A DNA stretch of 64,000 nt. It comes from Brevundimonas variabilis. Lineage in GTDB: Bacteria; Pseudomonadota; Alphaproteobacteria; Caulobacterales; Caulobacteraceae. Location: the NCBI RefSeq assembly GCF_014199945.1, contig NZ_JACHOR010000002.1, positions 496,001-560,000 of the forward strand. The letters run 5' to 3'. A program made the translations under genes and the position numbers. Below, piece after piece: positions 1 to 64,000 of the stretch (its first letter is position 1; every line of letters starts with the position of its first letter). The notes under the pieces are model-generated. The model did no database searches. It was not told the DNA's origin and saw only the letters and a program-made list of their open reading frames with translations.

Positions 1-188
1 TTCAGGCGCGTGGTGTGCGCGTCACGGTCGTGTCGACCATGAAGAGCCAGCCGCCCATGATCGCCGACGAACTTCGACGTCAGGCTGATGACTACATCGA
101 TCTCTCGGACCGGATCGGTGAATGGACTCGTCCCCGCTCACCCGCCCCTGCAACCTCGGTTCGTACCTTTGACAAGGACGAAGAATGA
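1..188 (+). CDS. NYN-domain (LabA/DUF88-like) protein, C-terminal end
   Basis: Only the last 61 codons are present; the 5' part lies left of the window. The frame starting at base 3 reads through to TGA at 186-188. The residues QARGVRVTVVST and PPMIADELRRQADDYIDL resemble, from memory, the end of LabA/DUF88 proteins. These carry an NYN (PIN-like) nuclease fold implicated in RNA metabolism. The catalytic aspartates would be upstream and cannot be checked. The stop overlaps the start of the uracil-DNA glycosylase gene as ATGA, so the two are probably cotranslated. Identification rests on a short tail and is moderate. Confidence 0.55.
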   Translation, partial: QARGVRVTVVSTMKSQPPMIADELRRQADDYIDLSDRIGEWTRPRSPAPATSVRTFDKDEE

Positions 189-826
189 GACCGCATCCGG
201 CCGAGCCGCCCCGCGACTGCCCGCTCTGCCCGAGACTGGTCGAGTATCGACGGGAAAATGCCCGCCAGAACCCTGACTGGTGGAATGGTCCCGCACCGTC
301 GTTCGGCGATCCTGACGCGCGCCTGCTGGTCGTCGGCCTGGCACCCGGCCGAACCGGAGCCAATCGCACCGGTCGGCCTTTCACCGGCGATGGCGCCGGG
401 TGGATCCTCTACGACACCCTGATCAGAACCGGGTTCGCTGTCGGAACCTATGACGCTAGGCCCGATGACGGTCTGCGGCTGATCGACTGCATGATCACCA
501 ATGCCGTCCGCTGCGCGCCCCCACTCAACAAGCCCCTCCCTCTAGAGGAGGCAACTTGCCGACCTTTTCTCAAGGCCCGCCTCGATTCCCTGCCTCGATT
601 GAAAGTAATCGTCACGCTTGGAGACGTCTCTCGCCGTAGCGTCCTGAAGACCCTCGGCCTGCCGGGAACAGCTATTCCGCCAGGCCACGGCATCGAGGGG
701 GACGCTGCCGGATATCGTCTGATCAACAGCTACCACTGCTCCCGACTGAACACGAACACCGGACGCCTGACGCCGGAAATGTTCGAGGCAATTTTCACCC
801 GTGCCAGGACGATGATCGGTGACTGA
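185..826 (+). CDS. Uracil-DNA glycosylase, family 5 (UDGb)
   Basis: The 213-residue protein excises uracil and deaminated bases from DNA as the first step of base-excision repair. Motif A is GLAPGRTGANRTGRPFTGD, beginning near residue 51; the NRTGRPFTGD ending is typical of family 5 rather than family 4. The second motif reads HCSRLNTNTGRLT (His184 onward). Four cysteines placed as in iron-sulfur UDGs are visible: C12 and C15 (CPLC), C110 (NAVRC) and C125. Family 5 enzymes lack the catalytic Asp/Asn of family 1 in motif A. The ATG overlaps the preceding stop, and length matches the family. Confidence 0.9.
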   Translation: MRPHPAEPPRDCPLCPRLVEYRRENARQNPDWWNGPAPSFGDPDARLLVVGLAPGRTGANRTGRPFTGDGAGWILYDTLIRTGFAVGTYDARPDDGLRLIDCMITNAVRCAPPLNKPLPLEEATCRPFLKARLDSLPRLKVIVTLGDVSRRSVLKTLGLPGTAIPPGHGIEGDAAGYRLINSYHCSRLNTNTGRLTPEMFEAIFTRARTMIGD

Positions 827-831
827 CCCAC

Positions 832-867
832 ATGCCAGCACGCTGGACTACCGCTGGTTGCTGGCAT
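832..867. repeat. 9-bp inverted repeat upstream of the paralog cluster
   Basis: ATGCCAGCA (832-840) and TGCTGGCAT (859-867) are perfect inverted arms separated by 18 bases. They lie between the glycosylase stop and the first of four paralogous genes. No T-run follows, so it is not a classical terminator. It could be an operator or an mRNA hairpin in the leader. No function is established. Confidence 0.45.
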
Positions 868-922
868 TCCCGGGTCGTGATAGCCTTCGCCCTTATCATC
901 TTGTTCGCTTGTAGGGTCCGCC

Positions 923-1858
923 ATGCTTGTTGCCGCACTTGCTTCGTTGCTGATGGTCTCTGCGCCTCAGTCGTCCGGCTCGGCCCAGGACCCTGCGGAT
1001 CCGGTCGTCGACCTGGGCGACATCGTCGTCGACGGACGTCGCGTCGAGGACCTGACCCGGGAGTTCGTCGGTCAGGTCGCCGCCCCCGCACAGAACAGGG
1101 GTCTGGCGCGCTGGCGCGATGGAGTCTGCATCGGTGTCGTCAACCTCAAGCCCGACATGGCCCAGTATATCGCGGACCGGGTCTCGACCGTGGCCGAGGA
1201 TGTCGGGCTCAAGCCCGGAGCGCCCGGCTGTATGCCCAGCGTTCTGGTCGTTGCCACGGTGGATGCCTCAACCTTCACGGCACAGTTCGTGTCTCAACGG
1301 CCGCGGATTTTCCGCGTCGGCGGATCCGGAATGGACCTCGGGTCCGGAGCTCTGAACAAATTCATTACGGTCGACCGGCCCGTGCGCTGGTGGAACATCA
1401 GCCTCCCGATCGACAGCGACACCGGTCGCCGCGCCGTCAGGTTTCCGGGCGATACCGATGCTGAAGGCAATCCGACAGCACCCATCATCCGGCGGGGTGC
1501 CGCCTCGCGCCTGACCACACAGGTCGTGGACGACACCCAACGCGCCTTCGTGATCGTGGACATCGACCGGATTCAGGACGTTTCCCTGGAACAGCTCGCC
1601 GACTATATCGCCTTTGTGTCCCTGGCCCAGGTCGATCCGGATGCGGACACGTCCGGCTTCGCCAGCATCCTGAACGTCTTCGATGACCCTCAGCAGACCC
1701 GGACCCTGACCGACTGGGACAAGGCCTATCTGAAGGGCCTGTATGACACGATCCGCACCCGCCAGAACTTTGGTGCGCAGCGGACCGAGGTCATCGATTC
1801 CATCGTGCGCGCACACCGCGAACTCACAGCAGCTTCAGACAACGCAACCCCCGAGTAA
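923..1858 (+). CDS. Exported protein of unknown function, tandem paralog 1
   Basis: A 311-residue protein, first of four tandem homologs, and I do not recognise a named function. The N-terminus (MLVAALASLLMVSA) is hydrophobic and followed by a low-complexity linker, suggesting export, although it lacks the usual basic residues. Shared blocks in order are DLGDIVVDGRR (~31), RGLARWRDGVC (~60), a second conserved Cys in PGC (~93), VGGSGMD, RPVRWWN, SRLTTQVVDDTQR, SLEQLADYIAFVSLAQVD, ILNVFDDP and LTDWDKAYLKGLYDT. The C-terminal arrangement recalls DUF2927 proteins and sphingomonad hypothetical proteins, but no HExxH metalloprotease motif is present. In-frame stop TAG at 881 rules out a long N-terminal extension. 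Confidence 0.8.
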   Translation: MLVAALASLLMVSAPQSSGSAQDPADPVVDLGDIVVDGRRVEDLTREFVGQVAAPAQNRGLARWRDGVCIGVVNLKPDMAQYIADRVSTVAEDVGLKPGAPGCMPSVLVVATVDASTFTAQFVSQRPRIFRVGGSGMDLGSGALNKFITVDRPVRWWNISLPIDSDTGRRAVRFPGDTDAEGNPTAPIIRRGAASRLTTQVVDDTQRAFVIVDIDRIQDVSLEQLADYIAFVSLAQVDPDADTSGFASILNVFDDPQQTRTLTDWDKAYLKGLYDTIRTRQNFGAQRTEVIDSIVRAHRELTAASDNATPE

Positions 1859-1890
1859 GCGGCCCACATACCCATCCAGGAACCGAGTCG

Positions 1891-2832
1891 ATGTTCGTCG
1901 CTGCCCTCGCCTCATTGATGATCGCATCGGCTCCGCAGGAGACTGTGCCTCCGGTTCAGGCTCCTGCGGAGCCGGTCGTCGATCTGGGCGACATCATCGT
2001 TGATGGACGACGTATCGAGGACCTGACCCGGGAATTCGTCGCGGAAGTCGCAGCCCCGTCCCAAAATCGCGGCCTGGCACGCTGGCGGGACGGCGTCTGC
2101 ATCGGGGCCATCAATCTCAAGCGCGACACGGCCCAGTTCATCATCGATCGCGTTTCAACGGTGGCGGCCGACCTTGGACTTCGGCCCGGTCTGCCCGACT
2201 GCAACCTGAATGTGGTCGTCATCGCCACAGTCGACTCGACCGAGTTCACAAGGCAGTTCGTCGCCCAGCGTCCCCGGATCTTCCGGGTCGGAGGTTCGGG
2301 GATGGACCTGGGATCGGGCGCATTGAACGATTTCATCACTGTGGACCGTCCGGTGCGCTGGTGGAACATCAGCATCCCTGTCGATGAGAATACCGGACGA
2401 CGCGCCGTGCGTCTGGCTGCCGATGCCGACGCTGCGGGCGATCTGGTTGCGCCGATTGTCCGGCTGGGGGCTGCCTCGCGGCTGACGACGCAGGTCGTGG
2501 ACGATACCCAGCGCGCCTACATCATCGTGGACGTCGACCAGATTCAGTCCATCTCCCTGGAACAGCTTGCCGACTACGTCGCCTTCGTGTCGCTGGCACA
2601 GGTCGATCCGGATGCGGATACTTCGGGCTTTGCCACCATCCTGAACGTCTTTGAGGATCCGCAGCAGACTCGCACCCTGACGGACTGGGACAAAGCCTAT
2701 CTACGCGGTCTGTATGAGACGGTCCGCACGCGCGAGAATTTCAGCGCCCAGCGGACCGAAGTCGTCGATTCCATCGTCCGCGCCCATCGCGCCCTGACGG
2801 CGGCCAGAGACGCAGACACCACCAACGATTGA
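1891..2832 (+). CDS. Exported protein of unknown function, tandem paralog 2
   Basis: A 313-residue homolog of the preceding gene, 32 bases downstream with its own Shine-Dalgarno-like AGGAA. It is the closest relative of paralog 1: DLGDIIVDGRR, ARWRDGVCIG, VGGSGMDLGSGALN, DRPVRWWNIS and the SLEQLADYVAFVSLAQVD to LYETVR region are almost identical, implying fairly recent duplication. Both family cysteines are kept. The N-terminus MFVAALASLMIASA is again hydrophobic without basic residues. No catalytic motif is recognised. Cotranscription with its neighbours is inferred from the short, uniform spacing. Confidence 0.8.
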   Translation: MFVAALASLMIASAPQETVPPVQAPAEPVVDLGDIIVDGRRIEDLTREFVAEVAAPSQNRGLARWRDGVCIGAINLKRDTAQFIIDRVSTVAADLGLRPGLPDCNLNVVVIATVDSTEFTRQFVAQRPRIFRVGGSGMDLGSGALNDFITVDRPVRWWNISIPVDENTGRRAVRLAADADAAGDLVAPIVRLGAASRLTTQVVDDTQRAYIIVDVDQIQSISLEQLADYVAFVSLAQVDPDADTSGFATILNVFEDPQQTRTLTDWDKAYLRGLYETVRTRENFSAQRTEVVDSIVRAHRALTAARDADTTND

Positions 2833-2864
2833 CCTCGCCTCGTCACTGACCCGGAGACAAGACC

Positions 2865-3785
2865 ATGCTGACCGCCGCTCTCGCCTCCCTGATGATGCTG
2901 ACAACGGGCCAGGACATCATGTCCGTTCAGGACCCGTCAGTTCCGCAACCGCCAGCGGTGGACCTTGAGGACATCGTCGTCGAAGGCCGTCCGCTCGAGG
3001 ACCTCACCCAGACCTTTGTCCGCGAAGTGGCTGCTCCGGCCCGCAATCGCGGCATGGCGCGGTGGCGCGACGGCCTCTGTGTCGGCGTTGCCAACCTCCA
3101 GCCCGACATGGCGCAGTATATCACCGACCGCGTGTCCACCGTGGCGCGGGACGTCGGGCTTCGACCGGGCGAGCCGGGCTGCGAACCACATGTGCTGATC
3201 GTGGCCACGATCGATGCATCGACCTTTACCCGACAGTTCGTCGAGGCTCGGCCACGTCTCTTCCGGGTTGGTGGCAGCGGGATGGACCGCGGAGCTGGAG
3301 CCTTCAAGGCCTTCATCGAGAACGACCAGCCTGTTCGCTGGTGGAATGTCAGCGTCCCCGTCAATGACGAGACTGGCCTGATCGCCGTTCGTCTGCCGGG
3401 CGAAGAGGCCCCCAGAAATGGCGTTCAGCCCTCGCGTATCACGACCCAGATCGTGGACGACACCAAGCGGTCCTTCATCATCGTTGACGTCGACAAGACC
3501 AAGGATGTCTCGCTGGAGCAGTTGGCGGACTACATCGCCTTCGTGGCCCTCGCCCAGGTAGATCCGGAGGCGGATACGTCCGGGTATGCCACGATCCTGA
3601 ACGTGTTCGATGATCCGGCACAGACCCGCACCCTCACCAATTGGGACCGCGCCTATCTGCAAGGGCTCTATGACACCATCCGCCGTCGCAAGAATTTCGG
3701 CGCCCAGCGGACTGAAGTGGTTGATTCGATCGTTCGCGTGCACCAGCAGCTCACGACCGAAACGGACGCTGCCACAAACGACTGA
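2865..3785 (+). CDS. Exported protein of unknown function, tandem paralog 3
   Basis: A 306-residue homolog, 32 bases after paralog 2, with CGGAGAC as a plausible ribosome-binding site. It keeps RWRDGLCVGV, the PGC cysteine, VGGSGMD, QPVRWWNVS, the DDTKRSFIIVDVDK strand and the SLEQLADYIAFVALAQVD to LYDTIRR region. The variable loop before SRITTQIVDD is shorter than in paralogs 1, 2 and 4. It is clearly older in divergence than the 1/2 pair. The N-terminus MLTAALASLMMLTT is hydrophobic. Function unknown. Confidence 0.8.
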   Translation: MLTAALASLMMLTTGQDIMSVQDPSVPQPPAVDLEDIVVEGRPLEDLTQTFVREVAAPARNRGMARWRDGLCVGVANLQPDMAQYITDRVSTVARDVGLRPGEPGCEPHVLIVATIDASTFTRQFVEARPRLFRVGGSGMDRGAGAFKAFIENDQPVRWWNVSVPVNDETGLIAVRLPGEEAPRNGVQPSRITTQIVDDTKRSFIIVDVDKTKDVSLEQLADYIAFVALAQVDPEADTSGYATILNVFDDPAQTRTLTNWDRAYLQGLYDTIRRRKNFGAQRTEVVDSIVRVHQQLTTETDAATND

Positions 3786-3813
3786 CACCCTCGTCCCAAA
3801 GGAAGGCTAGACC

Positions 3814-4758
3814 ATGATCGGCACTGTTCTTTCCCTCGCCTTGTTTCAGGCTGTGTCCCAACAGCCGGTGGCTGATCCGGCTCTGGCGGGCCCCGCAGTC
3901 GACCTTGGGGACATCGTCGTCGAAGGTCGTCAGTTGGAAGACATTGCCTCGCGGTTCGTGGGTGAGGTCGCGGACCCGGTCAGACACCGTGGGCTGGCGC
4001 GATGGAGGGACGGTGTCTGCGTAGGCGTCGCCAACCTGCAGCCCGACATGGCCCAGCAGATGGTGGATCGCATCTCCACCATCGTTGAGGACGTGGGCCT
4101 CACGCCCGGGGCACCCGGCTGCTCGCCCAATATTCTGGTGATCGCGACCGTGGATGCCAACCGGTTCACACCGCAGTTCGTGGCCCAGAGGCCGCGCTTG
4201 TTTCTGGTCGGCGGCTCGGGGATGGATCAGGGCACGGCCGCGCTCGATCGCTTCCGCACGACCGACCGGCCGGTCCGCTGGTGGACGGTCAGCATCAAGA
4301 CCGACGATGATACCGGAAAGGCCTCCGTACGACTGCCCGGAGCCATGAACGCTGATGGCACCGGCCCGTTTTCGGTCATGCATTATGCCCCGATCGTGAA
4401 CGTCCGTGCGGCATCACGGCTGACGACTTCCTATGTGGATGACGCCAAGCGATCCTTCGTCATCGTCGATGTCGACAAGGTTCAGGGCATCTCGCTGGAC
4501 CAGCTGGCCGACTATGTCGCCATGGTCTCCCTGGCCCAGATCGATGCTGACGCCGACACGTCCGGATATGCGACGATCCTGAACGTGTTCGAGGATCCGG
4601 GCCAGACGCCCGGTCTGACGAACTGGGATCGCGCCTATTTGGTCGGGCTCTATGACACACAGCGGCGACGATTGAACCGGACCAGCCAAAGAACCGAAGT
4701 CGTCGATTCGATCGTGCGGGCGCATCACCGCCTCACAGCGACGGAGCCGACTGAATAG
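3814..4758 (+). CDS. Exported protein of unknown function, tandem paralog 4
   Basis: A 314-residue homolog, the most divergent of the four and last in the array, 28 bases after paralog 3 with AAGGAAGG upstream. Core blocks persist: DLGDIVVEGRQ, RGLARWRDGVCVGV, PGC, VGGSGMD, RPVRWWTVS, SFVIVDVDK, SLDQLADYVAMVSLAQID and WDRAYLVGLYDT. The loop near residues 175-200 is extended (NADGTGPFSVMHY). It ends four bases before the convergent smpB stop codon, with no visible terminator between them. Function unknown. Confidence 0.8.
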   Translation: MIGTVLSLALFQAVSQQPVADPALAGPAVDLGDIVVEGRQLEDIASRFVGEVADPVRHRGLARWRDGVCVGVANLQPDMAQQMVDRISTIVEDVGLTPGAPGCSPNILVIATVDANRFTPQFVAQRPRLFLVGGSGMDQGTAALDRFRTTDRPVRWWTVSIKTDDDTGKASVRLPGAMNADGTGPFSVMHYAPIVNVRAASRLTTSYVDDAKRSFVIVDVDKVQGISLDQLADYVAMVSLAQIDADADTSGYATILNVFEDPGQTPGLTNWDRAYLVGLYDTQRRRLNRTSQRTEVVDSIVRAHHRLTATEPTE

Positions 4759-4762
4759 AGGC

Positions 4763-5248
4763 CTAGCCCTTGTCCCTCATCAGCCGGGCCTTGTCCCGGG
4801 CCCAGTCGCGGTCAGCCGTGGCTTCGCGCTTGTCATGAAGCTTCTTACCCTTGGCGAGCGCGATCTCGAGCTTGGCCTTGCCGGCATCGTTCAGATACAG
4901 CCGGATCGGGATGATCGTCTGGCCGTCCCTCTGCACCGCCCCGATGAGCCGATCGATCTGCTTTCGGTGCAGGAGCAGTTTCCTCGGCCGCCGCGGCTCG
5001 TGGTTGAAGCGGTTGGCCTGGGCGTAGGGCGGGATATCGGCATTGATCAGGACGATCTCGCGGCCTTCGACCGCTGCATAACTCTCGGCGATATTGGCTC
5101 GGCCCATCCGCAGGGCCTTGATCTCGGTCCCCAGCAGCATGATCCCGGCTTCGACGTTGTCCTCGAGGAAGTAGTCGAATTTCGCCCGGCGGTTCTCGGC
5201 GATGACCTTGGATGTCGTCAGCGGGGCCTTTTCCTTGGGTGGAGGCAT
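4763..5248 (-). CDS. smpB: SsrA-binding protein SmpB
   Basis: SmpB binds tmRNA and delivers it to stalled ribosomes for trans-translation. The 161-residue protein has the expected NRRAKFDYF near residue 18, GTEIKALR, and the basic C-terminal tail ([17 protein letters not shown]) that enters the empty mRNA channel. Length is normal for the family. It directly follows dapA on the same strand, sharing one base, so the two are probably one transcript. Confidence 0.97.
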
Positions 5249-6132
5249 CAGAGGACGCCCGCGGACGAAAGAGCGGCGTCGATGGCGGGTTTCACGTCAT
5301 CGCGGGTCGTCACGAGCGGCAGCCGCACATCTTCAGTGCACAACCCCAGACGCGCGAGCGCATATTTGGCAGGCGAAGGCGAACTGTCGAGGAACAGTGC
5401 GCGCTCCAGATCAATCAACCGATCCTGCCAGGACCGCGCACTGGCCAGATCACTGGCCATGAAGGCGTCATACAGGGCCACCATCGGCTCCGGCGCGACA
5501 TTGGATGCCACCGAAATCACCCCGTGTCCCCCCTGCGCCATATAGCCGAGGAAGCTGGCGTCATCGCCGGAGATCAGGGCGAAATCCGACCGGATGTGGG
5601 CGCGCATCCATGCCACCCGCGCCATGTCGGCGGTGGCATCCTTGATCCCGACGATATTCGGATGGGAGGCCAGAGTCGCGACCGTCTCGTTTGCCATGTC
5701 CACACCCGTACGGCCCGGCACATTGTAGAGGACGACCGGCAACTGCACGGCCTCGGCGATCGCCTCGAAATGGGCGACCATCCCGGCCTGCGAGGGCTTG
5801 TTGTAGAAGGGTGCAACGACGAGGGCCCCATCGGCACCCACCGTCTTGGCATGCTGCACCAGATCGATCGCCTCGTTCGTGGCCGGAGCCCCCGCCCCCG
5901 CGATCACACGCACGCGGCCTCGTGCCAGCTTGACGCAAAGCGTGACCAGAGCCTTGTGTTCGTCGAAATGCAGGGTCGCGCTCTCGCCGGTCGTGCCGAC
6001 AGGGACAACGCCATGGACGCCAGCGGCGATCTGGCGCTCGAGCAGAACTTCGAAGGCGGCTTCGTCCACGTTTCCGTCACGAAGAGGTGTGATCAGGGCG
6101 GTGATCACGCCCTTGAACAAGGGGGCGGACAT
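5248..6132 (-). CDS. dapA: 4-hydroxy-tetrahydrodipicolinate synthase
   Basis: DapA condenses pyruvate with aspartate semialdehyde, the first committed step of lysine and diaminopimelate synthesis. The roughly 294-residue TIM-barrel shows GTTGESATL, the catalytic tyrosine in [10 protein letters not shown] and the Schiff-base lysine in [12 protein letters not shown] chose the ATG giving MSAPLFKG; a TTG nine bases upstream (6141) is possible because AAGG precedes it. The gene is coupled to smpB downstream and divergent from the lytic transglycosylase, with a palindrome in the shared upstream region. Confidence 0.95.
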
Positions 6133-6194
6133 GGGAAACAAGAGACCTTGGGTGGGAAGGGGCGATGCGCGCCCGTTGCAGGTCTTGAAGGGTA

Positions 6195-6219
6195 GGTTGC
6201 CGACGACGTCGTCGCAACC
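6195..6219. promoter_or_regulatory. Near-perfect palindrome between dapA and the transglycosylase gene
   Basis: GGTTGC-C-GACGAC is followed directly by GTCGTC-GCAACC: two 12-base arms with one extra C in the left arm. It ends seven bases before the ATG of the lytic transglycosylase gene and about 60 bases upstream of dapA. It may be an operator for a dimeric regulator, or an RNA hairpin hiding the transglycosylase start. Function is inferred from symmetry and position only. Confidence 0.45.
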
Positions 6220-6226
6220 GGATTGA

Positions 6227-8275
6227 ATGAGGATTTCACGCCGAATGCTGACTGCAACTCTGGCCGCCCTGGCGGTTCTGGCCCCGATTCAGCAAGAGAA
6301 TCTGAACAGCCAGCCCGCACCGTATGCGACCAGCGCCGCGTTTCAGCCGCGGGTGCTGAACGATCAGGACACGGCCCTTTTCCGTCAGGGCCTGGCCCAG
6401 GCCCGGGCTCGCGATGTCATCGGCACCCAGAACACCTTGCGCCAGATCGGCGACCCGACAGCCCGCAAGCTGGTGGAATGGGCGCTCGTCGATACCTCGG
6501 CTGAACAGTTGTCCTATTCCGAACTGGCCGAGGACCAGCAAATGCTGAGCGGCTGGCCACGGGCCGAATCGCGGCGCGAAGCGGGCGAGATTGCGCTGGA
6601 CCGTGCCGGAGCCGGCCCGGATGCCGCCTTTGCGTTCTTCGGAAGCAGCCAGCCCACGACGATCCAGGGGGCGATCGTCCTCGCCGAGGCGATGGAGCGC
6701 GGGGGGCGGTCGTCCGAGGCCCAGACCCTGATTCGCGACTGGTGGCGGACCCGTTCGTTCGACGACGCGACCCAGACCCGGATCCTCGCACGCTGGGGCG
6801 GATGGCTGGGTCCGGATGATCACGCCGCACGCATGAACATGCTTCTGCTCGGGCCGCACGGCCCGGCAACCCGTGCCATGGCCGCCCTCGTGCCGTCCGA
6901 TCGTCGGGCGACGGCCAATGCCGCACTGGCGCTTCGCAGCGCCTACAACGCCGATGCGACCATTGCGTCCCTGTCACCGGATCAGGCCATCGACCCCAAT
7001 GTCGCCTTCGAGCGCGTCCGAATTCTTCGGGCCGCGAACCGTGAGTCCGAGGGCTTCTCGCTGCTGCGCTACCTTCCCGCAGCACCCTCCCATGCCGAAG
7101 GCCAATCGGCCCTCTGGACCGAACGTCGCAACTATTTCCTCGAGGCCCTGGAGCAGCGCAACTGGGCGGCGGCCTATGACGCGATGGCGGGCCACGGCTT
7201 CCCGGGCGGCGATCGCAAGGTCGATGCCGAGTTTTTCGCCGGCTGGGTTGCCTTGACCAAGCAGAATGATCCCGGTCGGGCCGCACGACATTTCGAGACG
7301 CTTCGCCAGTCTTCCTCGACGCCGATCACCCAGGGGCGCGCCCTCTACTGGCTCGGTCGGGCTGCCGAAGCCCAGGGCGACGTCTCCGGTGCCCGGGGAT
7401 GGTACCAGCAGGGTGCCCAGCACATCCAGACCTTCTACGGACAGCTGGCGGCCCAGAAAGCCGGTCAGACGACCCTCACCCTGCCCAGCGACCCGGCTCC
7501 GACGACGGCCGACGTCGCTGCGTTCGAAAGCAATGAGGTCGTTCGCGCAACGCGGATTCTCGGCGAGACGGGCGAGCAGTCCCTGCTGCGCGTGTTCGCC
7601 TATCATCTGGATGACACCGTACCGAACCCATCCGATCTGGCCCTGCTGATGGACCTGATGAACGGCTATGGCGACACTTTCGGAGCGATGATGGTCGGCC
7701 GCGCGTCAAGCCAGCGTGGCGTTCTGATGCCGGAACGGATGTACCCCATCCGCATCCCCACCCGTGTTGCCGGAGCGGCACCGCTGGAGTTCACGCTGGC
7801 CATTACGCGCCAGGAATCCAGCTTTGATCCGCGGGCCCGCTCCAGCGCCGATGCACGCGGCATGATGCAATTCCTGACCGGCACCGCCTCTGGCGTCGCC
7901 AGACGCATGGGCCTGCCCTATTCCCAGGATCGTCTGTGGGATCCTGACTACAACATGCAGCTGGGGAGCTATCACCTGCAGGAGCTGACCAATAATTTTG
8001 GCGGATCGATGCTGCTGGCGACGGTGGGATACAATGCCGGCCCGGCGCGCCCGCCCCAGTGGACGGCCCGCTGCGGGGACCCGCGCGGCGCTCAGGTCGA
8101 TCCGGTCGACTTCATCGAGTGTGCACCCTTCACCGAGACCCGGAACTATATGATGCGGGTGATGGAAAACATGGCCGTCTACAAGGCGCGTCTGAATGGT
8201 GGATCAGCCCCTCTGACGACCCAACAGGACATCGCGCGCGGCACGCCGCCCGGACCCCGCGCCTATCAGCCCTGA
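6227..8275 (+). CDS. Soluble lytic murein transglycosylase (Slt70-like)
   Basis: This periplasmic enzyme cleaves glycan strands of peptidoglycan to form 1,6-anhydro-muropeptides. The 682-residue protein starts with a basic signal region (MRISRRML plus an Ala/Leu-rich stretch). A long alpha-helical superhelix follows to about residue 500, then the goose-type lysozyme domain. The catalytic glutamate is E530 in ITRQESSFDP, followed by SADARGMMQ and VGYNAGPARP. Length and layout match Slt70, and Caulobacter SdpA is a plausible relative. Its 3' end overlaps the convergent ABC ATPase gene by 10 bases. Confidence 0.93.
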   Translation: MRISRRMLTATLAALAVLAPIQQENLNSQPAPYATSAAFQPRVLNDQDTALFRQGLAQARARDVIGTQNTLRQIGDPTARKLVEWALVDTSAEQLSYSELAEDQQMLSGWPRAESRREAGEIALDRAGAGPDAAFAFFGSSQPTTIQGAIVLAEAMERGGRSSEAQTLIRDWWRTRSFDDATQTRILARWGGWLGPDDHAARMNMLLLGPHGPATRAMAALVPSDRRATANAALALRSAYNADATIASLSPDQAIDPNVAFERVRILRAANRESEGFSLLRYLPAAPSHAEGQSALWTERRNYFLEALEQRNWAAAYDAMAGHGFPGGDRKVDAEFFAGWVALTKQNDPGRAARHFETLRQSSSTPITQGRALYWLGRAAEAQGDVSGARGWYQQGAQHIQTFYGQLAAQKAGQTTLTLPSDPAPTTADVAAFESNEVVRATRILGETGEQSLLRVFAYHLDDTVPNPSDLALLMDLMNGYGDTFGAMMVGRASSQRGVLMPERMYPIRIPTRVAGAAPLEFTLAITRQESSFDPRARSSADARGMMQFLTGTASGVARRMGLPYSQDRLWDPDYNMQLGSYHLQELTNNFGGSMLLATVGYNAGPARPPQWTARCGDPRGAQVDPVDFIECAPFTETRNYMMRVMENMAVYKARLNGGSAPLTTQQDIARGTPPGPRAYQP

Positions 8276-9024
8276 CGCCGGTCGAGGTCCAGAAGAGGGC
8301 CGGACGGCGCGTCGATCCATCGGCCGCGAATGCCAAACGTCTCTCGCAGTCGTTCGGCTGACAGCGCCTTGGTCGGGAGCGCGTCAGCAACAATCCTGCC
8401 CCGGTCGATCACGAGGACGCGGTCAGCATGGCGAGCGGCCAGCGTCAGGTCATGCAGGCTGACCAGCACCGCCTGACCTGATCGCGCCCGCTGCTGCAAC
8501 AGGTCCAGCACGAGGAGCTGGGCGTCCGGATCCAGCCCGGCAATCGGCTCGTCGGCCAGCAGTGCGGGAGCCTCGCAGACCAGGGCCCGCGCCAGCAGCA
8601 CACGGGCCCGCTCGCCTCCGGACATGTCCGCCACCCCTCGATCGGCAAGCGAGGTGGCTCCAACCAGGGCCAAGGCCTCCCGCGCGCGCCGAGTGGCATC
8701 TGCGCCTGACAGGAACGGGGCCCCAAGCGCCGCGATATCGACGGCTGCCATGTTCCAGGCGATCCTTCTCTCCTGTGGCAGATAGGCGGCGCGTTCGGCC
8801 CGCGCTCGCGACGACAGGCGTGAAACCGGCTGGTCTCCAAGCCGCGCCTCACCTGCTTCCAGAGAGATCAATCCGAGCAGCGCCCGGATCACGCTGGACT
8901 TCCCGGCACCATTGGGACCGACCAGAGCGACGATTTCACCGGGAGCGACGCCCAGGTCGACGCGATCGAGCACGATCCGCCCGTCAAGCCGCACAACGGC
9001 TCCCCGAAGCTCCAGCGCGCTCAC
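8266..9024 (-). CDS. ABC transporter ATP-binding protein, iron-siderophore/cobalamin type
   Basis: The 252-residue ATPase powers uptake with the adjacent permease and binding protein. Walker A is GPNGAGKSS, the signature is MSGGERARVLLARAL and Walker B is ALLADEPIAGLDP. The layout is that of FepC/BtuD/HmuV ATPases. The reading frame stays open far upstream, but the real start is GTG at 9024 (VSALELRG), whose bases form a GTGA overlap with the permease stop. Substrate cannot be told from the ATPase. Confidence 0.9.
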   Translation of the reverse strand: MSALELRGAVVRLDGRIVLDRVDLGVAPGEIVALVGPNGAGKSSVIRALLGLISLEAGEARLGDQPVSRLSSRARAERAAYLPQERRIAWNMAAVDIAALGAPFLSGADATRRAREALALVGATSLADRGVADMSGGERARVLLARALVCEAPALLADEPIAGLDPDAQLLVLDLLQQRARSGQAVLVSLHDLTLAARHADRVLVIDRGRIVADALPTKALSAERLRETFGIRGRWIDAPSGPLLDLDRRQG

Positions 9025-10019
9025 AGCCGCCACTCCCGCGCCGCTCGCCAGGCGATCAGGGCAAACAGCGGGGCCCCGATCAGGGCCGTGAACACACCCA
9101 GCTTGAGTTCCTGATCCGTCGGTGTGATCCGGGCCAGCAGGTCTGCCACCACCAGAACCAGACCGCCGACCAGTGCGGACGGCAAGAGCAGGCGACGCGG
9201 ATCGCCCCTGACCGCTCGGCGGACCAGATGGGGCGCTGCCAGTCCGACAAAGCCGATCACCCCTGCCACCGCGACAGCGGCGCCGGCCGCGATGGCGGCG
9301 GCAAGCAGCGCCATCATTTTTAGGCGGCCCATGGCCAGCCCTGAGGTGGCTGCCGTCTCTTCGCCCAGGGCCAGCATCCGGAGGCCCGGCGCCGCCATGG
9401 CGGCCAGCACCCCGGCGGCCAGGACCGGGGGCGCGACCCAGGCAACATCGAACCAGCTGCGATTCTGCACCGACCCCAGCAACCAGGACATGACCTCCGC
9501 CGACGCAATCGGCGAAGGCGAAAGATTGAAGATGAGCGCTGTCAGAGCGCCCGCGAAACTGGACAGGGCCACGCCGAACAGGATCAGGGCCTCGGGCGTG
9601 CGAAGGCGTGTCGCCGCAGCCACCAGCAAAACGCCGGCCACCGCCGCACCTGCCAGTGCCGCAATCTCCACTGCACCCGGAAACACTGCTAGACCAAGGA
9701 CGATGGCCAGCGCTGCCCCCAGCGCGGCCGTCGCGGACACGCCCAGTACGCCAGGGTCGGCCAGCGGATTGCGAAGCAGCCCCTGCAACACCGCTCCTGC
9801 CAGGCCCAGCGCCGCGCCCACAACAAGGGCGCACACGGCCCGCGGCGCACGGACCTGCCAGAGGACTTCAGCGGGTCCGGACGAAAGGTCCCCTACCGCT
9901 TCGGCGTACTGGCTCCATGCCAGTTCGGATTCACCAAACAGCACGGCAACGGCAAGGGCCGCCAAGATGGCCAGACCGAGACCCACGTTCAAACTGCGCT
10001 CGCGCATGGGCTGGCTCAC
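9021..10019 (-). CDS. FecCD/BtuC-family ABC transporter permease
   Basis: A 332-residue inner-membrane permease with about ten hydrophobic segments, typical of iron-siderophore, heme or cobalamin importers. Family blocks include LAGAVLQGLLRNPLADP near residue 80, GVALSSFAGALTALIF and VGLAAPHLVRR. The start is GTG at 10019, overlapping the binding-protein stop as GTGA; an internal ATG (MRERS) is an alternative. It sits between the binding protein and the ATPase in one operon. Confidence 0.92.
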   Translation of the reverse strand: MSQPMRERSLNVGLGLAILAALAVAVLFGESELAWSQYAEAVGDLSSGPAEVLWQVRAPRAVCALVVGAALGLAGAVLQGLLRNPLADPGVLGVSATAALGAALAIVLGLAVFPGAVEIAALAGAAVAGVLLVAAATRLRTPEALILFGVALSSFAGALTALIFNLSPSPIASAEVMSWLLGSVQNRSWFDVAWVAPPVLAAGVLAAMAAPGLRMLALGEETAATSGLAMGRLKMMALLAAAIAAGAAVAVAGVIGFVGLAAPHLVRRAVRGDPRRLLLPSALVGGLVLVVADLLARITPTDQELKLGVFTALIGAPLFALIAWRAAREWRL

Positions 10020-10816
10020 GGGCGACGCGCCGCGATCATCGCTACGCCATCGGCAGCAAACCAGGCGGGACAGGTCAGTACGGAGGCCGGAAGGCGCGTC
10101 ACCGTTCGCCCGCTCGCCGCCCTGCGCACGACCGGGTGCCGTCCTGGTCCCCGCCAGTCGGCGCGGACCTGATCGAAAAAGCCCAGCACGAAACGCGCGG
10201 GTGGTGTCAAGGCGATCCGCTCGACGCTGACCGGACCGAAACCAGGCCGTTCCGTCGCGTTTTCAAATCCCGCCGCCTGCAGCATGCCGTCCATCAGCGT
10301 GCCTGCGCCCGCCGTGAACCCGCCGGCTGTCAGATACAGGGCAGCCCCCCGGGAGCCGCTGACCGAACGCGCGGCGAGAAGTCGCTGATCCATCCTGCTG
10401 ATCAACGCCTCCCCGCGACCCGAAACGGCAAGCGCGCGGGCCACGACGCGGATATTGGCGCGGATGGCGTCGAAGTCGCTGGCGTCCGACAGCGTGACGA
10501 CGCGCTGCCCCCGCCGCTCCAGATGATCCAGCAGCCGCTGGTCACCGCCCCAGTAGCGAACAACGACATCGGGCCGAAAGCCGATGGCAGCCTCGAGCGT
10601 GGGACGAACCTGCCGATGGTCTCTCGCCGCAATCCGCATCCGGGAGTCCGCGTCGTCAGCGCGTGGTGAAAGCGCAAGCGTGGCCTCGGGAACGAGCGCC
10701 AGAACATACTGGTCTGCGCACTGATCCAGCGACAGGACCCGCAGTGGTTCCGCCATTGCCCCGGAGGCGAGCCCGATCAGTCCCGCCACCGAGCATGCAA
10801 AGGCCATCGGACTCAC
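10016..10816 (-). CDS. ABC transporter periplasmic substrate-binding protein (iron-siderophore/cobalamin type)
   Basis: A 266-residue class III binding protein with an N-terminal signal peptide ending near AMAEP. RVLSLDQCADQYVLAL, then FRPDVVVRYWGGD and GQRVVTL, match the BtuF/FhuD-like fold. It is on the short side for the family and has no lipobox. The GTG start overlaps the TetR-regulator stop as GTGA. No TonB receptor, siderophore gene or cobalamin riboswitch is nearby, so the ligand is undecided. Confidence 0.82.
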   Translation of the reverse strand: MSPMAFACSVAGLIGLASGAMAEPLRVLSLDQCADQYVLALVPEATLALSPRADDADSRMRIAARDHRQVRPTLEAAIGFRPDVVVRYWGGDQRLLDHLERRGQRVVTLSDASDFDAIRANIRVVARALAVSGRGEALISRMDQRLLAARSVSGSRGAALYLTAGGFTAGAGTLMDGMLQAAGFENATERPGFGPVSVERIALTPPARFVLGFFDQVRADWRGPGRHPVVRRAASGRTVTRLPASVLTCPAWFAADGVAMIAARRP

Positions 10817-11457
10817 GACGTCAGCAGGCCTTCGAACAGGGCATCCGACATGGTCCTGAACAGTGCATCGTGGTCGGCCCAGGGAAAATAGGGCTTGGTG
10901 ATGATCAGGGACACGATGCCATGGACACCGGCCCAGAAGACCTGGGCCGCGACCTTGGCGTCCACTCTCAGCCGGCCGGCGCTGTCTAGCTGGTCTACCA
11001 CGTCGGCAAAGGAGCCAAAAAGCTCGGCACCCAGTTGCTGGGCGGCATTCTCGGCACCGTCACGCGCTTCCAGCGGGCGCGTCAGATAGCTCAGGCGGTA
11101 GGCGTTGGGATTGGCAAAGCCGAACGCGACATAGGCTGCCAGCATCCGTCGAAGACGTTCCTCTGGTGCGTCGGTCGCCTCCAGGATAGCCCGGTTCGCG
11201 GCGATCAGGGTCTCGAACGCGGTCCGGCAGATTTCCTGAAGGATCGCGCCCTTGTCGGCGAAGTGAATGTAAAGGGCGGTCGAGGACAGGCCCACTTCGT
11301 CAGCGATCTTGCGGATCGTGGCGCCCTCATAGCCATGTTCAACGAAGATGCGTTCGGCAGCGACGAGGATTTCCGCCCGTCGCGAGTGTCCCTCTCCCTT
11401 CGGCTTTCGGGCTGACCGGGGTTGGGGAACGGCACTGTCGAGGGAAGCGGCCGACAA
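10813..11457 (-). CDS. TetR/AcrR-family transcriptional regulator
   Basis: A ligand-responsive repressor whose N-terminal helix-turn-helix reads IFVEHGYEGATIRKIADEVG followed by SSTALYIHFADKGAIL. The C-terminal helical domain is of the kind annotated as TetR_C_33/WHG. I chose a TTG start at 11457, preceded eight bases upstream by GGAG, giving 214 residues; an ATG at 11541 would add 28 residues of unlikely, Cys/Arg-rich sequence. It is the first gene of the ABC-importer operon, so it probably autoregulates and controls the transporter. Confidence 0.85.
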   Translation of the reverse strand: MSAASLDSAVPQPRSARKPKGEGHSRRAEILVAAERIFVEHGYEGATIRKIADEVGLSSTALYIHFADKGAILQEICRTAFETLIAANRAILEATDAPEERLRRMLAAYVAFGFANPNAYRLSYLTRPLEARDGAENAAQQLGAELFGSFADVVDQLDSAGRLRVDAKVAAQVFWAGVHGIVSLIITKPYFPWADHDALFRTMSDALFEGLLTS

Positions 11458-11581
11458 ATCGCAAACTCCACGGATAGACCTGATCAGGAGGCATGCGCCG
11501 CAGGTTTTGCAGGAATAGCGCCAATCCCGCGGCCACGCCAATCACTTGCCACGCGTAACGTTGTTATCTAAACGCGCGGTT

Positions 11582-13003
11582 ATGGTCGAGCACCCGTATA
11601 CCGAGAGATTGGCGACGGAACTGCCGCTTCGGTTCAGCGCGCGAATGCGCTCGCTGTCATTCCTTCAAAGGCTGGTCGTCCTCGTGGTCTTGGGATCTTT
11701 TGGCGCAAGTCTTTGGTGGCAGAGGGATGTCACCCTGTCGCTTGTCATGGTGGCCACCCAGATCGGCTTCCTGATCCTGGCCGCATTCAGGATCGTACTG
11801 GTCATCGTGAGTCGCCAGCGCTCCGACGCGCCTGTCGAGGACAGCCACCCGTTACCCGTCTACACCATCCTCGCGGCCCTCCATGACGAGGCTGACATCG
11901 TCCCGCAACTGATCCGGCGTCTGGCTGCAATCGACTATCCCCAGGACCGTCTTCAAGGAATGCTGCTGATAGAGGCGCACGATACACCGACGCTCACGGC
12001 GGCTGAAAGCGCGCCTCGACCGGACTGGCTGGAGGTCGTCATCGTTCCTCCCGGCGATCCAATGACCAAGCCTCGCGCACTCAACCATGATCTGCGGCTG
12101 TCGACCGGAGACCTGCTGACTGTCTATGACGCCGAGGATCATCCCGATCCGGGCCAATTGCGGGAGGCCGCAGCACGTTTCTCGGACAGCCCGGATAGCC
12201 GTCTGGCCTGTCTCCAGGCCCCGCTCAGGATCAGCGCTCCCCACGAAACCTCGCGGGATTCCGCCTTTCTCCACCGTCAGTTTGCCGTCGAATATGCGTC
12301 GCTCTTCGAGGTCACCCTCCCCGGACTTGCGAGACTTGGAATGCCTTTCCCGCTGGGTGGGACCAGCAATCACTTCCGTATCGACGTCCTGCGGGCGGCC
12401 GGCGGGTGGGACCCCTTCAATGTCACCGAGGATGCCGATCTGGGCTTTCGACTGTGGCGTCAGGGCTGGCACCTCGGCATCATGACCCGGCCGACCCATG
12501 AGGTCCCGCCGAACGCCCTCAAAGACTGGCTGCCCCAGAGGACACGATGGCTCAAGGGTTTCATGCAGACCTGGGGCGTCCATACGCGAACCCTGAGCGG
12601 CCTGGGGTTCGCCGGACTGGTTGCCCTGACCGTGACCATTGGCGGTACACTGGCATCTGCAGGTCTTCACGCCCTCGCAGTCAGTTGGCTGTTGGCCACG
12701 GTCATGATCTCTCTGCTGGCCGGACTGCCACCGATACCGCCCGCCTTCGCCGTCAGCGTCATGATCCTCGGCACGGCAGCCGCCTGGCTGAGCGGACAGA
12801 TCGGTGCGCGCCGCGCTGGCGTGCCCTACAGCGCCAATGACATGATCATGAGCCCGATCTACTGGTCCCTGATGTCCCTGGCCTTTGCCCATGCGGTATG
12901 GCGGCTCGTGGTCGAGCCCTTCACCTGGGACAAGACCCCGCACCGGCCCGATCCCGTAACGTTTGATGTCCATTGCGTGCACGCTGGACGACAGGTCGTC
13001 TGA
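11582..13003 (+). CDS. Membrane glycosyltransferase, GT2 family (cellulose-synthase-like)
   Basis: A processive-type GT2 enzyme with two N-terminal transmembrane segments, a cytoplasmic catalytic domain and C-terminal membrane segments. Visible motifs are the nucleotide-binding region VYTILAALHDEADIV, the DAED of the DxD position, TEDADLGFRLW and QRTRWLKG (the Q/RxxRW motif). The product sugar is unknown; no BcsB, alginate or succinoglycan partners are near. Start at ATG 11582 is preferred over an upstream TTG at 11546; neither has a strong ribosome-binding site. Confidence 0.85.
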   Translation: MVEHPYTERLATELPLRFSARMRSLSFLQRLVVLVVLGSFGASLWWQRDVTLSLVMVATQIGFLILAAFRIVLVIVSRQRSDAPVEDSHPLPVYTILAALHDEADIVPQLIRRLAAIDYPQDRLQGMLLIEAHDTPTLTAAESAPRPDWLEVVIVPPGDPMTKPRALNHDLRLSTGDLLTVYDAEDHPDPGQLREAAARFSDSPDSRLACLQAPLRISAPHETSRDSAFLHRQFAVEYASLFEVTLPGLARLGMPFPLGGTSNHFRIDVLRAAGGWDPFNVTEDADLGFRLWRQGWHLGIMTRPTHEVPPNALKDWLPQRTRWLKGFMQTWGVHTRTLSGLGFAGLVALTVTIGGTLASAGLHALAVSWLLATVMISLLAGLPPIPPAFAVSVMILGTAAAWLSGQIGARRAGVPYSANDMIMSPIYWSLMSLAFAHAVWRLVVEPFTWDKTPHRPDPVTFDVHCVHAGRQVV

Positions 13004-13019
13004 CCGCCTAATCAGCGCC

Positions 13020-13925
13020 ATGCCTCCTGTCCTGTCGCCGACGCCCGAAACCCTGCTGACGACCGCCTGGCCGGACTACGCCCTGCTGGACAGCGGCGGG
13101 GGCCGCAAGCTTGAGCGCTATGGTCCCTACACCGTGGTACGCCCCGAGCCCCAGTGCTGGTGGTCGCCGCGCGACCCGGATGCCTTCGCTCGTGCTGACG
13201 CCGTGTTTGATCCCGACGATGAGGATGAGGCCGGACGCTGGCGGTTTGCCGGAAAACCGATCGAGACCTTTCCGCTGGCCTGGGGTGAGGCCCGCTTTAC
13301 GGGCCGGTTCACCCCGTTCCGTCACCTCGCCTTCTTCCCGGAGCAGGCAGCCAACTGGCAGTGGCTGGATCGTACGATCCGCCGAATCGCCTCGACCCGC
13401 GCCTCAGCCCCCCGCGTGCTGAACCTGTTCGGCTATACGGGTGTCGCATCGCTGGCCAGTGCCGCAGCGGGCGCGGAAGTCACCCATGTCGATGCCTCCA
13501 AGAAGTCGGTCGCCTGGGCACGCGAGAACGCCGGCCATTCCGGCATGACCGATGCCCCGATCCGCTGGATCGTCGAGGACGCCCGCAAATATGTCGCTCG
13601 CGAGGTCCGCCGGGGTTCGAAGTATCAGGGCATCATCCTGGATCCTCCGAAATACGGACGCGGCCCCGATGGCGAGGTCTGGCGACTTTTCGAGGATATG
13701 CCGGGCCTTCTGAAGGACTGTGCGGCGCTTCTGGCCGACGATGCCGACTTCCTTTTGCTGAATGCTTATGCTGCCCGGATCTCGGGCATCTCGCTCGCCC
13801 ACCTGATGCGCGAGGCCGTCGGCGACCGCGGCGGACGCATTGACTGGGGCGAATTGGCGCTTTCTGAGGATGGTCCCGAGGGCCGGGCCATCGGTCTCAG
13901 CTTCTTTGCGCGGTGGTCGGCATGA
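13020..13925 (+). CDS. Class I SAM-dependent methyltransferase, RlmI-like
   Basis: A 301-residue methyltransferase resembling the catalytic half of the 23S rRNA cytosine-C5 methyltransferase RlmI. The SAM-binding motif is RVLNLFGYTGVASLAS (~residue 130), followed by VDASKKSVAWARENA and the DPPKYGRG motif (~210). No N-terminal PUA domain is apparent. I chose ATG at 13020; an upstream ATG at 12963 lies in the preceding glycosyltransferase gene. The stop overlaps the next methyltransferase start by ATGA. Confidence 0.88.
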   Translation: MPPVLSPTPETLLTTAWPDYALLDSGGGRKLERYGPYTVVRPEPQCWWSPRDPDAFARADAVFDPDDEDEAGRWRFAGKPIETFPLAWGEARFTGRFTPFRHLAFFPEQAANWQWLDRTIRRIASTRASAPRVLNLFGYTGVASLASAAAGAEVTHVDASKKSVAWARENAGHSGMTDAPIRWIVEDARKYVAREVRRGSKYQGIILDPPKYGRGPDGEVWRLFEDMPGLLKDCAALLADDADFLLLNAYAARISGISLAHLMREAVGDRGGRIDWGELALSEDGPEGRAIGLSFFARWSA

Positions 13926-14746
13926 GCGCCTATCCGCCCGATCAGGGCCGGCTGATCACTTCGCTCACGAACGAGACGGTCAAGGCCGTCCGCGCCCTGC
14001 ATATGCGCAAGGAGCGCGAAGCGACCGGACTGTTCCTCGCCGAAGGCCTGAAATTCATTGGCGAGGCCCTCGATCAGGGACGGACGCCGACGACCCTGCT
14101 GGTGGGGATGGAGGCGCGTGCCCACCCCCTTCTGGACCGGGCCATTGCCGAGACCCGGCGCACAGGCGGAGATGTCGTCACCGTCACCCACCCGATCCTC
14201 GAAAAGATCAGCCGTCGCGAGAATCCCCAGACTGTCCTCGCGGTGTTCGAACAGGCCTTCACCCGTCTGGACGACATCGATCCGGCCTCTGCCCCCTGCT
14301 GGGTTGCCCTTGAGCAGGTGCGGGATCCCGGCAATCTCGGAACGATCATTCGAACTGCCGATGCTGCGGGCTGCGGCGGGGTGATCCTCATCGGTGACTG
14401 TGTCGATCCGTTCTCGGTCGAGGCCGTCCGGGCAACGATGGGCTCGGTATTCGCAGTCGCCATCGCGCGCGCGACACCCGAGGCCTTCCTGACCTGGCGC
14501 GCGAAATGGAGCGGCAGCGTCATCGGCACCCGGCTGGATGCCACCCATGGCTACCGCGACGCGCCTCTTTCCGCCCCGACCCTGATCCTGATGGGCAATG
14601 AGCAGGCGGGACTGACTGACAGCCTTGCCAGCGCCTGTGACGTCAACGTCAAGATCCCGATGCGTGGACGTGCCGACAGCCTGAACCTGGCGGTCGCGAC
14701 AGGCATCATGGTCTATGCGGTCACCGACGCCCTGGCCGACAGTTAG
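13922..14746 (+). CDS. TrmH/SpoU-family RNA methyltransferase
   Basis: A SPOUT-fold 2'-O-methyltransferase acting on rRNA or tRNA. The 274-residue protein has an N-terminal substrate-binding domain followed by the knotted catalytic domain. Motif 1 is RDPGNLGTIIRTADA, motif 2 is LILMGNEQAGL and motif 3 is IPMRGRADSLNLAVATGIM. The ATG at 13922 overlaps the upstream methyltransferase stop, so the two RNA-modification genes are coupled. The exact target nucleotide cannot be inferred. Confidence 0.92.
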   Translation: MSAYPPDQGRLITSLTNETVKAVRALHMRKEREATGLFLAEGLKFIGEALDQGRTPTTLLVGMEARAHPLLDRAIAETRRTGGDVVTVTHPILEKISRRENPQTVLAVFEQAFTRLDDIDPASAPCWVALEQVRDPGNLGTIIRTADAAGCGGVILIGDCVDPFSVEAVRATMGSVFAVAIARATPEAFLTWRAKWSGSVIGTRLDATHGYRDAPLSAPTLILMGNEQAGLTDSLASACDVNVKIPMRGRADSLNLAVATGIMVYAVTDALADS

Positions 14747-14802
14747 GGAGCAACCCCGCGCCTCCCCACCCGTTGGGATGTCTCAGTAACAGGAGACATT
14801 TC

Positions 14803-15201
14803 ATGATCATTCCGACAGGCACGCTGGTGGCCATCGTCGACGGCGAAAAACTTCAGCTGTTCGAAAACATCGGCCACGCCGACATCAAGCTGAAGGCGAT
14901 GCCCGTCGGTGCCATCGAGGAACGGGCTTCCGGAGCTGCCGGTCGTCACTCCAGCGGTGCCAACCCCGACAACGATACCCAGGCGGAAGACGGTTTCGCG
15001 GTCGGTGTGGCCGACGCGATCAACGCCCGCGTTCTGAACGGCAAGGTCGACAACCTGCTGGTCATCGCTGCGCCCAAGACCCTGGGACAACTCCGCAAGG
15101 GCTGGCACAAACAGACCGAAAGCAAACTGGTCGGCGAAATCGCCAAGGACCTGACCGGGCACTCGACGGACGACATCGCCACGGCCATCCAGAAGGCCTG
15201 A
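14803..15201 (+). CDS. Host attachment family protein
   Basis: A 132-residue protein of the family named 'protein required for attachment to host cells' in plant-associated rhizobia. It begins IPTGTLVAIVDGEKLQLFEN and contains EDGFAVGVADAINA and LVIAAPKTLGQLR. The fold is related to the archaeal eRF1 middle domain, and the adhesion role is not established outside rhizobia. AGGAGAC upstream supports the ATG at 14803. It converges on hrpB five bases away. Confidence 0.85.
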   Translation: MIIPTGTLVAIVDGEKLQLFENIGHADIKLKAMPVGAIEERASGAAGRHSSGANPDNDTQAEDGFAVGVADAINARVLNGKVDNLLVIAAPKTLGQLRKGWHKQTESKLVGEIAKDLTGHSTDDIATAIQKA

Positions 15202-15206
15202 TCGCC

Positions 15207-17648
15207 TCAGGTTCCCCGTGGCTTGACCCGGTTGGTGGCCTCAGCCTCCGCCGGACTTTCGGGCCACGGGTGCCGGGGATATCGTCCGCGCATCTCGGAC
15301 CGGACCTCCTTCCATGAGCCCGACCAGAAGCCTGGCAGATCCTTGGTCATCTGGATCGGGCGACGCGCTGGAGACAGCAGGGCCAACGTCAGCGGAACAC
15401 GTCCATTCATAACGGTGGGGTGAACTCTGACCCCGAACAACTCCTGCACCCGGATGTCGACCCGTGGCCCCCCCTCGGCCGCATAGTCGATGGCGGAACT
15501 TCCCAGGGGCGTCACAAGCCGGGCCGGAGCCAGTTCGTCCAGTGCCCGCTGCCGATCCCAGTCGACCAGCGCACGCAATCCCTGTTCCAACGCTGCGTCG
15601 CTGATATCGTCCAGCGACTGCACTTCCCCCAAAAGCGGCCAAAGCCAAAGCTCGCGGCTCTCGAACAGGCCGGAGTCGCTTACATCCGGCCAGAAGGCGT
15701 CCCGTTCACGCAGAAAGGCCAGCCGGGCCCGCAGGCCGGCGGAGCGTTCGCCCCACCGGACGGCATCGATGCCCAGGGCGTCGACCTCTGCCCTCAAGGC
15801 AGTCGTCAGGACCGCGCGATCCGGCGTGGCCGTGATCCGTTCATCAAATACGATGGCTCCGAGGCGACGGATACGACGCATCACCATCCGTCCGGAAGGC
15901 TCGCGCGACAGCCGCTCCTCGACAGTCAGTCGTTCCGCCAGTGCCAAGGGGTCGACCGGCGCAGCCAGACGTATCCGGTCGCGGGCATCGCCACCCCCCA
16001 GATCGGCGACGGCCAGCCAGGGCTCGGCCGAAAGTCCGTCGCTGGGATCGATGAATGCGCCCCGCCCCGAGGCCAGCAGGACCTCTCCTGGCTTGCCACG
16101 AGCCTTCGCGACCCGCTCGGGAAAGGCTTGTGCGATCAGAAGACCCGGATCGACCGTTCCCCCCTTCCCGGCTCCAGCCGTCCGGGCCCAGCGGTCCGCC
16201 AGTTTTCGAACGTCGACGGCACGAGGGCTGCGATCGCGGTCAAAGCCCCCGAGCCGGTCGCGAAGATCGGTCTCGTTCCCGCCAAGACCGGGTTCGCTCA
16301 GGACGGCGGCGATCCGGCCTCCTAAAGTCGCATCGCCCCCATCCGACGCGAAAGCCACCAAGTGCGCCAGACGCGGCGGCAGAGGGATTTTCGTCAGGCG
16401 GCGACCATGCGTCGTCAGGCCACCCCGTGCATCAAGCGCCTCCAACCGGGTCAGGACCGCTCGTGCCTCCTTCAGGGCTCCGGCGGGCGGGGGATCGAGC
16501 AGCGCCAGCCCGTCCGTCGATCGGGCGCCCCAGCGGGCGAGGTCCAGGGCAAACGCGGTCAGATCAGCCTCAAGAATTTCAGGCCGCTGATGCGGCACCA
16601 ACCCCCGGGTCGTTTCCTCGTCCCACAGTCGGTAGCAGACCCCCGGTTCGGTGCGCCCTGCCCGTCCGCGCCTCTGCTCGGCCGAAGACCGGCTGACCCG
16701 GACGGTCGCCAGCCGGGTCAGGCCGCTGGACGGCTCGAACCGGGGCACGCGCGACAGGCCGCCATCGATCACGACGCGCACCCCCTCGATGGTCAGGCTG
16801 GTCTCAGCCACCGAAGTGGCGAGTACGATCTTGCGCCGTCCCGGAGAGGCCGGGTGCAGCGCGCGATCCTGCTCCGCCTTGTCCAGGGCGCCAAACAGGG
16901 GAGCGACATCGACCATGGGATCGCGAAGCCGCTCCTTCAGTCGCTGGGCGGTGCGGTGGATTTCAGCCTGCCCCGGCAGAAAGGCGAGGATCGATCCGGG
17001 CTGGTCCGCCAGCGCTGTCAGGCAGGCGCGGGTCATCGCGTCTTCCAGCCGTTCGACCGGATTGCGTCCGACGTACAGGGTCTCGACGGGAAAAATCCGC
17101 CCTTCCGCTTCGATCACGGGTGCTGGACTTCCGTCGGGCCGCGCCAACAGGTGTGACACCCCGGCGATGTCGAGCGTTGCCGACATGACGATCAGCCTGA
17201 GGTCCTCGCGCAGCAGTGACTGGCTCTCTCGGGCCAGGGCCAGTCCCAGATCAGCGTCCAGACTGCGCTCATGGAACTCATCGAAAAGAACGGCCCCGAT
17301 CCCGTCGAGACCGGGATCCTCCAGGATCATCCGGGTGAACACCCCTTCGGTAACCACCTCGATCCGGGTGCGAGGGCCGATCCGGCTCTGCAGCCGCGTG
17401 CGGTAGCCCACTGTATCGCCTGCAGTCTCGCCGAGCATATGCGCCATTCGCTCTGCTGCCGCCCGAGCGGCCAGCCTGCGGGGTTCAAGAACCAGAACTT
17501 TCTGATTGCCCAGCCAGGGCTGATCCAGCAGGGCCAGCGGCACGACGGTGGTCTTGCCGGCACCGGGCGGGGCTGCGAGCACGACCGCCGGGTTGCCGGC
17601 AATGGCCGCCTTGAGGCTGTCGATAATCGCGTGAATGGGCAGGGTCAC
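15207..17648 (-). CDS. hrpB: ATP-dependent RNA helicase HrpB
   Basis: A DEAH-box-type helicase of 813 residues. Walker A is AAPPGAGKTTVVPLAL near residue 30, the DExH box is LFDEFHERSLDAD, and SATLD and the motif VI region QRRGRAGR are present. The HrpB C-terminal domain (GSSAIDYAAEGGP to LTLALLSPARRPIQMTKDLPGFW, split here) is complete. Its exact role in bacteria is unsettled; mRNA processing and stress survival have been reported for homologs. Confidence 0.95.
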   Translation of the reverse strand: MTLPIHAIIDSLKAAIAGNPAVVLAAPPGAGKTTVVPLALLDQPWLGNQKVLVLEPRRLAARAAAERMAHMLGETAGDTVGYRTRLQSRIGPRTRIEVVTEGVFTRMILEDPGLDGIGAVLFDEFHERSLDADLGLALARESQSLLREDLRLIVMSATLDIAGVSHLLARPDGSPAPVIEAEGRIFPVETLYVGRNPVERLEDAMTRACLTALADQPGSILAFLPGQAEIHRTAQRLKERLRDPMVDVAPLFGALDKAEQDRALHPASPGRRKIVLATSVAETSLTIEGVRVVIDGGLSRVPRFEPSSGLTRLATVRVSRSSAEQRRGRAGRTEPGVCYRLWDEETTRGLVPHQRPEILEADLTAFALDLARWGARSTDGLALLDPPPAGALKEARAVLTRLEALDARGGLTTHGRRLTKIPLPPRLAHLVAFASDGGDATLGGRIAAVLSEPGLGGNETDLRDRLGGFDRDRSPRAVDVRKLADRWARTAGAGKGGTVDPGLLIAQAFPERVAKARGKPGEVLLASGRGAFIDPSDGLSAEPWLAVADLGGGDARDRIRLAAPVDPLALAERLTVEERLSREPSGRMVMRRIRRLGAIVFDERITATPDRAVLTTALRAEVDALGIDAVRWGERSAGLRARLAFLRERDAFWPDVSDSGLFESRELWLWPLLGEVQSLDDISDAALEQGLRALVDWDRQRALDELAPARLVTPLGSSAIDYAAEGGPRVDIRVQELFGVRVHPTVMNGRVPLTLALLSPARRPIQMTKDLPGFWSGSWKEVRSEMRGRYPRHPWPESPAEAEATNRVKPRGT

Positions 17649-17815
17649 AAAGCCGACCTAGCGTGAATCGAAGCCACAGGAACCAAAAACGCGTTCACGA
17701 AAGCGTCGCCCGACGTTCACCGATCGGAAACCGCGTTGCGCGCCGCAGCATCCATCGCTAGCGTCCGCGCAGGAAGGCGACCCGGGGAGGGTTCGCCGTA
17801 TCAAGGGGCACGACT

Positions 17816-19480
17816 TTGTCGGCTAAAAAAGGCGTAGGGGCTGGCAAGAACCAGCTCTTCCTCAAGAAATCAGTTGCTCAGATCCAGAACGAGGCCGCCA
17901 AGAGCGAGCTGAAACGGTCCCTGGGTCCCATCAATCTGATGAGCCTCGGCATCGGGGCCATCATCGGTGCCGGCATCTTCGTGCTGACGGGTCAGGTGGC
18001 TGCGGCTAATGCCGGCCCCGCCATCATGCTGTCGTTTGTCGTCGCCGGCATCGCCTGCGGCCTTGCGGGCCTCTGCTACGCCGAACTCGCTTCGACCATG
18101 CCCGTCTCCGGATCGGCCTACACCTATGCCTATGGAACCCTCGGCGAAGTGTTCGCCTGGATCATGGGCTGGCTGCTGGTGCTGGAATACGGCGTTGCCG
18201 CCTCGACCGTGGCGGTAGGCTGGTCAGGCTATGTCGTCTCGATCCTCAAGGACTTCGGCTTGTCCGAAAGCCTGTTCCCCATGATCCAGTACGCAGGCGG
18301 CGAAGGTCCGTCATGGGCCACACCGCTTGTGCAGGCCGTCGTGTCTGAGGCCGGGAGCACCTTCCCGCTGACCGGTACGTTCAACCTGGTCGCTGCGATC
18401 GGCATCGCCGCCGTGTGCGGGCTGCTGGTTCTCGGCGTCAGCGAATCCGCCAAGATCAACAACGTCATCGTGCTGATCAAGATCGTCGTCCTGTTGACCT
18501 TCATCGCCGTCGGCGTCGGTTACATCAACCCGGCGAACTGGGTGCCCTTCATCCCGGAAAACACGTCGGGGAATTTCGGTGAGTATGGCGCAACCGGGAT
18601 CCTCCGTGGCGCGTCGATCATCTTCTTCGCCTATGTGGGCTTCGAGGCTGTCTCGACCGCTGCTGCCGAGGTCAAGAACCCGTCCAAGGACGTCCCCGTC
18701 GGCATTCTGGGCGCACTTTTCGTCTGCACCCTGATCTACATGGCCGTCGCCGCCGTGATGACCGGCGTGGTGCCATATCTCGAACTCGCCAGCCCGGCGC
18801 CGGTCGCCGTCGCCATTGACCGCATGGGACTCGAATGGGCGAATGTTCCCCTGGCGACCGCCGAAGGTGGGCAACTGAACCTGATCAGCTTCCTGATCAA
18901 GATCGGTGCCATCACGGGCCTGACTTCGGTCATGCTGGTGCTCTGCTATGGCCAGACGCGCATCTTCTACACCATGGCCCGTGACGGCCTTCTGCCCCGC
19001 GCCTTCGCCGTGATCCATCCCAAGTTCCGCACGCCCTGGATCGGCACGATCCTGCTGGGCGTGCTGATCGCGATCGCGGCCTCCTTCCTGCCCATCTCCA
19101 TCCTCGGCGACCTCGTTTCGCTGGGAACGGCAGTGGCCTTCTCGATCGTCTGCCTGAGCGTGATCTTCCTTCGCATCCGGCATCCCGAGATGGAGCGGCC
19201 CTTCAAGGTCCCGGGCGGCGTCATCACGGCGGGCCTCGGTATCTTCGCCTGTCTGTCACTGGCCGGATTCAACTTCTGGCCCATGATCGAGCATGCGATG
19301 AACGGCAATCCCCTGCCGCTGACGATCCTGGGCATTTATGCGGTCGTAGGTGCCATCATCTATATCGCTTACGGCTTTGCCCACTCGAAGCTGGCGCAAG
19401 GGATCGACATCACCGAGGAAAGCACGATGTCGTCGCCTGCCCAGGCCCTGGGCTCCGGCGTGGACAACCAGAAGGACTGA
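17816..19480 (+). CDS. APC-family amino acid permease (cationic amino acid transporter-like)
   Basis: A 554-residue inner-membrane transporter with about twelve hydrophobic segments. The N-terminal GIGAIIGAGIFVLTG and the AGLCYAELASTMPVSGSAY block are hallmarks of the CAT subgroup of amino acid-polyamine-organocation transporters. Substrate specificity is not clear. The start is taken as TTG at 17816, six bases after AGGGG; no ATG fits better. A strong rho-independent terminator follows. Confidence 0.9.
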   Translation: MSAKKGVGAGKNQLFLKKSVAQIQNEAAKSELKRSLGPINLMSLGIGAIIGAGIFVLTGQVAAANAGPAIMLSFVVAGIACGLAGLCYAELASTMPVSGSAYTYAYGTLGEVFAWIMGWLLVLEYGVAASTVAVGWSGYVVSILKDFGLSESLFPMIQYAGGEGPSWATPLVQAVVSEAGSTFPLTGTFNLVAAIGIAAVCGLLVLGVSESAKINNVIVLIKIVVLLTFIAVGVGYINPANWVPFIPENTSGNFGEYGATGILRGASIIFFAYVGFEAVSTAAAEVKNPSKDVPVGILGALFVCTLIYMAVAAVMTGVVPYLELASPAPVAVAIDRMGLEWANVPLATAEGGQLNLISFLIKIGAITGLTSVMLVLCYGQTRIFYTMARDGLLPRAFAVIHPKFRTPWIGTILLGVLIAIAASFLPISILGDLVSLGTAVAFSIVCLSVIFLRIRHPEMERPFKVPGGVITAGLGIFACLSLAGFNFWPMIEHAMNGNPLPLTILGIYAVVGAIIYIAYGFAHSKLAQGIDITEESTMSSPAQALGSGVDNQKD

Positions 19481-19503
19481 TCGAAGGATCAGACCTCGAC
19501 AAG

Positions 19504-19534
19504 AAAGGCCCGGGAGCGATCCCGGGCCTTTTTT
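19504..19534 (+). terminator. Rho-independent terminator after the amino acid permease gene
   Basis: A perfect 12-bp stem, AAAGGCCCGGGA (504-515) with TCCCGGGCCTTT (520-531), closes a GCGA tetraloop and runs into six consecutive T residues (529-534). It starts 24 bases after the permease stop. Confidence 0.95.
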
Positions 19535-19577
19535 GTCGGTTCACACTCTGCCGAAGCCTCAGGCTTCAGCAAAAGAC

Positions 19578-19662
19578 TGGTGCGGATGAGAGGACTCGAA
19601 CCTCCACACCTTGCGATGCCAGAACCTAAATCTGGTGCGTCTACCAGTTCCGCCACATCCGC
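19578..19662 (-). tRNA. tRNA-Leu (anticodon UAG)
   Basis: An 85-base class II tRNA with CCA encoded. The acceptor stem GCGGATG pairs with the 3' CATCCGC, the anticodon loop TTTAGGT gives UAG, and a long variable arm and the GGTTCGAGTCC T-arm are present. Confidence 0.97.
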
Positions 19663-19678
19663 ATCGGTAGGCGTCGGC

Positions 19679-19706
19679 GTGTAAGGCTTTCACTCCCGCG
19701 CCGCAA
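19679..19706 (-). promoter_or_regulatory. Candidate promoter for tRNA-Leu
   Basis: On the minus strand TTGCGG (19701-19706) and TTACAC (19679-19684) are 16 bases apart, ending 16 bases before the tRNA 5' end. The -35 matches those of the other three tRNA genes here; the -10 is weaker. Confidence 0.4.
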
Positions 19707-19716
19707 CTCCTCCTGT

Positions 19717-20541
19717 TCAGGCGGGTGCCAGGCCTCTCAGGACGGACGGCAACTGTTCGCTCAGATCTTCAGCAATCAGTCCGGGTCCAAACCGGGAGGC
19801 AGCATCGGCATGCATCCAGACCGCTGCACAGGCGGCATCGAAACTGTCCATCCGCTGGGCCACCAGGCCTCCGATCATGCCCGCCAGAACGTCGCCGCTA
19901 CCGGCTGTCGCCAGCAAGGGCGTGCCATTGCCATTGACCACCTTCCGCCCGTCCGGTGCAGCAATCACCGTCTCGCGGCCTTTCAGGACAATCACCGCTC
20001 CTGCCCGCTCTGACGCTTTCGAGGCCGCCACCTCCCGTCCGTAAACCGGCAGATCAGGAAACAGGCGCTCGAACTCTCCCTCGTGAGGCGTCAGGACGTC
20101 GTCGCGATCCAGACAGCCGAACAAGTCCTTCGGTCGGTCCTTGAAAAGGGTCAGGGCGTCGGCATCCACGATCAAGGCCGCTCCCGTCCGTCCAAGCGCT
20201 GCGAGGTTCAGGGCCGTCGCCTCCGTCAGACCCGCTGCGGGACCGATCACGACGGCATCAAGCGCTCCCGCCAGCTGGAAAAGGGCCTCGGGAGAGCTGA
20301 ATTCGTCGACCATGATCGCCTCGACCGAAGCCGCCACGATGAGCGCCGCATCCCGCGGGCAGAGGATACGCACAAGGCCTGCCCCGATCCGCAGACCAGC
20401 CCGCGCCGCCAGCCGCGCTGCGCCCGTCCTCAGCGCACCTCCGGATACCACACCCAGCCGTCCGCGATGGTGCTTGTGGGTGTCTGGGCCCGGCCATGGC
20501 AGGGCGTCGCGCCAGAGATCGGGATGGTTGGACGGCTTCAT
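19717..20541 (-). CDS. nnrD: ADP/ATP-dependent NAD(P)H-hydrate dehydratase (stand-alone)
   Basis: The enzyme dehydrates damaged NAD(P)H hydrates back to NAD(P)H. The 274-residue protein is the YjeF C-terminal (ribokinase-like) domain alone: RGRLGVVSGGALRTGAARLA near residue 26, VLTPHEGEFERLFP and the nucleotide-binding TAGSGDVLAGMIGG near residue 215. In many bacteria this domain is fused to the NnrE epimerase; no epimerase domain is present here. It is divergent from glnB. Confidence 0.93.
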   Translation of the reverse strand: MKPSNHPDLWRDALPWPGPDTHKHHRGRLGVVSGGALRTGAARLAARAGLRIGAGLVRILCPRDAALIVAASVEAIMVDEFSSPEALFQLAGALDAVVIGPAAGLTEATALNLAALGRTGAALIVDADALTLFKDRPKDLFGCLDRDDVLTPHEGEFERLFPDLPVYGREVAASKASERAGAVIVLKGRETVIAAPDGRKVVNGNGTPLLATAGSGDVLAGMIGGLVAQRMDSFDAACAAVWMHADAASRFGPGLIAEDLSEQLPSVLRGLAPA

Positions 20542-20576
20542 GGGGTGATCTGTCCGCTCAAGGCACGAAATTGTAA

Positions 20577-20996
<420 letters not shown>

Positions 20997-21050
20997 TACC
21001 GCTTTCCCAGTAACGCTTCCTCCCCAGAAGAAACCAAAAGGACCATCAGA

Positions 21051-22460
21051 ATGAGCACGGCGGCCAAGATCCTCAAAGAGATCAAGGACAAGGAAGTCCA
21101 GTATGTGGACGTCCGGTTCACCGACACCAAGGGCAAGCTGCAACATGTCACCTTCGACATCGACCTGGTGGACGAAGAGTTCCTGACAGAAGGCACGATG
21201 TTCGACGGCTCGTCGATCGCCGGCTGGAAAGCCATCAACGAGAGCGACATGCTCCTGATGCCCGACCTGACCACGGCCTACATCGACCCCTTCTACCAGC
21301 AGACGACGATGTTCCTGTTCTGCGACGTGCTGAACCCGGACACGATGGAGCCATACAACCGCGACAGCCGTTCGATGGCCAAGAAGGCCCTCGCCTATGT
21401 CGCCTCGGCCGGCATCGGCGATGCCGTCTATTTCGGTCCCGAGGCCGAGTTCTTCATCTTCGACGACGTCCGCTGGAAAACGGCACCGCACGACACGGGT
21501 TACAGCTACGATTCCATCGAACTGCCAGCCAATACCGGTGCCGAGTATTCCGAAGGCAACATGGGCCATCGCCCCGGGCCCAAGGGTGGCTACTTCCCCG
21601 TGAACCCGGTCGATAGTGGCCAGGACCTGCGCGGCGAAATGCTGGCCGTGATGCGCGACATGGGCCTTCAGCCCGAGAAGCACCACCACGAGGTCGCTCC
21701 GGCTCAGCACGAACTGGGTCTGAAGTTCAGCGACCTGCTGACGATGGCCGACCGTCTGCAGCTCTACAAATACATCATCCACAATGTCGCGGCCGCCTAT
21801 GGCAAGACCGCAACCTTCATGGCCAAGCCAATGTTTGGCGACAACGGCTCGGGCATGCACGTCCACATGTCGATCTGGAAGGACGGCAAGCCCCAGTTCG
21901 CGGGCGACAAATATGCCGGTCTCAGCCAGGAGTGCCTCTGGTACATCGGCGGCATCATCAAGCACGCAAAGGCCATCAACGCCTTCGCCAACTCGACCAC
22001 CAACTCCTACAAGCGGCTGGTGCCCGGCTATGAAGCTCCGGTGAAGCTGGCCTATTCGGCCCGTAACCGTTCGGCCTCGATCCGCATCCCGCACACCTCG
22101 TCACCCAAGGCCAAGCGCCTGGAAGCCCGCTTCCCGGACCCGATGGGTAACCCCTATCTGACCTTCGTGGCGTTGCTGATGGCGGGTCTGGACGGGATCG
22201 AGAACCGGATCGATCCGGGCGCACCCGCCGACAAGAATCTGTACGATCTGCCCCCCGAAGAACGCCACTCGATCCCCGAGGTCTGTGGTTCGCTGAAGGA
22301 AGCCCTCGAGAACCTCGACAAGGACCGGGCCTTCCTCAAGAAGGGTGGCGTCATGGATGACGACTTCATCGACAGCTATATCGAGCTGAAGATGCAGGAG
22401 GTCATGCGCCTTCAGCTTCACCCCCACCCCGTCGAGTTCGACATGTACTACAGCTGCTGA
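21051..22460 (+). CDS. glnA: Glutamine synthetase, type I
   Basis: A 469-residue dodecameric enzyme that makes glutamine from glutamate, ammonia and ATP in the cytoplasm. FDGSSIAGW near residue 50, the PEAEFF metal-binding motif, the [19 protein letters not shown]-binding stretch and the adenylylation site NLYDLPPEE near residue 397 are all present. The last indicates GSI-beta regulated by GlnE and fits the upstream glnB. A strong terminator follows. Confidence 0.98.
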
Positions 22461-22482
22461 TCGGCAGCTGGTCGGAAGGCAG

Positions 22483-22514
22483 AAGCCCCGGACGGTCCGC
22501 CGTCCGGGGCTTTT
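22483..22514 (+). terminator. Rho-independent terminator after glnA
   Basis: AAGCCCCGGACGG (483-495), loop TCCG, and CCGTCCGGGGCTT (500-512) form a perfect 13-bp stem followed by a short T-run. It begins 22 bases after the glnA stop. The 230 bases between it and tatC contain no gene I can support. Confidence 0.93.
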
Positions 22515-22743
22515 CCATGCGTGAGCCGATGGTCCTTACCGAGCAGGCTGCGCATGCTCGCGGGCGACTGAGGAACGGCAACTGGATCTTCCCCGTGGTG
22601 CCGATCGCAAATCCTTCAGCCGGTGTTTTTCATTCTCCTGGAGGAACGGCGCGCGGTTCGCGCGGCGGAGACAGCGGTGTCCCGAGCTTTGAAGACGGGT
22701 GCCATGTGCTCGCCAAGGGCAATCGGCGATGCCAGCAATTCGC

Positions 22744-23637
22744 CTAGGCTCCAGCAAGTCCCTCGATGTCGTCCGCCTTCTTCTTGCGCAGCTCGATCAG
22801 CCGGACGCACCAGATCGAGACCTCGTAGAGCAGCACCAGAGGCACGGCGAGCATGATCTGGCTCAAAGGATCCGGCGGGGTGACGACGGCCGCGACCACT
22901 ACAATGGCGACGATGGCGTAGCGACGGCCCTCGGACATCATCTTCGACGAAATCAGACCCGCGATCCCAAGAAGCGTCGTCACGATCGGCAGCTGGAAGC
23001 ACAGGCCGAACGCCAGCATCAGCGAGGTCACCAGACTCAGATATTCCGAGATCTTGGTCATCAGCTCGACGGAAATCCCGTCGGCCGAAATCTGCTGGCT
23101 CAGCGAGAACCACATGACGAACGGCAGCATCACGAAATAGACCAGCGCCCCGCCGAGCATGAACAGGAACGGCGCGGCAAACAGGAAGGGCAGGAAGGCC
23201 CCCTTTTCGTTGCGATACAGGCCGGGCGCAACGAAACGGTACAGCTGCCAGGCCAGCACCGGGAAGGCCAGAACGATGGCCCCGAAACCGGCGATCTTCA
23301 TCTTGGTGAAAAGCTGCTCAAGCGGTGCCGTAGCGATCAGGGCGACAGCCGACTGGCTGCCCGCTGGAAACGGGCGCAGCCCCGAGGTGATGGCGATCAG
23401 TTCGAACGGGTTGCCCCCGCTATGGCCGCCTTCAGCCTGTGCCACGGCATGCAGGGCAGCGGCCGCCTGGAACGGCTTGATCAGGAAGATCTGGATCTGG
23501 GCCGCAAAGAAGAAGCAGACGAAGAAGCAGAGGATAAAGGCGATCACACAGACGATCAGCCGCCCACGCAGCTCGATCAGATGGTCCATCAAGGGCGCAC
23601 GCGACGCCTCGATCTCGGCCTCGTCGCGGGCGGTCAT
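22744..23637 (-). CDS. tatC: Sec-independent protein translocase TatC
   Basis: TatC is the polytopic inner-membrane receptor for twin-arginine signal peptides. The 297-residue protein has six hydrophobic segments. The cytosolic N-terminus carries the conserved LMDHLIELRGRL, and the periplasmic loop FVAPGLYRNEKGAFLPF and the region QQISADGISVELMTKI are conserved. Its start overlaps the tatB stop by ATGA. A Tat-type substrate, MsrB, is encoded elsewhere in the window. Confidence 0.97.
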   Translation of the reverse strand: MTARDEAEIEASRAPLMDHLIELRGRLIVCVIAFILCFFVCFFFAAQIQIFLIKPFQAAAALHAVAQAEGGHSGGNPFELIAITSGLRPFPAGSQSAVALIATAPLEQLFTKMKIAGFGAIVLAFPVLAWQLYRFVAPGLYRNEKGAFLPFLFAAPFLFMLGGALVYFVMLPFVMWFSLSQQISADGISVELMTKISEYLSLVTSLMLAFGLCFQLPIVTTLLGIAGLISSKMMSEGRRYAIVAIVVVAAVVTPPDPLSQIMLAVPLVLLYEVSIWCVRLIELRKKKADDIEGLAGA

Positions 23638-24185
23638 AGGTCAAGCTTCGATTTGCGCGGCGCACGTGCGCGCGCAGGTACGGTTTTCAAGGTGGCCGCT
23701 CCCGCTGTCGCCGACTTCGAAGATGCCTTCCGAACCGTTTTCGGTTTCGCCTGCGGGGCAGGGTCTGGGGCCGGTTCAGTCGGCATCATCACGGGCTGGG
23801 CGTCTGGCCACTCGTCAACGGACGCAATGGCTGCGGCGGGCTCAGGCTCGGGTGCCATGACGGCCCGGGGCGCGTCATGATCCACCGGCTTGTGCAGCTC
23901 GGTACTGATATCCTTGAATGCAGCATCAGCCTCGTCGCCCAGCCGAACCATGCTCTGGTTGGTCCGCAAGGCCTCGACTTCCTTCCTCAGCTCGTCGAGC
24001 TCGGACTGCCGCGCCATTTCGTCAAAACTGCTACGGAATTCGTCGGCCATCCGTCGCGCCTTGCCGATCATCTTGCCAAGCTGGCGCAACAGACCAGGCA
24101 GCCGCTCGGGCCCCACAACGATGAGGGCCACGGCTGCGATCACAAGATATTCGAGGCCCCCGATCCCGGGGCCGAGGCCGCCCAT
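23634..24185 (-). CDS. tatB: Sec-independent protein translocase TatB
   Basis: TatB forms the receptor complex with TatC. The 183-residue protein has a single N-terminal transmembrane helix (LEYLVIAAVALIVVGPERLP), an amphipathic helix (LLRQLGKMIGKARRMADEF) and a long, low-complexity cytosolic tail rich in Pro, Ala and Glu. The GPERLP hinge is typical. The tail is longer than in E. coli but common in alphaproteobacteria. It lies 26 bases after tatA. Confidence 0.95.
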   Translation of the reverse strand: MGGLGPGIGGLEYLVIAAVALIVVGPERLPGLLRQLGKMIGKARRMADEFRSSFDEMARQSELDELRKEVEALRTNQSMVRLGDEADAAFKDISTELHKPVDHDAPRAVMAPEPEPAAAIASVDEWPDAQPVMMPTEPAPDPAPQAKPKTVRKASSKSATAGAATLKTVPARARAPRKSKLDL

Positions 24186-24211
24186 GCTTCAGGCTCTCCT
24201 GACAGCCGGAC

Positions 24212-24430
24212 CTAGCGCTTCAGCTCTTCTTTTTCCGCTTCGGTCCGCGGGAGGGAGCTGATGCCGTCGTTCGGGCCGTCCTTCTTGTCGTCGTCTTTCA
24301 GGCCTTCCTTGAAGGCCTTGATGCCCTTTGCGGCATCTCCCATGATGCCCGAAAGCTTGCCGCGCCCGCCGAACAACAGCAGCACGATCACGCCGACGAT
24401 CACCCAATGCCAGATACTGATAGCGCCCAC
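24212..24430 (-). CDS. tatA: Sec-independent protein translocase TatA
   Basis: TatA oligomers form the translocation element. The 72-residue protein has one N-terminal helix ([18 protein letters not shown]) followed by the FGGRGKLS hinge and an amphipathic helix ([18 protein letters not shown]). I chose GTG at 24430 (VGAISIWHW), preceded by AGGAG. A longer frame starting at 24508 adds a Cys- and Gly-rich leader that does not fit the family. It heads the tatABC operon. Confidence 0.95.
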
Positions 24431-24479
24431 GGTACAATCTCCTGTGCCGGACCCACGGGCCCGCGAACCTGTTACGCGG

Positions 24480-24508
24480 CATATAGGCCAGTGGATGCCA
24501 CCCGCCAA
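24480..24508 (-). promoter_or_regulatory. Candidate sigma-70-type promoter of tatABC
   Basis: On the minus strand TTGGCG (24503-24508) and TATATG (24480-24485) are separated by exactly 17 bases. The predicted start near 24473 gives a leader of about 43 bases to the tatA GTG. Confidence 0.5.
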
Positions 24509-24596
24509 GGGAATGCGGTGTCAGGCCTGTGAAGTCATGACGGCGTGAGGATGACAGATTTACAGTGAGCCATGGCCTCGGCCCCTCGGCCAAGGT

Positions 24597-25079
24597 ATGG
24601 CCGTCAGCCCTGTCCGCCTGAGCCGAGCCGTGCCCGTGTCCCCTGTCATCATTCACACCGACGGTGCCTGCAAGGGCAACCCCGGCCCCGGAGGTTGGGG
24701 GGCTATTCTCCAGGCCGGTGGAAAGACCAAGGAGTTGTGCGGAGGCGAGGCCCTGACCACCAACAACCGTATGGAGCTGACAGCGACCATCATGGCGCTG
24801 GAGGCCCTGACCCGGCCCTGCACGATCGATCTCCACACCGACAGCAAATATGTGATGGACGGCATCACCAGCTGGATCCACGGCTGGAAGGCCCGCGGCT
24901 GGAAGACCGCCGACAAGAAGCCGGTCAAGAATGACGACCTCTGGAAACGGCTGGACGCCGCGCGTGCACGGCACGAGGTGAAATGGCACTGGGTCAAGGG
25001 CCACGCCGGCCACGAACTCAACGAACGGGCTGACGTCCTGGCCAACCAGGGCATCGAGAAGATGCGGGCAGCACGCTAG
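24597..25079 (+). CDS. rnhA: Ribonuclease HI
   Basis: RNase HI degrades RNA in RNA-DNA hybrids. The catalytic residues are visible: Asp in [16 protein letters not shown], Glu in NNRMELTA, Asp in [11 protein letters not shown] and Asp in [10 protein letters not shown], with His in KGHAGHE. The basic protrusion ([19 protein letters not shown]) is present, as in the E. coli enzyme. The ATG at 24597 gives a slightly long N-terminus; GTG codons near 24630 are alternatives. Its end overlaps the convergent nfeD stop by four bases. Confidence 0.96.
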
Positions 25080-25531
25080 AGGGGCTGAACGATCAGTCCG
25101 GACCCCGTGGTCGCCTGGACCCGGACCCATTCGCCGACGCCGGGCATGTCACCGAGGGCCTCGGCCGGCCATTCGGAGCCGGAGATGAAGACGCGGCCGT
25201 GTCCGTTCACAAACGCCTCGACAACCTTCGCCGGCTGTCCGACCAGGCGGCTGTCCCGGTCGTTGATGTCCGGCTCGCTGGGATTCACCCGTTTGACCAG
25301 CCGACGCGAGGCCACGCTGGAAACGATGGTAAGGACCGCGAAGATCGCGATCTCGACAGGAAGGCCCATCCGCAACCCCACCGCCGTGAGCGCTGCTACC
25401 GCGCCTGCGGAAACGGCTGGCCAGAGCAGCCATTCGGTCGAGAGCGCGGCCTCGATGGCCAGCAGGATGACACCCAGCGCCAGCCACATCCAGAACGGCT
25501 GGTTGGTGTAGAGGTCGAGCACGGTCTGCAT
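25076..25531 (-). CDS. NfeD-family membrane protein
   Basis: A 151-residue protein with three hydrophobic segments (residues ~10-70) and a C-terminal OB-fold ([32 protein letters not shown]). NfeD proteins partner with SPFH/stomatin proteins in membrane microdomains. The gene lies four bases after the SPFH gene, the classical pairing. GGAG eight bases before ATG 25531 supports that start over a longer frame from 25687. Confidence 0.92.
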
Positions 25532-25535
25532 CGGT

Positions 25536-26531
25536 CTACTCCGTTGGAGGGACAGCGTTGCGCGGTGCGCGCGGCGGATCGACCGGTCTTGCCACAACCG
25601 GCGGCCGGGCGTCGCGGCGCTCGACCTGCTGGTCGCGTGCCAGACCAACCAGTTCGCCAAGGCCCGCGATGGTCCCGACCAGTCCACTCATTTCGGCCGG
25701 TACAATGACGGTCTTGGCCGTTGGATTCCGGGCCAGCTCAGCGAAGGCCTCTACATACTTCTGCGCGACGAAGTAGTTGATGGCGTTGACGTCACCGCGT
25801 GCGATGGCTTCCGACACCATGGCCGTCGCCTTGGCCTCGGCCTCGGCTTCGCGCTCGCGCGCCTCGGCGTCGCGGAATGCCGCTTCCTTGCGGCCCTCCG
25901 CCTGCAGGATGGCAGCCTGTTTGGCCCCCTCGGCGCGGGCAATGGCCGCCTGCTTCTCGCCCTCGGCCTCGGTAATCACGGCGCGTCGCTCACGCTCGGC
26001 CTTCATCTGCCGAGCCATGGCGTTGGTAATGTCCACCGGCGGCGTCAGGTCCTTGATCTCGATCCGGTTGACCTTGACGCCCCAGGGCTCGGTCGCCGCA
26101 TCGATCACGGTCAGCAGACGCGAGTTAATGTTGTCACGCTGGAACAGGACTTCATCGAGGTCCATCGATCCCACGACGGTTCGCAGGTTGGTCGAGCAAA
26201 GCTGGGTAATCGCATATGGCAGGTTCTCGACCCGATAGGCGGCGGCAGAGGCGCTCATGACCTGGATGAAGACGATGGCGTCGACCTTCACCATGGCATT
26301 GTCCTTGGTGATGACTTCCTGCTGGGGCACGTCGAGGACCTGCTCCATCATGTTCATCCGCCGGCCGATCCGCTCGACGAAGGGCGTCAGCAGGCTGATC
26401 CCTGGCGAGAGTGTCCGGGTATATTTGCCAAAACGCTCGATCGTGAACTCGCGCCCCTGCGGCACGATCTTCACGATGCTGAAGACGATCACGATGGCCA
26501 ATACGACCAGCGCGAGTGCGAAATAACCCAT
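25536..26531 (-). CDS. SPFH/Band 7 (stomatin/QmcA-like) membrane protein
   Basis: A 331-residue protein with one N-terminal transmembrane segment, then the band 7 domain: VPQGREFTIERFGKYTRTLSP (split by its Gly, residues ~29-48), QEVITKDNAMVKVDA and PWGVKVNRIEIKDLTPP. An Ala/Glu-rich coiled coil from about residue 180 contains repeated AEGEKQAA-type heptads. A Pro-rich tail ends the protein. It is thought to scaffold membrane microdomains and regulate proteases. It is cotranscribed with nfeD. Confidence 0.93.
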   Translation of the reverse strand: MGYFALALVVLAIVIVFSIVKIVPQGREFTIERFGKYTRTLSPGISLLTPFVERIGRRMNMMEQVLDVPQQEVITKDNAMVKVDAIVFIQVMSASAAAYRVENLPYAITQLCSTNLRTVVGSMDLDEVLFQRDNINSRLLTVIDAATEPWGVKVNRIEIKDLTPPVDITNAMARQMKAERERRAVITEAEGEKQAAIARAEGAKQAAILQAEGRKEAAFRDAEAREREAEAEAKATAMVSEAIARGDVNAINYFVAQKYVEAFAELARNPTAKTVIVPAEMSGLVGTIAGLGELVGLARDQQVERRDARPPVVARPVDPPRAPRNAVPPTE

Positions 26532-26607
26532 GTCCTGTTCCCTGCCCTGTGGAAATCCAGACTAGACCCGCCTCCCCGTCACTTCCATCGAAACCGGCCG
26601 CGCAAGT

Positions 26608-27039
26608 CTAACATCGGCGTAATGATTGCCGGTTGTCACGCATCTCGGCTGCCTTCTGAATGACCCTGCGCGTCTCGCTCCAGCCCACCATCTGCATGGC
26701 AAGCTCGAGGCCAAAGAACTCGGCCTCTGCCGCGTCGTCGCCCGCCGCGGGGACACCGCTGGTCCAGATCGCGACGTAGTCGATCAGGACGTAGTGCCTG
26801 TCCATCTCCGCGAACAACCCATCCACGACATCGACCAGCCCGATCACTTCGGCCTGTACTGACGTTTCCTCACGGAGTTCGCGCAAGGCGGCATCGACGG
26901 CCCTCTCGCCAGGTTCGATCCGTCCCCCGGGCAGGCTCCACTCACCCTGCCGCGGGGCCGTTCCCCGTCGGACGAGCAAGACGTCGTGGCCCTTGAGACA
27001 GACAATACCGACGGCTGGAACGGGGTTGGACCAGCTCAC
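26608..27039 (-). CDS. Nudix hydrolase (ADP-ribose pyrophosphatase-like)
   Basis: A 143-residue Nudix protein. The box GX5EX7REUXEEXGU is seen as GGRIEPGERAVDAALRELREET (residues ~38-60, given here only in outline), with all metal-binding glutamates. The flanking RRGTAPRQGEWSLPGG is typical of nucleoside-diphosphate-linked substrates, but the exact substrate is open. It is a single gene, divergent from the FAD oxidase locus. Confidence 0.92.
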   Translation of the reverse strand: MSWSNPVPAVGIVCLKGHDVLLVRRGTAPRQGEWSLPGGRIEPGERAVDAALRELREETSVQAEVIGLVDVVDGLFAEMDRHYVLIDYVAIWTSGVPAAGDDAAEAEFFGLELAMQMVGWSETRRVIQKAAEMRDNRQSLRRC

Positions 27040-27074
27040 TGTGACCGGGACTCGACTGGTGCTATCGTCATCGT

Positions 27075-27200
27075 ATGGCGTCCATAACTCTCTCGACGGC
27101 CCGGTTTCAGCCCAGGCCTGCTGCCATCACCCTAACGAAGGACGTCGTGGCGCAGCTGAAAAACGTTGACCGCATGAGTTTTCGGGTCAATCCGGCATGA
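27075..27200 (+). CDS. Possible small protein, 41 residues
   Basis: An ATG-to-TGA frame in the 185-base gap between the Nudix and FAD-oxidase genes. It reads MASITLSTARFQPRPAAI, then LTKDVVAQLKNVDRMSFRVNPA (22 residues in total, ending at the stop). The composition is protein-like and it ends 25 bases before the next GTG start. No ribosome-binding site is clear and I recognise no family. It could be a leader peptide or chance. Confidence 0.2.
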   Translation: MASITLSTARFQPRPAAITLTKDVVAQLKNVDRMSFRVNPA

Positions 27201-27225
27201 AGACCTGCAGTTTGGAGACGCTCCG

Positions 27226-28632
27226 GTGACCCCCCCTTCCCCAGCGGCAATTGCCGAGCTCGAGGCCGCTCTGCCAGCAGGTTCCTGGACCCGGGATTCG
27301 GCAGAGATTGCCCCGTGGCTGACGGAGTGGCGCAATCGCTGGACCGGCGAGACGCCGCTCATGCTGACGCCCCGCTCGACGGCCGAAGTGGCACGCGCCG
27401 TAACGATCTGCGCCAGCCATGGCGTCGCGATCTTGCCTCAGGGCGGCAATACGGGTCTCGTCGGCGGCCAAGTTCCCTTTGGCGAGGTCCTGCTTTCGCT
27501 GCGCAAGATGCGCGCGGTACGGGACGTCACACCTCTCGACGACGCCATGACGGTCGAAGCTGGCGTCACTTTGCTCGAGGCCCAGCAGGCTGCGACTGCG
27601 GCCGGGCGATTCTTTCCCCTGAGCCTAGCGGCCGAGGGCTCGGCCACAATCGGCGGCGTCATCTCCACCAACGCCGGCGGCACGGCCGTCCTGCGCTATG
27701 GCATGATGCGCGAACTGGTCCTCGGCATCGAGGCCGTGATGCCTGACGGCCAGATTTTCAATGGGCTGAAGCGTCTCCGCAAGGACAATACGGGCTATGA
27801 CCTGAAGCAGCTCCTGATCGGCGCCGAGGGCACTTTGGGAGTCGTGACAGCCGCAACGCTCAAGCTGTTCCCGATCATGCGGTCTCGGGCCACGGCGGTC
27901 GTCGGTCTGGAAACTCCACATGCCGCCATCACCCTGCTGGCCAGGGCCAAGGCGGAGACAGGCGGCGGGGTCGAGGCGTTCGAGCTGATGAAACGGATCG
28001 GGGTCGAATTTGCGTTGAAACACATCCCGGACACGCGGGAATTACTGGACTCGACGCCCCCCTGGTACGTGTTGATCGAACTGACGTCGGGGGAGCCGGG
28101 TGCGGCCGAGGCCGGCATGGAACGTATCCTGTCCGCGGCCTTCGAAGAGGGGCTGATCATCGACGCAGCCATCGCGCAGAACGAGACCCAGGCCCGGGCC
28201 TTCTGGAAGGTCCGCGAGGAACAGTCGGCCGCCCAGCGACCGGAAGGTGGCGGGTGGAAGCATGATGTCTCGGTACCCGTGTCACAGATTGCCGACTTCC
28301 TCGACGAGGCGACCACTGCCGTCCAGCAGTTCGAGCCCGGGGCCCGTGTGTCCGCCTTCGGACACGTTGGCGATGGCAACATGCATTATGACATCCTGTG
28401 CCCACCCGGCGCGGACCTGAAGGCGTTCCTCGGTCGTTGGGAAGCAGGATCTCGGGTCGTCCACGATATCGTCGATCGCTACGACGGCTCGATCAGCGCT
28501 GAGCACGGCTTGGGCCGGCTGAAGACCGAGGAGGCCATGCGGTACAAGTCGCCGATCGAGATCCAGACCATGCGCGCGATCCGCAAGGCCATCGACCCCC
28601 GTCGGATCATGAACCCGGCGGTGCTCTTTTGA
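27226..28632 (+). CDS. FAD-linked oxidase (D-2-hydroxyacid/D-2-hydroxyglutarate dehydrogenase type)
   Basis: A 468-residue VAO/PCMH-fold flavoenzyme that oxidises a D-2-hydroxy acid. The N-terminal FAD domain shows ILPQGGNTGLVGGQVP and SATIGGVISTNAGG. The C-terminal domain shows KHDVSVPVSQI, FGHVGDGNMHYD (metal/substrate histidines) and the final ISAEHGLGRLK to IKNP-like DPRRIMNPAVLF. These match D-2-hydroxyglutarate/D-lactate dehydrogenases; the exact substrate is undecided. GTG start at 27226 has GGAG upstream. Its stop overlaps the next gene as TTGA. Confidence 0.9.
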   Translation: MTPPSPAAIAELEAALPAGSWTRDSAEIAPWLTEWRNRWTGETPLMLTPRSTAEVARAVTICASHGVAILPQGGNTGLVGGQVPFGEVLLSLRKMRAVRDVTPLDDAMTVEAGVTLLEAQQAATAAGRFFPLSLAAEGSATIGGVISTNAGGTAVLRYGMMRELVLGIEAVMPDGQIFNGLKRLRKDNTGYDLKQLLIGAEGTLGVVTAATLKLFPIMRSRATAVVGLETPHAAITLLARAKAETGGGVEAFELMKRIGVEFALKHIPDTRELLDSTPPWYVLIELTSGEPGAAEAGMERILSAAFEEGLIIDAAIAQNETQARAFWKVREEQSAAQRPEGGGWKHDVSVPVSQIADFLDEATTAVQQFEPGARVSAFGHVGDGNMHYDILCPPGADLKAFLGRWEAGSRVVHDIVDRYDGSISAEHGLGRLKTEEAMRYKSPIEIQTMRAIRKAIDPRRIMNPAVLF

Positions 28633-29114
28633 TCAGACGAGTCCTGGTAAGCCTGCTGACCGCTGCCGCGCTGTTCGGCGCGGCCCCGGCATCAGCCCAG
28701 ACGGCCGCCGTCGCCCCGTTTGACGAAGCCGGGGAGCGCGCGGCGATCCTTGCTGTGATCTCGGCGATGCAGGCATCGTGGAATCGGGGCGACTACCGCG
28801 GCTACATGCAGGGCTTTCGAAATCCGGACGTCGTCTTTGTCTCGGGCGGGCGGATCAAGGACGGCTGGCAAGGCGCGCTCGACGACTACATCAGAAACTA
28901 TGGCCCTGTCCCCGAGACCCGGGGCACCTTGACCTTCCATGACATGACGGTCGAGTTCCTGGCCCCCGACGCCGCCCAGTTGGTAGGTGGATATACGCTG
29001 GATCGCCCCGAACGCCCTATGGAAGGCATCAACACCCGCCTGTTTCGCAAGCTCGACGGCCGGTGGGTCATCGCCCTCAACCACGTCTCGGCCTATGAGG
29101 TTCTCCGTCCCTGA
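28629..29114 (+). CDS. Exported NTF2-like (DUF4440) protein
   Basis: A 161-residue protein with a good signal peptide (MIRRVLVSLLTAAALFGAAP, cleavage near ASAQT). The mature part is a cone-shaped NTF2-like domain of the DUF4440/SgcJ type: AILAVISAMQASWNRGDYRGYM near residue 40 and the FRKLDGRWVIALNHVSAYE ending. Function is unknown. The TTG start overlaps the FAD-oxidase stop, so the two are translationally coupled, and a shared pathway is possible. Confidence 0.85.
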   Translation: MIRRVLVSLLTAAALFGAAPASAQTAAVAPFDEAGERAAILAVISAMQASWNRGDYRGYMQGFRNPDVVFVSGGRIKDGWQGALDDYIRNYGPVPETRGTLTFHDMTVEFLAPDAAQLVGGYTLDRPERPMEGINTRLFRKLDGRWVIALNHVSAYEVLRP

Positions 29115-29192
29115 AACTGGGCGCGACCAATCCTCCGGTTCAATTCGTCATCGAAGCAGCCTATCAGGCAGGGCGTTGATGAGGAGCCGCCC

Positions 29193-29957
29193 TTGCTGAT
29201 CGTGCTGTCCCCGGCCAAGCGACTGGATTTTACCGAAGCCGACCCCGCCCTTCCGGCGAGCGCCCGTCGCTTCGTCGAGGATACGGCATCGCTGGCTACG
29301 ACCACGAAACGCCAGACACGTGCGGATCTGCGCCGCCTTATGTCCATTTCCGACAAGCTCGCCGAGCTCAACCAGGCCCGCTTCAAGGCCTTCGATCCCG
29401 AGGATGTCGACGGCGGTGTGCAGGCCGCGTTTGCCTTCGCCGGTGATGTCTATGAAGGTCTAAAAGCGCGCGACCTGGACGCCAAGGCCCTGACCTTTGC
29501 ACAAAACCACGTCCGCATCCTGTCAGGTTTCTATGGCCTCTTGCGGCCGCTGGATCGGATCCAGCCGTATCGGCTGGAAATGGGCACCCGTCTCAAGACC
29601 CGCCGGGGCGGCAGCCTCTACGATTTCTGGGGCGACCGCATTTCGAAATGCCTGAATGCCGACGCCCAAGGTCACGCGGATTCCTCGCTAATCAATCTGG
29701 CAAGCCAGGAGTATTTCGGAGCTATCGATGCCAAGGCGCTGAAATTGAACGTCATCACGCCGCACTTCCGCGAACAAAAGGACGGCGAGAGCCGCATCAT
29801 CTCCTTCTTCGCCAAAAAGGCGCGCGGATCGATGACCCGGTTTGCAATCGACGAACGGATCGAAACAGCCGCGGACCTCAAGGCGTTCGACCGCGACGGC
29901 TACCAGTTCGACAAGACAGCCTCGACGGATACCGACTGGATATTCATCAGGTCATGA
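29193..29957 (+). CDS. yaaA: Peroxide stress protein YaaA
   Basis: A 254-residue YaaA/DUF328 protein, linked in E. coli to lowering intracellular free iron during peroxide stress. It begins LIVLSPAKRLDF, and contains NHVRILSGFYGLLRPLDRIQ and PYRLEMGTRL, with the closing DWIFIR. The start is TTG at 29193, six bases after GAGGAG; no ATG suits the conserved N-terminus. Confidence 0.95.
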   Translation: MLIVLSPAKRLDFTEADPALPASARRFVEDTASLATTTKRQTRADLRRLMSISDKLAELNQARFKAFDPEDVDGGVQAAFAFAGDVYEGLKARDLDAKALTFAQNHVRILSGFYGLLRPLDRIQPYRLEMGTRLKTRRGGSLYDFWGDRISKCLNADAQGHADSSLINLASQEYFGAIDAKALKLNVITPHFREQKDGESRIISFFAKKARGSMTRFAIDERIETAADLKAFDRDGYQFDKTASTDTDWIFIRS

Positions 29958-30037
29958 AAGACTTGATTGCCCCTGTCGCCATCGCATCCGCGAAGCGATA
30001 GACTCTTACCGATTTCGACAGACGCGAAAGTGACTCC

Positions 30038-30883
30038 ATGTTCCAGTGGCCGAGGAAAGATACGTCCGAGACTGAACGCCCGGTGTTTCGTGCCCCAGAC
30101 GATCTGAAGGGGCAGGTTGCCGTTATCTCCGGCTCGACGTCCGGAATCGGTCTGGCCCTGGCCAGGGCGGTCGCCTCACGCGGGGGAGATGTGGTTCTGA
30201 ACGGCCTTGGCGATCCGTCAGAGATCGAGCGGACCCGGGCCGAGATGGAAGCCTCCTGCGGGGTGCGCGTACGGTATCACGCGGCCAACATGCTCAAGGG
30301 CGACGAAATCGCCGACATGGTCGCCTATGCCAGGCACCAGTTGGGTCGCCTTGACATTCTGGTCAACAATGCGGGGATCCAGCACGTCGAAGCGGTCGAG
30401 AAATTCCCGACCGACAAGTGGGAACAGATCATCGCAATCAACCTGTCCTCGACGTTTTACGCAACGCGCGCTGCCATCCCGATCATGAAGGCCCAGGGCC
30501 GCGGCAGGATCGTCAACATCGCCTCAGCCCACGGACTGGTCGCCAGCCCATTCAAGTCAGCCTATGTCGCGGCCAAGCACGGGGTCATCGGCTTCACCAA
30601 GACGGTGGCGCTTGAAGTGGCCCGCGACGGGATCACCTGTAACGCCATCTGCCCTGGCTTCGTGGACACGCCCCTGGTCCAGGCACAGATTGCTGATCAG
30701 GCGCGCACCCGTGGCATTTCACGGGAAAAGGTCATCACCGATGTGATGCTTGAGGCGCAACCGACGAAAGAGTTCGTCACCACGGACCAGCTGGCTGGAA
30801 TGTTCCTGTATCTGGTGTCGGATCTGGGCGCATCCGCGAACGGGGCCAGTTTCTCGATCGATGGCGGCTGGACCGCTCAATAG
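30038..30883 (+). CDS. 3-hydroxybutyrate dehydrogenase (SDR family)
   Basis: An NAD-dependent short-chain dehydrogenase that interconverts 3-hydroxybutyrate and acetoacetate, the exit step of polyhydroxybutyrate breakdown. The 281-residue protein shows the cofactor motif SGSTSGIGLALARAVA, NNAGIQH, the catalytic Ser region, and SAYVAAKHGVIGFTK carrying the Tyr/Lys pair. VTTDQLAGMFLYLVSD is typical of this subgroup. A 20-residue N-terminal extension is unusual. The downstream patatin pairs with it in many alphaproteobacteria. Confidence 0.9.
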   Translation: MFQWPRKDTSETERPVFRAPDDLKGQVAVISGSTSGIGLALARAVASRGGDVVLNGLGDPSEIERTRAEMEASCGVRVRYHAANMLKGDEIADMVAYARHQLGRLDILVNNAGIQHVEAVEKFPTDKWEQIIAINLSSTFYATRAAIPIMKAQGRGRIVNIASAHGLVASPFKSAYVAAKHGVIGFTKTVALEVARDGITCNAICPGFVDTPLVQAQIADQARTRGISREKVITDVMLEAQPTKEFVTTDQLAGMFLYLVSDLGASANGASFSIDGGWTAQ

Positions 30884-30901
30884 CCACATCGGAAGACCCG
30901 C

Positions 30902-32002
30902 ATGGCGCTTTTCAGAAGAAAGGCAAAGGTCGAGCCCCAGACCCCAGATTTTAAAAGAAAAACACGCCCATCAACGAAGGGCGGGCGTCGCCCCATCTGC
31001 CTTGCCTTGCAGGGGGGCGGCGCTCATGGAGCCTTCCAGTGGGGGGTGCTGGACCGCCTTCTCGAGGCCGACAGTCTCGACATCAGAGCCGTAACGGCGT
31101 CTTCGGCCGGTGCCATGAACGCCGCTGCGCTGGTTTCCGGTCTCGCCAGCGGCGGTGCAGCGGGTGCCCGGGCAGCCCTGGACAGGCTCTGGCGGGAAAC
31201 CAATCAGTCCGGCGGCAAGAACCCTTTTGGTGACAGTTCGATCTGGAGTTCGGCCCTGACGCCACAATGGCTGAAGGATACGCCGATGTGGCGTGCGTCC
31301 GAAACGCTCGCAATGTCCATGAGCCCGTATGAATTCAATCCATTCAACCACAATCCTCTCAAAAGAGTGCTGGATGCTGCGATTGATTTCGAGGCGGTCC
31401 GCAGCTCGGAGATCAAGCTTTTCATCGCGGCGACTGCCGTCCGCCACGCAAGATCGCGGGTCTTCACGTCGCCAGAGATAACGGACCAGGTCCTGCTGGC
31501 TTCGGCCTGCCTGCCGCACCTGTTCCAGGCCGTCGAGATCGAGGGCGAGCCCTACTGGGATGGCGGATATCTGGCCAATCCGCCGCTCTGGCCGCTGTTC
31601 TACGAGGATACGCCCGATGATGTCCTGCTGATTACCCTGAATGCCTTCGAGCGTGCCGATACGCCAAAGGGTGCGGGTGACATCATGGACCGACTGAACG
31701 AGGTCGTTTTCAATGCGCCGCTTGTCGCTGAACTCCGCGCGGTCGCTTTCGTGCAGAAGCTTATCGAGCAGGGCCATCTCGACGAGGCCGCCCGGGGTCG
31801 CTACCGCCACGTCCTCTTGCACGGCATCGAGGCGGACGGATGGCTTGGAGACCTGTCACTCGGGTCAAAATTCAATACCGAATGGACTTTCCTGAACGAT
31901 CTGAAGGCCCGCGGGCGAGCCGCTGCGGATGACTGGCTGGGGAGCTGTTTCGAACACGTCGGAGAAAGCTCCAGCGTCGACCTTCAGGAGAGGTTTGGCT
32001 AG
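30902..32002 (+). CDS. Patatin-like phospholipase
   Basis: A 366-residue serine lipid acyl hydrolase. The oxyanion loop is LQGGGAHGAFQWGV near residue 36, the nucleophile elbow is TASSAGAMNAAAL and the catalytic Asp is in WDGGYLANPPLWP, forming a Ser-Asp dyad. Proteins of this group lie next to 3-hydroxybutyrate dehydrogenase and may act on lipids or on polyhydroxybutyrate granules; the latter is inference. It follows the dehydrogenase by 18 bases and converges on sua5. Confidence 0.9.
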   Translation: MALFRRKAKVEPQTPDFKRKTRPSTKGGRRPICLALQGGGAHGAFQWGVLDRLLEADSLDIRAVTASSAGAMNAAALVSGLASGGAAGARAALDRLWRETNQSGGKNPFGDSSIWSSALTPQWLKDTPMWRASETLAMSMSPYEFNPFNHNPLKRVLDAAIDFEAVRSSEIKLFIAATAVRHARSRVFTSPEITDQVLLASACLPHLFQAVEIEGEPYWDGGYLANPPLWPLFYEDTPDDVLLITLNAFERADTPKGAGDIMDRLNEVVFNAPLVAELRAVAFVQKLIEQGHLDEAARGRYRHVLLHGIEADGWLGDLSLGSKFNTEWTFLNDLKARGRAAADDWLGSCFEHVGESSSVDLQERFG

Positions 32003-32015
32003 GCTCTTCTTGTGT

Positions 32016-32933
32016 TTACCCGACAAACCCGGCTGCGCGTCTCAACCGGTCATTGATCGCTTCGCCAAGCCCCTCCAGCGGGATCGGCGACACGGCGATG
32101 CCCGAAGGGCTTTCGCGATCCGCTTCCCTGAACAGTCGGAACAGCCTTGCCGCAGCCTCGCGAAGATCCCCCGTCGGGCTCAGGCTCCATCGCGGATCGC
32201 CCACGCCCGGACCGAAGCCCAACAGGATCTCACCGGGTGCCGTGCTTACTGCTTCAATGCGCAAGGGTGCGTCAGGCGCATAGTGGCTTGTGAGGCGGCC
32301 CGGCGACCGGTGTCCCTGACCCTTGTCGCTCAGGGGCCCGACCAGCGCCTCGATCTCGCTTCGTGTCACCGCGCCCGGCCGCAGCAGACTGACGCCGCCA
32401 TCGACGATCGAAACGACGGTGCTCTCGACCCCTACACCGCAGGGTCCGCCATCGAGGGCAGCGGCGGCAAAAGTCCCGGTCTCGGCGACAGCGTCGGAAA
32501 ATGTGGTGGGACTGGGCCTTCCGGACCGATTGGCAGACGGAGCCACAACCGGGCCGCCGAATGCTGCGATCACCGCCCGCGCTTCTGGATGTCCCGGCAT
32601 CCTCAGAGCCACGCTATTCAGGCCTGCTCGCGCAAGATCACAGACCCGATCTCCGGCCCGTACCGGTGCCACGATGGTCAAGGGACCTGGCCAGAACGCC
32701 TCGCAGAGCTTGAGAGCCGCACCGTCAAGCTCACCAATGGCGGCCGCCTGTTCTGGGTCTGCCACATGCGCAATCAAGGGGTTGAAGCGGGGTCTTCCCT
32801 TGGCTTCAAAGATCGCTGCGACAGCCTCGGGCCGCGCGGCGTCGGCAGCGAGACCGTACACGGTTTCGGTTGGCAGGATCGCCAGTCGTCCAGCCTTTAA
32901 CGCCTCGACGCACGCCTCGACGGTATCGTTCAC
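32016..32933 (-). CDS. L-threonylcarbamoyladenylate synthase (Sua5/YwlC)
   Basis: The enzyme makes threonylcarbamoyl-AMP from threonine, bicarbonate and ATP for the t6A37 tRNA modification. The 305-residue protein has a YrdC domain (ILPTETVYGLAADA near residue 19, KGRPRFNPLIAHV, APSANRSGRPSPT) followed by the C-terminal Sua5 domain (SPGRLTSHYAPDAPLRIE). The GTG start at 32933 overlaps the yceI stop as GTGA; a longer frame upstream lies within yceI. Confidence 0.93.
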   Translation of the reverse strand: MNDTVEACVEALKAGRLAILPTETVYGLAADAARPEAVAAIFEAKGRPRFNPLIAHVADPEQAAAIGELDGAALKLCEAFWPGPLTIVAPVRAGDRVCDLARAGLNSVALRMPGHPEARAVIAAFGGPVVAPSANRSGRPSPTTFSDAVAETGTFAAAALDGGPCGVGVESTVVSIVDGGVSLLRPGAVTRSEIEALVGPLSDKGQGHRSPGRLTSHYAPDAPLRIEAVSTAPGEILLGFGPGVGDPRWSLSPTGDLREAAARLFRLFREADRESPSGIAVSPIPLEGLGEAINDRLRRAAGFVG

Positions 32934-33502
32934 GTCCGCGTCCGGGCCGTGATGTCGACATCGACCTTGATGACGCGCGCGATGATCAGACCCCTCAGGC
33001 TTTCCGTTCCTATACCGAAGGCCTCTCGATCCAGATTGGCCGTACCCTCGATACGCACCTCGTTGCCTGAGACGCGGACGACCACGGGAAAAGTCACGCG
33101 CTCTGTGCGCCCCTTGCACGTCACATCGGCACGCGCCTGATAGCGATCCTGGGCCACGCGTTCCAAACCGATCAGGGCGACGTCGATCCGGGGAAAGTCG
33201 GACACGTGCAGGAAGCCCTCGCTCCTGGCTTGGGCCGTGACGAGCGAGTCCCCCATCTGCAGGGACGCCGCCTGGATCGCCAGGTTGACACGGGCCGCCT
33301 CAGGCCGGGCCGGATCGAAGACAATGTTGCCGCTCCAGTCCTCGAAACGACCCGTCTGGGTCATGCCGAGGGCGTCGACCTCGAGCCGGATGGCCGAGCG
33401 CGCCAGGTCGACGTTCCATCGTACAGCTTCGGCAAGCGCGACGCCGTGAACCCACAGGCCGATCAGGACAGCCAGAACGCCTGTGACTGCGGCCCGAATC
33501 AT
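32930..33502 (-). CDS. YceI-family periplasmic protein
   Basis: A 190-residue lipocalin-like protein that binds polyisoprenoid-type lipids such as ubiquinone. A signal peptide (VTGVLAVLIGLWVHGVALAEA) precedes the mature domain. WNVDLARSAIRLEVDALG, RFEDWSGNIVFDPARPE and FPRIDVALIG are family blocks. It lies just after a cytochrome b561 gene, the classic YceJ-YceI pair. Confidence 0.93.
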   Translation of the reverse strand: MIRAAVTGVLAVLIGLWVHGVALAEAVRWNVDLARSAIRLEVDALGMTQTGRFEDWSGNIVFDPARPEAARVNLAIQAASLQMGDSLVTAQARSEGFLHVSDFPRIDVALIGLERVAQDRYQARADVTCKGRTERVTFPVVVRVSGNEVRIEGTANLDREAFGIGTESLRGLIIARVIKVDVDITARTRT

Positions 33503-33503
33503 T

Positions 33504-34061
33504 TCAGCTCACCGACTTGCGCGGCAGGAAAGGAACCATGCGATGCAGCGTGTTGTCGCCACGGGTGAACGCATGTTTCAGCCCACCCAGAACATGCAGG
33601 GCAATCAACACATACAGTAGCTTGGCAGCAAGTTCATGCATGTCCATGAACTGCCCTGCGAGCGCGCGATCCAGCGGGAGCGGAAGCAGCGGCCAGTTGA
33701 ACAGGCCGAACCAGCTGATGTCCCGCCCTGCAGCCGAAGACGCCGCCCAGCCGCCCAGCGGCATACCGATCAGCACCACGTAAAACAGCACATGGGTGAT
33801 CCGCGCGATCCAGATCTGCCAGGCGGGCGTGGCCAGTGGCAGGGGGGCGACAGGATGCGACAACCTCCAGCCGATGCGGACAAGGGTGAGGATCAGGATC
33901 GTCAGCCCGACGGCCTTGTGCAGTCCGATATACTCGCGGCCAACCGGGCCTTCATTGGCTTCTGCAGCTGTCACCAGCAGCACCTGCGCGAGGACCAGAA
34001 GGGCTATGCCCCAGTGAAGGATCATAGATCCTGCTGAATATCGATCCCGCTTGGCAGCCAT
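33504..34061 (-). CDS. Cytochrome b561 (YceJ-like)
   Basis: A 185-residue di-heme membrane cytochrome with four transmembrane segments. Candidate heme-ligating histidines are in MILHWGIALL (helix 1), YIGLHKAVGL (helix 2), MDMHELAAK and LIALHVLGGLKH (helix 4). It probably passes electrons between the quinone pool and a periplasmic partner. ATG at 34061 has GGAGAG upstream; a longer frame to 34547 has no family similarity. yceI follows one base later. Confidence 0.93.
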   Translation of the reverse strand: MAAKRDRYSAGSMILHWGIALLVLAQVLLVTAAEANEGPVGREYIGLHKAVGLTILILTLVRIGWRLSHPVAPLPLATPAWQIWIARITHVLFYVVLIGMPLGGWAASSAAGRDISWFGLFNWPLLPLPLDRALAGQFMDMHELAAKLLYVLIALHVLGGLKHAFTRGDNTLHRMVPFLPRKSVS

Positions 34062-34199
34062 GCTGCACTCTCCCCTGCCGTTTGAGGGACAGTGTGGACC
34101 AGTCTTGACCAGCCTCCAACATCGACTTGCGTGCCGTCGCGGCAAGGCGTCAAGAAGACGGGACAACGCCCGATGCCAGACCCGACAGGAAACGCCCCG

Positions 34200-35984
34200 A
34201 TGCCGTACCGCGCCCCCGTCCGAGACCTCGCCTTCTCCCTGACCGCCGTTGCAGGCATCGACCAGGTCACCGCGACCGGGGCCTTCCCCGACTATGACGG
34301 CGATGTCCTTGCTGCCGTACTCGAGGCTGCGGGCCAGTTTTCCGAAGGCGTTCTGGCCCCCCTGAACCGGCCCGGCGATCTGGCCGGTGCCCAATACGCC
34401 AACGGAGCGGTCACGGCGGCCCCCGGCTTTGCCGACGCCTACCGACAATTTGCCGAAGGAGGCTGGACCGGCCTGGCAGCCCCCGTTCACGCAGGAGGTC
34501 AGGGCCTGCCCAAGGCACTCGAGCTGGCGGCGTTCGAAACGGTCCATGCCGCAAACATGGCGTTTGGCCTGTGCCCCATGCTGTCACTCGCAGCCATCGA
34601 AGCGATCGAGGAACACGGCACCGAGCATCAGAAGACTGCCTACCTGCCCCGCATGGTCAGTGGCGAGTGGACGGGTGCGATGTGCCTCACCGAACCCCAG
34701 GCCGGTTCCGATCTCGGGGCCCTGACCAGCACGGCGACCCCGAACGGCGATGGCACCTACAGCCTGACCGGCCAGAAGATCTACATCACCTGGGGTGACC
34801 ACGACGCCACCGACAACATTGTCCATCTCGTGCTGGCCCGCCTGCCGGACGCACCGGCTGGTCCAAAGGGCATCAGCCTGTTCCTCGCCAACAAATACCT
34901 TGTCAATGTTGACGGCACCCTCGGAGACCGGAACGGTTTCCGCCCTGTCGGGATCGAGCACAAGCTGGGCATCCACGCCTCACCGACGTGCGTGATGCAG
35001 TATGAGGGGGCTACCGCCGAACTGGTCGGTCGTCCAAACGAAGGCCTGGCCCACATGTTCACGATGATGAATGCGGCGAGGGTCGGCGTAGGCGTCGAGG
35101 GCGTCGGCATCGCCGAAATGGCCTATCAGCATGCGCTGGCCTATGCGCTGGACCGGCGGCAGGGACGTTCGATCTGGACCGGCGAGGCCAATGCCCCGAT
35201 CTTTGATCACCCGGATGTCCGCCGCACCCTGTCGGTGATGAAGGCCAGGATCGAGGCCGCCCGCGCCATCTGCCTGTCGACGGGCGTGGCTGCTGACATG
35301 GCCCGGCACGCCGGGACCGACGATGAGCGTCGGTTCTGGAAAGGGCGTGAGGACCTTTTCACCCCCATCGCCAAGGCCTGGTCCACCGACATGGGCGTCG
35401 ACGTCGCCTCGCAGGGTGTCCAGATCCATGGCGGCATGGGATTTGTCGAAGAGACGGGAGCCGCCCAGTACTACCGGGACGCTCGTATCGCCCCGATCTA
35501 CGAGGGCACCAATGGCATCCAGGCCATGGACCTCGTCGGACGCAAGCTTTCGCAGGACGGCGGGGCATCCGCGAGGGCTGTCATCGCAGAAATGAAGGCG
35601 ACGCTTGTCGAAGTGGCGCGGCTTTACGCCGGCAAGCCCGTCGAGCGCTTCGCCACAGCCATCACCGCGGTCGAAGACGCCACCCTCTGGCTGCTGGACG
35701 CCAAGGCGGACCCTGCTCGAGGTTCCGACGTTCTGGCCGCGGCCGCTCCCTACCTGACCCTGATGGGCGACGTCATTGGCGGCTGGATGCTGGCGAAAGG
35801 CGCGCTGGCGGCCAAGGCAAGGCTCGACGCCCGTGACGGTGATCCAGCCTGGCTGGAGGGCAAGATCGCTCTGTACGAAGTCTATGCCGCCAACATTCTG
35901 GGCCATGCGTCCAGCCGTCTGGCGGCCATCGGCCAGGGCGGGGACCTGCTGCAACGGATGAGCCGCGAAGCCCTCGGCGCCTGA
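34200..35984 (+). CDS. Acyl-CoA dehydrogenase, long (FadE-like) type
   Basis: A 594-residue flavoprotein introducing a double bond in acyl-CoA during beta-oxidation. The FAD-contacting MCLTEPQAGSDLGAL, the KIYITWGDHDATDNI strand and the catalytic-Glu segment APIYEGTNGIQAMDLVGRKL are visible. A C-terminal extension of about 130 residues places it among the longer bacterial ACADs with a DUF-type C-terminus. AGGA before ATG 34200 supports this start; frames further upstream lack support. Confidence 0.93.
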   Translation: MPYRAPVRDLAFSLTAVAGIDQVTATGAFPDYDGDVLAAVLEAAGQFSEGVLAPLNRPGDLAGAQYANGAVTAAPGFADAYRQFAEGGWTGLAAPVHAGGQGLPKALELAAFETVHAANMAFGLCPMLSLAAIEAIEEHGTEHQKTAYLPRMVSGEWTGAMCLTEPQAGSDLGALTSTATPNGDGTYSLTGQKIYITWGDHDATDNIVHLVLARLPDAPAGPKGISLFLANKYLVNVDGTLGDRNGFRPVGIEHKLGIHASPTCVMQYEGATAELVGRPNEGLAHMFTMMNAARVGVGVEGVGIAEMAYQHALAYALDRRQGRSIWTGEANAPIFDHPDVRRTLSVMKARIEAARAICLSTGVAADMARHAGTDDERRFWKGREDLFTPIAKAWSTDMGVDVASQGVQIHGGMGFVEETGAAQYYRDARIAPIYEGTNGIQAMDLVGRKLSQDGGASARAVIAEMKATLVEVARLYAGKPVERFATAITAVEDATLWLLDAKADPARGSDVLAAAAPYLTLMGDVIGGWMLAKGALAAKARLDARDGDPAWLEGKIALYEVYAANILGHASSRLAAIGQGGDLLQRMSREALGA

Positions 35985-36776
35985 TCAGGCCGGGCCGCCG
36001 GCCTCCAGCGCACGGAACCAGCGGTCCAGCAGTTCGGCCTCTGCGCGGCGGGCGGCGGTCCGCTGTGCGGCTTCCGCGTCGACACCCCACTGTCGCTCCT
36101 GATAGGCCTCGTCCAGTCGACTGAGCTCGAAGGCGGCCGTCCCGGAAATCGCGCCTCGCTGCAGGGCCAGCCCCAGCACCGCACTGCCGAGCAGGGGCAC
36201 GGCCGTGGCCAGACCGGTCAGGGCGAAGTCGTCCAGCGACAGGGCTTGAGCCCGGACCTGTCCGATCGTCGCCGCGTCCTGCGGCTGGTGGATGATCCCC
36301 TGTGTCGCCACTAGCGTGACCCCCAGTTCGGCTGCGGCCCAGTCCCGCCAGGGGCCCCACTGACTGGCCTGTTCGGTGACCAGACCGGTCGGGTGCTCGG
36401 CCAGATAGCAGAGCAGGTCGGACCCGGCGTAGGCCGCAATCTCCTCGGCCACGGCCTCGCGCGCCTGACTGACGCGATCGATGGCCGTCGCTGCAAGCCG
36501 GGTGGCCGGCATGGTGCCCGGCTCGATGAACTCGCCCTGCGCGGCCCATTCCTCGGCAGCCAGGCCGGCAGCTGCCTCGGTTGGCAGGATCAGCGGGGCA
36601 TGGGCAGGCGTCTTGGGGGCTCGACCGTCCAGCAGGACGACAAAGCCTGCCTGCCCGTCTACCATGGCCCGCGGAGCCACCGTGACGTCCGTCCAGAACC
36701 GCTTCAGCCGCTCCTCGGACTCGCGAAAGCCCTTGCGGGCCGCGACGTTGGGATCCAGCGGCGGGATATGGCTCAT
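35985..36776 (-). CDS. ATP12-family F1-ATPase assembly chaperone
   Basis: A 263-residue homolog of mitochondrial Atp12, which binds the F1 alpha subunit during assembly. Conserved blocks are RFWTDVTV near residue 26, LDGRAPKTPAHAPLILPT, PATRLAATAIDRV, DLLCYLAEHP and the acidic C-terminal DEAYQERQWGVD. It is characteristic of alphaproteobacteria. The ATG overlaps the HAD stop as ATGA, making it the last gene of a crcB-rluC-HAD-atp12 operon. Confidence 0.93.
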   Translation of the reverse strand: MSHIPPLDPNVAARKGFRESEERLKRFWTDVTVAPRAMVDGQAGFVVLLDGRAPKTPAHAPLILPTEAAAGLAAEEWAAQGEFIEPGTMPATRLAATAIDRVSQAREAVAEEIAAYAGSDLLCYLAEHPTGLVTEQASQWGPWRDWAAAELGVTLVATQGIIHQPQDAATIGQVRAQALSLDDFALTGLATAVPLLGSAVLGLALQRGAISGTAAFELSRLDEAYQERQWGVDAEAAQRTAARRAEAELLDRWFRALEAGGPA

Positions 36777-37456
36777 GCGGGTACCGGGGTCTGACGGTGG
36801 GCAAAGCGGTCGAGGGCCGCGTCCAGATCGAGGAAGTCGATGGCCACATGCAGCGCCCCGGCTGCCCGCTGTTCTTCCGGCGTGTGGAATCCCCACGCCA
36901 CGCCCTGCGGATGAACACCCGCATTGAGGGCCATGGTGATGTCGTGGGCGGTGTCGCCGATCATCACAGTCGCTTCGGGTTGGCTGTCACAGGCCTTCAT
37001 GGCTTCGATCAACATTGACGGATGCGGTTTGCCCGGACCGTCCTCGGCACAATGGCTGGAGATGAACAGCTCGCCCCAGCCCTCGCGGGCCAGATTGCGG
37101 GCCACGCCGCGCCGGTTCTGGCCGGTCGCAAGCGCCAGCCGCCAGCCATCGCGGTGCAGCCGCCGCAGCGTGTCCATGGCTCCGGGATACAGGGGCTCCT
37201 CATGACCGGCATCGAACATCCGCCCGAAGCTGGCGCGGAACGCGTCGGTAAAGCGCTCCAGCTCGGACGGACCGAGGTCCGGTTCCAGGACGGCCAGAGC
37301 GTGCGGCAGCGACAGCCCGACGATCTGGCGCACGCGATCGTATTCGGGCTCGGGCAGACCGAGGTCCCGCGCCGCCTCGGTTGCGGCCCGAAGGATGGAT
37401 TCCCGACTGTCGACGAGCGTCCCGTCGATATCGAAAACGGCAAGCGGACGGATCAT
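36773..37456 (-). CDS. HAD-superfamily hydrolase (phosphoglycolate phosphatase-like)
   Basis: A 227-residue HAD phosphatase. Motif I is VFDIDGTLVDS (nucleophile D9, general acid D11), motif II is LATGQNRRG, motif III Lys precedes and motif IV is MIGDTAHDITMALNAG. Class IA cap domain by size. The substrate is not certain; Gph-like enzymes hydrolyse 2-phosphoglycolate. ATG at 37456 overlaps the rluC stop. Confidence 0.9.
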   Translation of the reverse strand: MIRPLAVFDIDGTLVDSRESILRAATEAARDLGLPEPEYDRVRQIVGLSLPHALAVLEPDLGPSELERFTDAFRASFGRMFDAGHEEPLYPGAMDTLRRLHRDGWRLALATGQNRRGVARNLAREGWGELFISSHCAEDGPGKPHPSMLIEAMKACDSQPEATVMIGDTAHDITMALNAGVHPQGVAWGFHTPEEQRAAGALHVAIDFLDLDAALDRFAHRQTPVPA

Positions 37457-38481
37457 CGCTGGCGCTTCACGCCTTCGAACGGGTCGCCGACGCATTCTGA
37501 CTCATCGAAACCGAAATGCTCGAACCCGGCCCTCATCTCGGCGCTGATCGGGGCCTCGACCGTCAGGGTCCCACCGCCCGGATGATCCAGTTCGATGCGG
37601 CGTGCGTGCAGTTGCAGCTTCAACGGCCCCGTCAGGCTGTTGGATTTCTCGTCACCATATTTTGGATCTCCCAGAATGGGATGACCGATGGCCTTCATGT
37701 GCGCTCTTAACTGATGCGTCCGCCCTGTGAAGGGCCGGAGAGCCACCCAGGCGGCCCGCTGTGCGGCATGACTGATCACAGCAAAGGCGGTTTCGGCTGG
37801 CTCGGCCCCGTTTTCCTTGGGATCCGCCGGTCGCATGATCTCGTAATCATTGATGCCGGATTTCTTCAGGTGCATGTCGATCTGGCCGGCCGCCGGCTTG
37901 GGCAGACCCATGACGATGGCCCAGTAGGTCTTCTTCGCTTGCCGCCGTGCGAACGCGCCTGCCAGTCGCTTGGCCGCCTCCGGCCCCTTGCCGAGAAGCA
38001 GCACCCCCGATGTGTCGCGGTCCAGGCGGTGCACCAGACGGGGACGATCCATCCCCTCCCCCCAGGCTGACAGCAGCCGGTCCACGTGACGGGTCGTCTT
38101 GGTTCCGCCCTGCACCGCCAGCCCGTGCGGCTTGTTCAGGGCAATGACCAGATCGTCTTCATAGATCACCATCGACCGGGCAAAGGCGATGTCGGCTGGC
38201 GTCAGCGCCATATGTTCGCCGGGAGCCCGCACGATCGGCTCGGGGATCGGCGGCACGCGCACCGCAGCCCCGGCGGTCAGGCGCCCCTCGGGCTTGATCC
38301 GGGCACCATCCACGCGGATCTGGCCGCCGCGGGCCATCTTCTGCACCTGGATGTTCGACAGATGCGGCCAGCGCCGCCGGAACCAGCGATCCAGCCGGAT
38401 ACCGTCCTCGGCCTCGGCCACATAGACGATCTGCGCTTCACGGGTGCCGATATCCGGGGTGCCGGTCGTGTCTCTAATCAT
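37453..38481 (-). CDS. rluC: 23S rRNA pseudouridine synthase, RluC/RluD family
   Basis: A 342-residue enzyme with an N-terminal S4 RNA-binding domain (LDRWFRRRWPHLSNIQVQK, residues ~30-48) and the pseudouridine synthase domain. The catalytic aspartate lies in LVHRLDRDTSGVLLLG. RPFTGRTHQLRAHM and HPILGDPKYG are standard. RluC modifies U955/2504/2580 in E. coli numbering; site choice here is by homology only. Start ATG 38481 overlaps the crcB stop. Confidence 0.93.
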   Translation of the reverse strand: MIRDTTGTPDIGTREAQIVYVAEAEDGIRLDRWFRRRWPHLSNIQVQKMARGGQIRVDGARIKPEGRLTAGAAVRVPPIPEPIVRAPGEHMALTPADIAFARSMVIYEDDLVIALNKPHGLAVQGGTKTTRHVDRLLSAWGEGMDRPRLVHRLDRDTSGVLLLGKGPEAAKRLAGAFARRQAKKTYWAIVMGLPKPAAGQIDMHLKKSGINDYEIMRPADPKENGAEPAETAFAVISHAAQRAAWVALRPFTGRTHQLRAHMKAIGHPILGDPKYGDEKSNSLTGPLKLQLHARRIELDHPGGGTLTVEAPISAEMRAGFEHFGFDESECVGDPFEGVKRQR

Positions 38482-38873
38482 GGGGCGACTCCGAACGTGC
38501 GACGGGCGATCAACAGACCGGCAAAAAGGGCGGCCACAGCAGCAGCCACAGACAGACCCACATAAAGGCCGGCCAGCCCGAACTGCCGACGCTCCAGCAT
38601 CAGCACCGTCTCCAGCGAAAAGGCCGAAAAGGTCGTAAACCCGCCCAGAAGGCCGACGGCCGCGAACAGGCGCAGGCTGTCCTGGCCTCCCCCGCCGCGC
38701 AATGCCAGCCAACCCGTCAGCAGCCCCATCAGCAGACCGCCAATGATATTCACCGCCAGCGTCCCCCAAGGCAGGGTCGTGCCGGGCAGGGCCCGCGTCG
38801 CAGCGATGCCCACACCATAGCGCGCCATCGAACCCAGCGCCCCACCCAAGGCAACCAACAGAAATCGTGTCAT
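38478..38873 (-). CDS. crcB: Fluoride efflux channel CrcB/Fluc
   Basis: A 131-residue, four-helix fluoride-specific channel that works as a dual-topology dimer. The GGALGSMARYG near residue 10, the LPWGTLAVNIIGGLLMG helix and the GGFTTFSAFSLE phenylalanine-box are clear. There is a single crcB gene in the window. No fluoride riboswitch fits the 49 bases upstream. Confidence 0.95.
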   Translation of the reverse strand: MTRFLLVALGGALGSMARYGVGIAATRALPGTTLPWGTLAVNIIGGLLMGLLTGWLALRGGGGQDSLRLFAAVGLLGGFTTFSAFSLETVLMLERRQFGLAGLYVGLSVAAAVAALFAGLLIARRTFGVAP

Positions 38874-38922
38874 GATGGGGGGCTTATAACCTGAACCATG
38901 GCAAAGCGAAGGAGGCTGGCCG

Positions 38923-39363
38923 ATGCATTACACCGGGCTTGCGGTCATCCATCATGTTCTGGCCTTTGGCCTGGTCATCATGCTGGCCATGGAACTGGCC
39001 TATCTGAGGGGTAGCGATATCCCCGTCAGGCGCCTGACTGGCCTCGACGCGGGGTATGGCGGCGTTGCCGTGCTGGTATTCCTCGTTGGAGTTGCCAGGG
39101 TTGTCTGGGGCGAAAAAGGCTGGACGTTCTATCAGACCAACCCGTTCTTCTGGGCCAAGATCGCCACCTTTTCCGTGATCGGCCTGCTGTCCATCGCCCC
39201 GACAATCGCCTTCATCCGATGGGCAAGGGCCGCAAAGGCGGACCCCGCGTTTCAGCCACCAGCGGCGGAGGTCAGGCGGATCGCCGGACTGGTTCGCATC
39301 GAGGTTCTCTTGCTTCTACCTCTGGCCGCCTTCGCGGCCGCCATGGCGCGCTGGACGGGCTGA
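38923..39363 (+). CDS. DUF2214-family membrane protein
   Basis: A 146-residue protein with four hydrophobic segments. It starts MHYTGLAVIHHVLAFGLV, and contains GLDAGYGGVAVLVFLVGVAR and FYQTNPFFWAKIATFSVIGL, blocks I associate with DUF2214. The histidine pair near residue 10 is conserved by memory; function unknown. A near-ideal AAGGAGG lies eight bases before the ATG. It is divergent from crcB. Confidence 0.88.
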   Translation: MHYTGLAVIHHVLAFGLVIMLAMELAYLRGSDIPVRRLTGLDAGYGGVAVLVFLVGVARVVWGEKGWTFYQTNPFFWAKIATFSVIGLLSIAPTIAFIRWARAAKADPAFQPPAAEVRRIAGLVRIEVLLLLPLAAFAAAMARWTG

Positions 39364-39371
39364 CCTTGGGG

Positions 39372-39872
39372 TCAGCGTCGCAACGCGGCCTGAACCTCGC
39401 GGGCGTCATAGACGTCTGGCCTGTCGGGCTGCTGGCCACGGCCCAGGCGCACTTCGAGCACGGTTGAGGTCGCGGAGGGTCCGCTGAAATTCAGACCCAC
39501 GCCAACGCCGACGCCCGACGATGAAAACCCGCCATAGCGGCCGCCGTATCGGCTTGACCCCGCGCTGACGCCCAGTGAAGGCCGGAACCCGCCGGCGCTG
39601 TCCGGGCGACCATCAATGTAGCGCTGGGTGACCTCGAACCAGTCATTGCCGGTTTCCGTCGTCAGCTCGGCCGCTCGAAGCAACGCCAGATCCGCCACCG
39701 GCCCCGGTGCCCCGACGCCGCGATAGGTGATGCGGAACCGGTCGCTCTCGATCCTCTGTTCGACATAGCCCTGTGACGATGGCGAAACGGCGGGACCATA
39801 GGGGGCCAGGCTGGCACAGGCCGACAGGGCAAGGGCAGAGGCTGCAAGCAGCAGAAGAGCTGGACGGCGCAT
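39372..39872 (-). CDS. CC0125/CC1285-family lipoprotein
   Basis: A 166-residue lipoprotein: MRRPALLLLAASALALSACAS gives a lipobox (LSAC) with cysteine near residue 19. The mature region (YVEQRIESDRFRITYRGVG) and a Gly/Ser-rich stretch match a family described in Caulobacter. Function is unknown. I preferred ATG 39872, which has GGAG eight bases upstream, over 39893. It converges on the DUF2214 gene. Confidence 0.85.
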   Translation of the reverse strand: MRRPALLLLAASALALSACASLAPYGPAVSPSSQGYVEQRIESDRFRITYRGVGAPGPVADLALLRAAELTTETGNDWFEVTQRYIDGRPDSAGGFRPSLGVSAGSSRYGGRYGGFSSSGVGVGVGLNFSGPSATSTVLEVRLGRGQQPDRPDVYDAREVQAALRR

Positions 39873-39943
39873 GAGATCACTCCGGATGTTCACCTCACAG
39901 CGTCAGTGCGCGCAAGACGTTCCAGCGCCGCCCCTCCGGACCG

Positions 39944-41269
39944 CTAGGCCACCGCGGCGACGGTCGGGCGCGGATCATCCTCCACGACCGGATCCTCGAC
40001 CTCCCCGCGCGAGACCACGGTCGCCAGGACCAGGTCACCGGTCACATTCAGCGTGGTCCGGCACATGTCGAGGAAGCGGTCGACACCGAGGATCAGGCCG
40101 ATTCCCTCTGCAGGCACGCCAACCATGACCAGGATCATCGCCACGACCGGCAGGGACCCTGCCGGGACACCGGCCGTCCCGATACCGCCGAGGATACAGA
40201 CCAGCATCACCACCAGTTGCTGGGTGATCGTCAGGTCGATGCCGAAGAACTGGGCGAGGAACAGCACCGTCACGCCTTCGAACAGGGCGGTCCCGTTCTG
40301 GTTGGCCGTCGCCCCGACGGTCAGAACAAAGCGGGCGATCTTCCTCGGCAGGCCCAGTTGCTCGTCGGCAGCCCTCAGCGCTACGGGCAGGGTTGCGTTG
40401 GACGATGCGGTCGAGAAGGCAACCACCATGGGCTCGCGGATACCGCGGAAGAATTTGACCGGCGACATCCCGGCCCCGAACCAGACCACGGCGGGATAGA
40501 CGATGAACATGTGGATCGCCATCGCCCCGACCGCGACCCCGACGTAGGCCGCCAGCCGCACCAGCAGATCCCATCCAAACAGGGCCGCCAGATTGAACAT
40601 CAGACAGGCGATGGCATAGGGGGCCAGTTTGATGACCAGATTGATCAGCGTCATCGTGACCTCGAGGATTCCCTCGATCACGGTCTGCAGCTTGTCAGTA
40701 TTCGGGCTCTTGGCCATCACCAGGCCGATGCCGAACATCAGCGCGAAAACCATGACCGGCAGGATCTGGTTATCCGCTGCGGCGGTGAAGACGTTCGACG
40801 GGATCAGATCAAGGAAGAACTGACCCAGTTGCACGCTCTCGGGCGCATTCTCTACGATATTGCCGGCACCCTCGGCACCCTGCGCCAGCAGTTGCTGCGC
40901 CAGTGCCGGGTCGACCCCGTCCCCGGGCCGGAACAGATTGACCATGACCAGGCCGATCACGACGGCAATGCTCGATACGACGATGGTCAGCAGCAGGGTC
41001 TTGATCCCTGCCCGGCCCAGCGACTTCAGGTCGCCCATTTCGGCGACCCCGACCACGAGGGCCGAGAAAAGCAGCGGAATCACGAGCATGAACAGCAGGC
41101 GCAGGAAGATTTGTCCCGCCGGTCCGGTGATGTTCGACGTCACCCAGACCACCCAAGGGGTCTCGGGACCGACCAGCATATTGACGGCCAGCCCGCCCGC
41201 CAGGCCGACGACAAAGCCGATCAGCATAAGCCAGTGAAGCGGCAGCCCGCCTTTTTTCGTTTTCGTCAT
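39944..41269 (-). CDS. Dicarboxylate/amino acid:cation symporter (DAACS family)
   Basis: A 441-residue sodium- or proton-coupled glutamate/aspartate/C4-dicarboxylate transporter. About eight helices are visible, with hairpin SSNATLPVALRAADEQLGLP, the helix-7 motif ANQNGTALFEG and hairpin 2 GGIGTAGVPAGSLPVVAMI. DRFLDMCRTTLNVTGD is the helix-8 substrate-binding segment. Substrate choice is undecided. It lies 42 bases after the amino-acid-binding lipoprotein gene on the same strand. Confidence 0.94.
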   Translation of the reverse strand: MTKTKKGGLPLHWLMLIGFVVGLAGGLAVNMLVGPETPWVVWVTSNITGPAGQIFLRLLFMLVIPLLFSALVVGVAEMGDLKSLGRAGIKTLLLTIVVSSIAVVIGLVMVNLFRPGDGVDPALAQQLLAQGAEGAGNIVENAPESVQLGQFFLDLIPSNVFTAAADNQILPVMVFALMFGIGLVMAKSPNTDKLQTVIEGILEVTMTLINLVIKLAPYAIACLMFNLAALFGWDLLVRLAAYVGVAVGAMAIHMFIVYPAVVWFGAGMSPVKFFRGIREPMVVAFSTASSNATLPVALRAADEQLGLPRKIARFVLTVGATANQNGTALFEGVTVLFLAQFFGIDLTITQQLVVMLVCILGGIGTAGVPAGSLPVVAMILVMVGVPAEGIGLILGVDRFLDMCRTTLNVTGDLVLATVVSRGEVEDPVVEDDPRPTVAAVA

Positions 41270-41311
41270 TCGTCCCCCGAAAGGCGCAACGGCGCCGGGT
41301 CTGCATATCGA

Positions 41312-42418
41312 TCAGCGAAGCGGCAGGGCATAGATCAAGCCGCCCGGCCTGGAGTTCCATTGTGCATTCAAGCCACGCGCCAGGTCGAGCGCCGATTGCG
41401 TGCCCAGATTTCGTTCAAAGATCTCGCCATAATTCCCGACGCCGGCCACGGCATCCCCTGCCCACGTCTTCGACAGCCCCAGCCGCTCTCCCAACTCGCC
41501 CTCGACGCCCAGAAGGCGACGGATGCGGGGATCGGTGGCGTCTTCGGTCTGCTGCTCGACATTGGCCTGGGTCACGCCCAGTTCCTCGGCCAGGATCAGT
41601 GCGTTCAGCGTCCAGCGAACGACGGACGTCCACTGCTCGTCGCCCCGGCGCACAACGGGGCCGAGGGCTTCCTTGGAAATCACATCCGGCAGGATCGCAT
41701 GCTGTTCGGGATTGGCCAGGGTCGTTCGGGCGGCCGCAAGCGCCGAGATGTCCGCCGTGAAGGCATCACAGTCCTCATCGGCATAGGCCTGACGCGCCGC
41801 CGCCTCGTCGGCCGTCGTGACCGGCTGATAGGCGATCCCGCGCGCCCGGAAGAAGTCACCGACGTTCAATGCACTGGTCGATCCCGCCTGCACGCAGACC
41901 CGCGCCCCGTTCAGCTCGGTCGCGCTGTTCAACGTCAGCGACCGGCGCACCATGAAACCCTGGCCGTCATAGTAGTTGATGCCCGCGAACGACAGGTCGC
42001 CCGCGGTGTCCCGCTCCATGGTCCATGAGGAGTTGCGCCAGACGACATCGACCTGACCGGCAGCCAGGGCCTCGAACCGGTTCCTGGCCGTCAACGGGAC
42101 GAATCGAACGGCATCCGGATTCCCGAAGATCGCCGCCGCCATCCCGCGACAGAAGTCTGCATCGAAACCCCGCCACGCCCCGCGATTGTCGATGTAGGCA
42201 AAACCCACGAGGCCTTCGTGAACACCGCAATTCAACCGACCTCGAGCCTTCACGGCATCCAGCGTCGGGCTCGGGACCGGTTCGCCCTCGACACGGGCCT
42301 TTGTCACGATCGGCACGTCCGCTCCAGGTTCGCGGTCGGTCTTCTCGCCTCTGCCGCAGCCCGCGAGGCCGAGCGCCAGCCCCAGGGTCACGCCGATTAT
42401 CGCCTTGGCACCCATCAT
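41312..42418 (-). CDS. Amino-acid-binding lipoprotein (AapJ-like ABC binding protein), orphan
   Basis: A 368-residue class II periplasmic binding protein. The lipobox is GLAGCGRG, Cys near residue 21. The core matches general L-amino acid binding proteins: VKARGRLNCGVHEGLVGFAY, GAWRGFDADFCRGMAAAIFG and ARVCVQAGSTSALNV. No aapQ, aapM or aapP permease/ATPase gene is adjacent; instead a DAACS symporter follows. It might serve a distant transporter or a different role. Confidence 0.88.
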   Translation of the reverse strand: MMGAKAIIGVTLGLALGLAGCGRGEKTDREPGADVPIVTKARVEGEPVPSPTLDAVKARGRLNCGVHEGLVGFAYIDNRGAWRGFDADFCRGMAAAIFGNPDAVRFVPLTARNRFEALAAGQVDVVWRNSSWTMERDTAGDLSFAGINYYDGQGFMVRRSLTLNSATELNGARVCVQAGSTSALNVGDFFRARGIAYQPVTTADEAAARQAYADEDCDAFTADISALAAARTTLANPEQHAILPDVISKEALGPVVRRGDEQWTSVVRWTLNALILAEELGVTQANVEQQTEDATDPRIRRLLGVEGELGERLGLSKTWAGDAVAGVGNYGEIFERNLGTQSALDLARGLNAQWNSRPGGLIYALPLR

Positions 42419-42495
42419 CCCGCCTACGCCATGCTTGCGCCCCGCCTCGCTTTAGAGGCCTTTGGGAAGCGATCTGCAACCCGCGAGAGACGTTG

Positions 42496-43689
42496 ATGAA
42501 CCCCCTTTCGGACCGCACCCGCCTGATCGCCTCTGCAACGCAAAGGGGTCGCGGACGGCGCCCGGTCAATCCGCCGGTCGAGCGGGCCTCGACCATGCTC
42601 AGCGATAAGACCGCAAGCATGCGGGACGAGACGCTGGGCCCCGTCTACGGGCTTGAGGGCACAGGCACGGCCCACGCCCTGCGGCACGCGCTCGCCGACC
42701 TGGAACGCGCGGCCGATGTCTTTCTGGTTCCGTCGGGTCTCGCGGCGATCACCGTGCCGATTCTGGCCCTGACCCGCCCGGGCGACGAGGTCCTCACGAC
42801 CGACGCCCTGTACGGCCCCAGCCGCCGGTTTCTGACCCGCCACATGGCGGCACGCGGCGTCACGACCCGCTTTCATCCGGCCGGTGCTGATGCCCGTCAG
42901 GTGGCAGAGATGATCACGGACCGGACGAAGCTCATCCTGATCGAATCTCCCGCCTCCCTGACGTTCGAGATGCTGGATGTCCCGGCGCTCGCCACGGCGG
43001 CCCGTGCCCGCAGCGTGCTGACGGTCATGGACAATACCTGGGGTGCCGGTCTGGCCTTCCGGCCCCTCGCCCATGGCGTCGACGTCAGTGCCCAGGCCGT
43101 GACCAAATACGTTTCTGGCCATTCGGATCTCCTGATGGGGTCCATGGCCGTGGATGCGCCCGCAATCCGCCGCGCCGTCGCCGATGCGATCGAGGACATG
43201 GGCTGGCATGTCTCGCCGGACGATGCGTCACTCGCCCTGAGAGGTCTGAGGACCATGACACTGCGAATGGCCGAACAGGCTCGATCGGCCCTTCTGGTCG
43301 CGGCCTGGCTGCAGGCTCGACCAGAGGTCTCCCGCGTCCTTTATCCTCCGCTGACCGGCTCTGTGGGCCACGCGCTCTGGAAACGGGACTTCACCGGCGC
43401 ATCAGCGCTGATGGGGGTCGTGATGCGGGGTGGAAACACACAGGACGCTCAAGCCTTCCTAGACGCCCTCAGCCTCTTCGGACTGGGCTATTCGTGGGGC
43501 GGCTTCGAAAGTCTCATTACCCACGAGACCGGCCAGATGGACTGGCGCAAACAAAAGCCTGACCTCGAAGGCGAACTGATTCGAATTCACGTCGGTCTGG
43601 AGGACCCGGCCGACCTGATCGCCGATCTCGAGGTGGGACTGACGGCGTGGCGCACCCAGCAGGACTCGAACCTGCAACATCCCGCTTAG
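42496..43689 (+). CDS. metC: Cystathionine beta-lyase (MetC-like PLP enzyme)
   Basis: A 397-residue PLP-dependent lyase of the Cys/Met metabolism family. The cofactor lysine is K204 in VTKYVSGHSD, with YGLEGTGTAHALRHAL near residue 55 and SPASLTFEMLDVP. GYSWGGFESLI is typical of MetC rather than MetB. ATG at 42496 gives the conserved N-terminus. The last 13 codons and the stop lie inside tRNA-Arg on the opposite strand, so the natural C-terminus ended or was truncated there. Confidence 0.9.
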   Translation: MNPLSDRTRLIASATQRGRGRRPVNPPVERASTMLSDKTASMRDETLGPVYGLEGTGTAHALRHALADLERAADVFLVPSGLAAITVPILALTRPGDEVLTTDALYGPSRRFLTRHMAARGVTTRFHPAGADARQVAEMITDRTKLILIESPASLTFEMLDVPALATAARARSVLTVMDNTWGAGLAFRPLAHGVDVSAQAVTKYVSGHSDLLMGSMAVDAPAIRRAVADAIEDMGWHVSPDDASLALRGLRTMTLRMAEQARSALLVAAWLQARPEVSRVLYPPLTGSVGHALWKRDFTGASALMGVVMRGGNTQDAQAFLDALSLFGLGYSWGGFESLITHETGQMDWRKQKPDLEGELIRIHVGLEDPADLIADLEVGLTAWRTQQDSNLQHPA

Positions 43690-43724
43690 AAGGCGGGTGC
43701 TCTATCCGGTTGAGCTATGGGTGC
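43648..43724 (-). tRNA. tRNA-Arg (anticodon UCU)
   Basis: A 77-base tRNA including CCA. The acceptor GCACCCA pairs with TGGGTGC, the anticodon loop CTTCTAA gives UCU, and the T-arm is GGTTCGAGTCC. The 3' 42 bases overlap the metC coding end on the plus strand. Confidence 0.97.
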
Positions 43725-43746
43725 CGACAAGCCGTTCGATCCGGCT

Positions 43747-43774
43747 CAACTAGCGTGAAGAACGCGCGCCGCAA
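43747..43774 (-). promoter_or_regulatory. Candidate Caulobacter-type promoter of tRNA-Arg
   Basis: On the minus strand TTGCGGC (43768-43774) and GCTAGTTG (43747-43754) are 13 bases apart, resembling TTGACGS-N10-14-GCTANAWC. The leader before the tRNA is about 16 bases. Confidence 0.5.
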
Positions 43775-43853
43775 CCGAAATCGACGGCGATGCGTGATGT
43801 TGGATACGTTGGTGAAATGCCAACCCGTCGAATGGATTGAAGACGAACCGGTG

Positions 43854-44159
43854 TCAGTGGGTCCAGGGCTGCCTGCGCGCGGTGGCGAAATTGTCCGCAT
43901 AGGCTTTGATGATCACAGGTGGCTCTTGGGGCTCATGAAGCCGGAAGGCAATCCCGTGACGCTCGGCATAGGCAACGGCATCTTCCCGGGTCTCGAACGT
44001 AAGCCGTACCTGGCCGTCCATGTCGCTGGAGCTGGTCCAGCCCATCAGCGGATCGATCGAGCGCGCCGAGGCCGGTTCGAAATCCAGCCGCCAGTCGCGG
44101 GATTTGCCCTTGCCTGACTGCATGGCTGTCTTGGCGGGTCGATAGATGCGAGCCAGCAT
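43854..44159 (-). CDS. NADH dehydrogenase accessory subunit, NDUFS4-like (ETC complex I)
   Basis: A 101-residue homolog of the mitochondrial 18-kDa complex I subunit, found in alphaproteobacteria. It begins ARIYRPAKTAMQSGKGKSRDW and contains DPLMGWTSSSDMDGQVRLTF and DAVAYAERHGIAFRL, the family's core. It probably sits on the peripheral arm of complex I; nuoN and nuoM are elsewhere in the window. ATG 44159 or 44165 are both possible; longer starts are unlikely. Confidence 0.9.
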   Translation of the reverse strand: MLARIYRPAKTAMQSGKGKSRDWRLDFEPASARSIDPLMGWTSSSDMDGQVRLTFETREDAVAYAERHGIAFRLHEPQEPPVIIKAYADNFATARRQPWTH

Positions 44160-44273
44160 GAACATTCTCGATCGGCGAATGAGCGGGTCAGTAAAGGGTG
44201 GGCCCGCAGTCGCAAACCGCTTTCGGCCCGACAGCCCCGCGCCAACCAAGCACCAAACCCCACTCAGGATGGA

Positions 44274-44350
<77 letters not shown>

Positions 44351-44357
44351 GCGGCGG

Positions 44358-44386
44358 GATGTGCCACGCGCGCCGGCCTGCCGCAA
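44358..44386 (-). promoter_or_regulatory. Candidate promoter of tRNA-Pro
   Basis: On the minus strand TTGCGGC (44380-44386) and GGCACATC (44358-44365) are 14 bases apart. The -10 matches five of seven fixed positions of GCTANAWC. Transcription would begin at or just before the tRNA 5' end. Confidence 0.4.
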
Positions 44387-44398
44387 TGGCTGATTGCG

Positions 44399-44905
44399 TT
44401 ACGGCTTAAAGAAGCTGTGTTTTACCACATCACCCGGCTTTGCGCCGATCGCATCGGCCCGCCCGGCATTCAGTTCGAGGACGCCGTTGGCCGCGCCTCG
44501 CGACGGATAGGTCGTCTCGGACTGGGGCGTCGTGTATTTTGCGATCGAGACAATCCGCCCGTCCGGAGCAATGTAGATGATGTCGAGTGAGCTCGGCGTG
44601 TTCTTCATCCAGAAGGCCTGCTCTCCTGATGCCGGAAACTGGAACAGCATGCCCCGGTCGTCGGCGAGGGGCGGACGGAACATGAGGCCACGCTGACGTT
44701 CGGCATCATCGTCCGCGATTTCGACCATGAAATCGTGACTGCCCGTGGCCGTGACCACGGTCAGAGGTTCAAGCGGGCGGCCGGCCGAATCGACGGGGGT
44801 ATCGGCTCCGGCAGCGCCGGGCTGAGCGCAGGCTGAAAGGCCAAGGGTTCCTGCCGACAGCAAGGCACCGATTGCCAGGACCAGAAAGCTTCGGTGGACA
44901 CGCAT
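44399..44905 (-). CDS. DUF192-family exported lipoprotein
   Basis: A 168-residue protein with signal sequence and lipobox (LGLSACAQ). The DUF192 domain is recognisable from MVEIADDDAERQRGLMFRPPL and MLFQFPASGEQAFWMKNT, through DIIYIAPDGRIVSI, to VLELNAGRADAIGAKPGD. Function is unknown. I preferred ATG 44905 over GTG 44911. It lies 30 bases after the double cold-shock-domain gene, a common neighbour in alphaproteobacteria. Confidence 0.9.
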   Translation of the reverse strand: MRVHRSFLVLAIGALLSAGTLGLSACAQPGAAGADTPVDSAGRPLEPLTVVTATGSHDFMVEIADDDAERQRGLMFRPPLADDRGMLFQFPASGEQAFWMKNTPSSLDIIYIAPDGRIVSIAKYTTPQSETTYPSRGAANGVLELNAGRADAIGAKPGDVVKHSFFKP

Positions 44906-44935
44906 GTTCACGCCCTAGACTGGGGGGCGCCTTGG

Positions 44936-45511
44936 TCAGCCGCCCGGTTTGATTTCCGCCACGACCAGACCCTTGGGTCCCTGAGCAAAGCGGACCTGCA
45001 CCGGATCGCCCGGCAACAGGTCTTCAAGACCATAGCGTCGCAGCGTCTCGATATGAACAAAGATATCGCCAGGATCGGTCGCCCTGACGACGAAACCATA
45101 TCCCTTTGTCCGATTGAACCATTTGACGATCGCAGGTTCCAGCGGCTCGCTGCTCGCGGCTTCGACCGGGCGACCGCTGGCTAGCGACCGCGGGTCATTC
45201 CGCAGATTGTCGTAGGCGGAACGGTCGACGGGATTCACGCGCACTGGGGCCGTTTCGCCAAGTTCGTGGATCTCCGCGACCTGCCATCCTTTCAATCGAC
45301 GAACGCAATCGAAAACAATGGAAGCCCCTTCCCCCGCTGTCTCGTGTCCGCTTTCGCGAAGGCTGGAGACATGAAGAAGAATATCCTTCTGATCCGTCAG
45401 GGCAGGGTTCTCAGGCACAACGAAGCCGTACCCCTTGCCAGGATCGAACCATTTCACCTTGCCGACGATCCGTACGGCTTCTGGCCCTTCCGGCCGCTCG
45501 TATTCTGACAC
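44936..45511 (-). CDS. Protein with two cold-shock domains
   Basis: A 191-residue protein with two CSDs: [16 protein letters not shown] near residue 19, and [16 protein letters not shown] near residue 126, each with the RNP1-like GYGFV. The second has the RNP2-like DIFVHIETL; the first has DILLHVSSL. Such double-CSD proteins in Caulobacter are linked to stationary phase and cold. GTG 45511 is favoured by GGAAG upstream. The 250 bases upstream are relatively AT-rich and probably a long leader. Confidence 0.92.
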
Positions 45512-45765
45512 AGTCGCTTCCCCCGTCCACACTCACGCGAACGACAAAAGCTTAACACGGTTCTATGAACGCCTGAAAAGCGAAAACACATATTTCCGCA
45601 CACGCTTAAGATATCGGCGACGGACTCTGGAAAATGTTGCGTTAAAGCGATCCGGGTCGGGTACCCGTGATCCATGGGGCGCAAGGCAGCGGCATGGTCG
45701 ATCCGGGCGGGCTCTAAACCCGACCCCGTCAACGCATATCGAACTATCGGAAAAAGGTCTCCGCG

Positions 45766-45840
45766 TGGCAGTCCCTAGGGGAGTCGAACCCCTCTTTTCA
45801 GGTTGAAAACCTGACGTCCTAACCGATAGACGAAGGGACC
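45766..45840 (-). tRNA. tRNA-Glu (anticodon UUC)
   Basis: A 75-base tRNA including CCA. Acceptor GGTCCCT pairs with AGGGACT (first pair G-T wobble), anticodon loop TTTTCAA gives UUC, and the T-arm reads GGTTCGACTCC. Confidence 0.96.
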
Positions 45841-45857
45841 GCTGCGCGAGAGCGGGC

Positions 45858-45886
45858 GATATAGCGGGCGATTCCTGAGGGCGCAA
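45858..45886 (-). promoter_or_regulatory. Caulobacter-type promoter of tRNA-Glu
   Basis: On the minus strand TTGCGCC (45880-45886), 14 bases, then GCTATATC (45858-45865). The -10 is an exact match to GCTANAWC. Transcription would start about 10 bases before the tRNA. This is the best of the four tRNA promoters. Confidence 0.65.
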
Positions 45887-45900
45887 GCGTCCTTTTTCAT

Positions 45901-47706
45901 TCAATTTGTCATACGGGGATCGGCGACGTCCTCGATCTCGAACTGAGCGCCTTTTCGACCGTTCCAGTCGTCCGCCTTCAGACGTCCGACGACACTGAGT
46001 CCGCCCTGCCCCATCAACAGAGCCTGGCCTGCGGGAAGGTCGGCGCATCGCCACATGATCGCCTTTACCGACGCACCGTCCGCCCCGACGAGCCGACACC
46101 GGACATGGCCGCCGTTCATCTGCACCGGTTCACGCGCCTGGACCCCGTGCAGGGCGAACAATGGCTCCGGGTTGGCGGGTCCGAAGGGGGCAAGCTGCTC
46201 GAAGTCCTCGAACAGGCCTCGCGTCGCCCCGCCGGGCTCAATGAGGGCATCGACCTCGACCCAGTCCAGCAGGACAGCATCTGCCTGTTCTTCGGCCATT
46301 CGGTCATTCAGGAATGTCCGCAAGGTATCGATCATGTCTGCGCGGACGGTCAGGCCGGCCGCCATGGCATGGCCACCACCCGCCAGAAGCACGCCAGCCT
46401 CCCAGGCAGCCTGGACCGCACGCCCCAGGTTCATGCCGGGCTGCGACCGTCCCGATCCCTTCCCGATCCCGTTGATCGCATCAATGCCGATCACGATGAC
46501 CGGCTTGCGCCACCGTTCTCTCATCCGCCCTGCGGCAATCCCGACCACACCGGGGTGCCAGTCCTCGCCGGCCACGACCACAACGGCGGAACCGTCCATG
46601 TGCGCGCCTGTGGCCTCGACCCTTCGGATTGCCTGTTCTGTCACGTCACGCTCCACCTCGCGTCTTGCGATGTTGAGGGCGTCCAGTTCCAGTGCGATTT
46701 GCTCCGCTTCGCGTGGGTCGTCGGTCGACAGCAGTCGGGCACCCAGATCCGACTTGCCAATGCGGCCGCCGGCGTTGATCCGGGGCCCAAGAATGAAACC
46801 GGCATGGTTCGACTTTGCAGGTCCCGGTTCAGCGCCTGCCGCAGCCAGCAAGGCCCGCAAACCGGGGTTTCCCCAGTCGGACATCACCTTCAGGCCAAGC
46901 CCGGTCAGCGCCCGGTTGAACCCTGTCAGCCCGGTGACGTCGCAGATCGCTCCCATGGCCGCGAGGTCCAGCCATTGGCGGATATCCGGTTGCGGACGGA
47001 CGGTGAACAGGCCCCGCCCTCTTGCCTCGCGGTTCAGGGCAGCCAGCAACACAAACACAACGCCCGCCGCTGCCAGATTGCCCTGACCGGAGGTGTCGCC
47101 AGGCCGATTCGGATTGACGACGGCAAGGCATTGCGGGGGTTGCTCGCGCATCATGTGATGATCGATGACCACGATCTTCAGTCCGATCGCGCAGCCGTGG
47201 GCAATGGCCTCATTGGCAGCCGCACCGCAATCGACCGTCACGACAAGGTGCGCCCCTCGAGCCTTCAGGGTTTCAAACGCTTTCGCGCTTGGCCCGTACC
47301 CTTCCGTCAATCGGTCCGGCACGTAGATCGGCAGGTCCGCTCCCACAGCGCGAAACCAGCGCACCAGCAGCGCGGCGCTGGATGCCCCGTCGACGTCATA
47401 GTCCGCAAAAACATGGATGCTTTGGTCAGCGACAATGGCGTCCACGATCGCTTTCGCTGCGGCGTCCATGTCCATGAAGCTGGATGGATCAGGAAAGAGG
47501 GCCTTCAAGGTTGGTCTGAGGAAATCCGCGGCCTGATCCGCAGCAACGCCCCGCGCTGCCAGAGCCCGTGCCAGCGGTTCCTCCAGCCCCTCACTTTGCA
47601 TGTGAGCGCGGATCGTGGCTGCATCAGCCGGCCTTTGCCGCCATGCACGACCGGAAAGCGAGCGGGAAACGCCCAGAAATGCAGGGGTCGCCCCGCCGTC
47701 TGCCAT
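45901..47706 (-). CDS. recJ: Single-stranded-DNA-specific exonuclease RecJ
   Basis: RecJ degrades single-stranded DNA 5' to 3' in recombination and repair. The 601-residue protein has DHH motif I VFADYDVDGASSAALL, DCG in VVTVDCGAAANE and motif III VIDHHM, then DHHA1 with VVVVAGEDWHPGVVGI and GGGHAMAAGLT. The C-terminal OB domain (VQMNGGHVRCRLVG) is complete. ATG 47706 is preferred; GGCGAG precedes it. glpX lies 14 bases upstream. Confidence 0.95.
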   Translation of the reverse strand: MADGGATPAFLGVSRSLSGRAWRQRPADAATIRAHMQSEGLEEPLARALAARGVAADQAADFLRPTLKALFPDPSSFMDMDAAAKAIVDAIVADQSIHVFADYDVDGASSAALLVRWFRAVGADLPIYVPDRLTEGYGPSAKAFETLKARGAHLVVTVDCGAAANEAIAHGCAIGLKIVVIDHHMMREQPPQCLAVVNPNRPGDTSGQGNLAAAGVVFVLLAALNREARGRGLFTVRPQPDIRQWLDLAAMGAICDVTGLTGFNRALTGLGLKVMSDWGNPGLRALLAAAGAEPGPAKSNHAGFILGPRINAGGRIGKSDLGARLLSTDDPREAEQIALELDALNIARREVERDVTEQAIRRVEATGAHMDGSAVVVVAGEDWHPGVVGIAAGRMRERWRKPVIVIGIDAINGIGKGSGRSQPGMNLGRAVQAAWEAGVLLAGGGHAMAAGLTVRADMIDTLRTFLNDRMAEEQADAVLLDWVEVDALIEPGGATRGLFEDFEQLAPFGPANPEPLFALHGVQAREPVQMNGGHVRCRLVGADGASVKAIMWRCADLPAGQALLMGQGGLSVVGRLKADDWNGRKGAQFEIEDVADPRMTN

Positions 47707-47719
47707 CAACTCGCCACCC

Positions 47720-48676
47720 TCAAACCGGCCGCGTTGTGCGGATACGCCGCACCGACCGGTCACTCGAATCCATCACCAGGGTATGGGTCGTGACGAAGCC
47801 ATTGCTGATCCTGACTCCATCCAGCAACGCCCCCTTCGTCACCCCGGTCGCAGCAAAAACAGCGTCCTTCGATACAAGCTCGTGAAGATCGTACTTGCGG
47901 TCAAAGTCAGTGACGCCCGTCCGTTCAGCCCGACGACGCTCATCATCGGTCCTGAACAGCAACCGTCCCTGAAAATGCCCACCGACGCATTTGAGCGCTG
48001 CGGCAGCCAGCACACCTTCGGGCGCCCCGCCGGACCCAAGATAAAGATCGATGCCGGTTTCGGGCTCTGCCGTGTGAATGACACCAGCCACATCACCATC
48101 GCTGATCATCATGATGCGCGCGTTGACCTCGCGCAGCGCGACGATAAGAGCCGCGTGACGCGGTCGATCCATGATGCAGACAGTGATGTCAGCGGGCTTT
48201 ACCCCCTTGGCCGCAGCGAGCGCGAGAACGTTTTCCTGCGGGCTCATGTCCAGATCGACCAGACCCGGTGCATAGCCCGGGCCGATCGCAATCTTGTCCA
48301 TATAGGTATCGGGGGCATGCAGCAGGCCGCCACCCGGTGACATGGCCAGCACCGTCAGGGCATTGGCCATGGCCTTGGCCGTCAGGGTCGTGCCTTCGAG
48401 AGGATCAAGCGCAATGTCGATGACGGGGCCGTGGCCGGTGCCGACCCGCTCGCCAATATAAAGCATCGGGGCCTCGTCGCGCTCGCCCTCACCGATGACG
48501 ATCCGGCCGTCGATGGCCAGACGATTGAGGGCAGTACGCATGGCATCGACTGCCAACTGGTCCGCAGCCTGTTCGTCTCCACGCCCGATCTGTTCCCAGG
48601 ACGCGATGGCTGCCAGTTCCGTCACATGAGCGGCATCGGCGGCCAGCGTCGAGGCATAGGGGGCCGTATCGGCCAT
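47720..48676 (-). CDS. glpX: Fructose-1,6-bisphosphatase, class II
   Basis: A 318-residue enzyme of gluconeogenesis hydrolysing fructose 1,6-bisphosphate. Metal and substrate motifs are IGEGERDEAPMLYIGE near residue 61, DIALDPLEGTTL, and GSGGAPEGVLAAAALKC. The class II fold is the GlpX type. It shares a transcript with recJ downstream, and this order (glpX-recJ) is common in Caulobacterales. Confidence 0.96.
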   Translation of the reverse strand: MADTAPYASTLAADAAHVTELAAIASWEQIGRGDEQAADQLAVDAMRTALNRLAIDGRIVIGEGERDEAPMLYIGERVGTGHGPVIDIALDPLEGTTLTAKAMANALTVLAMSPGGGLLHAPDTYMDKIAIGPGYAPGLVDLDMSPQENVLALAAAKGVKPADITVCIMDRPRHAALIVALREVNARIMMISDGDVAGVIHTAEPETGIDLYLGSGGAPEGVLAAAALKCVGGHFQGRLLFRTDDERRRAERTGVTDFDRKYDLHELVSKDAVFAATGVTKGALLDGVRISNGFVTTHTLVMDSSDRSVRRIRTTRPV

Positions 48677-48744
48677 GGGCGTCTTCTCCTTCAGGCATGA
48701 TCCCCGGATTCTCTCGTCCGGGCGATGCCTGATCCTTGTGACGT

Positions 48745-49179
48745 TTATTGCGGCGTGATGCGTGCCGGCGCACGGGCCCGGTCTCTCAACCGTTGAGCAA
48801 AAGCCTCAATCTCGGCCTGGGTCTGCAAGGTGGCTGGCGCTGGTCGGGAGGCGGCAACGCGGGCAGCCATTTCGCGTTCGAAGGCGGCCGGGTCCCGAAG
48901 GGTCCATTCCAGCCGCCCCACCTCGCCATTCAGGGCGCCACCGGTCACACGCAAGGTGTTCACCGACTGTGCCACCTCGACGGCCGACGGCAGTCCGGTC
49001 GGTGCGGCCGGGAAATCCTCCCACCTCGGATAGGCCCGGTTTTCATCGACCAGGGCCTGCACGCGCGGGCCCACCGGGGACGCTGGATCGGTGTCTGCTT
49101 CGAACGCTCCGGCGCATCCCGACAGCCCCGCCGCCGCGAGCGCACAAAGACACATCTTTTTCGACAGCGGCACGTTCAT
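48745..49179 (-). CDS. Putative lipoprotein of unknown function
   Basis: A 144-residue protein. MNVPLSKKMCLCALAAAG, then LSGCAG, gives a signal peptide and lipobox (Cys near residue 22). The mature part contains YPRWEDFPAAPTGLPSAVEV and an alpha-helical, Arg- and Ala-rich C-terminus. I know similar small lipoproteins upstream of glpX in Caulobacterales but no function. ATG 49179 is preferred over GTG 49182. Divergent from phaC. Confidence 0.75.
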   Translation of the reverse strand: MNVPLSKKMCLCALAAAGLSGCAGAFEADTDPASPVGPRVQALVDENRAYPRWEDFPAAPTGLPSAVEVAQSVNTLRVTGGALNGEVGRLEWTLRDPAAFEREMAARVAASRPAPATLQTQAEIEAFAQRLRDRARAPARITPQ

Positions 49180-49268
49180 CACGGGCGGTCATATGCCATG
49201 ATCCGCTCAAGCGGAAGGGACGACCGAGCCTCGCCCCGACCCCACAGAAACGCGCGACAGGACATCCC

Positions 49269-51266
49269 ATGGCCAAACGCCCGACAGCGGCCCCGACGAC
49301 CGAAGCGCCCGAGGCACGGACACCCCGAAAATCAGGGCGCCCGACCTCGCCCAAACCGCCTCGTCCTGTTCGCGTCAGGAAGACGTCCGCCCAAGTCGAA
49401 GCGGTGACGGACAATGCTGCGGACCCCACCCGGGCTGTCGCCGAACCGTTTGCAAAGGCCGAACCGGCAACTCAGGCTCCATCCGCCTTTGCCATCCCTG
49501 GCGAAGAGCAAAGGCAGATGCTGGAGACCCTGTCTCTGAACCTCGCGCGGGCGGCCATGACGGCCCAGTCGGCGATTGCCGAGGCCGCTCTGTCGCAGGC
49601 CGATCGACCGGCAGCCCTGTCACCGGATCCGTTCAATGTCGGGCCGGCGATGAACTCGGTCATGACCAGCCTGGCGTCCCGTCCCGACAAACTGTTCGCG
49701 GCCCAGGCCGACCTGTTCAATCGCTATATGGACCTGTGGGCATCGACCACGCGCCGGGTTGCGGGCGAGGAACCGCCCCAGCCCTCCAAGGACAAGCGAT
49801 TCAAGGACCCCGCCTGGTCCGAGAACCCGATGTTCGACGTCATGCGCCAATCCTATCTGGTGACTTCGGACTGGATGAACGGGCTCGTCTCGTCGGTCGA
49901 GGACGTCGATCCCATGGTCAAACGCCGGGCCGAGTTCTTCACCAAGCTCCTGACAGATGCCTTTTCTCCCTCCAACTTCCTCGCGTCCAACCCGGCTGCC
50001 CTGAAGGCCATGGCCGACAGCAATGGCGAGTCCCTGGTCAAGGGCATGCAGAATTTTGCCGCCGACCTCGAGCGCGGGATGGGCAAGCTGAAGATCAGCC
50101 AGGCGGATTACGGGAAATTTGTCGTCGGCGAAAATGTCGCCACGGCTCCGGGCCAGGTGGTCTGGCGTGATGAACTCTTCGAACTCATCCAGTTCGATGC
50201 CGCGACCGACAAGCAGCGCCAGATCCCGCTGCTGATCTTCCCACCGTGGATCAACAAATTCTACATCCTGGACCTCCAGCCCGAAAACTCCATGATACGC
50301 TGGCTGTCGGCTCAGGGGTTCACGGTGTTCGTCTGCTCCTGGGTCAATCCCGACAGGGACAAGGCCGCGTTCGGCTTCGACGACTATCTGGAGAAGGGCA
50401 TCTATCGCGCCACCGAAAAGGCCATGGAACAGGCCGGCACGGACCGGGTGAATACGGTCGGCTACTGTATCGGCGGGACATTGATGGGGGCCGCCCTCGC
50501 CCATATGGCGGCAAAGGGCGACAAGCGTGTCGCATCGACGACCTTCTTTGCGGCCCAGCATGATTTCGCCGAGGCCGGAGATCTGCTGCTGTTCACCGAC
50601 GAGCACTGGCTGGCCCAGATCGAGGAACAGATGGACGCGGCCGGGGGCGTGCTGCCTGGTGCCGCCATGGCCGAGACCTTCAACGCGCTGCGCGCCAACG
50701 ACCTGATCTGGTCGTTCTTTGTCTCGAACTATCTGATGGGCAAGTCGCCTGCCGCGTTCGATCTGCTGTTCTGGAACGCCGACCAGACCCGCATGCCCAA
50801 GGCACTTCACATGAACTATCTGCGCAGCATGTACGGCCAGAACCTGCTGTCCAAAGGTGAGTTCGAGATCGGCGGCCTGAAGGTCGATCTGTCAAAGGTC
50901 AGGATCCCGCTCTATTTCCAGGCCAGCCGCGAGGACCATATTGCGCCGATGAACTCGGTCTACCGCTCGGCCAAGGCCTTTTCCAACGCCGACGTGACCC
51001 TGACGCTCGCAGGTTCCGGCCATATCGCTGGTGTCGTCAATCCGCCAGCCGCGAACAAGTACCAGCACTGGATCAATGACGCCCTGCCTGCCACGCTCGG
51101 CGAATGGCAGGCCGGGGCCAAGGAACATCCCGGCAGCTGGTGGCCGCACTGGGCTGAATGGCTTCATGGCCAGTCCGGCAAATGGGTCGCAGCGCGCAAT
51201 CCCAACTCTGGCCCCCTTTCACCCATAGAACCGGCACCCGGCTCCTATGTGAAAGTGAAGTCTTGA
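49269..51266 (+). CDS. phaC: Poly(3-hydroxyalkanoate) synthase, class I
   Basis: PhaC polymerises 3-hydroxyacyl-CoA into granules. In this 665-residue protein the lipase-like box GYCIGGTLMG carries nucleophile C400. The catalytic Asp is in SREDHIAP and the His in GSGHIAGVVNPP, with the N-terminal synthase domain from VGENVATAPGQVVWRDELFE. The first ~75 residues are a Pro/Ala/Arg-rich extension beyond the usual class I length. AGGA precedes ATG 49269. The stop overlaps the next gene as TTGA. Confidence 0.95.
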   Translation: MAKRPTAAPTTEAPEARTPRKSGRPTSPKPPRPVRVRKTSAQVEAVTDNAADPTRAVAEPFAKAEPATQAPSAFAIPGEEQRQMLETLSLNLARAAMTAQSAIAEAALSQADRPAALSPDPFNVGPAMNSVMTSLASRPDKLFAAQADLFNRYMDLWASTTRRVAGEEPPQPSKDKRFKDPAWSENPMFDVMRQSYLVTSDWMNGLVSSVEDVDPMVKRRAEFFTKLLTDAFSPSNFLASNPAALKAMADSNGESLVKGMQNFAADLERGMGKLKISQADYGKFVVGENVATAPGQVVWRDELFELIQFDAATDKQRQIPLLIFPPWINKFYILDLQPENSMIRWLSAQGFTVFVCSWVNPDRDKAAFGFDDYLEKGIYRATEKAMEQAGTDRVNTVGYCIGGTLMGAALAHMAAKGDKRVASTTFFAAQHDFAEAGDLLLFTDEHWLAQIEEQMDAAGGVLPGAAMAETFNALRANDLIWSFFVSNYLMGKSPAAFDLLFWNADQTRMPKALHMNYLRSMYGQNLLSKGEFEIGGLKVDLSKVRIPLYFQASREDHIAPMNSVYRSAKAFSNADVTLTLAGSGHIAGVVNPPAANKYQHWINDALPATLGEWQAGAKEHPGSWWPHWAEWLHGQSGKWVAARNPNSGPLSPIEPAPGSYVKVKS

Positions 51267-51646
51267 TCCGTATTGAACCGAACCTGCTGCTCGCCATTGC
51301 GACCGGCATGCCGCTGCTGCTGCTGACCCTCACGGCGACAGTCTTTGGCGAACCGGGGCCGGAATGGCGCTATCCGTTTCTCGCCGGTCTCTACACCATC
51401 ATGTTCGTTGCGTTGAACAAGCCCTTGTCCCGGCTCATGAAGATGCGAACGGACCGACCGCCCATGATCAGCGCGGAGGTGCCGATGTCCGTGCTTTGGG
51501 CCAGCAGCTTTCCAGGCATCGTGATGCTGATGGCTGCCGTGCCGTTCCTGATCCGGGGTTTCGACTACGGGCTGCTGGTCGTGATCGCCTCGATCATGTT
51601 CGGCTTCACGGTGGACTCGGCGATGAAGGCGCTCAAGCGGCCTTGA
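51263..51646 (+). CDS. Small membrane protein coupled to phaC
   Basis: A 127-residue protein of unknown function with four hydrophobic segments: NLLLAIATGMPLLLLTLTA, PFLAGLYTIMFVAL, SVLWASSFPGIVMLMAAVPF and LLVVIASIMFGFTV. The start is TTG at 51263, overlapping the phaC stop (TTGA), so translation is coupled. Its end overlaps msrB, convergent, by 14 bases. No domain is recognised; a link to PHA or envelope is inference. Confidence 0.6.
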   Translation: MIRIEPNLLLAIATGMPLLLLTLTATVFGEPGPEWRYPFLAGLYTIMFVALNKPLSRLMKMRTDRPPMISAEVPMSVLWASSFPGIVMLMAAVPFLIRGFDYGLLVVIASIMFGFTVDSAMKALKRP

Positions 51647-52130
51647 AGGTCAGCGCAACGCCGTTGTTGCAGTAACGCTTTCCCGTCGGACGCGGGCCAT
51701 CGTCGAAAATGTGTCCCTGATGCCCCAGGCAGCGTGCGCAATGGTATTCGGTGCGTGGAAACCCGATCAGAAGGTCGGTCTTGGTACCCACGCTGCCGTC
51801 GATGGCGCGGTAGAAACTGGGCCAGCCCGTCCGACTGTCGAATTTCCAGGCCGACTGGAACAGCGGCAGATCACAGCCGCGGCAATGGAACACACCGGTC
51901 CGTTTCTCGCCATCCAGCGGGCTGGTAAAGGGGCGCTCCGTGGCCTCCCGGCGCAGCACATTGAAACTGGCTGCAGGCAGTCGCTCGCGCCACTGGGCCT
52001 CGGTCAGACGGCGGAACGGCGACGACGCATATTGCGCGACCGAAGCGTCGGCGGACCCTGAGGTACAGCCAGCAGCGGCGAAGGCTCCGGCGGTCAGCAT
52101 GAGATGGCGGCGTGATAGGGGCTGGGTCAT
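51633..52130 (-). CDS. msrB: Peptide-methionine (R)-S-oxide reductase MsrB, Tat-type lipoprotein
   Basis: MsrB reduces methionine-R-sulfoxide in proteins. The 165-residue protein has zinc-binding CXXC pairs CRGC and CARC, the FPSF-like GWPSFYRAIDGSVG, and the catalytic RYCNNGVALTF. The N-terminus SRRHLMLTAGAFAAAGC reads as a twin-arginine signal with lipobox AAGC, implying export as a lipoprotein. E. coli MsrB is cytoplasmic. Length fits an exported form. Confidence 0.93.
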   Translation of the reverse strand: MTQPLSRRHLMLTAGAFAAAGCTSGSADASVAQYASSPFRRLTEAQWRERLPAASFNVLRREATERPFTSPLDGEKRTGVFHCRGCDLPLFQSAWKFDSRTGWPSFYRAIDGSVGTKTDLLIGFPRTEYHCARCLGHQGHIFDDGPRPTGKRYCNNGVALTFKAA

Positions 52131-52176
52131 GGTTCCCTATACGTCGGTTATCCGCTGCGGGTTTCAAGCCTTTCGA

Positions 52177-53115
52177 TCAGGTGAGCGCGGTGCCCTCGTC
52201 GAGACCGAGCATGATGTTCAGATTCTGGACCGCTGCGCCGGATGCACCCTTGCCAAGGTTATCCAGCAGGGCCACCAGCCGCGCCTGACCGCCCCTTCGA
52301 TCTCCGAACACATGCAGCCGCATCCGGTTGGTGCCGTTCAGCCCTTCCGGATCGAGGCCCGTCATCGCTTCCGTTGCTTCCAGCGAGACCACCTCGACAA
52401 AGCGGCTGCCAGCATAGGCATCGGACAATACAGAATGGACAACCTCCAGGGTCGGCATGCCCGGCAGGGCCGCCAGGTGGAGAGAAACCTCGACCAGCAT
52501 GCCTTGCCGGTAGTTTCCAACGGCAGGCGCGAACAGCACGTCCCGGCTCAGCCCCGCATGCCGGGTCATCTCGGGAACATGTTTGTGCATCAGGGAAAGA
52601 CCATAAGCCCGGAATGGCTGCGGTCGGTCCGACGCCTCGAACTCCGCGATCATGGCCTTGCCCCCGCCGGAATAGCCGGAGACGGCATTGACGCTGACGG
52701 GCCAGTCTGCGGGCACCAGGCCTGCCATGATCAAAGGCCGCATCAGGCCGATGAAGCCCGTTGGATAGCAACCCGGATTCGACACGCGGGTCGCCCTCCC
52801 GATCGCAGCACGCTGACCGTGATCCATCTCCGCAAAGCCATATGTCCACCCCTCTGCTGTCCGGAACGCGGTCGAGGCATCGATCACCCGGGTCTTCGGG
52901 TTGTCGATCATCGCCACGGCTTCAATGGCCGCGGCGTCAGGCAGGCACAGGATCACGGCATCGGCAGCATTCATTGCGTCACGCCGCGCAGCCGCATCCT
53001 TGCGTCGCTCGTCGCCAAGCGAAATGAACTGCAGATCGCCGCGCCCATCCAGCCGCTGGCGGATCTCAAGTCCGGTGGTGCCGGCCTCGCCGTCGATGAA
53101 GATCGTATGGGTCAT
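52177..53115 (-). CDS. argC: N-acetyl-gamma-glutamyl-phosphate reductase
   Basis: ArgC makes N-acetylglutamate semialdehyde in arginine biosynthesis. The 312-residue protein begins THTIFIDGEAGTTGLEIRQR and has the active-site cysteine in VSNPGCYPTGFI near residue 118. It belongs to the shorter (type 2) form common in alphaproteobacteria. No other arg genes are in the window. Confidence 0.95.
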   Translation of the reverse strand: MTHTIFIDGEAGTTGLEIRQRLDGRGDLQFISLGDERRKDAAARRDAMNAADAVILCLPDAAAIEAVAMIDNPKTRVIDASTAFRTAEGWTYGFAEMDHGQRAAIGRATRVSNPGCYPTGFIGLMRPLIMAGLVPADWPVSVNAVSGYSGGGKAMIAEFEASDRPQPFRAYGLSLMHKHVPEMTRHAGLSRDVLFAPAVGNYRQGMLVEVSLHLAALPGMPTLEVVHSVLSDAYAGSRFVEVVSLEATEAMTGLDPEGLNGTNRMRLHVFGDRRGGQARLVALLDNLGKGASGAAVQNLNIMLGLDEGTALT

Positions 53116-53148
53116 GAAGACTCCTGACGCCTGAAGCTGGCGATGGCT

Positions 53149-53857
<709 letters not shown>

Positions 53858-53865
<8 letters not shown>

Positions 53866-55147
53866 AACGCAGAGCCTCGACCGGATCGATCCGCGAGGCC
53901 GACCAGGATGGCGGCAGGCTCGCCACGCAGCTCATGACCAGCGACCAGACGGCCACCCAGAAGACGTCGAGCGGATCCACAAGCGCCGGGATTGCGTCCA
54001 GCATGTAGACGTCGGCATTGAAGACCTGGACCCCGGTGATGGCCTCGACAGCCCCCTGGATCGCACCGATGTTCCAGCAGAAGAGCAGTCCAAGCGTCAG
54101 CCCCGCAAACGTACCGGCGACCCCGATCGTGGCCCCGGCCATGAAGAAGACTCGCAGGATCGACGACGGGCTGGCTCCGATCGTCCTCAGGATGGCGATG
54201 TCCCGCCCCTTGTTCTTCACCAGCATGACGATGCCGGAGATGATGTTCATCGCCGCGATGGCGACGACGAGCCCGAGGATGATGCTCATGGCCACACGTT
54301 CGACCTTCAGCGCGCCATAGAAGGCCGCGAGGCGCTCGCGCCAGTCACTGACGATGGCCCCGGGCCCCGCTGCCTCGCGCACAGGGTTCAGATAGCGGAC
54401 CACATTGTCAGGCTCGGCGACCTTCATCTCGACGACGTCCCAGAGACCTTCCTTCCCGAAGAACAGTTGGGCCTGCTCGAGGGGCATGAAGATGAAGGCG
54501 CGATCGTAGTCCGCCGTACCGGACGAGTAAGTGCCCCCGACCCTGTAGGTCTTCTGCAATCCACCGAGGTTTCCGAACGCGCTGTCCGCGCCTGTTGGAG
54601 AATAAAGCGTGATCGGATCTCCGATCCGGAGCCCCAGATCGTCTGCAAGAGACTGACCGATGAGGATATTGTCGCCGCCATAGGCACCCTGGCCGAAACT
54701 CGCGCGAGCCTCGGGCGACAGGCTGGAGGCGACATACTGCATGCCGTCCAGATCCTCCGGCTTGAGACCCCGGACGAAGCCTCCCGTCGTAATGCCGTTG
54801 GCCCGGAAGATCGCCTGGTTCTCGGTAATGGCGCTGACGCTCTGGACACCCGGCACGGTGCGCAGCCGCTCGAGCATGGCGTCCCGGTCCGGCGAAGTCA
54901 GGACCGGTCCGGCCACGTACATATGGCCATTGAACGACAGCATCCGGCCGAGCAGCTCGGACCGGAACCCGGCCATGATGCTCATCACGCTGATCAGCAC
55001 GGCAACGGCCAGCATGATGCCGACGAAGCTGATGATGGCGATCAGGGCGACCCCGCCTTCCTTGCGCTTGGCGCGGAGGTAGCGGAGCGCCAGGCCAATT
55101 TCCCAGCTGGAGAAGGCGCCCGCCGGCTTTCCGGTCGTGGTCGTCAA
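53858..55147 (-). CDS. Lipoprotein-releasing ABC transporter permease LolC/LolE
   Basis: A 429-residue permease with the LolCE topology: one N-terminal helix ([20 protein letters not shown]), a large periplasmic MacB-like domain, and three C-terminal helices ([20 protein letters not shown] and following). The N-terminus [17 protein letters not shown] is the family signature. There is only one permease gene, so the complex may use a homodimer, as in LolF systems. Its GTGA/ATGA-type overlap with proS suggests coupling. Confidence 0.93.
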
Positions 55148-56457
55148 GCCAGCGTCTCCAGTGCCTGATCCAGCGGCAGGGTCAGCTTCTCGCCGGTGGC
55201 TCTACGTTTCAGTTCGACTACGCCATCCGCCAGACCCTTGGGCCCGATCGTCAGCTGCCAGGGAATGCCGATCAGATCGGCTGTCGCGAACTTCCCACCC
55301 GGACGTTCGTCCGTGTCGTCGTAGAGCACCGATCGCCCGGCCGCCTCGAGTTTCGCGACAGCCTCCTCGCAGGCCACGCAGACCGCCTCGTCGTTGACGC
55401 GCAGGTTGATCACGACGACGTCGAACGGGGCCACGGCGTCGGGCCAGATAATGCCGGCCTGATCATGGCTGGCCTCGATAATGGCACCCAGCAAGCGCGA
55501 TACCCCGACCCCATAGCTGCCCATGTGGACATCGGTGTCCTTGCCATCCGGCCCCGCGACTTTCGCCTTCATCGGTGCCGAGTATTTCGTCCCGAAATAG
55601 AAGATATGGCCCACCTCGATCCCACGCGCGGTCAGGCGATCCGCCTCGGCCGTCTGGCTTTCGAAGAGGGCCTCATCATGCATCTCTTCGGTGGCGGCAT
55701 ACTTGCCGATCCGCTCGTCAACGATGGCCTGCAGATCATCCCAGTCCACACCGGGGCCCGGTGCGGGCATCTCGACCAGGGCCTTGTCGCAGAACACCTG
55801 GCTCTCGCCTGTCTCGGCAAGGACGATGAACTCGTGGCTCAGGTCGCCGCCGATCGGGCCGGTATCGGCGCGCATGGGCACAGCCTTGAGACCCAGCCGG
55901 GCAAAGGTGTTCAGATAGGCCACGAACATCCGGTTATAGGCCTTGCGCGCCGAGGCCTCGTCGATGTCGAAGGAATAGGCGTCCTTCATCAGGAATTCGC
56001 GACCGCGCATGACCCCGAACCGTGGCCGGCGCTCGTCGCGGAACTTCCACTGGATGTGAAACAGGTTCAGCGGCAGCGCCTTGTAGCTCTTGACGAAGCT
56101 GCGGAAGATGTCGGTGACCATCTCCTCGTTCGTGGGGCCGTACAGTAGCTCGCGCTCGTGGCGGTCGGTAATCCGCAGCATCTCCGGGCCATAGGCATCG
56201 TAGCGGCCGCTTTCGCGCCACAGGTCCGCCAGCTGCAGGGTCGGCATCAGCAGTTCGACCGCCCCTGCCCGCTCCTGTTCCTCGCGCACGATCTGTTCGA
56301 TGCGGTTCAGCACGCGCAGGCCGAGCGGCAGCCAGGCATAAATCCCCGCCGCCTCCTGTTTGATCAGGCCCGCGCGCAGCATCAGCTGATGCGACACGAT
56401 CTGGGCGTCCGAGGGCGCTTCTTTCAGGGTAGGCAGGAAATAGCGCGACAGGCGCAT
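55144..56457 (-). CDS. proS: Prolyl-tRNA synthetase, short alphaproteobacterial form
   Basis: A 437-residue class II tRNA synthetase charging tRNA-Pro. Motif 1 ([20 protein letters not shown]), motif 2 ([23 protein letters not shown], split) and motif 3 ([13 protein letters not shown]) are intact. The C-terminal anticodon-binding domain is present. The INS editing domain of E. coli ProS (~180 residues between motifs 2 and 3) is missing, as known in many alphaproteobacteria. Coupled to lolC/E. Confidence 0.95.
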
Positions 56458-56521
56458 GGCAGAATCCGGTTTGTCAGGGCGACCTGAGCTTTAGCCGGGT
56501 CATGAGGGCAAAAGCTAGGCG

Positions 56522-56773
56522 TCAGCCCACGTTCGGCAGCGGCAGCCACCCGGTCCACAGCAGGATCATGACAAATGCCCACAGCAGAGCCGAGACCCAA
56601 GTCGTGGTCAGGAATTTCTGCTTCAGACGGGGGTTTTTCGGCGCACCCCACTGGGCTCCATCCGTCGGACGCTCCTGGGCCTCTTCCGACATGCCGATCG
56701 GCAGCACGGCAAACAGGACCGTCCACCAGCAGACGATGTAAACGGCGAACATGGTGATCGGACCGATTGGCAT
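56522..56773 (-). CDS. DUF1467-family membrane protein
   Basis: An 83-residue protein with two hydrophobic segments: IGPITMFAVYIVCWWTVLF and FLTTTWVSALLWAFVMILL. The loop contains GAPKNPRLKQKFL, typical of DUF1467. Function unknown. It shares one base with the mce stop and lies 64 bases before proS, both on the same strand, as in many alphaproteobacteria. Confidence 0.9.
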   Translation of the reverse strand: MPIGPITMFAVYIVCWWTVLFAVLPIGMSEEAQERPTDGAQWGAPKNPRLKQKFLTTTWVSALLWAFVMILLWTGWLPLPNVG

Positions 56774-57195
56774 CAGTGGGCTTCCTTTGGAGTTTCCATC
56801 AGTTCGATCAACAGGGCGCCCATCTCGCGCGGATGCAGGAACAGGATCGGTGTTCCGTGGGCCCCGATGCGCGGCGCTCCGCTGCCGAGGATCCTGGCAC
56901 CTTTGGCGATCATCTCATCCCTCGCCACAAGAATGTCGGGGACCTCGAAACACAGGTGATGCTGGCCACCACGCGGGTTTTTCTCGAAGAATCCGTGAAG
57001 GGTCGACGTTTCACCAAGCGGCTCGATGAGCTCGATCTGGGTATTGGGCACATCGACGAAGCAGACGCGGACGCCCTGCTCAGGCAGGTCGAACGGCTCG
57101 CCGATCGCCGTCGCACCCAGCATGTCGCGATAGACGCGGACACTGTCCTCGATCGAAGGGGTCGCGATGCCGACGTGGTTCAATCTTCCGATCAT
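56773..57195 (-). CDS. mce: Methylmalonyl-CoA epimerase
   Basis: A 140-residue VOC-fold epimerase interconverting (R)- and (S)-methylmalonyl-CoA in propionyl-CoA use. It starts MIGRLNHVGIATPSIEDSV and shows FVDVPNTQIELIEPLGE and HHLCFEVPDI, with metal ligands His9, His near 88 and Glu near 137. The order mce-DUF1467-proS-lolCD is conserved in alphaproteobacteria as far as I recall. Confidence 0.94.
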   Translation of the reverse strand: MIGRLNHVGIATPSIEDSVRVYRDMLGATAIGEPFDLPEQGVRVCFVDVPNTQIELIEPLGETSTLHGFFEKNPRGGQHHLCFEVPDILVARDEMIAKGARILGSGAPRIGAHGTPILFLHPREMGALLIELMETPKEAH

Positions 57196-57201
57196 GGCTC
57201 G

Positions 57202-58143
57202 CTATGACCCCTGCAACGCACCGGGGCAAGCGGCACCCAGCCCAGGAGCCCGGAATGCCAGCAGGATGGATCGTCGCACCTCAGGCTCGACGAGGCCGGC
57301 ATCTTGCAGAATACATCCCACGACCGTGTTGGAGTTGGGGGCCAGCAGGCCATAAGTCTGCTCCAGGGCCTCCAGCCTTTCGCGCGCCGCATCCAGCGCC
57401 TGCGGGGCCCGTGCCACGACCGACGGGTCCCGACTGACGATCGTCATCTCGTGCAGGGCTTCGCCAGAGCTGGGAAAGTCATAGGCACGATCGTCATAAG
57501 GCGTGATCCGCGCCGTCAGCCGGTCGAGCGCCTCGGTTTCGCCAGGAAATTTCCCGTTCTGACTGGCTGAGAACACCAGGGCAGGCCCCGTCTCCGGCAC
57601 CACCAGGATGTAGGCATGGCGGGGGAACAGCATGTAATGGGCCAGCCATTTGGTGACCCACACCATGGGCGGACTGTCGGGCCCCAGCGCGTGCGCCCCG
57701 ACATAGATGCCGGATGGCAGGACGCGTCCGTCGATGCGGCCATTAACTGCTTCCATCCGGTCGACCATGACCTGATCCAGCAGGAAGGTGCCTCCCTCGC
57801 TTGCGGCCTCGAAATGGGCGCGGATGGCGGCAGCACCGGGCTCGGTTCCCAGCCTGCCCCCATGGATGACCTCAAACGCCCGATCCGATGTCGTCTGACC
57901 ATTTGGCGTGCTGAACCAGAGCACCCCCAGCTCATGCGCGGTTCGGGCGGCGGGATTTTCGCCCCGGAACGTCGACAGGCTCAAACCGAGATTGATCAGG
58001 CAGAAAAGCGCGAACACGCCGCTGAGCGCCTGAAACCCGATCAGGGTCCACTTGGCGACCCCGTGAAGCGGGTGACGGGCATGGCGGACGCGATCGAGGA
58101 CCTGATCCCCGGTCGCCTTCACCCGATCCCCTGCTCGCCCCAT
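57202..58143 (-). CDS. Uncharacterised membrane-anchored protein
   Basis: A 313-residue protein I do not recognise. One transmembrane helix is seen near residues 34-56 (LIGFQALSGVFALFCLINLG), after a basic N-terminus. The rest is probably periplasmic, with conserved-looking stretches TKWLAHYMLFPRHAYILVV and a Cys-containing tail (NTVVGCILQDAG). It sits between rnj (three bases upstream) and mce (six bases downstream), so it is in the operon. GTG/ATG start 58143 assumed. Confidence 0.7.
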   Translation of the reverse strand: MGRAGDRVKATGDQVLDRVRHARHPLHGVAKWTLIGFQALSGVFALFCLINLGLSLSTFRGENPAARTAHELGVLWFSTPNGQTTSDRAFEVIHGGRLGTEPGAAAIRAHFEAASEGGTFLLDQVMVDRMEAVNGRIDGRVLPSGIYVGAHALGPDSPPMVWVTKWLAHYMLFPRHAYILVVPETGPALVFSASQNGKFPGETEALDRLTARITPYDDRAYDFPSSGEALHEMTIVSRDPSVVARAPQALDAARERLEALEQTYGLLAPNSNTVVGCILQDAGLVEPEVRRSILLAFRAPGLGAACPGALQGS

Positions 58144-58146
58144 GAC

Positions 58147-59823
58147 TCAGAGCCGGAGAATGACCGTTTCGACGATCGGCCGGCGATCCCAGATCTGCTG
58201 CGCGGCCTTCTTCAGCACGCGCCCGACCGCCTGTTCGACGACCATGTCATCGTCCTTGGCCCCGCCCTTGAGACTGCCGACGGCCTGCTCGACCCGTTCA
58301 GCCAGATCATCGAGCGCCTCGCCCAGAGGCGTGACCTCGTCACCGGGCAGGCCGATGGCGCGCACGTCGATGTCCGAAACGATCGAGCCGCGCTTGTCCA
58401 TGGCAAAGCTGACGACCAGCACACCATTGGTCGAGGCGTGCCGCCGCTCGCGCAGGGCCTCGCCCTGTTCGGTCACCACCATGCCACCGTCGACGTACAG
58501 TCGGCCATTCGGGACCTCATCGACGATGGTCGCCGGCCCGGGGGCCAGGCGGACCATGTCGCCGTTCCGGGGCGTTACGGTCTCCGGCACGCCCAGCTCG
58601 CGAGCGAGCGCCGCATGTTCCATCAGGTGGCGGCGCATGCCGTGGGTCGGGATCGCGATCCGGGGCCGGGCCCAGGCATACATCTGGCGCATCTCGTCGC
58701 GGCAGGGATGCCCCGACACATGGATGCCAGGATGGTCCTTTTCTGTGTAGAGCCGGACACCGCGGTCAGCCAGCCGGTCCTGCAGTTCGGCGATGGCCAT
58801 CTCGTTGCCCGGGATGACCCGCGACGAGAACAGGCAGTGGTCGCCGAGACCCAGCTTGATGAAGGGATGGGTGCCATGAGACACACGCGAAAGCGCCGCG
58901 CGGTCCTCGCCCTGGCTTCCGGTGCAGAGATACAGGATTTCGTTGGCCGGCCAGCCGCGCGCCTCGTCTTCCGACAGGATGCGCTTGGAGTCGCCGAACA
59001 GCCCGACGTGTTTCGCGGCAGCCGTGATACGGTGCATGGAGCGGCCCGCCAGCGCGACGCGACGACCGGCCTTTTCGGCCGCCTTCATGACGCTGACCAT
59101 CCGCGCCACGTTCGACGCGAAACAGCCGACGGCGATCCGACCGGTCTTGAGCGAGCCGATCAACTGGATGAGCCCCTCCTGGGCCTCGAGTTCAGACCCT
59201 GCCTCGCCCTCAACGAACACATTGGTGGAGTCGCAGACCATGGCCAGAAGGCCGTCGTCGCCCATCTTCTGGATCGCGGCGATGTCGGTCGGCTTGCCGA
59301 TGACGGGATTGGGGTCCAGCTTCCAGTCGCCGGTATGAAACACGGTCCCCAGTGGAGTGGTGATCTTCAGACCATTCGGCTCGGCGATCGAGTGGGTCAT
59401 GGTGATCATGTCGACCTGGAACGGTCCCAGATCGATGTGGCCGCCCATCGGCACCTCGATGATCTTGACGTCCTTGAGGATGCCCGCATCGCGCAGCTTT
59501 TCGCGGATCAGGAAAGCCGTGAACGGCGTCGCATAGAGCGGGGCCTTGATCCGGCTCCACAGCCAGGCCAGCGCACCGATATGGTCCTCGTGCGCATGGG
59601 TCAGGACGATGCCCTTGATCGTCTCGCCTTCAAGGAAGGACGGGTCGGGGACAATGATGTCCACGCCGGGAGTCGACTGGTCGCCAAAGGTGACGCCGAC
59701 ATCGACAATCATCCACTGTCGGTTGGCTTCCGGCCCATAGCCGTAGGCATTGAGGTTCATGCCGACCTCGCCCGACCCGCCCAGGGGCAGGAAGACGAGC
59801 TCGTCGCTGGCGTTTGGTTTCAT
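58147..59823 (-). CDS. rnj: Ribonuclease J
   Basis: A 558-residue metallo-beta-lactamase/beta-CASP ribonuclease with 5'-exonuclease activity, involved in mRNA decay and rRNA maturation. The HxHxDH metal motif is [15 protein letters not shown] near residue 75. [15 protein letters not shown], the beta-CASP motif region [11 protein letters not shown] and [11 protein letters not shown] are also typical. ATG 59823 overlaps the coaX stop as ATGA. Confidence 0.95.
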
Positions 59824-60602
59824 GTGTCTTTCAAATCAGAATTGCGGTGCCAGATTTCCAGCAGGCCGCGGATGGTCAGGTCCGGATCAAACCGGTCGAT
59901 AGAATTCGTTGCGCCTTCAAACAGCGAGGCGACGCCGCCGGTTCCGATGACGGTCATGGGGCGTCCCCATTCCGTCTTGATGCGATCCACCAGCCCCTCG
60001 ATCAGGGCGATGTAGCCCCAGAAGACCCCGGATTGCATGGCAGCGACCGTGTCCTTGCCGATCACCCGATCCGGCTTCTGGATGGCGATCCGGGGCAATT
60101 TTGCGGCGGCCTCATGAAGCGCCTGAAGGCTGAGGTTGATCCCGGGCGCGATCAGCCCACCCTCGAATGCCCCGTCGGCCGCGACGATGTCAAAGGTGGT
60201 GGCCGTTCCGCTGTCAATCAAGAGCAGATCGCCCGGATAGGTCAGGTGCGCACCGATGGCGTTGACCAGCCGGTCAGCCCCCGCCTCGGTCGGCTTGGTG
60301 ATGCGGACATCAATGCCAAGCAGCGCATTTTCGCCGATCACCAGAGGCTCGACGTTCAGGTACCGACGGGCGAGGTTTCGCAGATTGAAGATCGACTGCG
60401 GCACCACGCTGGAAATGATGCAGCCATCCAGCCGCTGCATCGACAGGCCGCGCATTTCCAGCAACTGGTTCAGCCAGACGGCGTATTCGTCCCCGGTCCG
60501 GTTGCTTTCGGTCGCGGTCCGCCACTGGGCAATCCAGGTTTCGCCGTCATGCACGGCAAACAGCGTATTGGTGTTTCCCTGTTCGATCGCCAGCAGCATC
60601 AC
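59820..60602 (-). CDS. coaX: Pantothenate kinase, type III
   Basis: CoaX phosphorylates pantothenate, the first step of coenzyme A synthesis. The 260-residue protein shows [39 protein letters not shown] and [12 protein letters not shown]. The third phosphate motif [16 protein letters not shown] is present. ATGA overlaps link it to birA upstream and rnj downstream. Type III is the usual form in alphaproteobacteria. Confidence 0.95.
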
Positions 60603-61348
60603 GCGGCCTCGTTGAAAAAGACGTCGCCCGCAGAAATCAGCCGCAGCGACCCGTCTGCCAAGCGCATCCGCAGCGACCCGTCAGGCGCCACGCCATCCGC
60701 AACGCCTGACACCGTCTCATGACCAAGGCGTGCCACGCACGGCTGGTCGAGACCTGGGGTCCGGGCTGCCCAGGCATCAAGCACGGGCTGGAAGCCGAGC
60801 GTTTCCCAACGCCCCATCCAGACGGCAAAAGCGTCTGCAAGGACCGCGGCACCCGCCTCGACCGGCGGGGCATAGGCGATGTCGGGTCGAAGATGCGCCG
60901 CCACCGATGTCGCGGGCCGCTCGGTGTCGTCGGGCGCGTGGGCGAGATTGACCCCGATGCCGACCGCCAGCCAGAGCCGCCCGGACGGATGGGTTCCCGA
61001 CTCCACCAGGATGCCCGCCGCCTTGGCACCCTTGATGAGCACATCATTGGGCCATTTGATCGTGACGCTGTCCCGGACAACGAAGGCATCGAGCAGATCG
61101 GCGACCGCCAGAGCCGCAATAAAGGTGACCTGGGCTGCCTCAGCCGGGGCCTTTGCCGTCGTCATCAGGAGGGTTGCCGCCAGATTGCCCGTCTCGCTGA
61201 GCCATTCCCGACCACGGCGCCCGCGCCCCGAGGTCTGACGCCGCGCCACGATCCACACTGGTCCGGTCTCTCCGGCGTCAGCGCGACGCCGTGCCTCGGC
61301 ATTGGTGGAATCCGTCTGATCAAGCAGAACTGTGGCGGCGGCGCTCAC
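60599..61348 (-). CDS. birA: Biotin-[acetyl-CoA-carboxylase] ligase
   Basis: BirA attaches biotin to the carrier protein of acetyl-CoA carboxylase. The 249-residue enzyme lacks the N-terminal DNA-binding domain of E. coli BirA, so it is monofunctional. The biotin-binding [18 protein letters not shown] is near residue 36 and [20 protein letters not shown] follows. Coupled to coaX; four bases after nuoN. Confidence 0.95.
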
Positions 61349-61351
61349 CGC

Positions 61352-62797
61352 CTAACCGGCTCCGAAGCCGGAGGCCGCGATCTTTGTCAGGGGCTCGAGC
61401 CAGGTCAGGCCGACGATCACCAGCGGGAAGGCAAAGGCAGCGCTGGCCCAGCCGATCCACTGGGATTCGACCGGGGCCTTGTCCGTCTTCACCGCATCCA
61501 GCGGCGCATCGAACCACATCAGCTTGATGATCCGAAGATAATAGAATGCGGCCACGACCGAGGCGACCAGACCGACGGCTGCGACCTGCCAGTAGCCGGC
61601 TTCGGCGGCCGCTCCGAAGACATAATACTTGCCCCAAAAGCCCGAAAAAGGCGGCATGCCCAGGACCGAGAGCGACAGGATGGTGATCGCCACCGCTGTC
61701 AGCGGGCGGTCCGTCTTCAAACCGGCCAGATCGGCGATCCTGCGGATCGGACGGCCGGACTTCGACAGCGACAGCAGGATGGCAAAGAAACCGATCTGGT
61801 CGATGACATACAGGGTCATGAACATCAGCATGGCCTGGAGGCCCTGCTCCGTCCCGGCCGCAATGCCCAGCAGCGCGTAGCCGATATTGGCAATCGAGGA
61901 ATAGGCCAGCAGTCGCTGCACATCCTTCTGGGCGATGCCGCCGATGGCTCCGACCGCGAAGGAAATCAGGCAGATGAGGATCAGTACCTGAGACCACTGG
62001 TCATGGATCCCGCCAAAGCCCTCTGAAAGGACGCGCCCGATCAGGACCATTGCCGCCATCTTGGGTGCGGTAGCGAACAGGGCGACGACAGGCGTCGGTG
62101 CACCCTCGTAGACGTCGGGGGTCCACATGTGGAACGGTGCCGCCGAGACCTTGAACGCCAGACCGCAAATCAGGAACACCAGTCCGAAGATCAGTCCGAC
62201 ATTGGCTTCACCATCAGCAGCAACTGCGGCGATATCCTCGAACCGCATCGAGCCTGTGAAGCCATAGACGAGGCTGGCTCCGTAGAGCAGCAGACCCGAC
62301 GACAGGGCACCCAGCACGAAATACTTCAGCCCGGCCTCCGACGCCTTGAGGTCGTCGCGGTGATAGGCGGCCAGCACGTACAGGGCCAGCGAGTGCAGCT
62401 CGATCCCGACATACATCGAGATCAGGTCGCCCGACGACGCCATCATGCTCATCCCGACAGCGGCCAGAACGATCAGGATGGGATATTCGAATTTGGCGAT
62501 CCGGTTGCGCTGGATCCAGCCGCCGCCGAGGATCACGGCCACGGCGCTCAGCAGATAGATGGCGACCTTGCCATAGACAGCCAGCGGATCGGCCACGAAG
62601 GCACCGTCGAAGGCGACGCCCAGCGGACCTGTCGCGGCAACCGCAGCACCGGCCACCAGCAGGGCGACGGACAGGATCGAAACGAGACGCGCCGACTTTT
62701 CGCCGAGGAAGGCGCCGAGCACCAGCAGCACCAGCGCCCCGATCGTCAGGGTCAGTTCGGAGGCCGCGAGGGGAAGAGCAAGGGATAGATCAGGCAT
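61352..62797 (-). CDS. nuoN: NADH-quinone oxidoreductase subunit N
   Basis: A 481-residue polytopic subunit of the proton-pumping arm of complex I, homologous to cation/proton antiporters. Around fourteen hydrophobic segments are visible. The conserved GIELHSLALYVLAAY glutamate region and the KVSAAPFHMWTPDVYEGAP lysine helix are complete. Seven bases after nuoM, as expected at the end of the nuo operon. Confidence 0.97.
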   Translation of the reverse strand: MPDLSLALPLAASELTLTIGALVLLVLGAFLGEKSARLVSILSVALLVAGAAVAATGPLGVAFDGAFVADPLAVYGKVAIYLLSAVAVILGGGWIQRNRIAKFEYPILIVLAAVGMSMMASSGDLISMYVGIELHSLALYVLAAYHRDDLKASEAGLKYFVLGALSSGLLLYGASLVYGFTGSMRFEDIAAVAADGEANVGLIFGLVFLICGLAFKVSAAPFHMWTPDVYEGAPTPVVALFATAPKMAAMVLIGRVLSEGFGGIHDQWSQVLILICLISFAVGAIGGIAQKDVQRLLAYSSIANIGYALLGIAAGTEQGLQAMLMFMTLYVIDQIGFFAILLSLSKSGRPIRRIADLAGLKTDRPLTAVAITILSLSVLGMPPFSGFWGKYYVFGAAAEAGYWQVAAVGLVASVVAAFYYLRIIKLMWFDAPLDAVKTDKAPVESQWIGWASAAFAFPLVIVGLTWLEPLTKIAASGFGAG

Positions 62798-62804
62798 CAG
62801 GGTC

Positions 62805-64000
62805 TCACCCGCCGATCGCGGCGCGATAGGTGGTCACGACCGCATCGACGGATGCGGCGGTATAGTCGAGCACCAGGCCGGGCTGGACGCCCAGCCAGAT
62901 CGTCCCGACGATCAAGGGCACAAAGATCGCGAGCTCGCGCTTGTCGATGTCGGTGATCGTCAGCAGGGCCGGGTTGGTGATCTCGCCGAACATGACGTTC
63001 CGGTACAGCGTCAGCGCATAGACGGCCGAGAAGATCACGCCCGAGGCCGCGACCAGCGCCGCCCAGGTCGAGGCCTCGTATACGGCCGTCATCGTCAGGA
63101 TCTCGCCGATGAAGCCCGATGTCCCCGGCAGGCCGACATTGGCCATGGTGAACATCAGGAAGATCGCCGCATACCAGGGCATCCGGCTGGTCAGTCCGCC
63201 ATAGGCCGCGATTTCGCGTGTGTGCATCCGGTCATAGACCACGCCGACACAGAGGAAGAGCGCGCCCGAGATCAGGCCGTGGCTCAGCATCTGGAAGACG
63301 GCACCCTGAATGCCCAACGCGTTGCCGCTGAAGATCCCCATGGTCACGAAGCCCATGTGGGCCACCGACGAATAGGCGATCAGCTTCTTGATGTCCGTCT
63401 GACGGAAGGCGACCAGCGACGTATAGACAATCGCGATCACGGACAGGGCGAACACCAGCGGTGCGAACTGTTGCGACGCCAGCGGGAACATCGGCACGTT
63501 GAAAAGGATGAAGCCGTAACCGCCGAGCTTCAGCAGGATGCCGGCCAGAATGACCGAGCCCGCCGTTGGCGCCTGGACGTGAGCGTCGGGCAGCCAGGTA
63601 TGGACCGGCCACATCGGCATCTTGACCGCGAAGGAGGCAAAGAAGGCCAGCCACAGCAGCGGCTGGGCCTGGGCCGAGAAGGCATACTCCTTGAGTGCCG
63701 GAATGCTGGTTGTGCCGGCCTCATTGGCCATCCAGAGCATGGCCAGCAGCATCAGGACCGACCCCAGAAGGGTGTAGAGGAAGAATTTGTACGAGGCGTA
63801 GATCCGGTTGGCCCCGCCCCAGATCCCGATGATCAGGAACATCGGCACCAGCGTGCCTTCGAAGAAGATGTAGAACAGGAACAGATCCAGCGCGCAGAAC
63901 ACGCCGATCACCAGCGTCTCCAGCACCAGGAAGGCGATCATGTACTCGACGACGCGCGTTTCGATCGACTTCCAGCTGGCCAGGATGCAGATCGGCATCA
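62805..64000 (-). CDS. nuoM: NADH-quinone oxidoreductase subunit M, C-terminal part
   Basis: About 398 codons are present; the 5' end runs off the window at 64000. It encodes an antiporter-like subunit of complex [21 protein letters not shown] (with the key glutamate), [20 protein letters not shown] (lysine helix) and [15 protein letters not shown]. The ATG-like MPICILAS near the edge is internal. Full-length NuoM is about 500 residues. Confidence 0.96.

Follow-up and report, generated by a model that had tools for sequence, protein, structure and literature searches.

The window, a 64,000-nucleotide stretch of the Brevundimonas variabilis genome, contains an array of four paralogous open reading frames running in the same direction on the + strand (Table 1). 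Four adjacent genes coding for 306-314 residues, with a uniform spacing of 28-32 bases, had been proposed from the sequence; both points were confirmed, the gaps within the array being 32, 32 and 28 nt. The array is flanked by a uracil-DNA-glycosylase superfamily gene and, on the opposite strand, by a gene which from its sequence we take to be smpB-like. A scan for promoters and terminators gave no excess over shuffled sequence, so operon structure was judged on spacing alone.

Table 1. Genes and sequence features of the array and its flanks, in window coordinates.
Feature	Position	Strand	Remarks
Uracil-DNA-glycosylase superfamily gene, left flank	185..826	+	PF03167
Copy 1	923..1858	+	311 aa; probable pseudo-metzincin family protein; start signal-peptide-like
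TonB-box-like LGDIVVDGRR, copy 1 residues 31-40	1013..1042	+	low-confidence tail ahead of folded domain
Helix, copy 1 residues 222-239	1586..1639	+	putative counterpart of metzincin zinc-binding helix; no HExxH
Copy 2	1891..2832	+	313 aa; 77% identity to copy 1
TonB-box-like LGDIIVDGRR, copy 2 residues 32-41	1984..2013	+	
Copy 3	2865..3785	+	306 aa; 70% identity to copy 1
TonB-box-like LEDIVVEGRP, copy 3 residues 34-43	2964..2993	+	
Copy 4	3814..4758	+	314 aa; 62% identity to copy 1
TonB-box-like LGDIVVEGRQ, copy 4 residues 31-40	3904..3933	+	
Presumed smpB-like gene, right flank	4763..5248	-	

Divergence and copy number

The mean column identity across the four copies was 77%, and a DNA repeat search recovered four-copy repeat families in the array. 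The sequence-only reading had described copies 1 and 2 as nearly identical over long stretches. At 77% identity, a dS of 1.126 (dN 0.151, dN/dS 0.13) and a longest common exact DNA run of 21 nt, they are not near-identical, and the same dN, dS and run length rule out recent gene conversion between them. Each is about as distant from its counterpart in the nearest relative (dN 0.111 for copy 1 and 0.140 for copy 2). In the tree, copy 3 groups with a gene of relative L034, while copy 4 falls outside copies 1-3 and is without a counterpart in L034. With dN/dS at 0.13-0.25 between copies, the earlier proposal of selection for dosage or diversified binding was not supported, though the loops at residues 165-200 and 214-221 are the most divergent parts between copies, exceeding the tail as well. 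Each copy has two cysteines and no others (positions 69 and 103 in copy 1), as had been read, but the motifs DGVC and PGC assigned to them do not hold throughout: copy 3 has DGLC in place of the former, and copy 2 has PDC in place of the latter.

The family was present in 114 of 131 Brevundimonas genomes with 1-10 copies each; at most 17 candidates were scored per genome, so the high copy numbers are lower bounds. The same genomic site in three relatives carries 2, 1 and 1 copies. Within the source genome, copy 1 as query gave no match beyond the array, and the sole addition from a scan with the family profile was a receptor N-terminus. Rather than forming an invariant set of four across genomes, the family varies from 0 to at least 10 copies and undergoes copy-number turnover. 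We propose that copies come and go through tandem duplication, altering dose and loop sequences.

Relationship to DUF2927 and predicted fold

Searches of Pfam and NCBIfam matched the four proteins to no family, and Pfam, NCBIfam, PHROGs and PADLOC together gave weak inconsistent matches or nothing. Kinship to DUF2927 (PF11150) had been suggested from the sequence. None of the four window proteins matched PF11150 at E<=10, and weak matches, falling short of Pfam's gathering cut-off for membership, were obtained for 2 of 58 members (best 0.073) and 1 of 35 diverse members (0.0082). The 58 members are those of 60 non-redundant family proteins left after two were omitted by hand, and the 35 were hand-picked for diversity. 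When the 35-row alignment was compared by hhalign with 18 DUF2927-type proteins (17 of 20 DUF2927 matches, three short or cut ones being omitted, plus L094), the probability was 95 and the E-value 3.8e-8; the comparison scored 61.7 versus 12.3 for the reversed profile and 17.3 for the best of 40 shuffles. The N- and C-terminal parts of the DUF2927 alignment, aligned separately to the family, gave E-values of 1.1e-5 (N-terminal) and 5.3e-6 (C-terminal), and the match to the six HExxH-bearing DUF2927 rows only was weak (E 0.0013). Across 385 genomes of the class, a family profile made without DUF2927 found a DUF2927 and M23 protein at E 3.3e-4 in one genome. Another sub-threshold match, in L095 (E 5.4e-4), was dropped, its ORF list being without an evident relative.

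These profile comparisons show remote homology of the family to DUF2927, at a distance below the Pfam cut-off. The two share the order of predicted elements and a C-terminal block in which a D and LY(D) are conserved, and 12 of the 18 aligned DUF2927 proteins are without HExxH, as is the family. The other six rows carry HExxH, a TonB-like tail scored in none of the 18 (some of which are cut at the start), and the RWW strand, the two cysteines and the QLADY helix are particular to the window family. Our literature searches found nothing on DUF2927, and the family was absent among the matches listed for soluble TonB-box proteins, TonB boxes in relation to export or to Brevundimonas, TonB with FhuD or BtuF, pseudoprotease metzincins, karilysin, bacteriocin tails and Brevundimonas tandem genes.

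The AlphaFold model of copy 1 had a pLDDT of 89 and a pTM of 0.84. Foldseek alone gave no matches to it at E<=0.001. VIA, which re-aligned Foldseek's top 1000 chains only and for which Z of 7-8 is typical of models without a clear match, gave a best Z of 9.4 with an rmsd of 2.9 over 145 residues, and all 50 matches listed were MMP or karilysin catalytic domains. An HExxH-bearing DUF2927 relative (L124) matched karilysin with a Foldseek E-value of 7.3e-5 and a VIA Z of 12.2, and all 20 matches of the DUF2927 profile to PDB sequences at E<=1 were MMPs, though weak (best 0.096). Three methyltransferase chains found with the family profiles in the PDB sequences (E 0.049 and 0.11) were judged to be chance matches.

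A matrixin-like metzincin fold of the catalytic domain, like that of MMPs and bacterial karilysin, is well supported by the models. HExxH was found in 0 of 72 family proteins, so these are most likely zinc-less pseudo-metzincins, and the suggestion of an inactive metalloprotease-like protein is borne out for the family, its model and that of DUF2927 both resembling matrixin-like metzincins. Unlike matrixins, the window family is without the zinc motif HExxHxxGxxH/D and probably without the Met-turn methionine: the putative Met-turn column has leucine in every row of the 58-row alignment and in 33 rows of the 35-row one. At the level of single residues, the lost zinc ligands may map to the helix listed in Table 1.

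N-terminal start and TonB-box-like tail

The four proteins are probably exported. Hydrophobic starts are visible in the sequence and a crude signal pattern fits two of the four frames, although copies 1, 2 and 4, as read, have no positive charge near the N-terminus. Between the start and the folded domain lies a tail with a TonB-box-like strand. The sequence-only reading makes no mention of such a tail.

A TonB-box matrix was built on 29 of 30 receptor N-termini of the source genome, 30 of 40 Plug matches having been taken. As a measure of sequence resemblance, copies 1-4 scored 21.2, 21.7, 17.1 and 11.9, and 49 of 72 family N-termini scored at least 10. Among the controls, four of the 1440 shuffled sequences reached this score, and none did among 206 windows taken elsewhere in the family proteins, 87 further signal-like ORFs and 18 DUF2927 rows. 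In 464 kb of the source genome with 428 called genes, eight scored at least 10, namely four receptors and the four window copies. Motif columns 33, 34, 36 and 38 of the 58-row alignment had entropies of 0.4-1.2 bits, with residues 15-30 mostly at 2.5-3.3; the 35-row alignment, which is more diverse, also showed conservation at some tail positions beyond the motif (prolines 15 and 24). The position that holds T in the local receptor boxes is mostly E, T or D in the family. Distant members had lower TonB-like scores, with 5.8 for the only copy that 400 kb of G101 contains and 7.2 and under 4 for two copies in G530, and there non-receptor genes also scored 10 (one cytoplasmic-reductase-like and one small exported-looking protein).

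Genome scans with the family profile matched receptor N-termini too. Three of seven partial N-terminal matches (L210, L211, L221) read as receptors, judged from sequence, and the one in the source genome coincides in part with the beginning of a Plug match whose frame has the same length. Partial match L209 reads as chemotaxis/hemerythrin-like and was judged to be due to chance.

By sequence, the tail motif resembles the TonB boxes of the source genome's receptors, and the tail may bind TonB. Like TonB-dependent receptors, the proteins have a signal-like start followed by a linker, then the TonB-box-like strand and last the folded domain, and the box sequences are very close within the source genome. 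They differ in that none of the four matches the PF07715 plug or the PF00593 barrel (E<=10), and in length, being about 310 aa versus roughly 700-1100 aa. VreA of Pseudomonas aeruginosa PUMA3 is described as a soluble periplasmic protein with a predicted TonB box, which in that account lies within a helix of the signalling domain and not, as here, in a tail (PMC2729926). TonB contact has been reported for FhuD and BtuF of E. coli, also soluble periplasmic proteins (cited in PMC3813593). The folds described for VreA, FhuD and BtuF differ from that predicted for the window family.

Possible roles of the family

The explanation we favour, tentatively, is that the genes encode exported pseudo-proteases. 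The signal-peptide-like start would direct export, the disordered tail would dock on TonB through its TonB-box-like strand, and the old metzincin cleft of the matrixin-like domain, its zinc motif gone, would bind a peptide or protein, while tandem duplication and loss would vary dose and loop sequences.

It is also possible, though we incline away from it, that the pseudo-metzincin fold and periplasmic ligand binding are kept and the tail makes no contact with TonB, the strand binding the protein itself or a partner, or being a leftover of a signal region common to receptor genes. The weaker motif scores of distant members are consistent with this, as is the position of the motif, which adjoins the folded domain in copy 1 (pLDDT 63 at residues 31-40 and 95 at 41-50) and so could serve the domain itself; against it, the motif is conserved amid a variable tail and in the source-genome sample is common only to receptors.

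A role in protein quality control, through a common stress response with tig-clpP-clpX and smpB, is improbable. Family genes lie beside tig and/or clpP in 16 of 55 loci (same strand in 16 of 16) and adjoin smpB in 5 of 55, but regions L126-L145 were taken from multi-copy genomes, so these neighbour counts are not those of a random sample. A set of 95 shorter, partly overlapping loci also has tig or clpP at 15, and one of these, with tig alone, belongs to another Caulobacteraceae genus. Other copies stand at unrelated sites, for example one reading as glutathione reductase / rpiA / glmU, and the signal-peptide-like start speaks against work with cytoplasmic ClpP.

An active enzyme with an alternative catalytic arrangement in the old cleft is very unlikely. 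The candidate residues R155, W157, D227, Q236, D266 and Y274 are invariant in the 58-row alignment, and W157, D266 and Y274 in the 35-row alignment too; however, conservation among the 35 diverse members is incomplete for Q236 (28) and D227 (34), and Pfam and NCBIfam gave no known hydrolase family. Least credible of all are bacteriocin-like proteins entering neighbours by the tail. Bacteriocins with disordered N-terminal TonB-related tails are reported (PMC7064778), but the weak library matches of the four proteins include no toxin family, the uracil-DNA-glycosylase and smpB-like flanks leave no obvious immunity gene at the array, a single genome can hold at least 10 matches, and the copies are under purifying selection.

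The reading as exported pseudo-proteases can be taken a step further, to a form we consider somewhat unlikely: soluble, non-receptor TonB clients, whose tail would be a true TonB box and whose copy number fluctuates, either keeping captured peptides near TonB or competing with receptors, and so tuning nutrient uptake. DUF2927 is recast as matrixin-like, comprising HExxH-bearing and HExxH-less forms, and an unnamed family, found in most sampled Brevundimonas genomes and in other alphaproteobacterial groups, now has a predicted fold and a testable biochemical hypothesis. If the hypothesis is true, TonB may have soluble partners bearing genuine boxes, which would change the picture of TonB competition in receptor-rich bacteria.

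The four-gene array

The sequence-only reading had described four tandem paralogs of an exported protein; these are real, with corrections needed to the description. The gaps between the copies were 32, 32 and 28 nt, in order, and identity to copy 1 was 77% for copy 2, 70% for copy 3 and 62% for copy 4. When copy 1 was used as a query against the window genome, no match was obtained beyond the four array places. One neighbour of the array is a uracil-DNA-glycosylase (UDG) gene (PF03167), and the other, convergent, is a gene that we take to be smpB-like.

Array genes and the DUF2927-M23 gene in region L094
Feature	Location	Strand	Description
Copy 1	923-1858	+	ORF, 311 residues
Copy 2	1891-2832	+	ORF, 313 residues
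Copy 3	2865-3785	+	ORF, 306 residues
Copy 4	3814-4758	+	ORF, 314 residues
DUF2927-M23 gene	L094 964-2175	-	DUF2927 domain with HExxHxxGxxxH fused to peptidase M23 domain (Pfam)

By a simple Nei-Gojobori count, near saturation, copies 1 and 2 differed with dS 1.1 and dN/dS 0.13, and dN/dS across the six pairs was 0.13-0.25; the array genes are therefore old enough for divergence, with purifying selection acting. The copies varied most at residues 165-200 (mean pair identity 0.45) and 214-221 (0.48) and least in the helix at 222-234 (0.83) and the stretch following it (0.82). The tail, the disordered N-terminal stretch after the signal-like start, had a mean pair identity of 0.53.

Remote homology to DUF2927 and the zinc site

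Single-protein searches with the four window proteins found no known family. The family profile, run against 385 genomes of the class, picked out in one genome (E 3.3e-4) a protein that is DUF2927 plus peptidase M23 by Pfam and carries HEIMHSLGVRGH. By its motif, the DUF2927-M23 protein of L094 may be an active zinc enzyme, belonging to a family whose function is still given as unknown. Profile-profile comparison with DUF2927 gave a probability of 78 (E 1.8e-5) for 58 family members and, for a more diverse set of 35, one of 95 (E 3.8e-8); the real score in this second comparison was 61.7, versus at most 17.3 in 40 column shuffles and 12.3 for the reversed profile. Each of the DUF2927 profile's two parts aligned alone to the family profile. 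The DUF2927 alignment (18 rows, drawn from 20 DUF2927 hits) has HExxH at the zinc-motif position in 6 rows, EExxQ in 10 and neither in 2, and the family profile matched the 6 HExxH rows alone weakly (E 0.0013). The earlier idea of a DUF2927-like inactive protease is supported as remote homology. HExxH occurred in 0 of 72 distinct family members.

The column most plausibly replacing the catalytic glutamate holds V, I, L or A in all rows, the likely second-histidine column is mostly V (48/58; 20/35 in the more diverse alignment, with R in 7), and the likely Met-turn column is mostly L. We infer this residue-to-ligand correspondence from secondary structure (helices 222-234 in copy 1 and 187-199 in L124, an HExxH-bearing DUF2927 relative) and an L-A / L-G match; gap placement around the lost site varies between alignments.

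The AlphaFold2 model of copy 1 had a pLDDT of 89 overall and was mostly confident from residue 41. Foldseek with this model found nothing significant in the PDB, MMPs being among the weak matches. With VIA, used to realign the first 1000 Foldseek matches, the best Z was 9.4 (4h2e_A; 145 residues at rmsd 2.9); the best 50 matches listed were all MMP or karilysin catalytic domains. For L124 the match to these catalytic domains was clear, with karilysin 4in9_A at E 7.3e-5 in Foldseek and MMP-2 7xgj_A at Z 12.2 in VIA, and the DUF2927 profile gave 20 hits at E<=1 among PDB sequences, all MMPs (best 0.096). From the profile homology and these predicted folds, we read the window family as a degenerate branch of one matrixin-like superfamily shared with DUF2927.

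Distribution, copy number and neighbourhoods

Brevundimonas was in the name of 23 of the 35 records matched by the family profile. Among 131 Brevundimonas genomes, a count that takes in incomplete genomes and fragments and in which high copy numbers are lower bounds, 17 had no match, 34 had 1, 31 had 2, 19 had 3, 15 had 4, 6 had 5, 5 had 6, 3 had 7 and 1 had 10. Matches were found in 55/249 genomes and 9/48 genera of the order sample (21 of the 55 being Brevundimonas), and in 10/385 genomes of the class sample (3 Brevundimonas, 1 the DUF2927-M23 protein, 1 unexplained). The phylum sample gave 11/299, every one inside the class, and the order of G530, a genome with more distant members, 16/82, three through partial N-terminal hits only. 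Locus L066, titled Candidatus Sulfopaludibacter (Acidobacteriota), has a family gene very near that of Hyphomonadaceae bin L064 in the tree; its contig is probably misbinned.

At the UDG-smpB site, relatives carry two copies (L034) or one (L035, L036). Copies 1-3 and both L034 genes form one group in the tree (100/95) with copy 4 outside (97/85), one L034 gene falling with copies 1 and 2 and the other with copy 3. Most simply, L034 lost copy 4 and one further copy; since it is a metagenome-assembled genome, assembly loss is possible instead.

Family genes adjoin tig and/or clpP in 16/55 loci (same strand in 16/16) and smpB in 5/55; the names of the tig, clpP, clpX and lon neighbours are our assumption from sequence. 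Loci with tig/clpP/clpX in line beside family genes are L132, L134-L136, L138, L139, L141, L144, L052-L054, L057, L058, L062, L067 and L068. In L132, tig and clpP enclose four family copies. Within a tandem set, L053 3877-4837 holds two partial overlapping frames of one family gene, which looks like a decaying copy. Further copies occur at what we presume to be a glutathione reductase / rpiA / glmU site, and elsewhere. On inspection of the tree, copies seem to cluster mostly according to genomic site.

A TonB-box-like tail

The most interesting new point is the tail. In all four copies, L-G/E-D-I-V/I-V-D/E-G-R stands past the hydrophobic start and directly ahead of the folded domain, in a region with block pLDDT 53-63 in the copy 1 model; the tail is variable, yet the motif columns are conserved in it. 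TonB boxes of window-genome receptors include VDEIVVTGSR, LGDIVVTARR and LGTIDVDGRR, and over whole genomes the family profile also matches receptor N-termini, via roughly its first 50 positions.

A TonB-box matrix was built from 29 of 30 receptor N-termini of the window genome (30 of its 40 Plug matches). Copies 1-4 scored 21.2, 21.7, 17.1 and 11.9. A score of at least 10 was reached by 49/72 family N-termini versus 4/1440 shuffles, by 0/206 windows from the remainder of the family proteins, by 0/87 further ORFs with signal-like starts (picked mechanically, some of them not real genes) and by 0/18 DUF2927 rows, some cut at the start. Only 8 of 428 crudely called genes in the window plus 400 kb of its genome did so, namely four receptors (Pfam) and the four array copies. 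In G101, another genome with a more distant member, the 5 of 385 genes were four receptors (Pfam) and a 341-aa gene reading as cytoplasmic, with the family copy at 5.8. The 3 of 395 in G530 included two that are receptor-sized by length alone (907 and 1069 aa); the third (L269 361-837, minus strand) encodes an exported-looking protein of 159 aa, with no Pfam family, that scored 16.9, and the two family copies scored 7.2 and under 4. From the scores in these three genomes, the TonB-box likeness is strong for the window genome and those close to it, and loses sharpness with distance.

We propose that the window proteins would be exported pseudo-proteases whose old cleft, edged by the RWW strand, would bind an extended peptide or protein while the tail would pair with TonB. 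RWW is invariant in the 58-row alignment; in the 35-row alignment the second W alone is invariant and R nearly so. Pseudopeptidases that act through binding are the subject of a review (PMC11266112). Soluble-protein precedents for the TonB pairing are FhuD and BtuF, reported to contact TonB (PMC3813593), and periplasmic VreA, with its predicted TonB box (PMC2729926). Given the L269 protein, soluble proteins with TonB-box-like tails may be more general.
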